Positions 1-64,000 of a DNA stretch of 64,000 nt are shown in pieces; positions within the stretch are counted from its first letter, which is position 1, and the number at the start of each line of letters is the position of its first letter. A program made the position numbers and the translations under genes. The stretch lies in the NCBI GenBank assembly GCA_010645155.1, contig JAAGOF010000250.1, positions 484,747 to 548,746 on the forward strand, in the 5' to 3' direction. The notes beneath the pieces were generated by a model. The model saw nothing but the letters and a program-made list of their open reading frames with translations, was not told the origin of the DNA and did no database searches. This DNA is from Tigriopus japonicus. Lineage: Eukaryota; Arthropoda; Copepoda; Harpacticoida; Harpacticidae.

Positions 1-549
1 TATTTTTTTCTGAATTGCGCCTAGTTTGCGTCTATATTGTTAATTGCGCGTTTTGATAAATATGGGCGGGTTTTCCCTCATCTATTTGAAGGCACTGTAA
101 AGATGTGTTAAAGCTCGATAGTACGATTTTTGGCAAAGTTTTGCGACATTGGTCTGTGTTAAGGTTTCGGGCCAGAAAGATTACCTCACGCAGACTTTCC
201 TAGGGAAGTGACATAAACTCTGAGTCAAAAATGGCAACACTGAAAACTCAAAACAAAGTAGAGTTTTTCAGACTTTTTTCGCAAAAATTTACCCTGTATG
301 AACAAAAATTAGCTGTCTAAGAGCTTGGACTTCAAAATTACCCAAATTTTGGTGTTTTGGTAATTTACCAATTGACGAATTTTTATACCAAAAGGGGGTC
401 AAAAAGTACCTAGATTTGGTAAAATTACCCAAATCTGAGAGCACTGGCTGTCGCTGTTGTCTCCCTGCCAGAACTGAATAGTCTGGGGCTTGGTCCGTGT
501 GAATGCTCTCATCCAAGTTGTCCCGATTCAGCGGCATCCCCACGACCAA
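1..549. other. gene-free left edge
   Basis: No gene can be supported here. The short minus-strand open frame at 289-549 lies just beyond the stop codon that ends the reverse-transcriptase remnant at 550-720, and it runs into simple AT-rich sequence. Confidence 0.5.
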
Positions 550-720
550 TAATCACTCCAAAAATGTTGTGAGAGACTGATCATTTGTTGTCACACCAGC
601 GATGATCACGTCGTTGTGAACGGCGTGCAGCCCACAGGTGTCATTGAAGTGCTCCTGCAGGGCTTTCATGAACTCGCCTGAGGTGGGGTTACCTCCCATG
701 GGGAGTCTCTGGAAACAATA
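550..720 (-). pseudogene. Ty3/gypsy-like reverse transcriptase fragment
   Basis: Read on the minus strand, this stretch translates as an RT palm fragment. It has the segment FQRLPMGGNPTSGEF, corresponding to the usual F-x-R-L-P-F-G-...-F block. About 30 residues later comes VHNDVIIAG, at the place of the YxDD catalytic box. The first Asp of the box is Asn here and a stop follows after TTFLE, so the copy is dead. No LTR, integrase or protease was seen around it. The family assignment rests on these two blocks only; another LTR-type retroelement is possible. Confidence 0.55.
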
Positions 721-783
721 TAGGGCATCTTTTGGCAGAAGATCAACAATACAGCTATTCGAATATCCATTCAGTCAAAATTA

Positions 784-1906
784 CAGTCGAATCTCATTTT
801 AAGAAACGTTTCTGTCAACAGCAAAATGTTGCTTATATCGAGATTTTTCTTTTGTCGAGACTCAAGAAAATTGGCTCAAGAAACGATAAAAAATACAAGA
901 AAACTACAAGAGGAGTTTACCTCAGCTTTATATAACCTTTTAAGCTTACTTTTATTACAACAAAATCCGACAATGACTCAAAAATTTAGCTTTTAAAAAT
1001 AGTTATTAAAACACACAAATTGACATTACAAGTTACATCTACATTTACATCTCTATTCCAAAGCTTAAGAACTTGTTTCAATCTCGATTTGACAGAAAAA
1101 AATAAAAGACGAAAGTACAATTTTGTCATGATTGGTAAATTATCTAACCTATACAGAGACAAACAACTTTTTTTTAAAAAATGAGCCTTCCACGTTTTCA
1201 TACTGACGAAGTTTTATTTGCTTATTTTTGGGAATATCTCAACTGCAAATCTTGTATTCTCAATTTGACCTCAAATTACTTCAAATTTGAGAGACTTTCT
1301 TGGGTTCACATGACACTTCCTTGGATTGCTTATTTTCCACTTGGATTTGCTTTGGCAGACACACAATTTTTTCACTCTCAAGTATTGCAAGTTTGTTGGC
1401 AAAATGAGCTTAAAAAATATTTTTTAGAATTGTCGACAAATTATTTTTTAAACTTAATGTCATTAAAATAGTTATTGTTGAGTGGCATGTTGGACATTTT
1501 TTAGCGATTTTAGGGTTCAAAACGCAATTTTTCGTTCTTTTGACTGAAACTTGAAAAGTGTAAGTTGTTTTTTCAAAAGAAGCGCGAGGCGCGAGAGACC
1601 AAAAAAGTGCGCAAAAGGCACCCTAAAAAGGGCAAAGTTTACGCAAAAGCACAAAATATGGAAGCACTGCATCGATCCTTTTAGAAATGCTTCGGTTTTT
1701 TTTTTTGTTTTCGTTTGTGCTGTGACCAATTTAAGCAAGAGAAATTGGCCAAAACTTTGAGAATGTTTCTTATATCGAGATTGAGGAAAAATGGAAAATT
1801 TCTTATGTCGAGAATTCTTTTGTAGTGAAGTTTTGGTCAGCACGGAAAAGTTTCTTATAACGCGAAAATTTCTATAACTAAGATTTTTTATATCGAGATT
1901 CGACTG
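784..1906. mobile_element. pogo/Tigger-like DNA transposon remnant
   Basis: The left end starts CAGTCGAATCTC directly after TA. The right end is GAGATTCGACTG, its inverse, followed by AA instead of TA. CAGT-GAA-CTC termini are typical of pogo/Tigger elements. Several subterminal copies of a motif like TTTCTTATATCGAGA occur in both orientations near 830, 1770, 1800 and 1885. No transposase is recognisable inside, so this is a non-autonomous or internally replaced copy. The family call is inferred from the termini alone. Confidence 0.5.
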
Positions 1907-3034
1907 AATATGAGCAATTATCTAAGGCTTTTAAATAGGCGAAAGAGGATTCAGACAAATATTAAATGAAGAAAAAAATTAGGAAAATTGGAAAGGATTT
2001 TACCCTAACACCCAAGTGAGGATTCTGAGATACTAGTACAACCCCCACATTAAGGCAATACGCACCTAAATTTGCAAAAAAGAGCAAAAACCTGCATCTT
2101 TGATATTAAGTTGCTTCACAATCGTGCTTTAGTTAATAAATAAATTGGACAGCCTGTGAGATCCAACAACTTCTTGAAACCCTGGAATCCATCGCAGCAA
2201 CTAGTGTTGCTAAATTTACTGAAAAAAACCAACAAAAGATACTTACGTTTTTCATTGGATTACGAGGGGCGTACCATAAAGAATACAAATGGTGTAATCA
2301 TTTCAAAACACTAAGATTTATCTAGCCAATCATTCAAATCTATTTCTGAACATGATCAAAATCACAAGATTTAACCAATTTCCAAATGTGCACTTGCTCC
2401 TTGAAGAAGATAGCAAAGGAATCTTTAGGGTTGTTTTTGCTGGCCCCTACTGGAGTTTTCTGGGGACCCTTCAGGTCCTGGATGTTATTTTTTTCCATTC
2501 ATCCATTGGATGAGTGTAATCGAACAAATTCAGTTGTGGATTCTGGGGCCAAAATGGCTAGGGATGGGTCAGAGTCGAGACTAAACCTCTAAAAACTAAA
2601 TTAATTAAGTATACCCCTGATGCGATATTTTGACAGCTTTGGTTAAAAATTACAATCTCCTTGTAAATGACCTTTTTTAAAAAGTACCTTTGTGACGTTT
2701 TTTATGTTTTGCCATTCTTTTTCCTGAACAAGGAATCCGAGAATGACGAATTCTGCATTTAAATGATTGCTATTCTTTATCAAACCATCATTCAAAGATT
2801 GTCCAGATATGCCTCCGCAATTCAAAAGTGGACTTAACATCATTTGAAAGTTAATGGTAAAATCAGCAACTGTAAAGAAAAAATGTAATATACTCCTTTT
2901 TTGAGGAACGGCTAAGGCCTTGACATTAATGATCCATTTAGTAAAAATTGTATTTGACATACTTGAATCCGTTGCCTTTAAAGATCTGACCAACCCTGTA
3001 GACAAGACGAGGGTTGAGCTGGGAGTCCGTTATT
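1907..3034. other. intergenic, with one dispersed-repeat arm
   Basis: No gene is supported. It holds the repeat arm at 2506-2582. A minus-strand 120-codon open frame at 2643-3005 shows no recognisable domain and no splice context. Confidence 0.45.
2506..2582 (+). repeat. solo arm of the 17.4-kb hairpin repeat
   Basis: About 75 bp beginning GGATGAGTGTAATCG match both arms of the inverted repeat at 17410-17680, with only a few differences. There is no inverted partner nearby, so this is a single arm or a truncated copy of that MITE-like family. Confidence 0.65.
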
Positions 3035-3079
3035 GTTCCACGTGGCAAGGATCATAAACAAATTTGCAACATAAAAGCG
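3035..3079 (+). promoter_or_regulatory. core promoter of PAN gene A
   Basis: The block reads GTTCCACGT (with an E-box CACGTG), then GATCATAAA, then a TATA-like ATAAAA about 45 bp before the ATG at 3116. The same three elements in the same order and nearly the same spacing precede the paralogue at 6762, whereas the DNA further upstream does not match. Conservation between the duplicates is the main evidence. Confidence 0.45.
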
Positions 3080-3115
3080 CAAAGGCTCAAAGTAAATTCC
3101 ACACTTGTCCACACC

Positions 3116-3900
3116 ATGAGCTTGGGTCAGTTGTTTCAGAGGTTTTCTGTCGTGCCTTTTCTCTGTTTGTTCAGTCTAAATGGCATATTTTGTCCAGAAA
3201 ACACTTTAGCACAATTACAGTCGACTCCTGCAAGTAATACTATGCATGTTGCGGCCATTACCGGAATTCAGTGTTTTGTGCGTGGCGAATGCCTTGACTC
3301 CTTAATCGTGGACTTGACGCCCACCAACACCTCTTCCACGTGTCTCCATCAGTGCCAGGTAAAACAAGGTCTCCTTTTTCATAATCAAGCGAGTTTTCAA
3401 TGTTTTTTTGTCCTTTTTTCTTTTAGCAAACCCGCGGTTGCGAGTGGTTCACCTACTACAAGGACACCAAGCTATGTGCCTCGTTATCCGTGTGTTTGCG
3501 ACTCAATAACACCATTTGTGACGACAATTGCGTGAGTGGTGAAGACGAATGTCCTGAGTTTTACTGTGGCGTCAAAGGCAAGTGCTTGGGAGCATTGGAA
3601 GGTATGCGAATGGTGCAGAACGAGGCCGAATGTAAAGACAAATGCGATGAAGAATCCCGGTGCAAATGGCACTCATTTGACCGGTCCACCAAGGTTTGCT
3701 CCATGACCGCCGATTGTCCAGCCTTGGATGCCAAATGCGAGAATTGTATCGCTTCTGAGCGAGCTTGTGAGCTCGGACAAGTATCTGTGCCCCGAAATAA
3801 CACTTTGATGGCTACTCCTCAAAATGAAGAACCTAAAATTGATAAACCCAAGAAAGGGAAGAAGGAAACTATACCAGATGTTCCTAATGGACCTTTATAG
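3116..3900 (+). CDS. secreted PAN/apple-type cysteine-rich protein, copy A
   Basis: Two exons, 3116-3358 and 3427-3900, join in phase 0 across a 68-bp GT-AG intron and encode 238 aa. The N-terminus has a hydrophobic signal peptide (SVVPFLCLFSLNGIF) cleaved near residue 33. Two PAN/apple-like modules follow: residues about 48-105 (GIQCF...CLHQCQ...CEWFTYY...LCASLSVC) and about 125-190 (YCGVKGKC...CKDKC...CKWHSF...VCSM). PAN modules bind protein or carbohydrate ligands outside the cell; the ligand here is unknown. The tail is Lys/Pro-rich. The ATG follows a conserved TATA-type promoter. A tandem paralogue lies at 6762-7755 with almost identical second-exon DNA. Not seen: a membrane anchor or catalytic domain. 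Confidence 0.86.
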
Positions 3901-4572
3901 TTATGAAAAACTGAAAAATCTAGGTATATTTAGACTAACAACTTTAACAAGCCTATTGCTCTCGACTAAGTAATGGATTAATTTATTATGGCGCCTGTTA
4001 TGGGTCTGGATTGATCACAATAAGATAATGTATTTTAAAGTGAACTTCAACCAAGTAACGAAAGAAAGGAAAATCCCTTTCACATGTATCTTCTTTTATT
4101 ACACGATTACAAACCTGCCCCGTCAAGCATAATTACCAGAAGAATTATCCTTAAGAGATTGCTGAATTTGTTTTTATCTTGCCACTCACTTTTTGTTGCA
4201 ATGATTGATTCCATGTCTAGAGAATAAACGATGCAAAGAATCATATGGTATTGAAGTGTATCTTTTGAAAGGTCATGTGTTACAAAAGAAGTCAACATTG
4301 CTTTGGTGTCTTAAATGCAATAGTAGTATGCAGAAGGTTGTCCCAAGAAAATGTGGAACCATCAGTTTAATCAAAGAATTTGTTTGTTGTCCCAGTTAAT
4401 AACAGTACACCAATAGGGGTCCATCGGATCCACCAAAAGAATGAAATGGTTGAAATACTAGTTAACAATAGTAATGCCATGTGAGCCAAGGATTAGCTTG
4501 TTCTTTTAGCTTTTCATTTTTATAAATATCATTTTAATAGGAGATTTAACTCCTGTAATATTTGCAATTGAA
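3901..4572. other. intergenic after PAN gene A
   Basis: AT-rich DNA without a gene. A good AATAAA polyadenylation signal for copy A was not found close to the stop codon. Confidence 0.4.
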
Positions 4573-4619
4573 TGGTGATCTAGTTGAGTCCTCTTCCCAA
4601 AACAGAGCGGTTCAAATCC
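4573..4619 (+). repeat. tRNA-like A and B boxes, possible SINE
   Basis: TGGTGATCTAGTTG at 4573-4586 resembles a pol III A box, and GGTTCAAATCC at 4609-4619 is a good B box, with tRNA-like spacing. No cloverleaf could be drawn, so this is more likely the head of a tRNA-derived SINE or chance than a tRNA gene. Confidence 0.25.
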
Positions 4620-4933
4620 TTTGTTTATCAACAACATTGTGCAGGGTCAACTTTGTTGAAGAACCATTTGAACTTGGCTAAACCAAGGGTCGGGTGCCAA
4701 TGAGCCCGCGCCCACATGTGGCCCCAAGGGTTGTCATTGGTGGCCTATGGGGCAGTCTAAAATACTGGGTCCCGGGAGCATCCATAGAACTGTACTCGTG
4801 GGTCCAAATTGTTGTCTTAGATTGTAAGTATGTTATCCCCTGAACCTATTAGGATCTGTTTGGAAGGTCCCTGACCATGAAACATCAAATTTGGTCGGCC
4901 TCGACCCAAAAGCTGTTGCCAACTCCTGGTCTA

Positions 4934-6314
4934 CAGGGCGTCGCAAAAGTCTGTGAACCATTTGAAATTCCCAAATAATGAAGGATACTTTTTTTTGTCA
5001 TAGAAGTTTCTCTCCTAGTATTGAAAATGACTTATTTTTCGCTTTTCGCCAAAACGTATTCTTTGTAACTTGCATTGTGATCTAAGTGGAGACCAAAAGG
5101 CGTAATTTCTCAGGTTTGGTTGGAGCAGGACTTAGTGTCTCTTTTAAAGTCCCAAAACGTAGCCAAGTACACTGTTTACGGGGCCAAGAGGAGAGTGGGT
5201 ACTGGGGATGACCTTAGAGGGAGTGGTAGGCCACCCAAGGTGGACACCAGGCTGCTCTGCTCAGGGAGACCTTTGTTGTCAACCCATTGGCCAAGATCAC
5301 TCATGTTGCTAAACACTCGAATGTGACCCCTTCCAATATCTCAAAAAAGGCACTGAAAAGGTCAGGAGGAAGAAGCCTCTGTCGAGTGGGAAAGCATCAA
5401 TTACCGTTTGATTTGAACACTCAAAGTTGCTCGAAAAAAACTCAAATCCAATGGGAGTCGTGTTATCATTTTCAGTGATAAGAACATTTACCTTTGATCC
5501 GGCTTTCAACTAGTACAGTGAGTTGTCAGCTATGGTTACATTCCTCCAAGGCTCAGGTACGTCCCCAAGACCAGGCATCCGACATGTGTCAAGATGTTGG
5601 GGGCCATGGCATCCAATGGGAGAAAAAGCCTCACACTTGGTTTCCTGTCAGGTATATACACAGAAAAAGTGTTGTATTGGATCACGACCATCACCAGTTC
5701 CTGGAGGATGGTGCAACTGCACACACGTGTAAAACTGCAGGAATGGGTGGAGTCAAACATAACATTTTAGTCCAAGTGCTTCTGGCCCCCTCTGAGTCCA
5801 GACCTCAAAACACCCAACTACATCATGTGGGCCCACATGGAGCGCAAAGCGTGTTGAGTTCATCAGAGCAACACGACCAATCTGAAGGCTGCGGTTGAGA
5901 AGGAGTGAAGGGACATGTTACCAGACTAAATTCAGAACGTGTGTGCCTCTTGCAGACAGAGGTCGTCTCAAATGATAGCTTCAAATGGGGGTCGGATCAA
6001 ATAAAATTAGCCATGTACACTATGTGCTCATAGTAATCAATAAGTAAAGAAAACATTTCTGGGGTCCTTATTTTTTGTTTTTTTTGTGATTTCGGATTTT
6101 TTATTACCGCTACAAGGATTTGGATTCCCTGTAAAGGAAGGATTTCTCCCGACAGCCTCACCTCTATCCCCAACAGGATTCGACCCTAGGCCGTCTGCGG
6201 AACTTACACTTGGCTCTTATGAGAACGCAGCTACTCTGGCTTCCTTGCAAATTACATCTATGTTCTCTAAAACAATTATGCAGGGCATTGGTCAATGACT
6301 TTTGCAACGCCCGT
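4934..6314 (+). mobile_element. decayed mariner transposon
   Basis: The left end CAGGGCGTCGCAAAAGTC follows TA. The right end carries the inverse, GACTTTTGCAACGCCC, and TA follows. Fragments of a mariner-type transposase are readable on the plus strand in different frames. They include a KITHVAKHSNVTPSNISK helix-turn-helix-like part near 5290, DGATAHTCKTA near 5710 (the second catalytic Asp region) and WPPLSPDLKTPNYIMW near 5785 (the SPDLNP block with the third acidic residue). In-frame stops and frameshifts interrupt it throughout, so it cannot be active. The 6030-6250 part does not look like transposase and may be a later SINE insertion with an antisense B-box-like motif near 6177. Confidence 0.75.
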
Positions 6315-6684
6315 TATAGTAAGCCTTGTTTTTTTTGACATGTTTTTGAGGTCTTGTAATGAAAGGCTATGTTCACACCACCTCGTACCATGTAGGCTTA
6401 GTTTTGAAACAAGTTTGCAAGGTTTCATTATGTTGAAGTTGCAGTATGTAACTTTGCTTAAAAGTGGATAATGAGACTTGTAATCACTATAATGATAATC
6501 ACTAACATGACAATTTCAGACCAAATTCTTCATGGGGCAGATGATATTTTTTTAGTAAACTCAGTTATCCCGTGTTTTCTTCAATAAAAGAATTGCCTCG
6601 GTTGACCTTTGATGACACCTGAAGGTAGTTGTCAACATGCTACAGGATGAAAGGTGAAACGTTTTACCACGTCCCACGTTACCA
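6315..6684. other. intergenic before PAN gene B
   Basis: AT-rich DNA with no gene or repeat recognised. It ends at the conserved promoter block. Confidence 0.4.
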
Positions 6685-6728
6685 GTTCCACGTCCAAATG
6701 ATCATAAATATTGTCGACTATATAAAAA
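6685..6728 (+). promoter_or_regulatory. core promoter of PAN gene B
   Basis: GTTCCACGT, then GATCATAAATA, then a strong TATA box CTATATAAAA at 6718-6727, 35-44 bp before the ATG at 6762. It is collinear with the block at 3035-3079 upstream of copy A. The E-box is not perfect here (CACGTC). Confidence 0.5.
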
Positions 6729-6761
6729 CCAACTTTACAAAAACTATCACTTATTGTCATC

Positions 6762-7755
6762 ATGAGCTTCAGTCAGGTACTTTCAACATGTTCCTGCTTG
6801 GCTTTGATCTGTTTCCTGGGTTTTACTGGTAAGTCTGCAGCTCAAATGAATCCAGGAGGAACATTTCCGGTGTCAGTCCCAATAGAAACAAAATCTGCGC
6901 CCATGAAAGCTGTGGCAGCCGTCAATGGCATTCAATGTTTTGTGGGTGGCGAATGTCTAGATTCCCTGATTGTTGATGTCACACCCACAAATAGCTCCTC
7001 TTTGTGTCTTCATCAATGCCAGGTATGTTGAAGTTAGTGATGGACCGAAAGCGCTTTCGGCCGAAATTGGGTTATGCCTACCCACTATATAAAATGGAGT
7101 TTGACAGCAAAATCGAAAAAAATGGTCCAAAAACCTCTGAAATTTAAGTTTTCCGATTTTTCAAAATTTGCGAATACCCAACATCAAACACATGAGCATT
7201 CTCATTTTTAAGTCGGATTTTGCATTTAGTTGAAGTTGTATTCTTAAAAGATCAAGACAACTATAAAATCCGCATTCCTCCTTTTAATCATAGCAAACCC
7301 GCGGTTGTGAGTGGTTCACTTACTACAAGGACACGAAGCTATGCGCCTCGCTATCCGTGTGCCTGCGACTCGATAAGACCATTTGTGGCGACAATTGCGT
7401 GAGTGGTGAAGACGAATGTCCCGAGTTTTACTGTGGCGTCAAAGGCAAGTGCTTGGGAGCATTGGAAGGTATGCGAATGGTGCAGAACGAGGCCGAATGT
7501 AAAGACAAATGCGATGAAGAATCCCGGTGCAAATGGCACTCATTTGACCGGTCCACCAAGGTTTGCTCCATGACCGCCGATTGTCCAGCTTTGGATGCGA
7601 AATGCGAGAACTGCATCGCCTCTGAGCGAGCTTGTGAGCTCGGACAAGTATCTGTGCCCCGAAATAACACATTGATGGCTACTCCTCAAAATGAAAATAA
7701 AAGCGCTGGTGAGGAAATGGCTAAGAAGAAGAAGATCAAATACACCGAAATGTGA
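6762..7755 (+). CDS. secreted PAN/apple-type cysteine-rich protein, copy B
   Basis: Exons 6762-7022 and 7294-7755 join in phase 0 and encode 240 aa; the 271-bp intron sits at exactly the same codon as in copy A. A signal peptide (LSTCSCLALICFLGF) is followed by a short linker and the same two PAN-like modules. The C-terminal tail differs from copy A after TPQNE and is Lys-rich (AKKKKIKY). Exon 1 and the intron have diverged strongly from copy A, while a 167-bp core of exon 2 is identical. An AATAAA at 8067-8072 could end the transcript. Probable extracellular binding protein; exact role unknown. Confidence 0.87.
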
Positions 7756-9344
7756 ACACTCAAGTCGTCTAAGAAAGACCTAATGTCACTTCAACCTCTG
7801 CCGTCCAAGATGCAGCTTTGGTGAAGCTGGTAGGAATACTTACACGTTTATCGACTGGACATGCCATTCATTATTACCAAAAATACCCACCAATCATCAA
7901 TATCTGAATCTGTTGCTATTTTGCTATTTCGTCAGTGTCTTTTCATTATTTTCTTGTGCGAATTCTCTTGTATCATTTCAATAACTAATTTACAACGACT
8001 AATTTCTTATTGACATGACATCCATCAATTGCCTTTTGAAACGTCAAGTATTTAGATAATATACGTAATAAACGATGAATTTTTTGACTTGGATATCTGA
8101 CTATTTGCTCAAATTATTTTAGAGTGCTCTAGAATGAGTTTCCAATGCTAAGCTTATTGTAAATTTATGAATCTTCTTGAAATTGGATAAACTATTTGCC
8201 CGTTCCTACTGATCATTGATTTGCTCAACAATACATAGCTCAGCCGAAAATATTTTATTCAATATAAAAAAAATATCTGGCAACCATGTATATGACCTTA
8301 CATGTATATATTTTTTATTTCGTATTTCACATGATCAAGAGTCGCAATTAAACATTCATAAAATATATCCTAAAAATGTTGCTATTTTGGGCACTTTTTC
8401 AATGCTTGGTTATTTTCTTCCAAATTTTAGTAAAACCGCTTTTTCATGTAATTTTCATAAGACCCTTTCAGTATCTTCCCCTTTTTTCCAACGAAACCCG
8501 ATTTAAGTTAAAAAATAATTTAAAAACGCATTCGCCCAAGCTTAGAAAAAATGTAAGGGTCCCATTTTCCCTTTTTTTTTGTAAATTCTATAAACTTGAA
8601 GACACGACAAATTTTCAGAAAAGTGCCTGAGCAATAAATTTTGGGCACCTTGGCCTTGCAAATTATTTTGAAAGTTTCTACCATAAAAGAACTATGTTTA
8701 AGAAATTGTTGCTGCTCATAGCGATGATGAAAATCCGTAATATATTTTTTAATACTTGTGAGGTAATTAAATACTTTCCCACATATTTTGATGTCATTTG
8801 TCTAAAAAAAATTTGAAAATCTTGCATTCAATTTCAAATACATTCAGGCGCTCTACTGATCAGCCTCAGAAGAAAATGCGTGGGTTGATCCCAAATGTGA
8901 CTTGATGAAATTCGGCGGTACTAATAAAAAAAGAAATTAATTGAAAAGGTGTGCTCACTACCTTCATTATCTTTATTATCATTATAACAACAACATGTTA
9001 TCACTTTCAACGCACACACCGTTTAAGTTAGAGGTAGTGATAGGCTAGTCTTTCCTTTTCCTTCATGACAAAGGACTTCAAAAACATCCGTTCAGATGCT
9101 TTTACAAAAGCTTTGTTTACGAGATCGACAAATGTAGCAAAGGTATTTCCTGAGACTGCACTCGAAGAAAGCTATTCGTGTTTCATTTGATTGAAACGTA
9201 CTCTAGCTCGTAATGCACTCGAACAACACATTCCTTAAAAGGATTTAAGCCTACGACGTAGTCAAAAACTTTGGTGGCTCTCATTGGAATACGACTTTTG
9301 GCCTATTTCTACTTTCTACATTTAATTGTGGAAGCCTTCAACGC
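7756..9344. other. AT-rich intergenic region
   Basis: No gene is supported; only scattered short open frames. A possible polyadenylation signal AATAAA at 8067-8072 serves the PAN gene upstream. Confidence 0.45.
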
Positions 9345-9802
9345 TAGAGACGCTCTAGTGAGAGACGGGCGAGGTTTTGACTCAAGCGCCATGTAGAAAA
9401 GTAAACGATTTTTTGAACTAAAAACATTTCCAAATAAACAGACTCTCCATGCTTTGGACCTAAAAATGGTCAAATATAATTTTCACTGAAACCTTTTTGA
9501 GTGACCTTGCCCAATGTTCAGAGTCTTAAATTGCAAACTTTCAAAATGGTTTTGGAACAGAAAAATACCAGTTGGAAGCATCAACCCTTTTTACGGCACA
9601 TTGGGGTTGGGCTCTAGAAAGACGCAAAGTTCAAAGTAAGATGTGGAGGCACTGGATTGAGCGAGGGCTTGTTGAGGGTTCCGTCTGTTTGGAAATGTTG
9701 AAAACGGCGCCCAAAAGTGGATCAGCCAATCACATGATGCCAATTGAATGACGCCATTGACGCCGGTCTCAACCTCGCCGGTCTCTCACTAGAGCGTCTC
9801 TA
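9345..9802. mobile_element. hAT-type MITE
   Basis: The 458-bp element begins TAGAGACGCTCTAGTGAG and ends with the inverse. The inverted similarity continues for about 45 bp with small differences. An 8-bp direct repeat TTCAACGC flanks it exactly (9337-9344 and 9803-9810). TAG termini with 8-bp duplications are diagnostic of hAT transposons. No ORF is present, so it depended on an autonomous partner. Confidence 0.82.
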
Positions 9803-10087
9803 TTCAACGCATCCCCAAAGTAATGAAATTCACGTTATTGAACACACAGGAATTTCTTCTTTCTTCCTTCATGGTGAGTATTTGAGATTATGGTAAACGT
9901 AAGAAGAAATCCTCAAGATTATTCTATTCCCAGACCATCGAAATGAGAACATTTTCAGAACATTCTCCAGGATACTAAGAAATTTCATTTCGAAAAGGGC
10001 CAAGGACCCATTATTCATCGACAAAATGAACATCTGTTCTGCCATCCATTGAAGCCCAATCCAATTACAAATTCATTACTTAAGGCC

Positions 10088-12407
10088 TCAAAGTCGGCCT
10101 CCTTTGACAAAAGCCAGTGCGGTCGAATCAGGTGGATTAGTCCTCCACGTGGGCAAATTGGAGGCTCTTGCCTGTCGAAATTTGGCACCGTGACCAGCTG
10201 AGCTCGGATTATACTCGGATGAGGCCTTTACTTGTGGGCAAACAGGGTTTCCAGTGGATTCCATCAAGTGGCGATCAGACGAAAGGTGCTGAAAGTCAAG
10301 TGGCAAGTCGAAATTATGCTCAAATTGAACCGAAAACGAAGTCATTTTAGTCTCACCGCGACCACTTGTGGCACGGAGTTCAAAAAAAGATTGCATGTTT
10401 TGCATTTGAAGCCGCCTTTTTGGCGAGCACTTTCATGTGGAACAATACAATCTGGTAACAAAGAGGTGCACGAGGAAGATTGGGTGGGTTGCTCTTGGAT
10501 GGTAAAATTAGCGGCCTTCTTAGCATGTTTAGAGCCTGAAAAAAATAAGGACATCAGGAAAGTTGGTGAACACGCAATGACAAGCCACGTGAGTTTTGGA
10601 CAAGAAGAGAGGGCGAGAAAATTGAACTTGCCTTGTAAATGACTTTCCATTTGTTCTGCAGAGTTCAATTTCAAAGAACAGGTGGAACAAAATAAAAGGT
10701 CGTCGGAAATTGCCTGCGTTTGAGGATTCTGAACTAACTGGACATCTGGAAAGAGGATTGCTTGAACTTTAAAAATGTATGACATAATGGGACAAAATAG
10801 GTTACACTTGTTTCCAACACAACATACATTCAAATTGGTGAGGATTCCTTTTCTAAAGGAAAGGAGGAAATTTGCTGATACTGTTAGCAAATGTCAATTT
10901 TGCAGCCTAAGATTTTAATTAGACAATTTTCTACTTTTCTTATAAAGCTGTCTTAATTGCATGCAATTTACTAGATGGACATAAACTTTGTCTACCACAA
11001 ATTCATAAATTACATTTTACAATGTTTTAACCAAAATCTTCAATATTTGTCCAAATTTACAAAATACAGAAATTTCATAAAAATGTGGGAAAATTACTCG
11101 TTCCGTTGAAGATTTTCTGGGAAAAGCTTAGTTCATCAGTCATAATCAAAGTTCGGAAACAAGCCAACACCATTTATCATAGTTGCAACAAACAATAATT
11201 AGCTTATTTTCGCGGCCACCAAACACTTTTAAGTTATAAGTTACAATGTAACAACAAAAAATTGACAGTTTTGTCTAAAACTATAAAATTGGGAAAATTT
11301 TAAAAAGATCTGGGGAAATTGCTTGTTCCTTGCAGAATGATCTAAAAAAGGATGGTAAAATCAAAATAAGCAACAAAGCAGAGAGGATTTAATACAGTTG
11401 TAACAGTAAATGTTTAGTTTTTCAGCTATGTCAGGCTATGAAGTAAGACTTATATATGATGAGAGTGTAGGAAAAGGTCAGTTTCTATTGCAATTAATGA
11501 GAAAACTGCTAGTAAAATTACCAAAAATCCGATTTCATTGCACGATTTCTCAAGATTACTACAAAAAAATTCTACATTTTTTTGGCAATATTATCATTTA
11601 CCAAAATTTGGTGGTCCTAGGCATAACATCAAATTGACCGATTAAAAAAAATGAAGGCAACCCTTAAATTAGAATGAAATGGGTAAAATGTAAGATGGAA
11701 GTGCCTCCTGAATCTTTTTTCCGTATCAATTTTTCAATCCGTAAAAACAACTCCTTCTTTAGGTAAAAGCTACAGATTCGATAATATTAGTACCAAATTA
11801 AATGTCCAATGACCTTGCACGTCGATGATGTTTGGTTGATATTCATTCAAAACTTTAGAAAGAAAAGGAAGAAGCTCTTTTATCAAAACAATTGCTCCTT
11901 TGATATTTTGCCAAAATTGGAATCACGTAAGTACAGGTACATTCATGAAACAATCGCAGGATCTCTGGTTAATTTCAGTCTAAACATTCCTGGCCCAAAC
12001 GTTTTTCTTCTGATAATTTTTTATGCTTTGATTGCAATCCTGATTCCTTCTCCCAAGAAGGTTTAAATCCAATTTAAATTTCCCACCTCTGCGAAAACGA
12101 ATTCTAAATCAAACCTGTCAAACTTGAATGAGATGTTGAAGTTGAAATGCCGAATTGATAAGAAAATGAACCCAAGAACGTCAATTCAACTCTTACCTTG
12201 TTCGTTTGAGCCGACTGCGGCCTTTTCTCTGGCCTTTTTTCTTGTCCTCAACGAGATCTGTTGTAAAAGTGTGCGATCTCGGAGTTTTCTTGTGTGAATC
12301 TTGCCGGATAAGTGTGCACTTAGCAATTTGAAACTGTTGGTTCGAACGTGACAAAGTTGACAGAAGAGAGGATCGTCTTTGTTGGTGTCCTTGGAGGGTC
12401 TTTCCAT
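10088..12407 (-). CDS. three U1-type zinc finger protein
   Basis: Four exons, 12407-12197, 10745-10632, 10535-10357 and 10288-10088, give a 234-aa protein. Exon ends complete three U1/matrin-type C2H2 fingers with C-x2-C-x12-H-x5-H spacing. Finger 1 is FCQLCHVRTNSFKLLSAH in exon 1. Finger 2 runs from FCSTCSLKLNSAEQMESH (exon 2) into GSKHAKK (exon 3). Finger 3 runs from FKCKTCNLFLNSVPQVVA (exon 3) into HLSSDRHLME (exon 4). This finger type binds double-stranded RNA in ZNF346/ZMAT proteins, so a nuclear RNA-binding role is likely but inferred. Intron 2 uses a GC donor (CAAG|GCAAGT); it is required because only that splice gives finger 2 its last His. Intron 1 is 1.45 kb. Confidence 0.85.
10746..12196 (-). 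other. intron 1 of the zinc-finger gene
   Basis: AT-rich intron of 1451 bp with a GTAAGA donor and a CTCTTTCCAG acceptor on the minus strand. No nested gene was recognised. Confidence 0.6.
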
Positions 12408-14594
12408 ATTCTAGAAGAACAACCACCACTGCGTACCATGACATTTCAAAAGAGTCTTTGAGCACGGTTCGCCAAACAGCCAATGCCAACAAGCTTGCTT
12501 GCTTGCTTGCTTGCATGGGGGTCAAAAAGTTGGTCCAATCTCGTTTTTTAATCTTAGATGCGGAACGCTAAAGTTAGGAAGTTTTCGAGTTCAAACTTTG
12601 GAAAAGGCGAAGAAGACGACGATTGCCATTTTTTACTGGTTCAATGAGTTGATGCTACACGGTAAGTAATGAGCGTTGTAACGACTGGATAGTGTTCGTA
12701 AAAACGAAGAGGTGATGTTTGCTTGAAATACTAGTGTTTCTCGCTATCCCTCTTTAGAGGAAATTTGCCGAATGCAAAATTGACACGAGCAATTTTGGCG
12801 AAAGCTGAGAAGAACCTCTCACGTTCAATGAAATGAAAGCGAGTAAAATGAGTGATTGAACACTCGTCCATCTTTTTTGCTGAATTGAATGATTTCTTTC
12901 AAGTCAAAAATGAACGAACCATCTCTCATTAGCAGGGGACCGAAGGGGAAGAAGAACCACTCCTTCACTTCAGAGATTTGGTCTGACATCCAAGCTTTTG
13001 AAGCGATTGATTTCCTTTCCATTGAAATCCTGATTGCTCAATGACATTGGCACATTGTGATATCACTTTTTTTGGTGCAAGTTGTTCTGGTTTTAATCAC
13101 CGAATCAGTCAAGGGAGTCCAACAGAGCCACTAAAAAGTTTTTGAAACCCTCGAGTTCACAAGACATCAACGAAAAAGACGTTTCCTGACATTTTCAAAC
13201 CAGCAAACTCGAGAACAAGTTATATCAATGTCGAAGGGTCAAAGGTCACTTAATCATCATCATGACAACCTGATCGATGACTTTAAAGTGATTAAGGTTC
13301 GAAAAGTTGAGGAAAATGAAAGTAACATTTTCTTGCCCAAAAGAGGCAAAAACCTTTCTGAGCTTTTGGGTGAACCTCTTTTTCTTGTCAAAACCTTCGT
13401 CTCTGGAGATCCTGTTATGATTTAGGTGCATTCCATGAAAAAGGAGTCTTTCAAAATGCGATCGATTAAACCCACCGGATATCATTTGACAACATCAATT
13501 CGAAAGAACACTTGATGAATAAGGATTGAAAGCCCAAGTTAGATTAGGTAGTGATTAGGACAAGTTCAGGTACAGGACAGAAACTTAATTTGAAACATGA
13601 AGCCACCCTGTACCATCTCCTTCAAAAATGGAAACGGATTGGATGGTCGAAGAGGATTGTGATGAACCAAGTGTGGCAGATTAGCTCCAGGAAGAGAACG
13701 ACCATTTTTCTGCAACGCTTGTTCAAGGGGCACCTTTCCACATGAAACGGTGGTGATCGAGATTGTTGCGGCAAATCTTTCACTTTCACACCTGGGAATA
13801 TTCTCACTCGGACGAGAACAGAAAAAAAATGACGCTGAATTTGTATAGATACACACTACGGAGCGATTTATTTGTAGATCAGGTGATTGTTCCAGGAGGC
13901 ACTCTCGATTTCGATGCATCCACGTGCGTTGGTTTTACCGCTACCCACAGGTACTTTACTGCCTCCAGGGCTTTTGTAATAAGCAATCATCTCGGATGCA
14001 AATGTTTCCCTCATCCCCTTCTATCCCCCGTTGCATGAAGCACAAGAAAGAAAGAAAGAATCTTCTCGACAAAACGTCATTGAATAGAAATCTTCTCATA
14101 TCTCGATCTCACTCGTCTTTCCCTCTTTATCCACTGTCCTCCTCCTCCTCCTTCTTTTTATTCTAAAGCTTGGTCGTCCTGGACGATGGTCGACAGAAGG
14201 CATCACTTCAAATCGCTTCAGTCGCTCCGTAGACGTCAAACGGTGAACTTGAACAACATCGATTCCCCATCCGCGATCATCCCACAAGAAACATTTTTCG
14301 AGCCAACGAGTGTCCTCCAGTGAGTCCGTGGTTTGGGGCAGTTTCACTTCTAAATTCATAGTGGACCTGCGTGTGTGTGTGTTTGGTTGAGAGTGAGCCG
14401 TTCATGAATTCGAATGCCATCCGATACTTTCCACGGTGTTGAAGTCTGAACATAAATCGGCATCTTGAGTGTTTCCAATAACGGTGCTGTCCAAAGCAAA
14501 AGGCGACACTGACGGTGTAGCCACATTGGTACACACATACGTATCAAAACTGTTCTGTGCGTACGTGTAAATATTCACGCAAGCACACAGTGAA
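12408..14594. other. intergenic between zinc-finger and MORN genes
   Basis: The two flanking genes diverge from here. Contents: a GCTT tetranucleotide run at 12491-12514, several weak open frames on both strands, and a TCC-rich run at 14137-14158. No gene can be supported with a domain or splice model. Confidence 0.4.
12491..12514. repeat. GCTT microsatellite
   Basis: About five to six copies of GCTT in tandem, just upstream of the start of the zinc-finger gene on its minus strand. Confidence 0.8.
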
Positions 14595-17500
14595 ATGAGG
14601 ACACTCCTGAATCTCGTGTTATTGCTTTTAAGCGCCCAACATCTAATGGGGGCTGAGAGCAAAATGCTCAAGGATTACATCACAGATGCCACCAAGCAAA
14701 AAGAGGCCCAGCAAAGGTTTCGCGAGACTTTCTCTTTCCTCAAAGACCACGAGATCAAACTTTTCAAGATCGAGGCCGTGGATTATCGCGATGGGAATTA
14801 CACGGGTGAAGTGAACGACCAGAAGGAACGTCATGGGTGGGGCGAGATGTATTGGAAAAATGGCACCGTCTATGGTCCTGGCAACATTTTCATCTACTCT
14901 CATGGAGACCGATACGTGGGACAATGGCTCAACAATAAACAAGATGGTAAACTAAGCCGTTTGAGGGATAGGCATGTGTTAAATGTAGCTGGGAAATGGT
15001 TCTGTCATCTTCAATTTAACCTTGTCCTGAAGGCATCAAACTTTGATCAAAGGGGTTTTCGCAACAAACCCTTCATGGTTTGTTGGCCAATTCAGGCTTC
15101 TGCAGAGTACGTTTGACCTTCTTTGGACCATTGATTAATGATTAAAAAGGGTCTGGGGGCTAAGTAGCTCAATAAACCCGACACTCAAAGACGAACGCAC
15201 GATGACGCGAGATTTTGCTACAAGGTTGTTTTTGACATTACTCATTCACGAACCTTCACAGACAATGGTATCAGAAACGAGACAACTTAGTTCTTGCTTC
15301 GTTGAGATGCAAAAGTAAACCATTTCGACGAGCCATTTCCCAGACCACAGTTGTCTCATATCTCTTTGTCTTTACAAAGAAATAACAAACACTTAACTTT
15401 GTGTTTGATTAATCAAGAAGCACTGAAATTCCACGGAAAGGAATTAAGCATGAAAATTCAGTGCTTCTTGGATGAATGAAACTGGTTTTTGAAAGTATTA
15501 AAGGAGATAACTTGTAAGATGCACAAGTAATGACGAGAAAGCTGAGTCCAATGAGTTGGTGGTGGTAGAGAAATGGCTCTTTAATTGTTGTATCTCCTTT
15601 TGCAAATCTCAAGGAGGTTAAGAAATAGCAAAGTTATCAAACCGCAATAAGAATAAATGGAAAGATGGACACTGGATGATAAGTGGTACACTTAGATGAT
15701 GGAAAACCAACTCATAATTACCGGTCTCACTAAGCAAGGAACACGATGATACGAAAATGACAGAAGCAAAGGAAAGTTTGATGCAAAGAGAGGACGACAC
15801 ACTTCAAGCGAGAAGAATCGCTCGTTTGATGTGAAAAGTAAGGGGGCTTTTCTTTGAATCCTCGTTCGAATGGCTTGGATGTGATTTACGCAGTCGTAAT
15901 CAAGACAAGTTCCAGTGTCAGCAGAACTTCCTTGCATTTTCAATTCTTTATGTGCCAGCCAGTTATCGACACTTTCACTCAGGTCATAATTTTGATCCTC
16001 GTGCTTTTACTCGATCCTTTTTTGCCCCCTAATCCTTTGACAAGACCCGCCAAGAAGAAAGCATCTCTCCTCTAATAACCTCTAAATTCCCACTAACGCG
16101 TCTTGAGGCCGTCAAAAGGAAGACCATGCTGCTTGCTATTGAAGGATTAATTGAAATCAGAGCCACGGGATGTGTTGTCTAATTAAAGCACCACCCGTCA
16201 AAAATGTCGATAGGTACACTCTGACAAAGGTCCTGTCGTTCTTTTGAGCTAAAATTTGTTTTCTGTCTTTAAATCATATTCTGGATAATACAAAAAACAT
16301 TCTAGAAGTTAGTGGGTGCACACTGGATATTCGATCGTTCCAGTCTATCCCACCTTGTTTTGATATCTTGGTTCAAAACATGATTGCGAGACAATTTTCA
16401 TGTCAGAATATAATCACTTTGATGTCCAAGCAGGGTTACCAAGTTTTGGAGAAGCCTCTCGGCCACTTTTGTTGTGAAATTCGTATACTTTCGGACACCT
16501 CTTTGAAACCTTTGGCCACTTTTGGCAGCAAAATGAAAAACAATTTCTCACTGAAAATGGCGTTTTGCCTAAACTAAAATCGAGTCGTTGAAAATTTCAA
16601 ACAAAAAAATGGAAAAAAACTAGAAAATATTAAGGCATTCAGTTTTTCACCAAAAAATTGGAAAAAAATTCGTCGGAAACAAAATTATATTACAATGGCA
16701 CAAATTTCAATTCCCCCAATCAAAATTTGGCCCAATCTCCTAAAGAACATTCATTGGTACTTTGAAGTTTGTATCCAAATGCTACAGAAATTTGTGAACA
16801 CAATGAGTTATGTTTCAGATCCAGAAAACTAAGAGGATTTGTTTATCAGTTGCTGGGATGTTTCAGTTTGACTGGTCCATTTTTACTTGTTCACCAATGA
16901 TTGATTTGAGTGTTCAAATGAAACCATAAGTTTCTTCCAAAAAAAGGTGTAATGTACACCCGAAGTCACATCAAACCAAAAAAACATCAATGGTTATGGG
17001 CTACTGATACAGGATCCATTTTACAAAAATCGNNNNNNNNNNNNNNNNNNNNNNNNNNNNNNNNNNNNNNNNNNNNNNNNNNNNNNNNNNNNNNNNNNNN
17101 NNNNNNNNNNNNNNNNNNNNNNNNNNNNNNNNNNNNNNNNNNNNNNNNNNNNNNNNNNNNNNNNNNNNNNNNNNNNTCTTGCGGCCACCGGGTTTCACAT
17201 TCGGCCATTTTTGGCAAAAATAGCCGAGGATTCGGCCACCTGGCCACCCTGTGTCCAGGAGTAGCAATCCTTTTATTTAGGAGATCACTATCGCAATATA
17301 GATCTAATGAATTCTTTGGAATTTCTTTCGGCCCTCAACAAAATGTCACATTGCTGGCACAAGAGGGTTCAACATTTTTCCCGTATTTAGGACTTTTTGG
17401 GACGTTTTGAATGGATGAGTGTAATCGAACAAATTCAGCTGTGGATTCTGGGGCCAAAATGATTAGGGATGGGCCAGAACTAGGTTCGGACATTTCATAG

Positions 17501-19861
17501 TTTTAGTTTGCTACGTGAGGAAAAAATTCTTATTTGAATTGATTCTCAAAATGAAGAAAACGAGTTGGTCTCACGAATTTTGATTAAATTTTATGCAGGG
17601 TGAGTCTCGACTCCGACGCATCCCTAGCCATTTTGGCCCCAGAATCCCCAGCTGAATTTGTTCGATGACACTCATCCATTGCCCGCAATGACTTCTTGTC
17701 GAAGAGGTCTTAGAATTTCTGATACCCGACTTTGTTTTGTGGCACTAGACAAAATAATGTGTAGACAAATTTTCGGCAAATACGATGCTATAAAGATCAA
17801 TGCTTTTAATTAAAATCGTCCATTTTGAAGAGCAAATATGCAACGCAGTTGTGAAATATGACGACTCATCCTTTCGGGGTGCTCTGGTCTAGAAAGTTTA
17901 TGCTTGTGTAGTAAAACAGGCCCTTTGAAATCCTATACGATGGTATTGGATATCAAGATGTTGCTTTTTTATTAATTGTTGATGGGTGATAAATACACAT
18001 TAGTGGACAAGTACGTGAAGGGAATGAAAACATTATTCTGCTACTATCCTAATTACGTCAGGATGTCTTGAGCTCAAATTCCTCTTCATCTTAAGGGATT
18101 ACCTAAATATCACAGCTAAGAAGGCCGGCTTAAGAAGTGTCACAGGGCTAGAGAAGGCTTTATAGATAAATGACTTTTGCAATTGATTATTGTGTTTTTC
18201 TGTATGTACAATAGGATTCGACCTGAACCAATTTTTATACAGAGACTCTCGGCCATTTTGTTCTGGCTAGGACAGTTCAATGGAATTAAATTTCTTGAAT
18301 GGCGCCCTAACTGCCAAGCCATTCATAAGTGTACGAAGCAAAATTGTGCTGGCTTAAGATAAGTTCCACTTCTGCAAATCAGCACTTTCGTTTTAAAGAC
18401 ATTTCGGTTAAACTTTAGAGAAACTGATTAGTACTTACAGACGCTCTTATCCAAGGAAAACTAGATTATCGTCGTTTTTATATCGGTTGATATTTGGGAA
18501 AAAACAACATATTACCACCGAAAGTACAAACGGAAACAACTCAAAAGGCTTTTTTTCTTCCCCAATTTCTCTAAAATATACTAAGGCACTCAGAAGCGAG
18601 AGTTTACCCCAGAAACTCGTATCAGGTGACCCAAAATTTTCATTTTTACTCAAGGAGTAACCTTAGGCTTAGTGATTCAATATGGGTCAAATCACGTCTC
18701 GCTGGTTAGGCGCTGGTTAAGAATCTCTTAATTTAGTTTCATTCTCAGGATACAAAAAGGAGTGTCGAGCCCAGCGTCTTAAGAAATTGTAGTTTTTAAG
18801 ATTTGTTGTTGGTTCGTCCTTCATCTTGTAACTTTATTTCAATTTTTCTCTTAGATTTCTAAAACTAGCCGTTTTAGCTTTCCTTTCAAATTTCTTTGAG
18901 AACAACCTTTTTCATCATAATACAGCAGTTCCTGACGAGTGAAGGGCACTCACTCTCCAATGGTAAAAGAAGTCTTAAGTGTCGTCATTGGCGAAATAGC
19001 ACATTGAAATTGAATAGCCCACTCTTGAAAATTCAACCAGGGGGCTTTTTGTGTCGTCTTTGGGGAATATCTCATTTCCAAGAAAGAGCCCACCATAAAC
19101 ACGTTTTACCACGCTAAATTCTTCATTTCTTCAACCTTTCAGGTATAGGCACCTTCTTTAGTCAGACAGGCGCTTATGTCGGTGACTGGAAAAGTGGTCT
19201 TCAGCATGGAAATGGAACAGCCTTATACAAGAATGGAAACAAGTACGTGGGGCAGTTCCGCAATGGTTTCAAAGACGGGTTTGGCGTGTTCACAGTAGCC
19301 AATGGTGACCAGTACTCTGGTTTCTTTAAGCAAGGGATCAAGTTTGGCCATGGCATTGAGACCTTTCATAACGGCGAAAAATATGTGGGCGAATACAAGA
19401 GTGGTATCCAAAACGGCCAAGGCTCATCGTTCTATTCGAGTGGTGGCATCAAGTACAAAGGGGATTGGATCAACGGGATGCCTCATGGATTTGGCACCTT
19501 CTTCTTGCCTAATGGTATGCCATTCAAGGGCGAATTTGAGTTTGGCAAACTCATGAGCAAGCCAGGGACCGTCAGCCATTCATCATCTGATCTGTACTCC
19601 CAAAACACAGAAAGACCCTCAGAAGTTCCAAGGTTTGACAGTCTGATCCTGGACCAATCGCCTCAGCAAACTTTCTTGTTGCAACAACAACAACAACAAT
19701 TTCAACAACAACCATCGGGTGCTTTTTCGGCCAATACTTACAATGCTTTTACCACTACACAAACCACGACCACCACAACAACTGGAACCACTCGACGAAC
19801 TCCGGTGGGTTTGGCCACCACTTTCAGCAACATCATCTCGGCATTTTGGCCTTTTGGTTGA
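14595..19861 (+). CDS. secreted MORN-repeat protein
   Basis: Exons 14595-14946 and 19143-19861 join (G|GT, coding Gly) to give 356 aa. Residues 1-20 are a clear signal peptide (LLNLVLLLLSAQHLMGA). An acidic/basic helical stretch follows. Then come about eight MORN repeats from residue ~72 to ~310, with typical Y-x-G-x-W/F-...-HG-G units such as GDRYVGQWLNNKQDG, GAYVGDWKSGLQHG and EKYVGEYKSGIQNG. The tail is Ser/Gln-rich (a run of Gln near residue 295) and then Thr-rich. MORN repeats usually contact lipids or proteins inside cells, so a signal peptide on a MORN protein is unusual. The splice falls inside one MORN repeat, which supports the join. An AATAAA lies at 20000-20005. Confidence 0.88.
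16431..17251. mobile_element. hAT-like element interrupted by the gap
   Basis: The left end CAGGGTTACCAAG and the right end GGCCACCCTG form degenerate inverted termini of the CAGGGTGGCCA type. TGTCCAAG (16423-16430) and TGTCCAGG (17252-17259) form an 8-bp flanking duplication with one mismatch. GGCCACTTTTG-like motifs recur near both ends. Part of the interior is unknown because of the N run at 17033-17176. Confidence 0.58.
17033..17176. other. assembly gap (N run)
   Basis: 144 undetermined bases lie inside the hAT-like element in the MORN intron. Any open frame crossing it is an artefact. Confidence 0.99.
17410..17680. mobile_element. MITE-like hairpin element
   Basis: Two inverted arms of about 65-70 bp face each other across 135 bp. 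The left begins AATGGATGAGTGTAATCG, and the right end is its inverse with one change near the tip. The arms match the single arm at 2506-2582, so the family is dispersed. No convincing target duplication was found. Confidence 0.65.
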
Positions 19862-19999
19862 AATTGAGTTGCTGCTATTTACGTGACAAGACATTTATTC
19901 TACTGTGCAGCTAAATAGATTTTAAGAACAGATACACAAATATATATGCTGATGTAATTTAAAACTATGAATGTAGTGCGAGCTTCGTTTCAGAATCTT

Positions 20000-20005
20000 A
20001 ATAAA
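20000..20005 (+). terminator. polyadenylation signal of the MORN gene
   Basis: AATAAA lies 139 bp after the stop codon at 19861, the first such signal downstream. Confidence 0.5.
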
Positions 20006-20827
20006 CCTACAAAATGAACGATTTGCATTGCGAATTTTAGTGCCACAATGAATGAAGCAATGGCTCGATCAAAATTTCGAACAAGATGATTTTTTCATTC
20101 GACACTCGAGTTCTTCCATTTTTTTACCTTGATTTTCATGGCTTGTGCTTCGCCAAACAGCGAAAAAGATAACAAACTTTTATCTAATTCCTTTGGAATA
20201 CTATGTTTAAATATCAGGTATATCCTTTGACTGTTTGTAAAACTTCTTGGAACAGAAATTACTCACGTTATTTAAAGTTATTGTGAAGCAGGGATCAAAC
20301 AAATCCTTCCTCCTTCAGTTAAAACAGGGTTGCGATGTTTTGTTTGAACTCGGGGTCTAATATCTGACACAAAGATTCCAATTTTGTGCCAATCGAAGAA
20401 CCAAGCTTCAAATAGATTGATTAACAAATAATGGTGGAAGTTTTGTTTTTGAACAAATAGGCAATTTTTGGATGCTGTCTTCAGTGGTACCATCTTCTAC
20501 ATTCAATCATAAATCAATTTGACGGTGAGTTCTGGACTGGGAAATTTTCTTAAGTTAAGATTGGACTCATAGGACGTTTCATCTTTATGGAAATAACCAA
20601 AGACCTTGTTTCATCTTCATGTAAGTAACCGAAGACTTTGTTTTATCTTCATATAAGTAACCAAAGACCTTGGTTTAACGAACCATCGACCAAACCTACC
20701 TTTTAAGCCAAGGAATATAACTGTTATGAGAGGAAATTTTGTTTTAATAGCTGGACTTTCATCTTGATGATTGAAATTTTCTCAAAAGGAAAGCTATTTT
20801 ATAGATCATGGGCAAAACATTTTTATT
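20006..20827. other. intergenic left of the palindromic element
   Basis: No gene. It includes three tandem 32-bp units at 20576-20673. Confidence 0.45.
20576..20673. repeat. three tandem 32-bp repeats
   Basis: Units start GTTTCATCTTTATGG, GTTTCATCTTCATGT and GTTTTATCTTCATAT at 20576, 20608 and 20640. Each contains AAGTAACC(A/G)AAGAC-like text. Confidence 0.75.
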
Positions 20828-20833
20828 TGTATA
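20828..20833. repeat. left target-site duplication TGTATA
   Basis: The 6-bp TGTATA directly abuts the AGTAGTATATAG terminus and recurs in the same orientation at 25878-25883. Six-bp duplications are the hallmark of Polinton/Maverick integration. Confidence 0.8.
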
Positions 20834-20916
20834 AGTAGTATATAGATTCACTCGATTTTCGCAGGTGCAATCATGCATAACCCCTAATTTCCGGCCCGGA
20901 TGTAATGGCCTGATTT

Positions 20917-21375
20917 TGGAAAAAAGCAGGTGGACAACAAATTTGAACCTCAAAGGAAAACAATAGTTTAAATTGCACAGCTCAAAATACGTACAATTAA
21001 AAAAATAATGACTCAAATACATTAATCATTTAAAATGTAATGAGATGACGTAATAATTTCCCAGGGATGACTCATCATCATGTGGAAAAAGAAGCGGGTA
21101 CGAAACAAACGTGAATGAACAAAGGAACCTCAAAGGAAGTGGCAGACAATGTTTTTAATTGCCTGTCATTGAAAAATAAAGTCAATTAAAAAATGATTAA
21201 CAAATGAGTAGTTGGGATACGGAAAGTGCGTTGATGGTTAACGCAACCTGTGGAAAAGAGCAGGTGCGCAACAAGAGGTGAATGAACAAAGAAACCTCAA
21301 AAGAAGTGGTGGACAACATTTGTTTAACTTCATATCATTGAAAGTTGAAGCCAATTAAAAAATGATTAGCAAATC
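20917..21375 (+). repeat. three ~167-bp degenerate subterminal repeats, left arm
   Basis: Units start at about 20917, 21083 and 21251. Each contains TGGAAAA followed by a (C/G)GGTG-C-AACAA part, then AACCTCAAAGGAA-like text, then AATTAAAAAATGATTA in the last two. They lie between the terminus and the 104-aa gene and could be replication or packaging signals; that role is speculative. Confidence 0.6.
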
Positions 21376-21439
21376 AGTGTTTTAACAAGTTAGGATTACC
21401 AGAAAGAAGGTTTTGACCAAGAGATTGGTTACATAAGAA

Positions 21440-21754
21440 ATGAAAGAGACAAAAACTCTAACGAGTTTGTTTTTTAAATACGAAAAAATGGGACTGCAAG
21501 AAATTGCTCAATTCACGCCCGAAGAAGCAAAAATGATAGCGAACGAAGAATCCCGAGGGATTAAAGCGCTACTATTGAAATATAAGTGCTTTACTATGAT
21601 GGTCCTAACCTGTTTGATTATGTCTAACATTATTATATTTCTTGTAAGAGCAACAACAATGTCCAATAGTTATGTTGACAACTTGATCTCCTTTCTCCAA
21701 GACCATTTTAATACCACAGACCAACTCATAAATAAAGGAAAACTCTCAACATGA
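21440..21754 (+). CDS. 104-aa single-pass membrane protein, left copy
   Basis: A complete frame of 104 codons. The first 50 residues are charged and amphipathic (FTPEEAKMIANEESRG). A transmembrane segment follows at about residues 50-69 (CFTMMVLTCLIMSNIIIFLV). A short C-terminal ectodomain-like part carries an N-glycosylation site (NTT at 91-93). It converges with the polymerase gene, with 63 bp between the two stop codons. An AATAAA overlaps its last codons. I do not recognise the family; Polintons and adintoviruses carry many small unassigned membrane proteins. An identical copy sits in the other arm. Confidence 0.6.
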   Translation: MKETKTLTSLFFKYEKMGLQEIAQFTPEEAKMIANEESRGIKALLLKYKCFTMMVLTCLIMSNIIIFLVRATTMSNSYVDNLISFLQDHFNTTDQLINKGKLST

Positions 21755-21817
21755 AGATACCAACATGCGTTTTTATTCATTCAAGCATAAAAAATCATAC
21801 ATAAGGTTAGGGAACAA

Positions 21818-23411
21818 CTAAACACAAAAGGAACAGGTAGGGGAATTGGCCGGAATCTCCGAACTACCATAAGGCAGTGAGTGAACTCCGCAAGATAAAA
21901 CATAACGCTTATCATCGTAACTGGAAAAAGCCAATTTGTTGCTGCGAACAATGTGCATTAAATGGTTTTTACTTTGAATGGAAAATTGCTGAACGGAGAT
22001 GGAAGAGATTGTTTCTAAACATTTTTCGAAATGGGTTAGGGGAATCTTATTTTTGAAAGTTCTAGCCACACCCTTACACTTCACGGTGTCCTTGGAACCT
22101 TCCGTCTCAAAAGCATAACATTTCGAGCGTAGTCCAATGAATCTTGTCACCAATTTGGACCCAGTTTCAGATTTGAAGTAGCCCAAACGAGATTTATTTG
22201 CCAAAGAAGCCAGAGGATGAGCGGGATCAAAATTAGAAGTGTCGAGAATGGGTAAAAGTCTTTGAAATGGATTACTCAAATAAGGGGTGGAGATGAACAA
22301 ACTGTCCGTGTCACTCATCAATACCTCAGCCTTTCCGTCAAAGGCCGGCAAAATGTGCTCGTAATACGATCTATACATAAATTCTTTGGACAAGTCCAAA
22401 ATCGAAAAGCCCACTAGGTAGGCCTGTTTGGCCTTAGTCACAGGAGACTTTAGGAAAGCGGCTACTAAATCAGGGGATATGATCAAGAAATTCATAAACC
22501 TCGGATTTGTGGCTTGTTTCATCATATATTCTTTACTGTGGGCAAACTTGACTCTTACATGCTTGCTCGTATTTTCTATAAATTTGCCGTAAATGCAATT
22601 GGCCATTAACTTGAAAAGTCGCTTTTTAAAATCCGTGGTTGCACTTTGTCTCATTTCAGTGCAATAATCAATGTATTGTTTCAAAAATTTGGATTGGCGA
22701 AAACGAATGACTCTATGAGTTTGCTTAAGTTGCATTCCCAATTTTAAATACAACTTTAGAGTAGAGTAATGTACCACATATTTTTGTCTATCATAAAAAG
22801 TGGCCGATAGTTTGCTCGATTTCGTTGGTTTCATGTCCAATTTTTCCTGACATTGTAACTGATAGGGCGAAAGCATGTTTTGAGAAACGGTTACTTTTTC
22901 CGGAGCCAGAGGGAAACTACGATGCACTGCATGTAAGCTGGATGGATACTTCAAGTCTACTTCAAAAATATAGCCATATTCATCCTCACGACTAAGTTGA
23001 TTAATGTCCAGATCCTTGATTTCACTTTCGCTCAAGAATGAATACTCACCAATGGGCAATGGCTGACACTGGGCCCACCCATACAGATTGTTGGCATCAA
23101 TGTACAACAAGGCTTTTCGACGAGCCGGAGTCATGATCAATCGACCATCCGAAGCCAATGTTTTTTTGGCTGCCACAAAGTTGCTCTCCATGCGTTTACT
23201 GACAAAAGAAAAGCCCCCTCGAATATTATTAGCCATCATTAAAAACAAATCAGGATCTCGAATGAAATCTATTTCAATCTTGGTAAGCTTGAGCATGCAA
23301 TCATAGGCAAAGCCTGGCAAAGATATGTATTGACACGGATCAAGGTGAAACTTGTCATACATCGTTTCCCGAAATTGAATAAAGACATCAGCCAAAAGCG
23401 CCGTATCAAGC
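21818..23411 (-). pseudogene. polB: 5'-truncated protein-primed DNA polymerase B, left copy
   Basis: About 530 codons of a DNA_pol_B_2-type polymerase with an intact 3' end. It covers the end of the exonuclease domain (DTALLADVFIQFR, then LDPCQYISLPGF) and the whole polymerase core: motif A YIDANNLYGWA, motif B KLMANCIYGK and motif C MSDTDSLF with both catalytic Asp. The N-terminal exonuclease motifs I and II and any terminal-protein part are missing, because the sequence switches at 23411/23412 into the mirror arm. The open frame continues to 23623, but its first 71 codons are antisense read-through of the other arm and are not polymerase. Only this copy includes the spacer-coded exonuclease part. 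AATAAA is at 21777-21772. Confidence 0.85.
23300..23411. other. 112-bp unique spacer at the palindrome centre
   Basis: This is the only non-duplicated part of the element. It encodes, on the minus strand, the DTALLADVF...GFAYDC segment of the polymerase. The arm boundary falls at GAGCATGCA on the left and TGCATGCTC on the right. The self-complementary TGCATGC text there could have primed a fold-back. Confidence 0.8.
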
Positions 23412-24893
23412 TGCATGCTCAAGCTTACCAAGATTGAAATAGATTTCATTCGAGATCCTGATTTGTTTTTAATGATGGCTAATAATATTCGAGGGGGCTT
23501 TTCTTTTGTCAGTAAACGCATGGAGAGCAACTTTGTGGCAGCCAAAAAAACATTGGCTTCGGATGGTCGATTGATCATGACTCCGGCTCGTCGAAAAGCC
23601 TTGTTGTACATTGATGCCAACAATCTGTATGGGTGGGCCCAGTGTCAGCCATTGCCCATTGGTGAGTATTCATTCTTGAGCGAAAGTGAAATCAAGGATC
23701 TGGACATTAATCAACTTAGTCGTGAGGATGAATATGGCTATATTTTTGAAGTAGACTTGAAGTATCCATCCAGCTTACATGCAGTGCATCGTAGTTTCCC
23801 TCTGGCTCCGGAAAAAGTAACCGTTTCTCAAAACATGCTTTCGCCCTATCAGTTACAATGTCAGGAAAAATTGGACATGAAACCAACGAAATCGAGCAAA
23901 CTATCGGCCACTTTTTATGATAGACAAAAATATGTGGTACATTACTCTACTCTAAAGTTGTATTTAAAATTGGGAATGCAACTTAAGCAAACTCATAGAG
24001 TCATTCGTTTTCGCCAATCCAAATTTTTGAAACAATACATTGATTATTGCACTGAAATGAGACAAAGTGCAACCACGGATTTTAAAAAGCGACTTTTCAA
24101 GTTAATGGCCAATTGCATTTACGGCAAATTTATAGAAAATACGAGCAAGCATGTAAGAGTCAAGTTTGCCCACAGTAAAGAATATATGATGAAACAAGCC
24201 ACAAATCCGAGGTTTATGAATTTCTTGATCATATCCCCTGATTTAGTAGCCGCTTTCCTAAAGTCTCCTGTGACTAAGGCCAAACAGGCCTACCTAGTGG
24301 GCTTTTCGATTTTGGACTTGTCCAAAGAATTTATGTATAGATCGTATTACGAGCACATTTTGCCGGCCTTTGACGGAAAGGCTGAGGTATTGATGAGTGA
24401 CACGGACAGTTTGTTCATCTCCACCCCTTATTTGAGTAATCCATTTCAAAGACTTTTACCCATTCTCGACACTTCTAATTTTGATCCCGCTCATCCTCTG
24501 GCTTCTTTGGCAAATAAATCTCGTTTGGGCTACTTCAAATCTGAAACTGGGTCCAAATTGGTGACAAGATTCATTGGACTACGCTCGAAATGTTATGCTT
24601 TTGAGACGGAAGGTTCCAAGGACACCGTGAAGTGTAAGGGTGTGGCTAGAACTTTCAAAAATAAGATTCCCCTAACCCATTTCGAAAAATGTTTAGAAAC
24701 AATCTCTTCCATCTCCGTTCAGCAATTTTCCATTCAAAGTAAAAACCATTTAATGCACATTGTTCGCAGCAACAAATTGGCTTTTTCCAGTTACGATGAT
24801 AAGCGTTATGTTTTATCTTGCGGAGTTCACTCACTGCCTTATGGTAGTTCGGAGATTCCGGCCAATTCCCCTACCTGTTCCTTTTGTGTTTAG
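23412..24893 (+). pseudogene. polB: 5'-truncated protein-primed DNA polymerase B, right copy
   Basis: Mirror copy of the left polymerase fragment. It starts exactly at the arm boundary, with the first Met at 23415, and gives 492 codons to the stop at 24893. Motif A (Asp 67), motif B (Lys 229 to Lys 238) and motif C (Asp 329 and Asp 331) are intact. It is shorter than the left copy by the 112-bp spacer, so it lacks the last exonuclease block. No substitutions or stops were seen, which points to a very recent duplication. Confidence 0.85.
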
Positions 24894-24956
24894 TTGTTCC
24901 CTAACCTTATGTATGATTTTTTATGCTTGAATGAATAAAAACGCATGTTGGTATCT

Positions 24957-25271
24957 TCATGTTGAGAGTTTTCCTTTATTTATGAGTTGGTCTGTGGTAT
25001 TAAAATGGTCTTGGAGAAAGGAGATCAAGTTGTCAACATAACTATTGGACATTGTTGTTGCTCTTACAAGAAATATAATAATGTTAGACATAATCAAACA
25101 GGTTAGGACCATCATAGTAAAGCACTTATATTTCAATAGTAGCGCTTTAATCCCTCGGGATTCTTCGTTCGCTATCATTTTTGCTTCTTCGGGCGTGAAT
25201 TGAGCAATTTCTTGCAGTCCCATTTTTTCGTATTTAAAAAACAAACTCGTTAGAGTTTTTGTCTCTTTCAT
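24957..25271 (-). CDS. 104-aa single-pass membrane protein, right copy
   Basis: Identical in sequence and relative position to the copy at 21440-21754, in the mirror arm, and convergent with the right polymerase fragment. See that entry for the domain description. Confidence 0.6.
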   Translation of the reverse strand: MKETKTLTSLFFKYEKMGLQEIAQFTPEEAKMIANEESRGIKALLLKYKCFTMMVLTCLIMSNIIIFLVRATTMSNSYVDNLISFLQDHFNTTDQLINKGKLST

Positions 25272-25335
25272 TTCTTATGTAACCAATCTCTTGGTCAAAA
25301 CCTTCTTTCTGGTAATCCTAACTTGTTAAAACACT

Positions 25336-25794
25336 GATTTGCTAATCATTTTTTAATTGGCTTCAACTTTCAATGATATGAAGTTAAACAAATGTTGTCC
25401 ACCACTTCTTTTGAGGTTTCTTTGTTCATTCACCTCTTGTTGCGCACCTGCTCTTTTCCACAGGTTGCGTTAACCATCAACGCACTTTCCGTATCCCAAC
25501 TACTCATTTGTTAATCATTTTTTAATTGACTTTATTTTTCAATGACAGGCAATTAAAAACATTGTCTGCCACTTCCTTTGAGGTTCCTTTGTTCATTCAC
25601 GTTTGTTTCGTACCCGCTTCTTTTTCCACATGATGATGAGTCATCCCTGGGAAATTATTACGTCATCTCATTACATTTTAAATGATTAATGTATTTGAGT
25701 CATTATTTTTTTAATTGTACGTATTTTGAGCTGTGCAATTTAAACTATTGTTTTCCTTTGAGGTTCAAATTTGTTGTCCACCTGCTTTTTTCCA
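25336..25794 (-). repeat. three ~167-bp degenerate subterminal repeats, right arm
   Basis: Mirror image of the repeats at 20917-21375, at the exact mirror coordinates. Confidence 0.6.
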
Positions 25795-25877
25795 AAATCA
25801 GGCCATTACATCCGGGCCGGAAATTAGGGGTTATGCATGATTGCACCTGCGAAAATCGAGTGAATCTATATACTACT

Positions 25878-25883
25878 TGTATA
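25878..25883. repeat. right target-site duplication TGTATA
   Basis: Direct repeat of 20828-20833, immediately after the ACTACT terminus. Confidence 0.8.
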
Positions 25884-26275
25884 TTTTAACAAGAGCATTA
25901 GTATAATTGGCCAAAGTGTAGGCAATCTGGCTCACTTCTGTTTGATTTGGCTTCCCCAAACAAAAGCTTCTTTTTCATACCACTTCTGATTTTGGCGCTG
26001 TACCCGCAAAAATCAATGGTACAACAACGACATCTATGAATGTCGAGATAGTTAGGGGGCATAGGTATTCAGTTTAGAAATCCCATGAACAAATTTTGAC
26101 TCAAACATATTGATCTGCGTTGGGGATGTCGGAGTGTTTACTCATACGGTCTCATACCATTGTTTAGGGCTTGTTTTAGAATAAGGCTTATTAATATTTA
26201 CAGATCGAAAAAGTAGTATTCGATTGGGGCAAAGTAGAATGACTTCGCAATTTCCCCAAGCGAATTTGGTTAACA
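25884..26275. other. intergenic between two mobile elements
   Basis: 392 bp of AT-rich DNA. No gene or recognisable repeat. Confidence 0.4.
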
Positions 26276-26283
26276 GTTATGAT

Positions 26284-27257
26284 TAGGGACAGGAAGTTTA
26301 GACGAATAAAACTGTCAAAATAGACGAAAAAAGACGAATAAAAGTACCTGATTAGACGAATAAAGACGAATAAAATTGCCCGATTAGACGAAAAAAGACG
26401 AATAAAAGGCTACATTAGACGAAAAAAGACGAAAAAAACTAACTTACACGACAAAAAAAAACTAATGAATTGCCGGTCACGAGGATAAAAAGAGGATTAA
26501 AACTGCTGCCCATGAAGTAGACCTAATGTGTGGCCCAATAGAGGACATTAAACCAAGCTTGAAAAATTCACCAATAGATGGGAAGGTTGGGCCAGTAAAG
26601 AGAAAAGACTGGATCTCTAGAAAAGACTTGTGAGCTTAGTGCTTAGTACTTGGCCACTCTTTCACGTCGTCTATTGGCAAATTTTTCAAGCTTGGTTTAA
26701 AATCCTCTATTGAGGGGAACAGCTACCCCCTTGTGCAAAACGGCAAAATCTATAAAATTAACTAACGGAAAAGTGCCAAATGATCAAGAAATGGTCAATG
26801 GTCAACCGTCCTTATTTCAACATTTTCAATAGAGTAATATTTAGCAGCAGGTTTGCTGACACATTAGTTGTTTGCATAGTCAGATAGCCTTTCATTCCAA
26901 TAGTGGTGACCTTTTCTTTCTGCGTCTGTCAGGAAACTCTACAAGTTAAAATACAAGTGTGGATCATATTTTGCTCGTGCAATAACGCAACTGAAAATCA
27001 AACTATTACTTTGGCCCAAGTTTTGGAGTTGAACTTTTTAAAAGAGTGTCTATTTGCTTTAAAATTTGAGAAAAAAAACCAAAAAATCAACTAACTAATT
27101 AGACGAAAAAAGTTGAGTGTAATTGCCGGATTAGACGAAAAAAGACGAATAAAATCCAAATTAGACGAATAAATTTATCGCGACGAATAAGAGTAAAAAA
27201 GACGAATAAAGACGAAAAAAGACGAATAAGTTTATTCGTCTAAAGTTCCTGTCCCTA
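26284..27257. mobile_element. hAT-type element with dense GACGAATAAA repeats
   Basis: The ends are TAGGGACAGGAAGTTTAG and the inverse (one mismatch) at 27257. The 8-bp duplication GTTATGAT flanks it perfectly (26276-26283 and 27258-27265). Subterminal zones at 26300-26450 and 27095-27235 are packed with GACGAATAAA and GACGAAAAAA units, running in the same orientation at both ends. The middle holds an inverted repeat of about 45 bp (near 26537-26580 and 26668-26715, around CCAAGCTTGAAAAATT). No transposase is present. The repeated motif is a likely transposase-binding site. Confidence 0.85.
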
Positions 27258-27265
27258 GTTATGAT

Positions 27266-28387
27266 TATTTTTAAATGTTTATTGCAACAATATATATCAT
27301 TGGACAATGTGTAAATGTTAATTCAAATGGAATTTTTGTTTTTTTCAACTTTGGTATAAAAAAACTGCAACTTAAAACAAAAAAGAGCAACTTTATCCGA
27401 GCCCTACTCATAATGTACGAGTACGATTTCGGCGAAATTTCAAGGATATTGTTCAACGATAACTGTATTTGCAATTCTAAAAAGGTGTTTTTTTTTTCAA
27501 GATGGAGGATTAATTTTAGATCCCATATGAACGGAGAATATTCTTGATGTTAAGTGTGGAACACCAATAGCTACTTTCTCAGAACATTTCGTTTATTGAG
27601 ATCCAACGGCAGATGTCCTCCTAAAATTAGTCTGTATGATTGCTGTACTATGTTGAGGTGTTGCCACAATTGTCCAAGTTCTGAGTATCACTTGTTGAAG
27701 CAAAGCAGTCATTAATATCTCATGTCAACGAGACCCACACGGAGACTACTACTTATGCTAAATGGAAACGACAGTTGGACTGTTCAAGTCAACAAAGCTT
27801 TTTCGGTTTGCATGTCACCGTTCGTTCAACCCTTTTCACGTTAATAACCTTCTGCCACATGTGTTCGTCTTCATTTACAGGGTGTCTAGGGGTCGCGAAA
27901 TCTGTTAATACTTTGTTTGAAGACTTAAATACAAATGTTGTACAAAATTTATCATTTAGAAAAATAGCCTTCTTGATTTCACTGCCAATTTTCATGGTCA
28001 ATGGTTAGGTTCTGACGATTTTTCACCTTCCCATTTTGATCTCTAATTCAATTATTCTCTCGTACTTCTGGAGAAGTCATGTAATCTACTTTATTTCCCT
28101 TTACGCAAACAAGGTAGACTAATATTCAAAAAGGTCATCGATTCCGACCACTTTTCAAAATGAAAGTTCCACTTGAAACTAAACAAATCCTGGTGATATA
28201 TCAATTGTAAGGAACAGTTCCACGCTTACGATATTTAGTTTTGCAACCGTACTGTTGATTTTAAGGATTGCAATAAAGGAACCCAAAATTTTATGTTTAA
28301 TATGGAAATATACCTCAGAATTTACAACACACGCCACATATAGGAGTCAGTTAAGTTTTCACGTTTCCACAAACCGAGTCATTTATA
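27266..28387. other. intergenic region
   Basis: No gene is supported. Short open frames here lack domains and codon structure. Confidence 0.4.
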
Positions 28388-28389
28388 TA

Positions 28390-28959
28390 CAGTGTGTCCA
28401 GGAATTGATGGTGCATCGTGCTTTTCCTTGCCATTCAGACCAAAAAGATGCTTTAAAATTGAAAAAAATATACTTAAAGGAAGTGTTTTGAAAATGCTTA
28501 TCCTATTGGAATCCGCAGTTTGAAATGCGTCTGGGAAGGACACTTCAATCATCATTCATCCCAAGGGGCATCTAAATCTTCTGATATCAATTCACATATA
28601 CAAGTAACAAATCATAACATTCACAAATAACAAATATCAAAAAGGAGGTAAGAGGAACAATCATAGAAGAGCCTTGATCTGAAATATGTTAAAAACTTGA
28701 AGGGCATAGGTGAAGTATGAGCATATTTTCAAACCTATATCAAAAACGCAAAGTGAGGCCGAGAAAAAAATGAACAGCACATGCCCTCATGCCCAGTCAA
28801 ATAAGTTGAAGAGCTTGATACACGAAGTTTTAGAAAGGGATCCAAGATATTTGCAACTGAACCATAATTATTTCTGCAAAAGTATATTTTTCTCTTACCT
28901 GTCTATAAGCCATTGAAAATCTATTTTTTCCGATGCACCATCAATTCTTGGACACCCTG
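28390..28959. mobile_element. mariner-type MITE
   Basis: The left end CAGTGTGTCCAGGAATTGAT and the right end, whose inverse is CAGGGTGTCCAAGAATTGAT, share about 30 bp. TA dinucleotides flank both sides. The termini and TA target are typical of Tc1/mariner. No transposase frame is present in the 570 bp. Confidence 0.75.
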
Positions 28960-28961
28960 TA

Positions 28962-29708
28962 TATTTTCAAATACGGTTATAGCCTCCATCTGGGGGGACG
29001 TGATCGACAGGATCCACGAATTATTCGAGCAATTTCGTTTTTAAAAATGCAACCTCAAACTTATTTAACACCCCGTCAACGAGATTGGATATTTCGGAAT
29101 GATCTGCGGAGGGCCAAGTTGATGATGACGCTTCTTTTCTGCGTCTTCTCAAGTTCAAAACTCATCATCGATAGATAGCACTGTTCAAATTATTTGCCGC
29201 TTCATTAAATTCCAGTCAAGCACCAGAATCCTCAAAAGGGATAGGGATACAAAATTCGAGTAGTGCATCCATCTTGCCGTCCATTTTCCCCCTTGCGTCC
29301 GACAGGAGCGGGCAAATTTTGGAAGGGACAACTCCAACTCTGGAGTGGCATTCTCGAAACTCGCCTACGATTTTCTCTAAACAGAAATACACGCTAGTCA
29401 AACAACTTCGGAACTCATTTGCTCCCTCGATAGAGTTGAAAATTGTCTGCGTGTTGTTTCCTTGGATGGCGGGTGAATCTCCCTAGCCGTGATGAGTAGA
29501 GTTGTCTCAAAGATGTTAAATGCGTTTATTGCACGCTTTCAATTCATTTTGCATTTTTTGTGGTAAAAGATATTTCGGATTCGTAACCGATACAAAGAAT
29601 GTCATTCGATGTAAAAAGGATCAGGCTATGGCTTAAAATAGTGTATTGATGAATTAAAGTTAAGAGTGATAAAATATCTGATCTATCAATGAATTTGAAT
29701 AGGCAGAT
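28962..29708. other. intergenic region
   Basis: No gene is supported. A plus-strand open frame near 28933-29178 begins inside the MITE end and shows no domain. Confidence 0.4.
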
Positions 29709-29946
29709 CTAGATAGTTCCTGAATAGGATTGGTCGGGAATGTTGGAAAGATATCTATCCAAATGGGTTTTGAATGATAAAACTGGGTCATTAGATGAAA
29801 ACATTCTTCTTAGTTCTGAAGGTAAAAAATTGTACAACTTTGGAGCACGATTAAGGACAAAGTTCTTTTGGAGAGTTTTTACCAACTTTGAGGTTTTTGC
29901 ACTGTTGTCGTCCTTCACGTCAACATTTTTTTGGATGCTGCAATAA
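29709..29946 (-). pseudogene. 3' end of a non-LTR retrotransposon ORF
   Basis: The minus-strand frame ends with NRAPKLYNFLPSELR, then SFKTHLDRYLSNIPDQ and a stop. This matches the usual C-terminal pattern after the reverse transcriptase of CR1/Jockey-like LINEs (P-x-L-(F/Y)-N-x-L-P, then F-K-x-x-L-D-x-(F/Y)-L). Nothing of the RT core lies upstream, so the copy is strongly 5'-truncated, as is usual for LINEs. Confidence 0.6.
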
Positions 29947-32472
29947 AATCAATTCATGTTGAAGAGTTATTATTGAAAGGCAATTCGCCAAAAACCTAAT
30001 GTGGCTGGCTGAATTGCAAATTTTAGGTCCGAGTTATTGGCCTTTCACTTGCTTGTTTCCAATTATTGTTGCAAAATGTTTGAGGTAGACTTGAAATTTG
30101 GTTCTGTTAAATTAACGGGCAAATTGCTCAAATTACAAGTCCGCCTCAGGAGGAAAAAATCCATCCATCTGATGGAAAGCAAAAACACATTTCATTTTTG
30201 AGATGACATTAGAGGAACAAATGTCAAAATATTTCTTTCCAAAATTTCTCTCCGAATTGAATTTGTTAAATAAAAAAACATTGAAGCGTCAAAGCTCTAC
30301 TATATTGTACATTATTTTTATAGCATATTTTTTCCAGTTTGCAAGACCAATATGTCCGTCTTTTTGGATTTTCTATAAAAAATGTTTCTTTTTGTTGCAT
30401 TTTTTCACACCACTAGCGATGAGAACATAGGTACTACTCGTGTAATGATGATCAAGTCAACGATGCTGTTGATGATAAGTTGGAGTAGCATTAATGTTGG
30501 TGTGGTAGTGGTGGTGGCTTTTTCTCGGGAAAAGAAAGAAGGACGCTTTCCATTGGACTGAGGGGGAAGCTACGTACTTCGAAGTCGAACGAATCCCACT
30601 GTCGCTTCGGGAGGTTGTTGCTCCCTTTTGTTTCAGTCGGTCTCTGGCATTCCCTGGGAAAACACGCGCATTCTATCTTCTCCACCCCAAGGTAAGTGAT
30701 CACTAGGGATTGTGTTGACAAACCCTCTTTTCGGGGATGTTGCTAGAAATGAAAGATTTTTTAACCTGGTGGTATTGTCAAATAAGTTGGAAAATAGATT
30801 TGAATCCACAAAAGAAAAAGGCCCTTGTAATTCTCGAGAAAGCTTTATTTACAACGGTTGAATCATCGATTAATATTTGTAAGTCTTTAATACGACAATT
30901 TGTGTGCGTTATGTGCGTTAAGGACATTTTAAAAGCAAAGTTCTACCCTGGAGAGCACCAACCATATTTTATCCAATAAAGGATACATCAACTTGTGTGA
31001 TTTTGCCCTTTTTGACATTACAAGCCTCGAATTGAAGATTCTGGATCCTAAAAGTGAAAATTAATCTTGATTGACGTACATAACTTTTATATTGAATAGG
31101 TTTTGATTGCGGCCAAAGACAAAAGTCTTCTTTGTACAAAATACAAACTTCATTTAAGAAATATTGAACGACAACAATCCGGAAGATCCGTGTCTGTATT
31201 AGGATTTTGCCCCATGCTTCAATTTGAACATTTCCTAAATGTTTTCACCAACCCTGTGTTTTAAATTGACTTTCCACCCAAGTAAATCCTAATCACCGAT
31301 GATAAAACGTCGCCTCTCGAAAAAAAGCCATGTTAAACGGTCTCTGAAAACGTAGCAAACGAACTCCACCCAGATTCATGAAGGGTTCACTCACTAGAAT
31401 TTTCTCAAGTGGAAACACTGTCTTGTAAGAGACAAGCACTTTTTTTAAATCTTGGTCTGACGACTTCCCTGGCTTTAAGATTTGCTCGTGGTGCCCGCTT
31501 TTTAATCAAGCCAAACCAATTCGTAGTCCAAAAAAGTTGATGCATGACTCCCCAAACCATAACAACCAACACCTGTCATGCCACCAACGGATATTCCTTT
31601 CCTTCCCCTTCTATGAACCTGAACCTCAACGAACATGCACTGCAGTCCCATACACTACTTCGACCATTCTTTATCATGAACCACTGCATTGTCGATGGAT
31701 AGGCTAACCAAGCGAAAGCGAGAGGAAACCATGGCGTCGCTCACAGGTCTTTCTTTTGGCTTGGCATTATAATGGTGGCTTAGCAGTTTAAAGGGAAATG
31801 GCTTAGTTCCTGTGCTTACATCAGCTTCTTTCAATGGGCCAGAAGAAGCCTCAAATCTTGGGAATACGTACGTACGTACGTACGCACAGTACACCCCAAC
31901 CAACCATGGATATATAATCATCTTGATGATATTATTGATGGTGTTCGACAAATTGGAGTCGGGTCGAATAAGGTCTTATGGTTGGAGGTAGTCTTTTCTG
32001 GATGCTTGCCATCCATCTAATAGTCATCCTAGTCTGCCTCTGGCTGCCTATTGAGATAGATTCACAACGGTTGTACTGCAAGCGAGCAAGCTCTTGGCAG
32101 CACTCAATTCAGATGGGGTTCATTAAGTAGAAAATTGAACCACACACAGGGGAGTGTTTAAATTCTCTTTTGAGTTTGCCACTCAATTGGAAATGCTATG
32201 CATCATTCTTCTTCTCAATTATGAATATTTACATTATTATTCTCGGTAACACGAGGGACGACATACTTTTTTGGGGTTTGATTTGATGAACTTCCAAAAC
32301 CATCTCGAAGACCCGAGATTTCCGTTTTATCGTAGTTCGAGTGTCAGCCAATTACCGTTGGCGTGTTCTTCAAATGCATTAACCGAGTAATTTTCTCCAT
32401 CTTCGTTCAATGTGAGAATCAAGTTAAGATGATCAAAGTTTTATTATGCTTTTCTTCTAGCTTCGTCTCGCC
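29947..32472. other. intergenic region upstream of caveolin
   Basis: About 2.5 kb without a supported gene. It contains a TACG microsatellite at 31865-31884. The last 20 bp before the caveolin ATG (CTTTTCTTCTAG) look like an intron acceptor, so a 5'-UTR exon probably lies somewhere here. Confidence 0.4.
31865..31884. repeat. TACG microsatellite
   Basis: Five tandem copies of TACG. Confidence 0.9.
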
Positions 32473-33689
32473 ATGTCTGATTCCAAATCCGCGTCTAAAA
32501 CCGACTTGAACGAGTCCAATATGCCTCTTCTGGATGATGATGCCCAACAAAAAGGTCTGGAAGACAAGGAACACATCGAGATGAAGGAGGAGAAGGATGA
32601 CAGCCAAGAAACTGAAAAGCAAACCGAGGATTTCTCCACCAACACCAAAAGCAAGAAAAACAAGGCTGAGAAGAAGAAGAAGGAGAAGAAGGAAAAGGGA
32701 CCCGGGTGCATGCAGAAAATGTCCGCCGGTCTCAATTTGTACGATCGCGATCGGCACGCCATCAACACTGAAATCGACGTGAGTTCATAACGAGATGGGT
32801 TCATTCCAGGGAAAATTGAATACCTCTTCACACTTGTCACCAAGAGGGACCGTTTGTAATTGGACAAATTTATAAAAAAAGGGAAACCAGGGCTGGTGAT
32901 TAAGTGGAACCCAAAACTTTAACCAAGATTCATCGAAAGAGAACTCACATCGACGTGCAAATAAGCACTTGTGATCAGACAATTTTTTAGTATGTTTCTG
33001 AGAAAAAAACGGTCAGTTGCCCACTAAAAGGTAAAGAAATAACTGCTCTTCCCAAGTTGGAAATGCCATATGCTCGTAATTTGACTGTTTAAATTCGCTC
33101 TCAAACTTTAGACGGGGGATCAAAAGTCCTAGAATGGCCCCAGTCTTTCTTCTTCCTTTTACTTTAAATTTGATCATCTATGAGTGGTGCTGAACATTGA
33201 ATGGAACTGAGTTTAGAATTGGGGATTCTAAAACAACTAATGAGTTTACAAGATTTGCTATCATTTATAGTTGGGCTTTGACGATGTCTTGGCTGAACCG
33301 ATGAATGCTCATGGATTTGAAGGGGTGTGGAAGCTCTCTTTTGTGGTGTTCAGCCAAACCAAGATGTGGTTCTACCGCCTATTCGCCGCCCTTTTGGCCA
33401 TTCCCGCCGCTTTGATCTGGGGATTGATTTTCTCGTTGGTGTCCGTGTTGTACATCTGGGTGGGGGCGCCCATTTTGAAGCTCTTTGATTTCCTGGTCTT
33501 CGTTGTCCGCAGGGTAGGATGAAATATTGTGGCCTGTGAGTCATGGATCATCTTTTCATCACCATTGATCTTTTCTAGGTCTGGGTTGGGTGTATTCGTT
33601 GCACATTGGAACCCGTTTGCGAGGCCGTAGGCACGGTATTTTCCAAGTTCAAGGTCAGTCACCGACAACAGATCGTGCAAAGCGTCTAA
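32473..33689 (+). CDS. Cav: caveolin
   Basis: Exons 32473-32778, 33271-33513 and 33579-33653 are in phase 0. If the third exon is read through its donor, the protein ends at 33689 with 219 aa. Residues 1-75 are acidic and then Lys-rich (KKKKEKKEK), longer than in vertebrate caveolins. Next come DRDRHAINTEIDLGFDDVLAEP, split by intron 1, where FDDVLAEP matches the caveolin signature FEDVIAEP; the scaffolding-like stretch GVWKLSFVVFSQTKMWFYR; a re-entrant hydrophobic hairpin at about residues 138-172; and a C-terminal part with Cys 188, 191 and 197 as palmitoylation candidates. Caveolins coat plasma-membrane caveolae. The C-terminus is uncertain: AAG|GTCAGT is a good donor and could join in frame to 36089 (see the next gene). 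Confidence 0.86.
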
Positions 33690-33960
33690 TGTGCCCCTTT
33701 GCATGCCATCATGATGGAATGATAACCTACAACTGTCTCTGAAGTACAACCTACACCGAAATACATGACATTTAATCGCCTTCCATTTTTTGCATCTTGT
33801 AAATCTAGGGACTGTTTGACAGACTTTTTTCATACCTCAAAACAAAAGAGTTCACCGTCAAAACCGACGCCAGAAATATTGACAAGAAAAAAAGTGTTGA
33901 AATTGCTTTCCCCCTAATTGATTGATTTGCAATCTCTATTCATATCATTGACACGCTTGA

Positions 33961-34020
33961 GATTCTACATCTTGTATTTATAAGTTGTGGGATTCTACAT
34001 CTTGTACTTTTAAGTAATGG
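33961..34020. repeat. two tandem 30-bp repeats
   Basis: Units GATTCTACATCTTGTATTTA... and GATTCTACATCTTGTACTTT... begin at 33961 and 33991, with a partial third copy after them. Confidence 0.75.
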
Positions 34021-34094
34021 GATTCTTAGCCGGCGCACCCTAAAGATGTTAAAAATACTGCCAATTACGGACATTCCGCCGACATTCCTCATTA

Positions 34095-34310
34095 CAGCCG
34101 AAATCTCGTGATTAGCTCGTTTTGGTAGTTTTTTAGGTCTCGATGTATTTCGATCTCGTTCTTTAAGTCGAAAACTTTCGATCTCGTTTCTTTAGAATTT
34201 TCAATCTCGTTTTTTAGTTCGAAACTTTTCGATCTCGTGTTTTAGGGCGAAAGTGTTCGATCTCGTCTTTTAAGGTCGAAAATTTTCGATCTTGTTTTCT
34301 TAGATTGACC
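34095..34310. repeat. ~32-bp minisatellite, TTTCGATCTCGT family
   Basis: About six degenerate tandem units of roughly 32 bp with the core TTTCGATCTCGTTTTTTAG and TCGAAAA. The flanks (TACTGCCAAT-ACGG before, CCCTGCCATTTT after) are shared with the array at 59096-59275, so the whole module is dispersed. Confidence 0.75.
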
Positions 34311-36088
34311 CCCTCCCTGCCATTTTGAATTTTCACTGCCATTGAGTTTTGTATGTAGAGTATCTATTTATTGCTATGCAGGAATTACTAGTGATGTGGT
34401 CATTTTTGGCGGGAAAAAAAGTTCAGAAGACGTGTGTTTCTGATGAGCGTAAAAGGTAGCTGAAACGAACATTCAGGCCTGATAATTGCAACAATTCCTT
34501 TCTCATCTGCACAACTTGAAGCTGGAATAGCAATTCTTCACATTTTTTGGCAAAATGATTTTCTTTGTTGTTTTTATCTAAAATTTTGCAACATAAATTG
34601 AAGGGACTCTTCCGAACTTTTCAATCAGGAATGCCCGACGTTGAATAACAAGATGGCCAGAGGAGATCGGTTCTTGGGGCAACTAAACCTAAAAACAAAT
34701 AATTTGTTTAATTGAAGGCTTCCAATTTCTCCATTGCTTTTAAATTACTTTACAATGCTTTTAAAAAAATGTTAACCATGCTATTGCTCTTAAATGCAGC
34801 ATTTTTCGAAAATCTGACCCTTAAAAGTTGAGACATTTTTGGTGGCAGCAGGTCTGTAATATGATACGGTAATCCAAGGATGGCTCAAGCCAGGATTACT
34901 TTCAAAATACACACTGGTTCCGATTAGTACAATGAAAATTCAACGGAACAATACATTTGTTGCAAAAACCTCACATTTTAGTACAATGATCGGACCCAGT
35001 GTGTATTTTTGAAATTCGTCCTGACGTAAAGTGGTTCCTGGGTAATCGCTCTCAATGGAAAGATAAGATTTTAAGTTCCCTTTGAGAGGTTGGATCAAAG
35101 CAGTTGTTGAGCTTCCGCGCTCATTTTTTGATTGTCGTTGATTTTAGATCCGTAAGATAAGGTAAGGAAGATAAAGGTCATGCCTAAGTCTCAAACTGCT
35201 TTTATGTCATTAAGTCTTCTTTGATTTCAATTCAAAAATATTTTATTTTGAGGTTTCATAGAACTCACAACTTCAAACGCTGTTTATGACGATTAAAGAA
35301 GAAAAGAAAGCTAATCTATGTTAGGGAAAATATCAGGGTAATATTTATGTCTATTTAAATTGCTGTAGTGGCCTTAAATGTGGTCAAGTATAACTACATG
35401 TAAAAATGCTCCAATTATGGTGATGGCTCGTGCACAAGGTATGACACATTACCCTGGAAAAACGGAAGAATAAAAGAAAGTTTAGAAAACAAAACAAAAC
35501 CCATCAGAGTAAAATTTCATACCAAATCCCCTGAATCACAATAACCGATGCAATCAGATCTGACATTAAAAAGCACATTTTGTGTTGCGTAATGAGCCAA
35601 CAAAATGTTAATGGCGACTCTTGATCTTGTCGTTTGGTAAAAAGAGATCAAATGTGTGGCTTGAATGAATAAGACACAAGAACAAATGCGGTCAACTTAA
35701 AAGGATTTCACAATTTGGTCTCTTTGTAGACCGCTGTGTGTCTTCCTCGCAAATATAACGTTACAATCACGGTCAAAATCGTGTTAAAATTGCCGTTTTA
35801 CAATTCATAAACAACAGATGTTTGGAAATGAATTGGGCTATGAAATATCCTATTCATGTTGACCTATAACTTCGCTCAATGTGTCAATTGGAAGAGATCT
35901 TATCTGCAATGAAGTGAGTGATTGAACGCACTAAATCCCAGTTACGTCTTCCCGCTTCTCATTTTCCTTATCTAACTCGAATCGTTGTGTCACTCCATTC
36001 AGTAATTTGTTTCTTGTGTTGTCATAAAAAGTGGCAGATTTTCAAAGTGGGGTAAAAACCAGACAAAGTTGAGCTTGAATTTCTTCAG
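34311..36088. other. region between caveolin exon 3 and the 36.1-kb ORF
   Basis: No gene is supported. It contains an inverted repeat with arms at 34891-34932 and 34981-35022 around a short spacer (core ACACACTGG(T/G)TCCGAT), probably a small MITE. It may be intergenic or the last intron of an extended caveolin transcript. Confidence 0.45.
34891..35022. repeat. short inverted repeat, possible MITE
   Basis: Arms of about 42 bp with a few mismatches are separated by 48 bp. No target duplication was identified. Confidence 0.5.
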
Positions 36089-36094
36089 TTCGTC

Positions 36095-37141
36095 ATGTTC
36101 AGCCCCATTGCACAAGCTTACTTTGTGTCTGTGCAAGCGTTTGTCAATCAAGGACTGAATTTTGTGTCGTTTTTCACCGAACGAGGATTCAATTACTCAA
36201 TAAGAAATGGAACCGTGTTCCATGGGACAGCTCGAGCCAAAGTAAGGGCGGTAAAAAAGCTGATCCTGGATTCCGGAGATTGCCAACACGCCAGGGGTAT
36301 CATGGTTCATTGGCGTGAAATTGAAGATGTTCCGTTTGGGATAAGTTTGGAACAACTCCAAGGCGAAGAATTGTGCTTTAAAACGTCAAGAACGTACATG
36401 AACGGATGGATCCAAGATTGGTACATCTGTTCCCAATCTTCACTGATGCATCACTTTCTACCTCCTATGATAAAACGTCCCGTTATGTTAGTGTTTGAAA
36501 CCCAAGAGTTCCAGTGCAAGATCTTCTTGGAAAGTGTTTGTCGTGTTCCAGAGACCGTTTTAGTTCAAGAAATGGCGGGTTATGAAAAGATCCTTAAATT
36601 GCTGGATGATCATGTTATCCCCATGGCTGACTTTGCAAATCTGACCTTGGCCTTGATTGGCTTACAAGTCCAAAGGTCAAAGCCTCTACGTGTCCTCGTC
36701 TCATATCCAAGTTTGATGCGAGGTGACGTTTTGGACTACTTTTCACACCATTACCCTAACGTGAGGAGTGCTTGTTTTGAGTCGCCTGCTCGGTCGATTA
36801 TCAAAATTGGGATCAAGAGTCAAAGCCCAAGAAATTCCATATGTGAGCCCCCCGAGAATACAAAGCAGAGCTTTTTGCTTCTTCGATTGAAGGCTTGGCT
36901 CAAAACGCTCTTGACGGATGAAAATGATTCAAGGTCATCTCACAACCCACCCACCAATGTCTCATTTGTGTTTAGCTTGATTGTCAAGTTGGAGGAACTG
37001 TGCCTACGACCAGCACTTGTCATTTCTAGATTTTTAAGGGCGTTTAATGTATTTTTGGAACACGCCATTACCGTTCTGGAACATTTCATCGCAATTCATC
37101 GACCAAAGCCAGATCCTGAAGTCTTATCTCCCAATTCATGA
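36095..37141 (+). CDS. unrecognised 348-codon ORF
   Basis: One uninterrupted frame from ATG 36095 (Kozak G at -3) to the stop at 37141, by far the longest on this strand in the area, so it is likely coding. No domain was recognised. Visible features are GTARAKVRAVKKL near residue 45, several Trp/Cys-containing blocks (HWREIEDVPFG, WIQDWYICSQS) and a hydrophobic C-terminal third. No signal peptide. The six bases before the ATG follow TTTCTTCAG, a good splice acceptor. From that acceptor the reading frame is open and in phase with the donor at the end of caveolin exon 3. It is therefore either a separate gene with an upstream non-coding exon or a long alternative C-terminus of caveolin. Confidence 0.5.
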   Translation: MFSPIAQAYFVSVQAFVNQGLNFVSFFTERGFNYSIRNGTVFHGTARAKVRAVKKLILDSGDCQHARGIMVHWREIEDVPFGISLEQLQGEELCFKTSRTYMNGWIQDWYICSQSSLMHHFLPPMIKRPVMLVFETQEFQCKIFLESVCRVPETVLVQEMAGYEKILKLLDDHVIPMADFANLTLALIGLQVQRSKPLRVLVSYPSLMRGDVLDYFSHHYPNVRSACFESPARSIIKIGIKSQSPRNSICEPPENTKQSFLLLRLKAWLKTLLTDENDSRSSHNPPTNVSFVFSLIVKLEELCLRPALVISRFLRAFNVFLEHAITVLEHFIAIHRPKPDPEVLSPNS

Positions 37142-37755
37142 GGGAGCATTGAATCAGGACGTGGACGTCGTTTTGGGATTGACCTCCTGTGGAAGAAATA
37201 TGTCACACTACGTTAAAAGAGCAACTGTCAGTTTTTTAAAGAAAGGCGGGAATCTCATTATCGAGTATCGGTGAATAGAAAATGATGCTCGTTCGTCGAT
37301 CATTGCCTACTGTACAAAGGCCAATTTCGAATTGCATTAAAGCGCAAATAAACATTGCAAGTTTAAATGAGCATGCTGATGTGTCTTAAAACTGGAAGTG
37401 AATTCATATACCTTTCACATCTAAGTGGGACAGTGTAATACTACCAATGTGAAAAACACTAAGGCTTGAAATGGTTGTTAAATTTGAAACACTTTTTGAT
37501 TTATTAGTGTCCCAAGCAGTGACTTATTAATTCCTCTTAAGTTGGGAACATCTAATTTTTTGGAAAATAGTTGTTACTTCAATACTCAATATTTGTTTCA
37601 CACTCCCAGGAGGGAGTGTGAACGAGGATAAGGGGAAGTTTAATTCACATGAAAATCTATTAACATCATTTCCACATATTTTTAACTCGTCGGGCCTTTT
37701 CTCTTGTCCTCTTGCATTTTTATGTGCTTTAGTCAGTGATGGCATACAAATAAAA
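37142..37755. other. intergenic region
   Basis: No gene is supported. Ends at a sequence (CAGTGATGGCATAC at 37734) resembling an hAT terminus, without a confirmed partner. Confidence 0.35.
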
Positions 37756-39230
37756 GCCACTTTCTGCCACCTGGCAGAAATGGCTTTTATTCATGCAAAA
37801 AAGTGGCAGAAAATGGCAGAAATTAATTTTTTCTAGAAACTCATATAAATCAATATATTCAATACTTAGAGGGATAAAATTTGGCACTTTTGATGTCAAC
37901 TATGGCCTTACCATCCCTCCAAAAGCTCAAAGCATCGAAGAAGAAAGGTAGAAGTTCGTGAAATCAATCTCCTCGATTCGTTTTTGAATTTCCCTCGAAG
38001 TCAGGGTGGCCAAATCGAGCACTTTTATTTCGTCCCGTTAACCTAACCTGAGAATTGTTGGTTTTTAAAATGTTTAAATATTGTAAATGCAAAACGTTTT
38101 TAAAATTTGAATACTAAGGCTTAAGGTATTTTTTCAAATCCAACTACAACAAAGTCTCACAAGGATCATTTGAAGAAAAATAATTGTTATTTTTAAGACA
38201 AGTTCCTTTACTCAAATATAAAATAAGATTAAACGCTGACTTTCTTAGCTTTTACAATTGCAATATGTTTGATGTGTAAATTACGACTTAACATTCCGTT
38301 TTAACAAAGTCTAATTTCCAGATGCTTGCTTGCTATAAACCGAATTAGTTTAAAATGCATTACTTTAAAACCAAATAAACAAAATTTGAAACCTAGTCCC
38401 AAACAAGTCATTTTCGTTTTCTTTTAAAAGAAATCGACATTGGGGCGTTACAGAAAGTTGTAACAAATACTTTCTGGGATACAATTCATGTATTAATTCG
38501 TTTAATAATTACACTATTAATTAATAAACAAGCATTCTAGAAAATAAGGATAATCTTATTCTTATATCCCACTTCAACACTATCTAATATTTAATATGAA
38601 ATATGATAAAAGTACATCATAGGAGTTTTTGATTATTGCACATAAACTTTCGTCATATTTTCAATTGAAGTTCTTATCTCAGCCTGAATTATTATCACTG
38701 TATTGCACATGAAAAGAATGATGTATGTATTTTTGCATGTATATATTTCTTGGACTCACTCAGTTAAAGAATAAAGAAAATAGAGAAGTAGAGAAATGAC
38801 GATTTTAAACCGGGGAATATTTTATGTAAAGACGTGTTTTCAAATACAATGTGTATTTCTAGTTATTTTAGCAACAACAATGATGTTTACATTTAATTTT
38901 GAATTAGTAGTTGTTACTCTCAAGTATTTGTGTAATCTTTAATTCCATTTGACTCTTTTATTCTTGTTGAGATGTGAGAATTGGAGTTTCGAATGTTCCG
39001 AGTTTTTTTCTTGATATATAACAACTGGTTTCCCCATTTCCAGTTTAGTTGAAATAAAGAGTTCTAACAATTCTCATTCCACAAAAGCAGATTTGTAGTT
39101 GAACATCAGTCTATGTGTACTTTTGTCTATTAGCGGCCATTTTCTACCATATTCTGTCACTTTCTGCCACTTTCTGCCATTGTCTGCCATTTTCTGCCAC
39201 TTTCTGCCATTTTCTGCCACCAAGTGGCCA
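37756..39230. repeat. AT-rich block bounded by inverted GGCAGAAA arrays
   Basis: On the left (37756-37830) TGGCAGAAA motifs run forward after a short hairpin. On the right (39145-39225) six or more 10-bp units ACTTTCTGCC / ATTTTCTGCC run in the opposite orientation. The 1.3 kb between them is AT-rich and gene-free. This looks like a non-autonomous transposon with repetitive ends, but exact termini and target duplication could not be fixed. Confidence 0.4.
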
Positions 39231-39337
39231 TTGTGTGAAAACAAAATGTGAATGGCCCCATTCACATTTTGTGTGCAGGTGTGTCGTCCTGTGCCTAGGA
39301 TTGATCGTGTTTCGTGTCATTCATTTTGAAGACATCT

Positions 39338-39437
39338 GAGGCTAGTTTTTTAAGACGCAAAGATCGATCTTAAGATCGTACTTTAGTACTGTAAGTTCGA
39401 TCTTGAGATCGATCTTTGCGCTTAAAAAACTAGCCTC
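39338..39437. repeat. 100-bp near-perfect hairpin
   Basis: GAGGCTAGTTTTTTAAG faces its complement at the right end, with a shared AAAGATCGATCTTAAGATCG-like inner part and a loop of about 17 nt. A tiny MITE or a hairpin RNA are both possible; nothing decides between them. Confidence 0.7.
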
Positions 39438-39759
39438 TCCCATCGATCAGAATTACTAATGCCATGATCAATTTCCTAAACCCATACCCAAATAAATGTA
39501 ACCTCAGCTCAAGAATTTGCCATACTGAGCCTGCTTTCAGACATTTGTGGAGTGGGCGTGGCTCCAAGTGAATGTGTTAGACGATGCAACTACCACCACC
39601 TGTGCAAAATTACGAACTTACATAATAATCGGCAAGGATGGATCACCTACTTATAGAAACTATCTACCATGGAATCAGGAGTTGGACTCCTGTGCTTTGT
39701 TTTACATCGTATCATCATCTCCAGCTTGTGGTCCAACCGGTCCCATGATGCCTGATGTC

Positions 39760-40947
39760 TAGAGCGGCCGAAAATATTTAATTAATTATAAAAATATTTA
39801 GTTTAAATATTTTACCGTATTGAGCACTTCTTAAATATTTGGGCTTTTTCTTCCAAAACTAAAGGAAATTGCCTCTGTTTCGTTGGATTATATCAAGAAT
39901 CATCATGATATTCGCATATCTTTTGAAATAGTGGCAAACAATCTGAACTTCCCAAAGCAATATTTTCAAATTCTCCCTTTTTAATTATTAAGCCAATTTT
40001 TGAGGTGAATAGTTAACAACTAAATTGGGAAAGTATTTTGCGTGGGAAAGAAATATTTGGTCGATTTAGCCTTGAAAATTGCATTAACGGATTTTAATCT
40101 AGAGAACAAAAGCACAGCTCCAACCAAAAGAAAATTAGGGAAACTCTGGGTTGAATGTTCAACCAAATCTTTGCCACTAACATTTTGATTAAATCTAGGG
40201 TAAAAATAGAGACTGTCAAGAAACTCCAATTTTCACTACATGGTATCAAGAAGCACGGAAATCATGGAGTGGGAGGCTAGCAATGAGAATTATGATTTCC
40301 AGCAAAAACAAACCATTTGCGTTCTTCTGCAAATGAGACCTGGCTTGCATTGAGAAGAACACGCATTTCAAATTTCAGCCCAATCGAACGCCGGAGTGAA
40401 AAGTTATGCCCTCTCAAACTTATGTTCTGAAGAGAGCATAGAATGAATGAACTCGCCCTTTTGTGGTAAAACGATTACCACAAAAGGGCAAGTTCATTCA
40501 TTCTCGGTAGGATTTGCACTGAACTTTGAGTGAGCATAACATTTGTCTCCGACGCTCGATTGAGCTGAAAATTGAAATACGTATTCTTGTCAACATCTGC
40601 AAGGTCTCATTTGCAGAAAAACGTCATTGAATTGTTCTTATTGGAAAGCATTATTCTCATTGCTAGCCTCCCACTCCATGATTCCAGTGCTTCCTGATGG
40701 TATGAATGTTTTCCACCAAAGATTTGTCTACCTGCATTTTCGTCGTTGCAAAATTTTCATCAAAAAATTGGATTTTGAATACAGAAGAAGCTCTAAAAAT
40801 ACCAATTTATTTCCCCTGAATACCTACAAATTTAAATATTTTTTAAATATTTGGGTGCTTTTTAAATATTTTCTTAAATATTTTGATGTTTTTTCCTTAA
40901 ATAATATTTAAATATTTGGCCTTGAAAATTAAATATTTTGTGCTCTA
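39760..40947. mobile_element. hAT-type element carrying a nested foldback
   Basis: The ends are TAGAGC and GCTCTA, and the 8-bp duplication CTGATGTC is perfect (39752-39759 and 40948-40955). Both subterminal regions are built of AAATATTT motifs (39770-39835 and 40825-40940). No transposase was recognised; a 69-codon minus-strand frame at 40020-40229 may be a relic. A second element is nested at 40247-40696. Confidence 0.8.
40247..40696. mobile_element. 450-bp foldback element nested in the hAT copy
   Basis: Almost the whole element is an inverted repeat centred at about 40471 (TTTTGTGGTAAAACGATTACC apex region). Its ends are CAAGAAGCAC and its degenerate inverse, and it is flanked by the 7-bp direct repeat ATGGTAT (40240-40246 and 40697-40703). 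Arms diverge by small substitutions, so it is older than the 20.8-kb palindrome. The superfamily is not clear. Confidence 0.72.
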
Positions 40948-40955
40948 CTGATGTC

Positions 40956-42041
40956 CTTAGGCTTGACTTTAATTTGATGGTCGTGTAAATCAATGATTGT
41001 GAAAAAATTTGTCTACAATGTGCACTAAAAGAGTGAATGCCCAAAAAATGAGTAAAAGGCATAAACTTTGCTAATTAACAATTTGATGGAAATCATTTTC
41101 AGGATATTTGTCTCAGTACAGTGCACTGCAAAAAAAGGATAACTAGGTTCTGGAATGATATTTGCTACTTTTGAATTCAAATTGAATAAAAATTCATTCA
41201 TCAACAGCTGAGCGATTTGACTTTTAATGATCCATTTTTGACCCCAAAAAGCCGAAAAACGCTAGTTATATGAAAAGAACAAATTCCCAAATATTTCACA
41301 TAGATTTTCAATATTGCAAAAATAAATGAAATTTTTTGAGTTTTAGAACTTGTCAAAATAGCTCAAAATAAGAAAAAATATTACTTAAAATGCACTAAAA
41401 CAAGATTTTTGGAAAGGATATTTCTTAACTATTTAGAGTCTTTATGATGTGTGTTGTGCCACAATTATAAATAAATACGTCTAACAGAATCATATTCAAA
41501 AATACGATTTCTAGAAGGACCATGTTCAAAATGAACTTAAATCAAAACTTGAAACATTAACCGATGTTTTCAAAACTTCTAACTATTACCCACTTTGAGT
41601 GTCTTTGAAACTGCAAAAGATTTTTACCGGAAAATGTATTTTAAATGCCTTTTTTATTTTTATACTCGTATAAAAAATCCACAGCTGAACGCCTGAGCGG
41701 AGGCTTCCATGTCTTACGATTTCCTTGGTTTAATTGAGATCCATTCTCAGTTTTGTGGGAGACATTGGCCTGAAGCAACTCAGTTTTGACTAATTCCTGG
41801 GAACAGAAAGCATCACTATAAAAATTAATGGCAGGAAAAGCGCTATATCATGCTGCAACTTTGTTCAGGAGTGATGTTTGCTATCAAACACCTTTTTCTA
41901 TCGTCTTTTGGCAAACGGTTAAGTTCATTGCAGAGCTGCACCGTTTTAAGGGCCTTCTTGGGCTACGCGTCAGCTGAAGTTCGCGTCCTGTGGCGAGTCT
42001 AAGAGGGTTAAGAGGATAAAGAGAGTGTCTTAAATAAAAGT
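40956..42041. other. intergenic region downstream of the metalloproteinase
   Basis: AT-rich DNA with no gene recognised. Confidence 0.45.
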
Positions 42042-42047
42042 TTTATT
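42042..42047 (-). terminator. polyadenylation signal of the metalloproteinase gene
   Basis: AATAAA on the minus strand begins 8 bp after the stop codon. Confidence 0.55.
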
Positions 42048-42054
42048 TCCAAAT

Positions 42055-45000
42055 TCACGAGGGACAATTGAACCAGAATTTGGAGATTGTATTTGAGTTG
42101 AGCTTCTCCGCTTTGACCATGAAGTCATCAAATGAGAAGAAGGTATTGTCTTTGAAGAAATACGTCACACCTACAAAAAGAAATATTCTTACACTTTTGG
42201 GCGCACCTTCAACAGAAAACAGAAATATTACCTGAAGTGTCGGTAAATACTGATTGAAGGTTGTTCGGCACTCCATGCCAACGATGGCCAATTTCGAATG
42301 GATAACCGTCTTCAATACGTCTTGAATACTCATCAAACCGCCAGTAAAGATTTTCCCGAAAGAAATACGTTTTTTCGTTCTTGCCCCAAACGAAGGCTGA
42401 GTCAAGCTTTTTCACGTCTTCGGGTAGACCAAGATATGACAATGGTAATGGGGTGTTTTCAATGAACTCGTAGCCATTGTATATCCAGTATTGCTTTCCT
42501 GCAACCGATTTCGAAAGTCGTGGCATCATCATAATAGTAAAAAAGTTCGATTAAATTACCAGAGAAAAACACAATAGCACCATCTGTGGGCCGTTCGTAG
42601 AAAGCATCAATGTGATCAACTTCCTTTGGGAAATCTGAGAACATCTGATGAAAATTCACGGGATAGCTAGGAAACAATGCTCCACGCCTTGAGTATCTCC
42701 ACATCCTCTACGAATAATAGAGTATACACACGTATCATTCAAATAACAATGTAAAATCAATTGTCAAAGCTCTGTAAACACACCTTTCCTTTGAAAAGAA
42801 ACAATTCACCTCGAATGCTTCCAAAAGCGTCAAATCTGGGGTCTTTGCATAAATCGTTTGAATCCTCCGAAGTGATCTCTTCATCTGGAATCGCGTCATT
42901 CTGATAATCTGTTGACTCAAAACTGGTCTCGATTGTTGAAGTTGTTGTCGTGGATGCTGTCGTTGTTGTGACAGTGGTCGTTGTTGTGGTTGGAACATCT
43001 TCAGGGTCAGCTTGCGAACCCGTTGATTCTTCCTCAACATCCTCATAGTCTACTTGGTTATCTTCCAACGATCTGCCGACTAAAGTAAATGTGTACTTCT
43101 CGAATCAATGGACGTCTAACTTTCGGGACCTACTGTATAACTCGTACATAGCCAGGACATCGTCGTATCCTATGGTAAAAGTATCAGGTGCTTCTGGACC
43201 TTTGTAATAAGGAAACATGATGGAGTTTTGGTCTGGACTATGAGACAAACCTAGAGCGTGGCCAATTTCATGAACCTGCAATTAGAAAACACACACTGAA
43301 CCCAAAACCAGATGGGAGTGGAAACGTTTAATGGCAGAAAAACGGATTTAATGGGTCTGGGGGTAATTTCTTCGTATTAAGTGCATTAAACGGCTTCATT
43401 GCCAAGTAGACGTGTCAACTCAAGATGGATGAAGACGGAATGAAATAAGCGATCCCATTTGGGCTTAGGCACAACCAAAATTTGACGGGTTAAGGAGATG
43501 CATTGCTTAGGAAAGTATGATCCGTTACACATGAAAATGCATTGAGCCACTCGGTAATTTTCCCGAATTGTACATTGCTTTTGTCATTCCGCCAAAGGCT
43601 TAAAAATGAAGTGAGCTTCTTTAGCTTTTCATATGTGAGAATGACTCCCAAGAACTCTTTTTTGAGTTCCGAGCCGTTGATTGAGTGTCACTTACGCAAT
43701 AAAAAAATGAACAAGTACACTCATTTTTGTCCTTTCCAGCTCACATCCAAAGTTTAAGGGAGCCTCTTCATTTAAAAAATGTATGCACAGGACATGCACT
43801 TTAAATGAACATTTAAAAAGGATGAAAGTTTTGGACCAGTCTGCCAATCACTTATTAAGAAAGTGTGGGAACCTTACCGCTACAGTGAAAAAATCCACTC
43901 CATTTTCTTGAAGTGGAAACTGCGTCGTCGTCCATTCCTCGTCGTCGTCAAAATGGATATCCCCGCCAAAATCCGCAAACTGATACGGATAATAAGCATG
44001 TGCTAAAGTTCGGCCAGATCCATCAAACGGATAACTACGTAGATAAAAAGAATAGATGTGATTCTGGTCAGTCATTCCCGTTTCGCCGATTCTCTCTGAT
44101 CTGGTTTGTACCTACGTTAGTCCGCAAAAACCAGACGTGCAACTAAGAAACGTGTAAAAGTGCATTCTTTCTCGGTGGTCTCTTTGTAGAGGAGAACCAC
44201 GTTTGCTGGAAGCAATTACCTACATTTTTTTTTCTCGCGCTCGTTGAATTGTCTTCGTGGCGAGATCTGATTTGCAAAAAGTAAAGCGAAAAATTTCGCA
44301 AGAACAAAGTATGCCAATTACCCTCATGTTACATTTGGAAACGAATGTCAACGAGCCTGATTAAGGGCTAATGGTCAAAACCAAACCAAGTGTCCAGTTG
44401 CAACTTGATCTTAAATTTGTGCATCAAGCAACCTTGACTGAGTCTTTGCACTAAAAAGGCCATTATTGTGGAACCTGGTTAGTCCATCATCTTTGTCATG
44501 AAGATTACTTGAGGCCAAAATGAGGTCCTGTCAAAAAAATGACTCGCCTCGGTCCTTGTTAGACAATTCAAACAATTATAAACAAGGACAAGAGCCCCAA
44601 GGCTAACAGTCTCATGATGTGCCGTAATAAATCAAGTCTGAAAAAGCGCTCGACAATTCATAAAATATGAATAAAAATGCACCGACATTTAAATGCATAA
44701 TAGCCATTCTTTATATGAAGTGAGCTTAACTATTCCATTAGCAACCCTATGCATCCGATTAAAATAATGGTAACGTCTTATTTAGTAAAAAATAGCGAGA
44801 GGTTCATATATATAATTGTCTGCTCATTCCAAAATTGGCTTTCTTTGGGTGAGTTATGTTTCATGAAAATAAAATCCATGGAGCTCAAGGCAATTAATTG
44901 CTCGATAGAAACCAATTTTGGCTTCACATGTGCATTTGCGAAACCAAAGGACTGGAAAATGTACTCTTAGATAGCAACCAAAATAGAGCTCTCGGCGTCT

Positions 45001-48000
45001 AACTTCCTTGGCCCAGCTCGCTATTTGACTGGATTACTATCATCTCAGAGCTACTAAATCAAACTTGAAAGTCTTGGTTCGCAATATCATTTCCTCCGTT
45101 CATTCACCCTCATTTCCTCAAGCAGACTCGACCCATCAATAAGTGGATTGAGTGCTTTGTTTGGGTTGAAATTTTATCTGATCGCGTTTGATAGGGTACA
45201 CATCCATCTAAAAGGTTTTACTTGACCTACCTTCACCAATGATATTAATAAGATGTATTGGGTTTACTGTAGAATGGATGCATTTCAAGAATCTATGAAC
45301 AGGTTTTTGTTTGGGTCAGTCGCTTTTCTCCCTTTGTGAAATGTCAAGTTTTTGTCCAGATTCAAGCACTAAAGCGATAAGTATGTAGTTCATTTCGATG
45401 GCTAATTGGAAGCCAGATGAGTGAGGCTCTTTCACATTGGTATCTACAGATCCTCTTTGGAACTATCTTTTAGTACCATCAAAAAAGAAACCCGACCTAA
45501 AAAGATTTGCTTTCGTATCTGACTGAAAGATCTGAAGCATCGCTGACTTCATAACAATGTCGGGATTGAATGCATTTCACTTCGTTCCTCCCTATTTGCC
45601 AGACTCTAACGAGGCTTTAAGCGACAAAAATCTTCATGGGACCAGTTGAACTTAAATTGCAAAGGTGCTTGCTTAGAGATGCTAAAAACTGTCATCACTT
45701 TCCAAGTCTTTCGTACTCACCTATCACCGTGTTCGTAACGGGCGAAATTAATAATGATGTCTGCTTTTTCTCGGCTCTTGCGAGGAATGAATCTCAAGTT
45801 CGAATACTTGGACCAGGCTCGAAACGCCATTTTTAGGGCGTGATCCACGGCGCTGTGATTGCTCAATTGGTCAGAATAGCGCTCAACACTGAAAGCGAAA
45901 CAACCAACGAATTACGTCCATGACCTCGAGTGCTAAAAATGATGGTTAGCAAATTTTGGAAGGTGTCAGGCTCAAGATTCAAGAAGAGATTGTGTCTCGT
46001 ATGATGAACACTTTGACCACTTATTCAGGGTAGATAAGAATTTTACGAAATAGCTCATACGTGAATTTAACCAGAGCTTGTACATATCGGTCACTTTAAA
46101 ACAGACGTAGGTAGAGAATTAAATGATCGATTTTTAGTTGGTGCACTCTATTGCTTGGATTCGTCAACAGGCTCTTAAAGTGCTTTGAAGTACAATTTAC
46201 CCTTGTACCTGCAAGGGTAAGCACTACCTTCCGGGCGTGATCCTCCTCCTTTAATTCGTTCAGCCCAGAAGACAAGAACAAAACTTTCTCCTCTTTGAAA
46301 GGGTCAGAGGAATTTTGAAACATGCATCAAGAACGACGCCTATGCTCATTTTCAGGCAGGTTATAATTCATTGAAGCTCATCTAAACCGCTATCAAATTT
46401 TGACGCTATCTGAACCATTTTCTTTTGACAGTGTTTGTTTTTTCCGAGGAATATATTTTGGGAATTTGTGAGAAAGAGTATCGTTTTCTTACTGGTAGGT
46501 CAGGGATCTCTTGTTCCATCCTTGTGATCCCACAATGAAGCGTTTGCGACGTCGCCTTCGAGCTTCGTCACCAATATCAGTGTTGCCACATCGGGGACTC
46601 TTTAAAAGCTGAAAAAAACGACAACAGGAAGAAATATGATTAACAGTACTTAACATTTGATGGATTGAGACAAAGTTCATGGGCAATTACTTAGCGAGGG
46701 ATGTTGCCACATTAACTTCAAATGCAATTAATAACAGTAGAGGATTTGATGTGAACCCAATGAAAGTACTGGGATATCCTGCAGCGTTTAGATTTCCCGT
46801 TAAGAAATGAAAGAAAAGCAGCCTACTAAGGGTAGAATTTTCCAAAGCCTACAAATTCAGGGAAGGAAACGGTTTACACTAAGAGCATTGGAATACTCTC
46901 ATTGTGAGTGTTTGTGGGCACTCATTCGTACTTTTGACCTGACTGAAACCAACCTTGACGGTGGGTGCATCTAGTTCACCCGTTTGTGGAATGGATCCGA
47001 ATCTTTGCAACTTCATTAAAGCTTCTTCAACGGTCTCCTTGCTGTATAAAGCTCCAGTGTTGTAGGGTCCTGATCCGAGATAGCCAAATTGGTGGAGGAA
47101 TTTGAGCTGAAATATTTTCTTCTTATCATTTGTCTTCTAACGTAAGTGACACGCGGGAATTTTGATATTTAAGCTAAACTTTAATGTCAATCTTTTGCAC
47201 TTAAAGTTGGAGTTTTAAAAAACGAGTACCGAAATTCAACTCTGTATTGGCGTTATTTCTCTTAAAATGTGAGATCAAACTTTATTTGATATTAGAAAAA
47301 AGTCTTGACAAGCAATCTCAAACAGCCGTTCCACGATCGGTTAATAATTCCTTTTCTTCTTACACTAACAGTATCTGTTTGCGCAATTTTGAACGTTTTC
47401 AAAAGCAGAGAAAATACGTTTAACCCCATTGCAAAAATGGAGAAGCCCAATTAACATCTGAATAAACTTTAAAAAGTCGTATATTGAGCTCACGATGACA
47501 ATTGACGAACTTGCATTGGACCAGCCCTCCATTTTTTTGGATGATCAATGTATTCGTGGTTTATTGCAAGACAACTCAAGGATTGACTTAGACTCATTGC
47601 GCAGTCAAGCCAAATGCATTTTGAACCACAAAAACTGCCATTGTTTTACTTTCGCAAAGGGTCCCTGAAGGCTTGGTAGGGATGTCAATTCAAACAGATG
47701 GTGAAATTAGTTACAAGGTAATCAGTACTAATCGGAGTGTCTTTGATGGTAACGTGACCGCATTTTATATCCCGTTCGCGTCAAAAATTCTCAATTGTTT
47801 TTCATGGGAAAAAAGTTCTTGCCCTCAAGCTCGATATTCAGACGGAAAAGAAAGACATTGCATTAGAGAAAACAGCAGGTAAATGTCTACGGCTCTCAAA
47901 AACATTATGCATTTGGAGTACAATTTCTTGACGACAATGGAATGTTTACTTAGTTCACCACCAAAATAGCCTCAAGTTGGATACATTGAACATACAACTT

Positions 48001-49633
48001 GTGAAAGCAAAAAAGGTTGCCTGTTCCTACATAAACCCTCTTCATCCTTTTTTACATTATCTCGATCTTTTTAGACCCACTGTCACTTTCACGGATATAT
48101 AGCGGAATATCATTTTAAATTATATTCGGTATATTTCGGATGAAATGACCAATCTGATGTTAAATTTTAAACTTGTTAAAAGGTCAAAAAACGGCCAGTG
48201 CCACAAGGAACAAAATTTCCTGCAAAATCAAAAATTCTCCTCTTCTTGTTTTATGTTAGTGTTATTTATTAGAAACAACAAGGAAATGGGTCCAGACATA
48301 TTTGTTTGGAGTTTTATGGGTGTATCCAAGGAAATCGTAAGACATGGAAGCCTCCGCTCAGGTATTCAGGTGTGGATCTTTTATAAATCGAATTCCATTC
48401 AAGTAAATGACTTTGTTTTGATAAGAATGATTAAACAATCATATAAGGATGTCGTTTGCTGAATTTCAGCATGGTACATTACTCCATCCACGAGAAACGA
48501 CGTTTTCAAATTTGCTACAGTCGCAATACATACGCGCGGAAACGAGAGAAAAATTGACCCTACAATGATCCTTTTGGACGATTGTAGGTGCAAATGTTCG
48601 GTCGGAAGAGCGCTTATGCTCCACGCTTCAAATTACTCTAACTGCCACAAATTTCAGTCGATCAAGTTGAAATTAAGCATGTGAGCTTTGCATTATCAAT
48701 CTGATAGCATAGAAATGAAACCCAACATTGTTTACAAAAGTTGGCACCTTGCTCTCTAATCAAAGCAGTGTTTCAGAAGAAGAAAACAGAGCCCTGGTCG
48801 GAAAAAAACAAGAAACACATCATTAAAGCGGTGATTTTGGTAACTGTCTCAACTTATTCCTTACTTTCCCCCTTCAAAGCTCTTTTGGCATAGTTTAACA
48901 CGGGGCCAAAGAGAATTAGAAAAACGAGAGTACATGATCCCATTTAGAATAAGCGGCTGAATTGTGCGAATTTGACAAAATAAATGCTCTCTATTGCATT
49001 CGTTGTGGCAAACAACGAATTTTACCCAACCCTAATGAAAATATTAACCTCATTTAGTGGCGTCAACTTTCTCCAAATTAACATGATTGTGGGTTTCCTG
49101 ACTTGATCCAAAGCCTATTAAGTGCATGCATAAATCAAGCAGTACGTGTTTCCGCCAACTCCCAAATAGTGCTTGAGCATCGTTGTGAAAAGTGGCCTCT
49201 GAATAGAACTAGTCTTGCATTGATTGCAATAGATTGATAGATGGAGCAAACGCGCATTTTCATCTAAGAGTTTTGAGAAACTGGATTATCAACCTACTCA
49301 TTACCAAAATTGATGACGGACTGCAATGCTTACGGCTTGGTCAGGATCCACATCAAGATCGGGATCCATGTCATTCGCAGGAAACAGGATCCGTGCTTGA
49401 GACAAGTCTTTGCCCACACGATTCTTCTGGATCCGGATTGATGGCTCCAAGGATTCAATGAACTCCTCCTCGCTACTCACAGGGAACGGATTGAAATGTC
49501 TCGAAGTATCAGCGGTTTCTTCACTCGAATCAGAACCAGATTTCAAGCCAAAGAAGTTGAAAATGGGCCACGCCTGGGTTGAGCAAATGGCCGCACAAAT
49601 TAGGACAATTTGAGGAGATCCGGAGCACACCAT
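42055..49633 (-). CDS. Mmp: secreted matrix metalloproteinase with hemopexin domain
   Basis: Ten exons (49633-49334, 47106-46954, 46608-46493, 45888-45721, 44034-43878, 43275-43134, 43079-42784, 42707-42560, 42498-42232, 42170-42055) keep phase throughout and give 620 aa. Order of parts: signal peptide (PQIVLICAAICSTQA); peptidoglycan-binding-like propeptide (LKFLHQFGYL); cysteine switch PRCGNTD at 156-162; furin site RRRRRKR at 168-174; catalytic domain with HEIGHALGLSH at 300-310 and the Met-turn Met 318; acidic then Thr-rich hinge at about 350-400; and a hemopexin domain from LCKDPRFDAF to FWFNCPS, whose two Cys form the usual disulphide. No membrane anchor, so it is a secreted, furin-activated zinc protease acting on extracellular matrix. 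The hinge is unusually Thr-rich. All residues needed for activity are present. Confidence 0.93.
47107..49333 (-). other. intron 1 of the metalloproteinase gene
   Basis: 2.2 kb, donor GCC|GTAAGC, acceptor TATTTCAG on the minus strand. No nested gene was recognised. Confidence 0.7.
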
Positions 49634-50190
49634 GATGAGAGGATGAAAGCTCTCGGGTAAATGATCAATCTGTTCACCCGGGCTTAAAAAGCGGATCAAG
49701 GTTGACGAGCAAAACAAGAGGCTTGATTTGGCTTGGATAGAAAGCGAACTTTTCTTCTCACTCTTCAATGCACTAACCCTAGCGAGGAAATCATTAATTT
49801 TCCCACCGCAAAAACATTCAGCCCAAGAAAAACGAATGACATTTGATTTGCGATCCTCGTCTGAGCAAACAACAAAGCTAGACTGAAACTGGTCTCATTT
49901 AAAGCGACTCCATCTATGTATCTTTGTGTGTGGGAGGATGGTGATCTACTGCACCATGATCTTTGGTTGAGCGACGACTACGTATTTAGGAGTCAGAAGT
50001 CGGTATCGTTTTTTTCTCTCTTATGGTAACGTTACCAACTTCCAAGAATTGAAACGATCACGTGATTCTCAGATTCGGGCCTTTTTCCTTTTGCTTGGAA
50101 CCTTGCCCAAAGAAAATTGGTGTCAAATCCTGACTAGACTTAAGGACCAGGCATGCCAATGGAAAGAGATTTGGTTGTCGAGATGTCGTG
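49634..50190. other. upstream region of the metalloproteinase gene
   Basis: No further gene. It separates the metalloproteinase start from the 3' end of the next minus-strand gene. Confidence 0.45.
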
Positions 50191-50196
50191 TTTATT
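50191..50196 (-). terminator. polyadenylation signal of Thr/Pro-rich gene 1
   Basis: AATAAA on the minus strand, 50 bp after the stop codon. Confidence 0.5.
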
Positions 50197-50245
50197 AATA
50201 CTCATAGAATATGTATACTAAAATTTGAAAAAAAAAAGACACAAT

Positions 50246-51712
50246 CTAGGCACAATTTGGTGGAGGTTCCACTCTACATTCTGGAACAGCGTCTGACTCG
50301 AATTCTTCTCCTGTTTGACGTTTGGCTCTTCGTAAGGATCGATCAATAGGGACAGGAATCCATTTTTCATCTTGATGAGGTTCATATGTCATCGTTTGGG
50401 TATTTGTAGGCACACTAGATTTGGGGGATTCTATGTCAGATAGGTGCCCTTGATGAGCATTTGTGGGCTCGTCCCAAATTTGATCCCCATCGCTGTTCCT
50501 ATCAATGTTATTGCTCTGAATGTGTGAATAATACCTGTCGTAAATAGACGGAAAATCTGATTCTGGTGAATGAACTGGATTGTTTGGGGAATTTGATTGG
50601 TTTTGATTAAAATCGTCGTTGCTTTGCACCAACCCCTGGTTGGAAGGGGACGTATTTTGATTGTTGAATGTGTTTTGCGTCATGTTCATACGTAGGGAAG
50701 CATTCTGTTTGACTTGGGCAAAGAAATCTGCGAGATCCGCATTCTGGACTGATTGAGCGAGGTCAAGATTGGTAGCATTCACTCCTGGAAGCAATTTGTT
50801 GCCCTCCATATCACATGTCACACCTAGGATGCACGGCTCACTCACAACAGTTACGAGAACACGGAGTCCATACAAACGTTCCACGGTCTGCATTTGAGGA
50901 GTCTGAGGGACCTCATAATAGTATTCAATGACAGGAGGTGGACCAAAGAGTTTCTGTCGTAGGTTGTTTTCGAGGCTCTGCTTGAACTTGGTGATCCCTT
51001 CCACTTTTCGACCCAATCTGTGCTGCAAATTAGCCCAAACCGATCGTATTCGCCATGGAAAGGTTTCTGGTAACTGACGACGGAATCGACGTCTTACCAA
51101 TCTTCTGTTAGCCATACCTGCAGCAGCCAAGGTTGTGGCATCGCTTTCTGAAAAGATTACCCCCACTGCATTATTGGAACGATCGGAGATAAACGGTGGA
51201 AACACTGCCACTGGTGCCAAACCGTCAGGGACCAAGGACAAGGCCAGAATATTGGTGGGAGAGTTAGGGATGGGCAATCCTCCCCCTCCTGGAGTTCCTG
51301 GTTGTGGCGCATTTGCAGGAGCCAATCCAACCGCGGTAGCTACTGCTGCTACCGCAACAGCGGCAACAGGAGGCGGGGGTGGAGGTGGAGGCGGAGGCGG
51401 TGCTGCTGGTGTCAATGCTAAACTGGCCAGTCCTGCCGCTCCAATTAACCCAGCTGTTCCTATGCCAATGTTCACCAAGTTGGGCCTGACAACTTCACTT
51501 TCACTTCCGCAACCACCTCTTTTGAATCGACGACGTACTACACTTAAATCAGCCGCAGTAAGATACTCTTCGTTTTGTAAGATCTCCAAGCTTCGCTCAT
51601 ATGGTATGCTTCTCGCTGAGATTGATTGGTCGCATGTCCTTAATGGGATGAGGCATAAATCCTGAGTGAGCTCAATAGGAACGGTGGGAGTTGTTGTTGT
51701 TGTTGATGTTGA

Positions 51713-51747
<35 letters not shown>

Positions 51748-51786
51748 CTGTTGTTGTAGCTGTACTTGTAATTGTTGTAGTTGTAG

Positions 51787-51827
<41 letters not shown>

Positions 51828-53163
51828 GACGACGGTTGTGGAGTAGTAGTAGTAGTAGTAGTAATAGTAGTAGTTGTAGTAATTGTTGTTGGTGTAGTTG
51901 TAGATGTGGTTGTAGTTGTAGTTGTAGCTGTGGGTGTGGGTGATGTTATGGATGCAGTTGTAGGTGTAGTAGTTGTTGTGGTTGTAGTTATACTTGGAAT
52001 TGCTATAGTTATGATTGGAGTTGTAGGTGGAGTTGTTGGATTAGTTGGTGCGGTTGTTATAGAACTTGTTGATGGAGTTGTTAGTGTTGATGGCGGAGCA
52101 GTTGATGGGGGAGCAGTGTTGGCTGTTACTGTACTAGTTGCAACAGTGGATGTAACTGATGGTTGGGTAGAAAATTGGATTACCTGAACTGTTGCACGCG
52201 TACTATTTGTGACAGATTGAGGACCACCTGTTTGATTGAAAACTGGTCCACGAGTCGTGTCTCCAATTGTCGCCACGCCTAAAGTAAAAAGTGGGGTGGA
52301 GGAGGTAACCCTTGGTCTGAGTGAAGAGGGCGTGATGGTGGACCTTGGGCGTGGTGATGTTAAAGTGCTTGTTGATATTGGTGTGTTAGTAGTTTTGACG
52401 GATCTCGTAGGATCAGTAGAGCTTGTCACAGTTGTGGAAAACAATAAATTTCTGGCAGTGGTTGACTGAGAGGGTTGTGAAATTGGCAAGAATGGATCAT
52501 TTATTGTAGAGTATCGTGGAAGAACAGGGTTAAACCGAAACCCTGGTTTGGTGTCAGGTGCTAAATTTGGCCGAAATGGGGCGCTTGTCGTTGTTGGTGA
52601 TGAAGGTTTAGGTCTTTGAGGTTGGCCAGGGATGCGGTAAAATCCATTGTTTCCCCTTCCCACCTTGGGTTTATCTTTTAAAGGGGTTTGTTTGGTCGTC
52701 GAGAGTTCATGAGATCGATTAGTAGCCTGACCATTCACTGAAATGCTTGGTTTTCGTATTTGGGGTCTTCTTGTGGAAATGGGACGAATAATCACTTGTG
52801 GCACAGGGGTGGGATCATGTCTATCTTCATGGTTAGCTCTATACACTTGAGGTTTGAAATAAATCGCATGCTCTTCATTGGAGTCTGCCTCTAACTTTTC
52901 GAACTCGAATCGGCTTTTGAGAAACGGATGCTCCTTGTAATAATCCAGTATTGTGGGTTCTTCCGTCTGGGATTGCAATATTTTCGTCCCATCGCCCGCT
53001 CTCAACACTTTGGCGTAAGGTTTTGAACTGCCCAGACTTAACCCTAATGTTGGGAAGCTTCCGAGGACACCTAAGACAAGCTGAGGGTAAATAAAAATAG
53101 AAAAAACGTTAACCATTGATAATTGATTAGTCTTTTTGATCTCACCATTATCAGTGATGCCAT
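50246..53163 (-). CDS. large secreted Thr/Pro-rich precursor, copy 1
   Basis: Exon 1 (53163-53146) codes only MASLIM. Exon 2 (53080-50246) adds 944 aa, total 950. Splicing completes a signal peptide (MASLIM then LVLGVLGSFPTLGLSLG). The open frame could also start inside the intron, but the paralogue shares the same tiny-exon structure, so the spliced start is preferred. After a conserved N-terminal part (IYFKPQVYRA) come a Pro/Thr-rich zone, a poly-Thr tract, a Pro run, and a conserved C-terminal third (NAPQPGTPGGGGLPIPNSP, then IEYYYEVPQTPQ). Three basic cleavage sites are conserved with the paralogue: RRRFKR (~521), RRRFRR (~668) and RRAKR (~924). The last would release a 24-residue peptide with two Cys. 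I do not recognise the family; a cuticle, mucus or egg-coat precursor is conceivable. Confidence 0.85.
51683..51930. repeat. GTT/GTA trinucleotide array encoding poly-Thr
   Basis: Tandem GTT, GAT, GTA and AGT triplets on the plus strand read as ACN (Thr) codons on the coding minus strand. Repeat slippage likely makes this part length-variable. Confidence 0.9.
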
Positions 53164-53198
53164 TACTTTATGTCGAACTTTGACCATCTTCGAGTCAT

Positions 53199-53240
53199 AA
53201 CTGGATGCACTTGCTCGTCAATCACAACTGACTTTATAAA
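53199..53240 (-). promoter_or_regulatory. core promoter of Thr/Pro-rich copy 1
   Basis: On the minus strand TTTATAAA (53240-53233) lies about 32 bp before a TCCAGTTATG initiator-like motif (53204-53199). This places the start site about 36 bp before the ATG. The stretch TTG-CGAG-...-TGCAT-CAGTTATG is shared with the paralogue promoter. Confidence 0.5.
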
Positions 53241-54876
53241 CCAAAGTGCAGATGCAAGGGGTTTTGAAGTCTTACTAAAAGGCAGCTCATCCAGCCTCCG
53301 AACATTTCATTGCAAACGTGTAACTTTGCAAATGCATCTTGCACTACCTGTAATACGTACTGTAGACGTGAAACGATGGAGTGCCGTGCTTTTTGCGAAC
53401 TCTGATTTGCCCACATTTTGCCAGAAGGCGCCATAACTCGGATTTCTTTTGTTTTACCCAGTCTTTAGAGCGAGAAAATTCACAAAAACCCACAGTAAAG
53501 AATAAAGATCCGATTGTCGGAAAATATCTTTGTACTGCACGTCATGTACAGTAAGTTCAACTTATGTCAAGTTTAGCTTAGAATGATCAGAAAGTTGATC
53601 TAAACGAGAAAACCCGAGTATAAAAATAACACGAAATATCTAACTCTGGGTTTTAAAATTTTCAACAATGCTTCATTTATATATGTAGCAATTTGAAGTT
53701 CTCTTTGGCAAGAAGAACAAAGAAATGAATGGAAACTCAATTAGCACTTGCGTTCTTTTAATGGAGTGCATTTGCCCTTTGGTACGAGTAAAAAGATCCA
53801 ACAGAACGAAATTATGATCCCGCCCTAATTGTGATAAAGCAACAATGGGAATGAGCTTTTCATGGACGAGTTAAGATGGGCTTGACTTGGCACTTTAATC
53901 TGAGTTTAGCGATGGTGGGTTTGCGCCCATTTTTCTGACAAAGTATGACAATCCGATTTTTGCCAGGTTTTCGTAAAATATGATGTGGTGACAAAAAAAA
54001 AACTCTCGGAAGCAAATAAAACGATTTCGATGTGGTTATAGCAAATGCTCAAAACTTGATTGATAAAAAAATTGTCGGATGCCATCCATGGTCATTGTAA
54101 CATTCTTGAATAGCAACCAATAAAATATATTACGAATTTTAAGGTTACTGAATTTGAAAGTGAAATGAAGTTCAATGAACCCGAAAATGTTGTGTCATGA
54201 TAATATTCTAAAATTATGAATTTCTACTGCTTTGAATAATATTTGGAAGCTATCAAGAAATAGGTTGGTTAATTTGGTTGATCAAGGTAATTTTGACTAA
54301 TTATCTGATTCATTCTTTATATTGAAGGGCGATATTTTGCAAAGATTTAATCACTTTTCGAAATTATCTAAATTTTTATTACCAGGAAGGTCAATATGAC
54401 CTTCCTAGTATTTTTTCTGGTCTTTAAGTTTAATGCCTCAAAACAAGTTCTCTCCTTTTGTGAACGCTCTCGATGCTGGTTTTTATTGTATTTATATGTA
54501 CCTTCAAAATATTGAACAAGTCTTTCCTGGTCGAGTTTAAGGCACAATAATAAGATAATACGCCCATAAAGTGCGATATCTGTTTCATATTTGGTTGGCA
54601 ACAACTAGTTAATCCCCTAAAACATTTAGATTTGCAAATAACGACAATCATTGATTTGTTTTTGACAAAATCAAGCTTCTTCAATATCAATAGAGGGATT
54701 CTAAATGGAACTTAAATGTTTTCAGCTGAATCATGCTATGGACCCTGTGATTCTTTCTTACCACATTTTATTTTCTTATTTTAACATTTTATACATTGTT
54801 TTTCAAGGTGCTTTTTCATCCAATACCACAATTATTTTTTTAATAAACATTTCCAAGCACAAAACAATCATCTTTT
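53241..54876. other. intergenic between the Thr/Pro-rich paralogues
   Basis: AT-rich DNA with no supported gene. Confidence 0.45.
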
Positions 54877-54882
54877 TTTATT
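54877..54882 (-). terminator. polyadenylation signal of Thr/Pro-rich copy 2
   Basis: AATAAA on the minus strand, 77 bp after the stop codon. Confidence 0.5.
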
Positions 54883-54958
54883 TGGCAAACTCAAGACTTG
54901 TATGTGTCTCTTTATCGTGCATATTCTCCAATGATTCAAAGTCCATTGTTTTCCTTAA

Positions 54959-57954
54959 CTAATTACAATTTGGTGGAGACACCACCCTGCATTCTGGACT
55001 GGCGTCTGACTCAAATGCTTCTCCCGTTTGCCGTTTCGTTCTGTACATGGATCGATAACTTGGAACAGGTATCCAAGAATCATCATGATGTGGTTGGTGT
55101 GGAAAGGTATCGTCATCATCAATTGATTCATCGTAGTCATAGTCATGAAGGAAGCTACGGGCGTCGTTTGGATAATCTTCTACGTATTGCCGCTCCTGCC
55201 GTTGTGCTTCGTTGTTGTAACGAATATCATCGCTCTGTACAGACGAATGATATCTTTCGTATATGGACGGAAAGTCTGATTCAGGTGAATTGATTGAATT
55301 CCCTGGAGAGTTGAACGAGTTTTGATTGAAATCGTCATTGCCTAGTATTGGTAATGCCATATTCATCTGCAGGGAGGCGTTCCGTTTTACCTGAGCCAAA
55401 AATTCAGATAGATCCACATTTTGGACTGATTGAGCGAGTTCAAAATTGGTGGCATTCACTCCCGGCACTAATTTATTGCCATCCATGTCACATGTCACAC
55501 CCAAAATGCAAGGCTCACTCAACACGGTCACCATAACACGAAAACCATATAATCGTTCCACTGCTTCCACTTGAGGAGTCCGTGGGACTTCATAGTAATA
55601 CTCAGTTGCAGGGGGTGGACCAAAAATTTTTTGCCTCACTCTACTTTCGAGATTTTGTCGAAATTTTGTAAAGCCGTCTACTTTTCGTCCCCATCGGCGT
55701 TGCAAATTGGTCCAAGCTGATCTTATTCGCCATGGAAAGGTTGCTGGCAACTGACGACGGAATCGACGTCGGGCCAATTTTCTATTTTCCACGGTAGCAC
55801 CAGCTATCGAGGTCTCATCATCCTCGGAGAAAATGACCCCCACGGCAGGTACGGTTCGATCGCTAACAAATGGTGGGAACACGGACACGGGTACAAGACC
55901 ATCAGGGACCAAAGATAAGGCCAGAATGTTGGTGGGAGAGTTTGGAATGGGTAATCCTCCTCCTCCAGGAGTTCCTGGTTGTGGAGCGTTGGCTGGAGCC
56001 ATTCCAACTGGCGTGGTTACTTCAGGTTCCGCTGCTGCAGGAGGTGGCGGTGGAGGTGGCGGCGGTGGAGGCGGTGGAGGGGGTGCGAAAGCTGCTGGAA
56101 TCAATGCTAGGCTGGCAAGTCCCGCAAGACCTATCAATCTAGCTGTTCCGATACCCACACTTATACCGTTAGTGGTATGATTCATGGGGCCCATATGACC
56201 TGATGGACCTATTGCAGCACCTGTAGAACCTGCAGCACCACTAGCTAGCACAATGAAACCATTCCTCTTAAATCGACGAAGGCGGACAACATCAAAATCG
56301 GCAGCCACCAGATATTCTTCACTTTGAGCAATCTCTAGGGCTCTCTCATAAGTTAATCTTCGGCCAGTAATGACTTGGTCGCAGGTCCTGATGGGGACAA
56401 GGCATAAATTTTCGGTAAGATCGAGAGGAATCGTCGGATTGACTGTTGTGGCAATTGTTGTAGTAACAGTCGTAGTAGTAGAAATAGTAGTCGTGGTTGT
56501 TATAAGTGTGGGTGGCGGCGGTGGAACGAAAGATGTTGTTGAAGCAGTTGTAGAAACCGTCGTAGGTGGCTCTGCAGTAGATTGTGGCGTAGTCACAACA
56601 GGAATTGGAGGTGGCGGTGGTTGAGTGTTTACCACTTGTGGAATTGGAGCCGTTGTTGGAGGTGGCAAAGTAACAATGGATGGTGTTGTAGATTGGGTGC
56701 TTGAGACAATCGGAACTTGGATTGTTGGTGTGGTTGTAACAACGACAACGGGCAGGGTTGTGGTGGATTGTGCGTTTAATGGTGATATAATGGTGGTGGT
56801 TGATGGTGTAGTGAAAATTCCTAAAGGGGGGCTGGTGGATTGATTTGTGACCCTGAACACTGGATCACCGACAGTTGTACTTAGTGTTGTCACTGGAGGA
56901 GCCGGGGTCGATTCGTTTGGAATTGGAAAATTTGGTAAGATGGCTGAAAGGGGCGGTGAAGACGATTCGGTGGGAAAAAATACTGTTTGTTGTCCCACTT
57001 GAGGTACGGGGATTTCAGGTTGAATTATGCTTGTTGGAGGGTTAATTTCGCCAATCACAAATGGGTTTATAACTGATCTGGTTGTTGATGCCTGCACCTG
57101 TCCAAAAAATGGACTAGCAGTTGGTTCTCTTGGATTCGCTGGAGGTAACCTACTAACCACATTGGAACGCAATGGTGTTGGTGTCACTAGTGGAGGTTTT
57201 CGCACAACTTCAAGCTGTGGCGAATTGGAAGAATTTATGACCACAGGCGGAATAAATCTATTTCTGTGGTCAAAGGACAAGGTGAATTGTGCTGCATTTG
57301 TGTTTGAATTTCCACGAACACGAGATGAAATGTAATTTGAGACAGTGCTTGAGTCCTCTAACGGTTTTCCAGGCCCATGATTCAAATTGGGCTGAAGCTT
57401 TGGACCTCGACTGTATGTCAATGAAGGATTTCGAACATTTGAATTCCTACTCAACGCTGATTCTCCTCGAGAAACGCGGTCAAGTGATTTAGGATTTGAT
57501 TGAGGATTGAACGAATTCGATTGTGAATTTTGAACGACTGGGATTTGCCGTTTGACTTGTGAATTTGTGGTAGAAATAGGGAGGGTTTTCACTTCCACCA
57601 AAGGTACTAGAGTTGGATCATGAGCAACCCGATGCCTTTGTTTGTACACTTGAGGTTTGAAATAAATTTCATGCCGCTGATCGTGTGCTAGCTCCAATTT
57701 TTTAACTTCGACTCCACCTTCGAAAGTAGGATACTCTTTAAAGTTACCAAAAGCTGTCCGATCGTTTGGTAACGTTTTTGCGTCATCTTCTTCCATCAAT
57801 ATTTTGGAGAATGGCTTCGAGCTCTCCAATCTCAACCCTAAAGCTGAGAAACCACTTATGAAACCCAAGATAACCTGTGAAATGGAAAGGTCAAGTTTCA
57901 AATGAATAACTTTGATACGAGTGTTGAGATTCTCACCAATGACAGGACAGACAT
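54959..57954 (-). CDS. large secreted Thr/Pro-rich precursor, copy 2
   Basis: Exon 1 (57954-57937, coding MSVLSL) joins exon 2 (57874-54959) to give 977 aa with a signal peptide (MSVLSLVILGFISGFSALG). The architecture is that of the 50-53 kb paralogue: IYFKPQVYKQRH near the N-terminus, a long low-complexity Pro/Thr/Ser zone, a Pro run, the NAPQPGTPGGGGLPIPNSP block, EYYYEVPRTPQ, and a C-terminal Cys pair in SPECRVVSPPNC. Basic sites RRFKR (~537), RRRFRR (~707) and RTKR (~952) are at corresponding places. Its Thr tract is much shorter and its Pro run longer than in copy 1. An Asp-rich patch (DYDYDESIDDDD) lies before the last site. The genes are head-to-tail, 1.8 kb apart. Function unknown. 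Confidence 0.86.
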
Positions 57955-57989
57955 TATTTGAAGACGGTGCTTAACCATAGCGCATGCAT

Positions 57990-58030
57990 AACTGAATGCA
58001 TTCACTCGCCAAACCAAACTGATTTTGTGG
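57990..58030 (-). promoter_or_regulatory. core promoter of Thr/Pro-rich copy 2
   Basis: A perfect arthropod-type initiator TTCAGTTA (minus strand, 57996-57989) lies 37 bp before the ATG, the same distance as in copy 1. The upstream GGCGAG and TGCAT segments are also shared. The TATA position holds only a weak CACAAAAT. Confidence 0.45.
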
Positions 58031-59095
58031 CATTGGAGATCTGCTGCATTTTGAGTGCGCCAATTGGAATGGTAGGTCAATTCAACCGTTCTTCTCGGAG
58101 TAGACGTGTTAGAGTTCTTGCGACATTTTTGCGAATGCATCTTGTTTTTTGTAAACTCGCTCAGAGTCTCTAATCAACCCATCAAGTTTTTGGGCTCTTT
58201 GCTAGGAAGAGTGTACACGGTGGTCCTTAGTTTTTGTTTCATAAAGTAAATGGGTTAACTTCAACAAAACGGTAGGATTTCTTCTTTTTGGCTGAGGGCT
58301 TTAAGATTTAAGATAGATTCTCAGCTTTAAGTATTGCTGTTAAGAAGAGTAAGGTGATGCTTTTAAGCGTCGAGAGTTAAAAAGTACAGGACTGTTAAGG
58401 AATAGAGAACTCCAAGCTTTAAGGGTAAATCAGGGCAAAACGAGATGTTAAAGTTGATTTTTTCACATGTTTACCCACGTTGATGTTTACCAACAGATTG
58501 ATTTTATCATCCAACAACTATACCATTGTGAACCGCACTTAAGTGTGTTCAAAGTGAGGATATTTTTTCCAGAAAAGAGCGAGTGCAGGTGTCACTTCAA
58601 GCTAAAAAACAGTTTCACATCGGCTCCATAGATTTCAAGCATGTTTGGTAAGAATATTCTTTAATCAAGTGCTGTACTTTTACCTAATACCTTTAAATGG
58701 CATTAGTACATCACAATCATAACTATGGCTTTAGGTTCTACCTAAAAACGTAGGTTTGAACCTAAAACACTTTTTTCGGCAGTTTTTACGTAAAACAAAG
58801 TTTTTGGCCTAATTTAAACTTTTTCCTTAGCCTAAAGTCATTTGCAAAATAAGATTCCTTAACCCTATGTCTTTAAAAAAATAAAATGCAAGAACAAAGG
58901 AAGGAAGAAGAGGATTGGGAGCCACAATGTTTTCATCCATTAACAAGCCGAATCAGCGTTACCAGGTGGTTTCAGGCAACTTTGCGAAAAGTTCTTTGAA
59001 ATACTGCCAATCACGGGCGCTCACTGCCATTTTTGAAGTCACATACAGCCACATTCTGCTAACCTTTATGCGAAAATTTTCTGGTTTTCAATCAC
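58031..59095. other. intergenic region
   Basis: No gene recognised. Confidence 0.4.
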
Positions 59096-59275
59096 TTCAT
59101 CTCGTTTTTAGCGCGAAAAGTTTCGATCTTTTAATGTCGAACAATTTTGATCTCGTTTTTCAGGTCGAAAATTTCCGATCTCCTTTTTTAGGCCGAAAAC
59201 TTTCGATCTTCTTTTTTCAAGTGGAAAATTTTTTATCTCCTTTTTTGTGTTGAAAATTTTGGACCTTTTTGGTCG
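59096..59275. repeat. ~32-bp minisatellite, second array
   Basis: Five to six degenerate units (TTTCGATCTTC, GGTCGAAAATTTCCG and similar) belong to the same family as the 34.1-kb array, with the same flanking sequence types on both sides. Confidence 0.7.
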
Positions 59276-61359
59276 AACTTTTTTGCCCGCCCTGCCATTT
59301 TACAAATTTCACTGTCACAAACTTTTCTCTTCGGCCATTTTCTATTTGCAAATTGTAAACTGCTGTAGAACAGTGAATAATAAATTTGGTCTAAAATGCC
59401 TCTGTAGAAGGTGCAATCTAATCAACCTAAAAGCCTAAAGCGTAATTTTTGAGGCAACCTAATTATGTCATAATTTGCCAAAAAGTTAAACTAAAATATT
59501 CAGCCCTAATCATAACTCTCTTGCGTCAAGAGAAATTATGGGTTTGATAAGGGACCCTTACACGTGACAACCTTGCATACATGTTCATAGATACATATCC
59601 CGCCATATATAGAAAAGCATCAAAACACTAACGCTTATTCACAGTTGATTTTTTTCTACTTGATTCAAAAGGATTGTTCGACAAAGTAAGAATTTGGCCA
59701 GTGCAAGGGTTTTCGCATTGAAAATGAAAAAAATCGTAATGGAAAATGTCGAATGGCGAGTTTGGACATATTGACTCTCTGTTTTGTAAGAAATAAAAAA
59801 ATAAAAGAAATGCAAAATTTATTCTTTTAATTAAAAAATTCCAAGCACTGAAACTTTACATCACTTACACTTGTACTTACACAAAAACAGTGGCCTTTTG
59901 TTGAGAATTTTCTCATGCAAGAACGAGCAGATAAAGTGTGCATATTTTTCCAAAATCCTAACCAAAGGTGTTCAAACTTGCAATTCGACACTTTTCATAG
60001 CATCTAAGTCATAAGGGCGCTCTGTAAAATGCGAAAACCCTTCAACTGCCCAAATTCTCACGAGCCACCCACTGTTGACGAACAAACCTTTTCTCTTGTT
60101 TCATCCGTCCGCGATAAGATTTTTGAAGAGATCACTCAAACCTCCTCCTGCATCCCTAAATCAGGAAAAATAAACTTTAACAGAATTTTTTATTTCCTAT
60201 TTTCCCATTTTTGAACTATTTCGTGATTTTGAGCGATCGTCCAACTACTTTGCGCATTTTTCTGGAAATTTACATTTTTTCGTGGATGTTTCACTCTCTT
60301 GCCACTTATTTCGATTTTTGTGGATTTCAGGAAAAAACGGAATATTTCCTTTTCTTTTATGTAGACATTAGAGTTTCTCCAAATGCATAATTGAATGCTA
60401 ACTATTTTCTACTTTTGAAATGACATTGTCTGTGTGAAGAGATTGTATTTAAAAAAAAAAATCTGAAGCCCTTCTTTTTTTTATCATACTCCCTTGGGAA
60501 CTTAATCTTCATTTGCGCAGAAAATTCCACGCAATATTCCATGATATGTTTTAAAAAGGTGAAGTGGAAAAATAACCAAAAGAAAAAAGTGTATTAGTCA
60601 ATTGCAAAATAGTAAGCTTAGAAAAAGATTGCCAATTACAAGCTAGAATATTATCTAGAAGTTGATTGTATTAACGAGTCACCAAACAGTTGGGGGTTAG
60701 TGCAGAACCTGGTTAAGAATGATGTCTCACGAAATTGATATAAAATAATTGATCTAGTTCAATCTTCATCTAAACTTCTCCAGGCCAGAAATGGTTCCGA
60801 GCGCATTTTAGCACCGTCACTCAAAAATTCAAGCATTCAGAGTAAGTCATTGATAGGCTTCGAAGTCATGAGTTGCTTGATACAATCTACAGTCTGTATT
60901 GACTGATTAGACAATAAGGCCTTTGATAAGGTACTGCAGACTGAAATGCAATCGGAGTTATTTACTTCGCCATCGTGCAAATGTGCTTAATGATTCACAA
61001 AGCCCGTGGATGGACGGATCTCTTTTTTATTGAGTTTACGGATGTGTGAACAAAATTAAATATTCGACACTCAGCCATTTTTTAGATTTTTTGAATGCAT
61101 CACTTATACATATATACATTAGATTTCAATTAAGTACAGTCGATATTTTTGTCAATTTTTTTGTCAAAGCTAAAATAAAAGTTTCTTTTTGGCCCTCTAA
61201 AAAATTACTTCTTCGAGTTTGATAGTATACCATTTTGAACCCATCTGAAAAACTTAAGAAATAATGAGTATTTATCTTGTAATTCATTTGTCCACAAACA
61301 CATTTAATAATCCATCCATTCTCCTACTTTTTGAAAGTTCTTTGATGGCTCTCGTAGTA
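59276..61359. other. gene-free AT-rich region
   Basis: Only short unsupported open frames. No repeats with clear boundaries were seen. Confidence 0.4.
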
Positions 61360-61725
61360 CGAGGGATATCTAGACTAAAGATAGACGGGACTTGTTGCTC
61401 GATTAAAAGAGTACTCTTATGAGCAAATGTTCCTTTACAAATTTTGTTTAATACAAACTTGTTCGAAGTTATGATTTGATTAGACAATGGATGTTGGGCG
61501 ACCCCTATATACAGTACATAGAAAATAGGCGCCAAAAGCCAACAACATGACAAAAATCATGTGCGTTTTGAAGCCAAGACGTCTGACCCTGAAAATTAAC
61601 ACTTTCTCTCCACAAAATTTCACCAAAGAGCAACATCTTTACTTTCCAAAATATTGGATCTTGGCGAGTTTCTAGCTTCTGACGTCCATCTCATGAAACG
61701 AAACGTGCAGGGGTCGCCCAACATA
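61360..61725. mobile_element. partial, older copy of the 61.7-kb MITE family
   Basis: Begins CGAGGGATATCTAGACTAAA after TA, a diverged version of the terminus of the neighbouring element, and contains the same internal block (ACTTGTTCGAAGTTATGATT, then GGGCGACCCC). Its right part is missing where the next copy starts. Confidence 0.55.
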
Positions 61726-62490
61726 CGTGGGGTATCCAGATTACAGGTACAACTGGGCCTTTAGTTCGTTAAATTGCACGTTTTTCGAATTAATGCCAAA
61801 AATAAAAATAAAAATCTATCTCTTGTGAGCTAATGTTATTTTACAAATTTTGTTATCAAACACACTTGTTCGATGCTATGATTTAATTAGACATGGTATT
61901 TTGGACGACCCCTGCACGTTTCAAAAAATGGACGTCAAGAACGAAAAACTCGTCAAAATCCACTGTTTTGTGAAGTAAAGATGTTGGTCTAACTCATATT
62001 TCTATGTTAGGTGAACATTTGTTCAGAACAGATGATATACGTATGTCGATGTGAGACATCTTGGCTTTGAAAGATACATCATTTTTATCATGTTGCTCAT
62101 CTTGACACTTATTTTCTATGTATTCAGGGGTCAAGCAACACACCTTTGTCTAATTGAGTCATAGCTTCGAACAAGGTTGTCTGACAACAACATTTGTAAA
62201 GAAATGTCCTCAAAAGAGATCAATCTTCAATTCAACTTTTTTCATAAATAAAAAATCGTGCCTTTAAGCGAGTTACAAGCCCAGTCGATCTCAAGTCTGG
62301 CTATCCCTTGTACCTTGTCTGATTAAAGTTTAAGTTCAAACAGGGTTACCAAACGACAAAAAAATACAAAATAGCATCAGCTCACGAGAGAACTAAAATC
62401 CTCCTTTCAATTTTCTATACTATTCAGAAAATCGTGCATTTTAACGAGTTACAAGCCCGGCCCATCTATGTATAGTCTGGATACCCCACG
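61726..62490. mobile_element. TA-flanked MITE with long inverted ends
   Basis: Starts CGTGGGGTATCCAGA and ends with its exact inverse, with TA on both sides; similarity between ends continues over about 65 bp. Internal blocks near 61850-61910 and 62125-62200 are also inverted relative to each other. No transposase. Tc1/mariner-type target choice. Confidence 0.72.
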
Positions 62491-62492
62491 TA

Positions 62493-64000
62493 ATAGTCCA
62501 TGGACCACGGAACTTCCTTAGTCCAAGACAATTCCAAAGAAAAATTTGAAGAACATCTACATACAATCCAAAGTGAACAAACCTACCAAATGTGCGGCTG
62601 GATTCATCATTGTGGGTGCCAGGATCGAAGCAATGATCCTCGCCCAACCAGCGAAGCCAGTCATCACATTGTCCAAATGTTTCCGATAGGTAATTTCAAG
62701 TCAGGTGTCAGAATGGTTCTCCGTCTATGGGTGTGGAACAGTGTCTTAAAGTTTCCTTGAGAAAGGGCGAGAGGGGAATCGAACCTGGGACCTCTCTCAC
62801 AATAGGAAACTGGGCTGAAGCAAGAGACTCGCTCATAAAAACTTCATTCTCTGCAGAAATTCGCGTAAAAACACTTACAACGAATACATCGATAGCTCAG
62901 TCCATTTGCAAAATACCTCCCCCCTTTTGTCCCCAATCTTAACGGAAGGATAAAAAAAAACTGAAGGGTGACACGGAGGTTCACGAGAGCCCCTTGCATT
63001 TATTGGGAACGGCTTCAACACTTTTTTTTTGATGAGTAAAGACGCTTCGATAGCTATCAGATCATATACCCTGATTCGAAAGTTCTGTCGTGATCACACA
63101 CCGAACCTAGATAATATAGTCATGCGTGGACAAATTTGAACGATCACATTTCCAGTGTACCCCACTAGATTCTAAATGTTTCGGTTTTCTTTAGGATGTA
63201 ATGTGAAGATGAATAAGTGATACATCATTGCTGGCACAGCAGGTGTCGCTTTTGACATCCAGTGTTTTTTCCATGCAGGGTTCTACCGCTTTCTAAACCA
63301 TTGTAAAAAACATTAAATGCCGGGAATCAAATTTTACTTAGTCCTGGAGAAAAGAGAGCGGTTTGGGAACACTTCCAACCAAAAACAGTGAAATTCTATT
63401 GCCCACTATCATTCAAGAGCTTGAACACTAGAACCTCGACAGTTCATTTTAGACAAAGGAAAAACTTCTTGATAATGTGGACGAACTTTAGTTCCATATT
63501 TATGGTTGTGGATTAGCATCTAAAGAGAGGGTTTGATTTAAATATCCTTCTCATGCGTTGGGGTATTTGGCGGGTAGCCTGATGATCAAATGAAAATCAG
63601 CCATTTCTTTTTTTAGACAGTCGTTGACATGGAAATGTAGCGAAAGAAAACTGAATGTCAAAGTCACTACCTTCACTCTTCTTACGAGGGTAAGAGGACT
63701 CCATAGGAATTGCCGTTTCATTCTTGCCATACCGATGCCTCCAAGAGATTGCACGATTTTAGTTTTCCTTAATTTGTATCACCAATGGTATGCTCTCTAA
63801 AAAGTTCTTGCTGCCAGTTATTGTATGGCAATATGTATTCCCTCTTTTCCCCAAACTAAGAAGGTAGGTAGCCATTCAAGACCGTTTTTGAGCGTTCGAG
63901 AGATCAAGAGCTTCACTTCCAAGTATCACGCGGTTTCTGTGAATGTCCCTTTTCGTACACAATTTGGAACAGATCGCTGCGAAGAAATGCAATGTTTTTT
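62493..64000. other. right edge without a supported gene
   Basis: A tRNA-like antisense motif lies near 62775. Open frames at 62441-62942 overlap on both strands and show no domain. Nothing further was recognised to the window end. Confidence 0.4.
62761..62845 (-). repeat. tRNA-derived SINE head
   Basis: On the minus strand GGTTCGATTCC (62785-62775) is a perfect pol III B box, preceded by a degenerate A-box region and followed by CCTCTCGCCC, as in a tRNA acceptor. The T-stem and acceptor do not pair well, so a SINE or tRNA pseudogene is more likely than a working tRNA. Confidence 0.35.

Follow-up and report, generated by a model that had tools for sequence, protein, structure and literature searches.

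The window, by which we mean the whole 64-kb stretch of Tigriopus japonicus DNA analysed here, contains at positions 20834–25877 a 5.04-kb palindromic element that we interpret, with a probability of about 0.68, as a non-autonomous derivative of a Polinton from the same genome. It likely arose when, in a replicating linear copy, the strand from the polB-side end bent back on itself at a microhomology of 6 nt and served as its own template; a Polinton integrase likely then inserted the product. The element spans 5044 bp, comprising two 2466-bp arms that are exact reverse complements (0 mismatches) connected by an asymmetric loop of 112 nt. Its ends read AGTAGT and ACTACT, and the six bases TGTATA flank it on both sides. 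An earlier reading of this DNA, made without database searches (the sequence-only reading), had reported these arms without indels, the loop, the ends and the flanking repeat, and all were exact on re-measurement. Chance is no explanation for an exact inverted repeat of 2466 bp. The features of the element are:

20828–20833, no strand: target-site duplication (TSD) TGTATA, left copy, from the flank sequence
20834–23299, + strand: left arm, 2466 bp, beginning AGTAGTATAT, from self-comparison
20844–20855, + strand: variable end cassette AGATT-CAC-TCGA, the same at the opposite end
21440–21754, + strand: 104-aa ORF, left copy, containing a single hydrophobic stretch; L025 has the same ORF with one residue different
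21818–23411, − strand: 3′ part of polB, native side including the loop; the open frame continues past the junction to 23623 (601 aa)
23294–23299, + strand: CATGCA, presumed annealing site in the left arm
23300–23411, no strand: asymmetric loop of 112 nt; in relatives this native polB sequence runs on directly from the left arm
23412–23417, + strand: TGCATG, 6-nt microhomology, the point of departure from the parent order and of turn-back
23412–25877, − strand: right arm, mirroring the left arm at every base and terminating in ACTACT
23415–24893, + strand: 3′ part of polB, mirror copy, a 492-aa open frame
24957–25271, − strand: 104-aa ORF, mirror copy
25878–25883, no strand: target-site duplication TGTATA, right copy

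Each arm carries the 3′ part of polB, pointing outwards, and the 104-aa ORF, pointing inwards; the sequence-only reading had assigned to each arm a polB 3′ part and one membrane-protein gene. Its 'membrane protein' is a putative label for the 104-aa ORF, given for one hydrophobic stretch judged by eye. The 104-aa ORF had no Pfam match, and the 601-aa ORF had none at E ≤ 0.1. The ORF list of the window element contains no rve-type integrase, and we therefore regard it as a non-autonomous derivative and not as a Polinton proper. Self-comparison displayed additional inverted pairs, which are diverged sub-terminal repeats within the arm.

To place the element among its relatives, we searched the assembly (194.85 Mb in 158 contigs). 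From its base 270 onwards, the window arm together with the loop matches positions 1356–3664 of locus L025 with 99.3% DNA identity over 2309 bp. The exact source copy was not found, because the outer 269 bp of the window arm are of a different end type from those of L025. The matched stretch lies across a 1248-aa ORF (L025 2071–5817) with a Pfam PF03175 match at 2.6e-18, a C2H2 finger, and an endonuclease-VII match (0.015) that is under its cut-off. We apply the polB label to the window on its DNA identity to this PF03175-matching ORF. The PolB of the source-like ORF is predicted to be of the protein-primed type, of which the window would retain the 3′ part only. A related element on contig C12, read in two pieces, provides an rve integrase (1.9e-16) with a chromo domain (1.1e-5) at L031 4039–5124, and an ATPase-like ORF at L031 8158–8820, whose AAA_22 and Pox_A32 matches are below the curated cut-offs. 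Family searches with the 398-aa and 424-aa ORFs of this element, considered as possible major and minor capsid proteins, gave no convincing match; for the 398-aa ORF, the predicted fold of its homologue P0009 was poor (pLDDT 34). On the C105 copies, one ORF scored as TBP-like (1.6e-11) and another as TFIIB-ribbon-like (3.2e-5, under its cut-off); L028, on C12, has ORFs that equal these two in length and begin similarly. PolB and an rve integrase are the hallmarks of Polintons. Judged by these predicted genes, Polintons of the parent kind, with PolB, an rve-chromo integrase and an ATPase-like gene, occur in this genome too, which bears out the Polinton membership claimed for the source. No relatives outside this genome were found in the viral contigs or prokaryote genomes searched, and the nearest protein found was a PolB (71%).

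The junction between the loop and the right arm records how the palindrome departs from its parent. In L025, L026 and L027, whose order here is identical, the loop continues ...TATCAAGC-TGCATG-TA(A/G)AG, whereas the window at the same point reads ...TATCAAGC-TGCATG-CTCAAGC and thereafter mirrors its left arm (parent TGCATGTAAAG vs window TGCATGCTCAAGC). TGCATG (23412–23417) is complementary to CATGCA (23294–23299), with 112 nt in between. Among 200,000 random fold-back junctions drawn in the same parent stretch, at least six shared bases occurred in 0.2%. Within that stretch, 369 pairs of inverted 6-mers are separated by loops of 60–300 nt. Inverted 6-mers are common in the parent stretch; what is rare is a break that coincides with such a word. 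Only a single copy of the turned junction exists, with one place in the genome spanning 321 of 321 bases of the junction query. The copies on C105, C19 and C12 match this query as two pieces (1–218 and 213–321), as does the copy on C102 (5–218 and 213–319). As in a snap-back genome, one parental end is present twice around a loop that is native on one side, with the junction at TGCATG/CATGCA, and the fold-back geometry put forward earlier agrees with this arrangement. Arm and loop that are ordinary polB in relatives, with a turn at TGCATG, appear to be the mark of a self-primed folded strand.

A locus on C105 is the only other seen with two outward polB copies, and its arms of ∼8 kb are 97.6% and 97.8% identical over two long pieces. 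It was considered as a second polB palindrome and not counted, because it lacks a TSD, has unlike ends, and has a single N at the turn.

The following order of events would produce the element. A nascent or displaced strand from the polB-side end would halt within polB, and, as the junction suggests, its 3′ TGCATG would pair with CATGCA, which lies 112 nt earlier in that strand. Extension to the strand's own 5′ end would give a hairpin with two identical ends, which a further protein-primed round may have converted into a palindromic duplex. This duplex now lies between 6-bp duplications, probably placed there by a Polinton integrase.

The ends of the element belong to a family. Searching the genome for the end pattern AGTAGTATATNNNNNCACNNNNTTTT gave 71 occurrences (0 for the reversed control), and 85 when one mismatch was allowed (3 for the control). 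Defining pairs as facing ends no more than 18 kb apart, we obtained 21 pairs among the 85 ends, the other 43 ends having no facing partner. Six of the 21 are palindromic over at least 98% of their length (the window element, L018, L019, L020 in two alignments, L021 and L023) and two over ∼70%, these being L022, with 1010-bp arms, and C12:6.84M, whose arms of ∼1241 bp are 99.9% identical over the outer 730 bp and 100% over the inner 548 bp. A further three show partial symmetry (C41 and C58, in which only the inner part is palindromic, and the doubtful C105), and three are non-palindromic (L017, L024 and C6:9.37M). The remaining pairs are six with N in the middle, which precludes classification (L038–L043), and one read at its ends only. 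TSDs agree at 6/6 bases in 16 pairs, including the whole-length palindromes L018, L019, L021 and L023, and at 5/6 in three (L020, C6:9.37M and C12:6.84M), with none in two (C58 and C105).

The sequence-only reading had proposed a search for other palindromic copies with different break points in polB; palindromic copies do exist, but their centre is not in polB. Palindromic centres in this genome thus number at least two: that of the window element, which is single-copy, and another, which has spread. The second centre is common to L018–L021, L022 (on one side), L023, C41 and C58, and, with C44, is present at nine loci, eight of them read and the ninth (C44) assigned by coordinates alone; L017 keeps a remnant of it. 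Taken as a singular case, the window element stands as regards its own junction, but not as regards palindromes in general, an older lineage of which has multiplied here. In this sister lineage, palindromes with a shared centre lie at several loci with target duplications that vary from locus to locus, which is a later step of the proposed series. The arms of the L018–L021 core differ at 0–12 of 3039 columns, suggesting recent spread. When the ancestry of arms A and B was compared across these four loci, no consistent grouping emerged, and re-copying of the core is neither proven nor excluded.

An empty site for one of these palindromes provides direct evidence that the palindromic L023 entered its site whole, generating a 6-bp duplication. 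L023 sits within a repeat, four other copies of which (89–97%) align to the joined flanks up to base 400, beginning at base 1 or 2. The two empty-site copies that we read have a base-exact joint with a single CCTTTG and no gap; nine bases past the joint there is a 7-base difference. By eye, the interrupted repeat has the look of a LINE-type reverse transcriptase. Given this empty site and a centre shared by nine loci, palindromic forms do insert and have multiplied. The integration with a 6-bp duplication claimed earlier is seen in the TGTATA flanks and at L023. The empty site that the sequence-only reading had hoped for was found for this sister only: a search of the assembly with the window's flanks returned no empty copy, and, because these flanks are unique, the window's own empty site cannot be demonstrated.

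The centres of the older lineage are remodelled, with a differently placed loop of ∼44 nt in L023 (by eye) and an 862-nt loop in L022. Among the copies matched in the second-centre search, L024 is the only one with other sequence past the loop. It was considered as the proven parent of the older palindromes and set aside; its T-run junction coincides with the point where its 879-bp end repeat stops on the inner side, and for this reason parent and derivative are indistinguishable. L024 could be either, and the junction may have changed in either direction. No clear microhomology was seen by eye at the L022 and L024 joins.

In most of the pairs the two ends of an element also match each other. 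Each end has the order AGTAGTATAT, a variable 5-mer, CAC and a variable 4-mer, and the same cassette is found at both ends in 17 of 20 pairs, compared with an average of 1.8 and at most 9 across 100,000 shuffles. The C10:3.851M pair (TSD CACAAT), outside the shuffle test, disagrees, giving 17 of 21 pairs that agree and four that are unlike. L018, L019 and L021 have near-identical cores, with ends that vary among the elements and agree within each. We infer, as the simplest reading, that during replication one end templates the other as a single strand pairs its own ends, because this is expected of strand-displacement replication and the cassettes match within elements.

Other origins for the window palindrome were weighed against the fold-back. 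The palindrome may have arisen in the chromosome from an ordinary integrated Polinton, by recombination of its end repeats or host template switching and with no extrachromosomal fold. We consider this unlikely, although it would keep the TSD, and the end repeats are mosaic among copies, so that exchange between ends seems to occur; in Galileo, a cut-and-paste element of Drosophila, variable end-repeat length is tied by the authors to sequence exchange (PMC3573991). Against it, an exact mirror to the last base together with a fold-back microhomology would apparently require two or more events at a single locus, and the sister palindromes reached new sites as a unit, though their founder could be chromosomal. 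It is highly improbable that the palindromes are Polintons with very long end repeats whose middle was lost by deletion. End repeats of 234 to ∼1241 bp are normal here where no N cuts them (the non-palindromic pairs and C12:6.84M), but the loop runs on from just one of the arms, and the further polB-bearing copies on C12, C19, C11 and C44 match the polB query once each and not twice, those on C12 and C19 containing N runs able to hide sequence.

A local assembly error is a possible source of the palindrome, the element having been read in assembled sequence, and one that we judge distinctly unlikely. The true locus would then hold an ordinary Polinton, either longer or with shorter end repeats, one side of which was mirrored when a chimeric or hairpin read filled a gap. 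Of the 56 loci examined, 18 contain N runs, which may be assembly gaps or withheld stretches; many of these runs lie within the elements of this family, and the junction is single-copy; arms that are 100% identical fit youth and fit an assembly copying error as well. However, a mirrored read would bring flank with it, yet the flanks differ and the symmetry stops at the 6-bp duplication. The one N run of the 64-kb window (17033–17176) lies outside the element, with none inside. A missed adapter does not leave an asymmetric loop with microhomology, such as the 112-nt loop found here. Independent errors would not yield sister arms that differ by 0.4–0.8% over long alignments, nor one centre at nine loci. 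Fold-back of a polB-side strand is the reading we prefer.

A survey of vertebrate Mavericks gives (AGT)2//(ACT)2 ends, perfect 6-bp TSDs, and intact copies of 12.7–24.6 kb with end repeats of 46–1447 bp (PMC8097293). The window element resembles Polinton/Maverick elements (polintoviruses, adintoviruses) in its end motif and 6-bp TSD, as does its parent kind in having PolB and an rve integrase, but differs in its length of 5.0 kb, its 2466-bp end repeats, one parental end present twice, and no integrase. Adenovirus symmetric recombinants and yeast linear plasmid palindromes have one end duplicated around a centre, in a terminal-protein replicon, and are free molecules; the palindromes found here, by contrast, are integrated with TSDs. 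Snap-back genomes of AAV, a parvovirus that is not protein-primed, are found in virions, whereas the palindromes here form a spreading chromosomal family. They are described as one end and adjacent sequence folded on itself, symmetrically or asymmetrically (PMC8235507). Like Foldback/Galileo and MITE-type elements, the window element is short and non-autonomous with long inverted repeats. Those elements use other transposases and have other TSD lengths. In contrast with Foldback/Galileo, the window element has the ends of a PolB/rve element, its source is a PolB replicon, and native gene sequence forms its loop. Galileo itself is portrayed as including short elements with long inverted repeats that are mobilised in trans (PMC3573991).

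Overall, the earlier interpretation is partly supported. Its view that non-autonomous Polintons can arise by way of palindromic copies is supported; that the window element interferes with its parent is a guess. Among the matches listed in the Polinton/Maverick literature on palindromic, inverted-duplicated, defective-interfering, non-autonomous and fold-back forms, no title or abstract opening described a palindromic Polinton. Such a class may be overlooked elsewhere, since it would be missed both by the filter of the vertebrate survey (integrase and PolB hits 4–40 kb apart; PMC8097293) and by that of a cryptophyte survey (6–80 kb inserts between end repeats; PMC12220804). More tentatively, and at somewhat less than even odds, Polinton snap-back products may integrate, be re-mobilised in trans and found palindromic satellite lineages whose ends are rewritten from each other every round, with the fold position setting the next end-repeat length and the loci encoding long perfect hairpin RNAs against the parent polB. 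Free Polinton DNA replication has otherwise largely been inferred from gene content. If the fold-back reading is true, the palindromes and the cassette matches within elements would be a chromosomal record of that replication, and non-autonomous Polintons would have a defined origin.

The ends of the palindromic Polinton derivative (window 20834–25877) carry a short cassette that recurs at the listed family ends and consists of a variable 5-mer, then CAC, then a variable 4-mer.

Window 20844–20855: end cassette in the window element

Many combinations of 5-mer and 4-mer are present across elements, and within one element the two ends are mostly equal. Near the right flank of the window element lies a tandem repeat array (26300–26502) with units of 10–95 bp. 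Four elements elsewhere in the genome (L038, L039, L040 and L043) measure 196–254 bp and have family ends, perfect 6-bp target-site duplications, and N in the middle. These are MITE-like copies, and are perhaps the smallest fold-backs.

Profile matches point to adjoining TBP-like and TFIIB-ribbon-like open reading frames (ORFs) in related Polintons, across these stretches:

L025 7160–7789
L026 2629–3297
L033 2541–3798

The TBP-like ORFs match PF00352 at 1.6e-11 and 5e-9. For the TFIIB-ribbon-like ORFs the values are 3.2e-5 and 0.0016, neither of which reaches the cut-off. From these matches, the Polintons appear to carry the two as neighbours, a combination that is unusual for elements this small. 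In the copy in contig C19, an unrelated stretch of ∼4 kb that contains long ORFs interrupts polB (L027 4240–8220); by eye, one of these ORFs looks like a reverse transcriptase.

Elsewhere in the window, two adjoining Thr/Pro-rich open frames lie on the minus strand, at 50246–53167 (973 codons) and 54959–57970 (1003 codons). Judged by eye they resemble each other, and are perhaps a tandem gene duplication.

Read-through transcription of the palindromic element at 20834–25877, if it occurs, would produce an RNA hairpin of ∼2.4 kb matching the polB of its parent, a possible source of small RNA.
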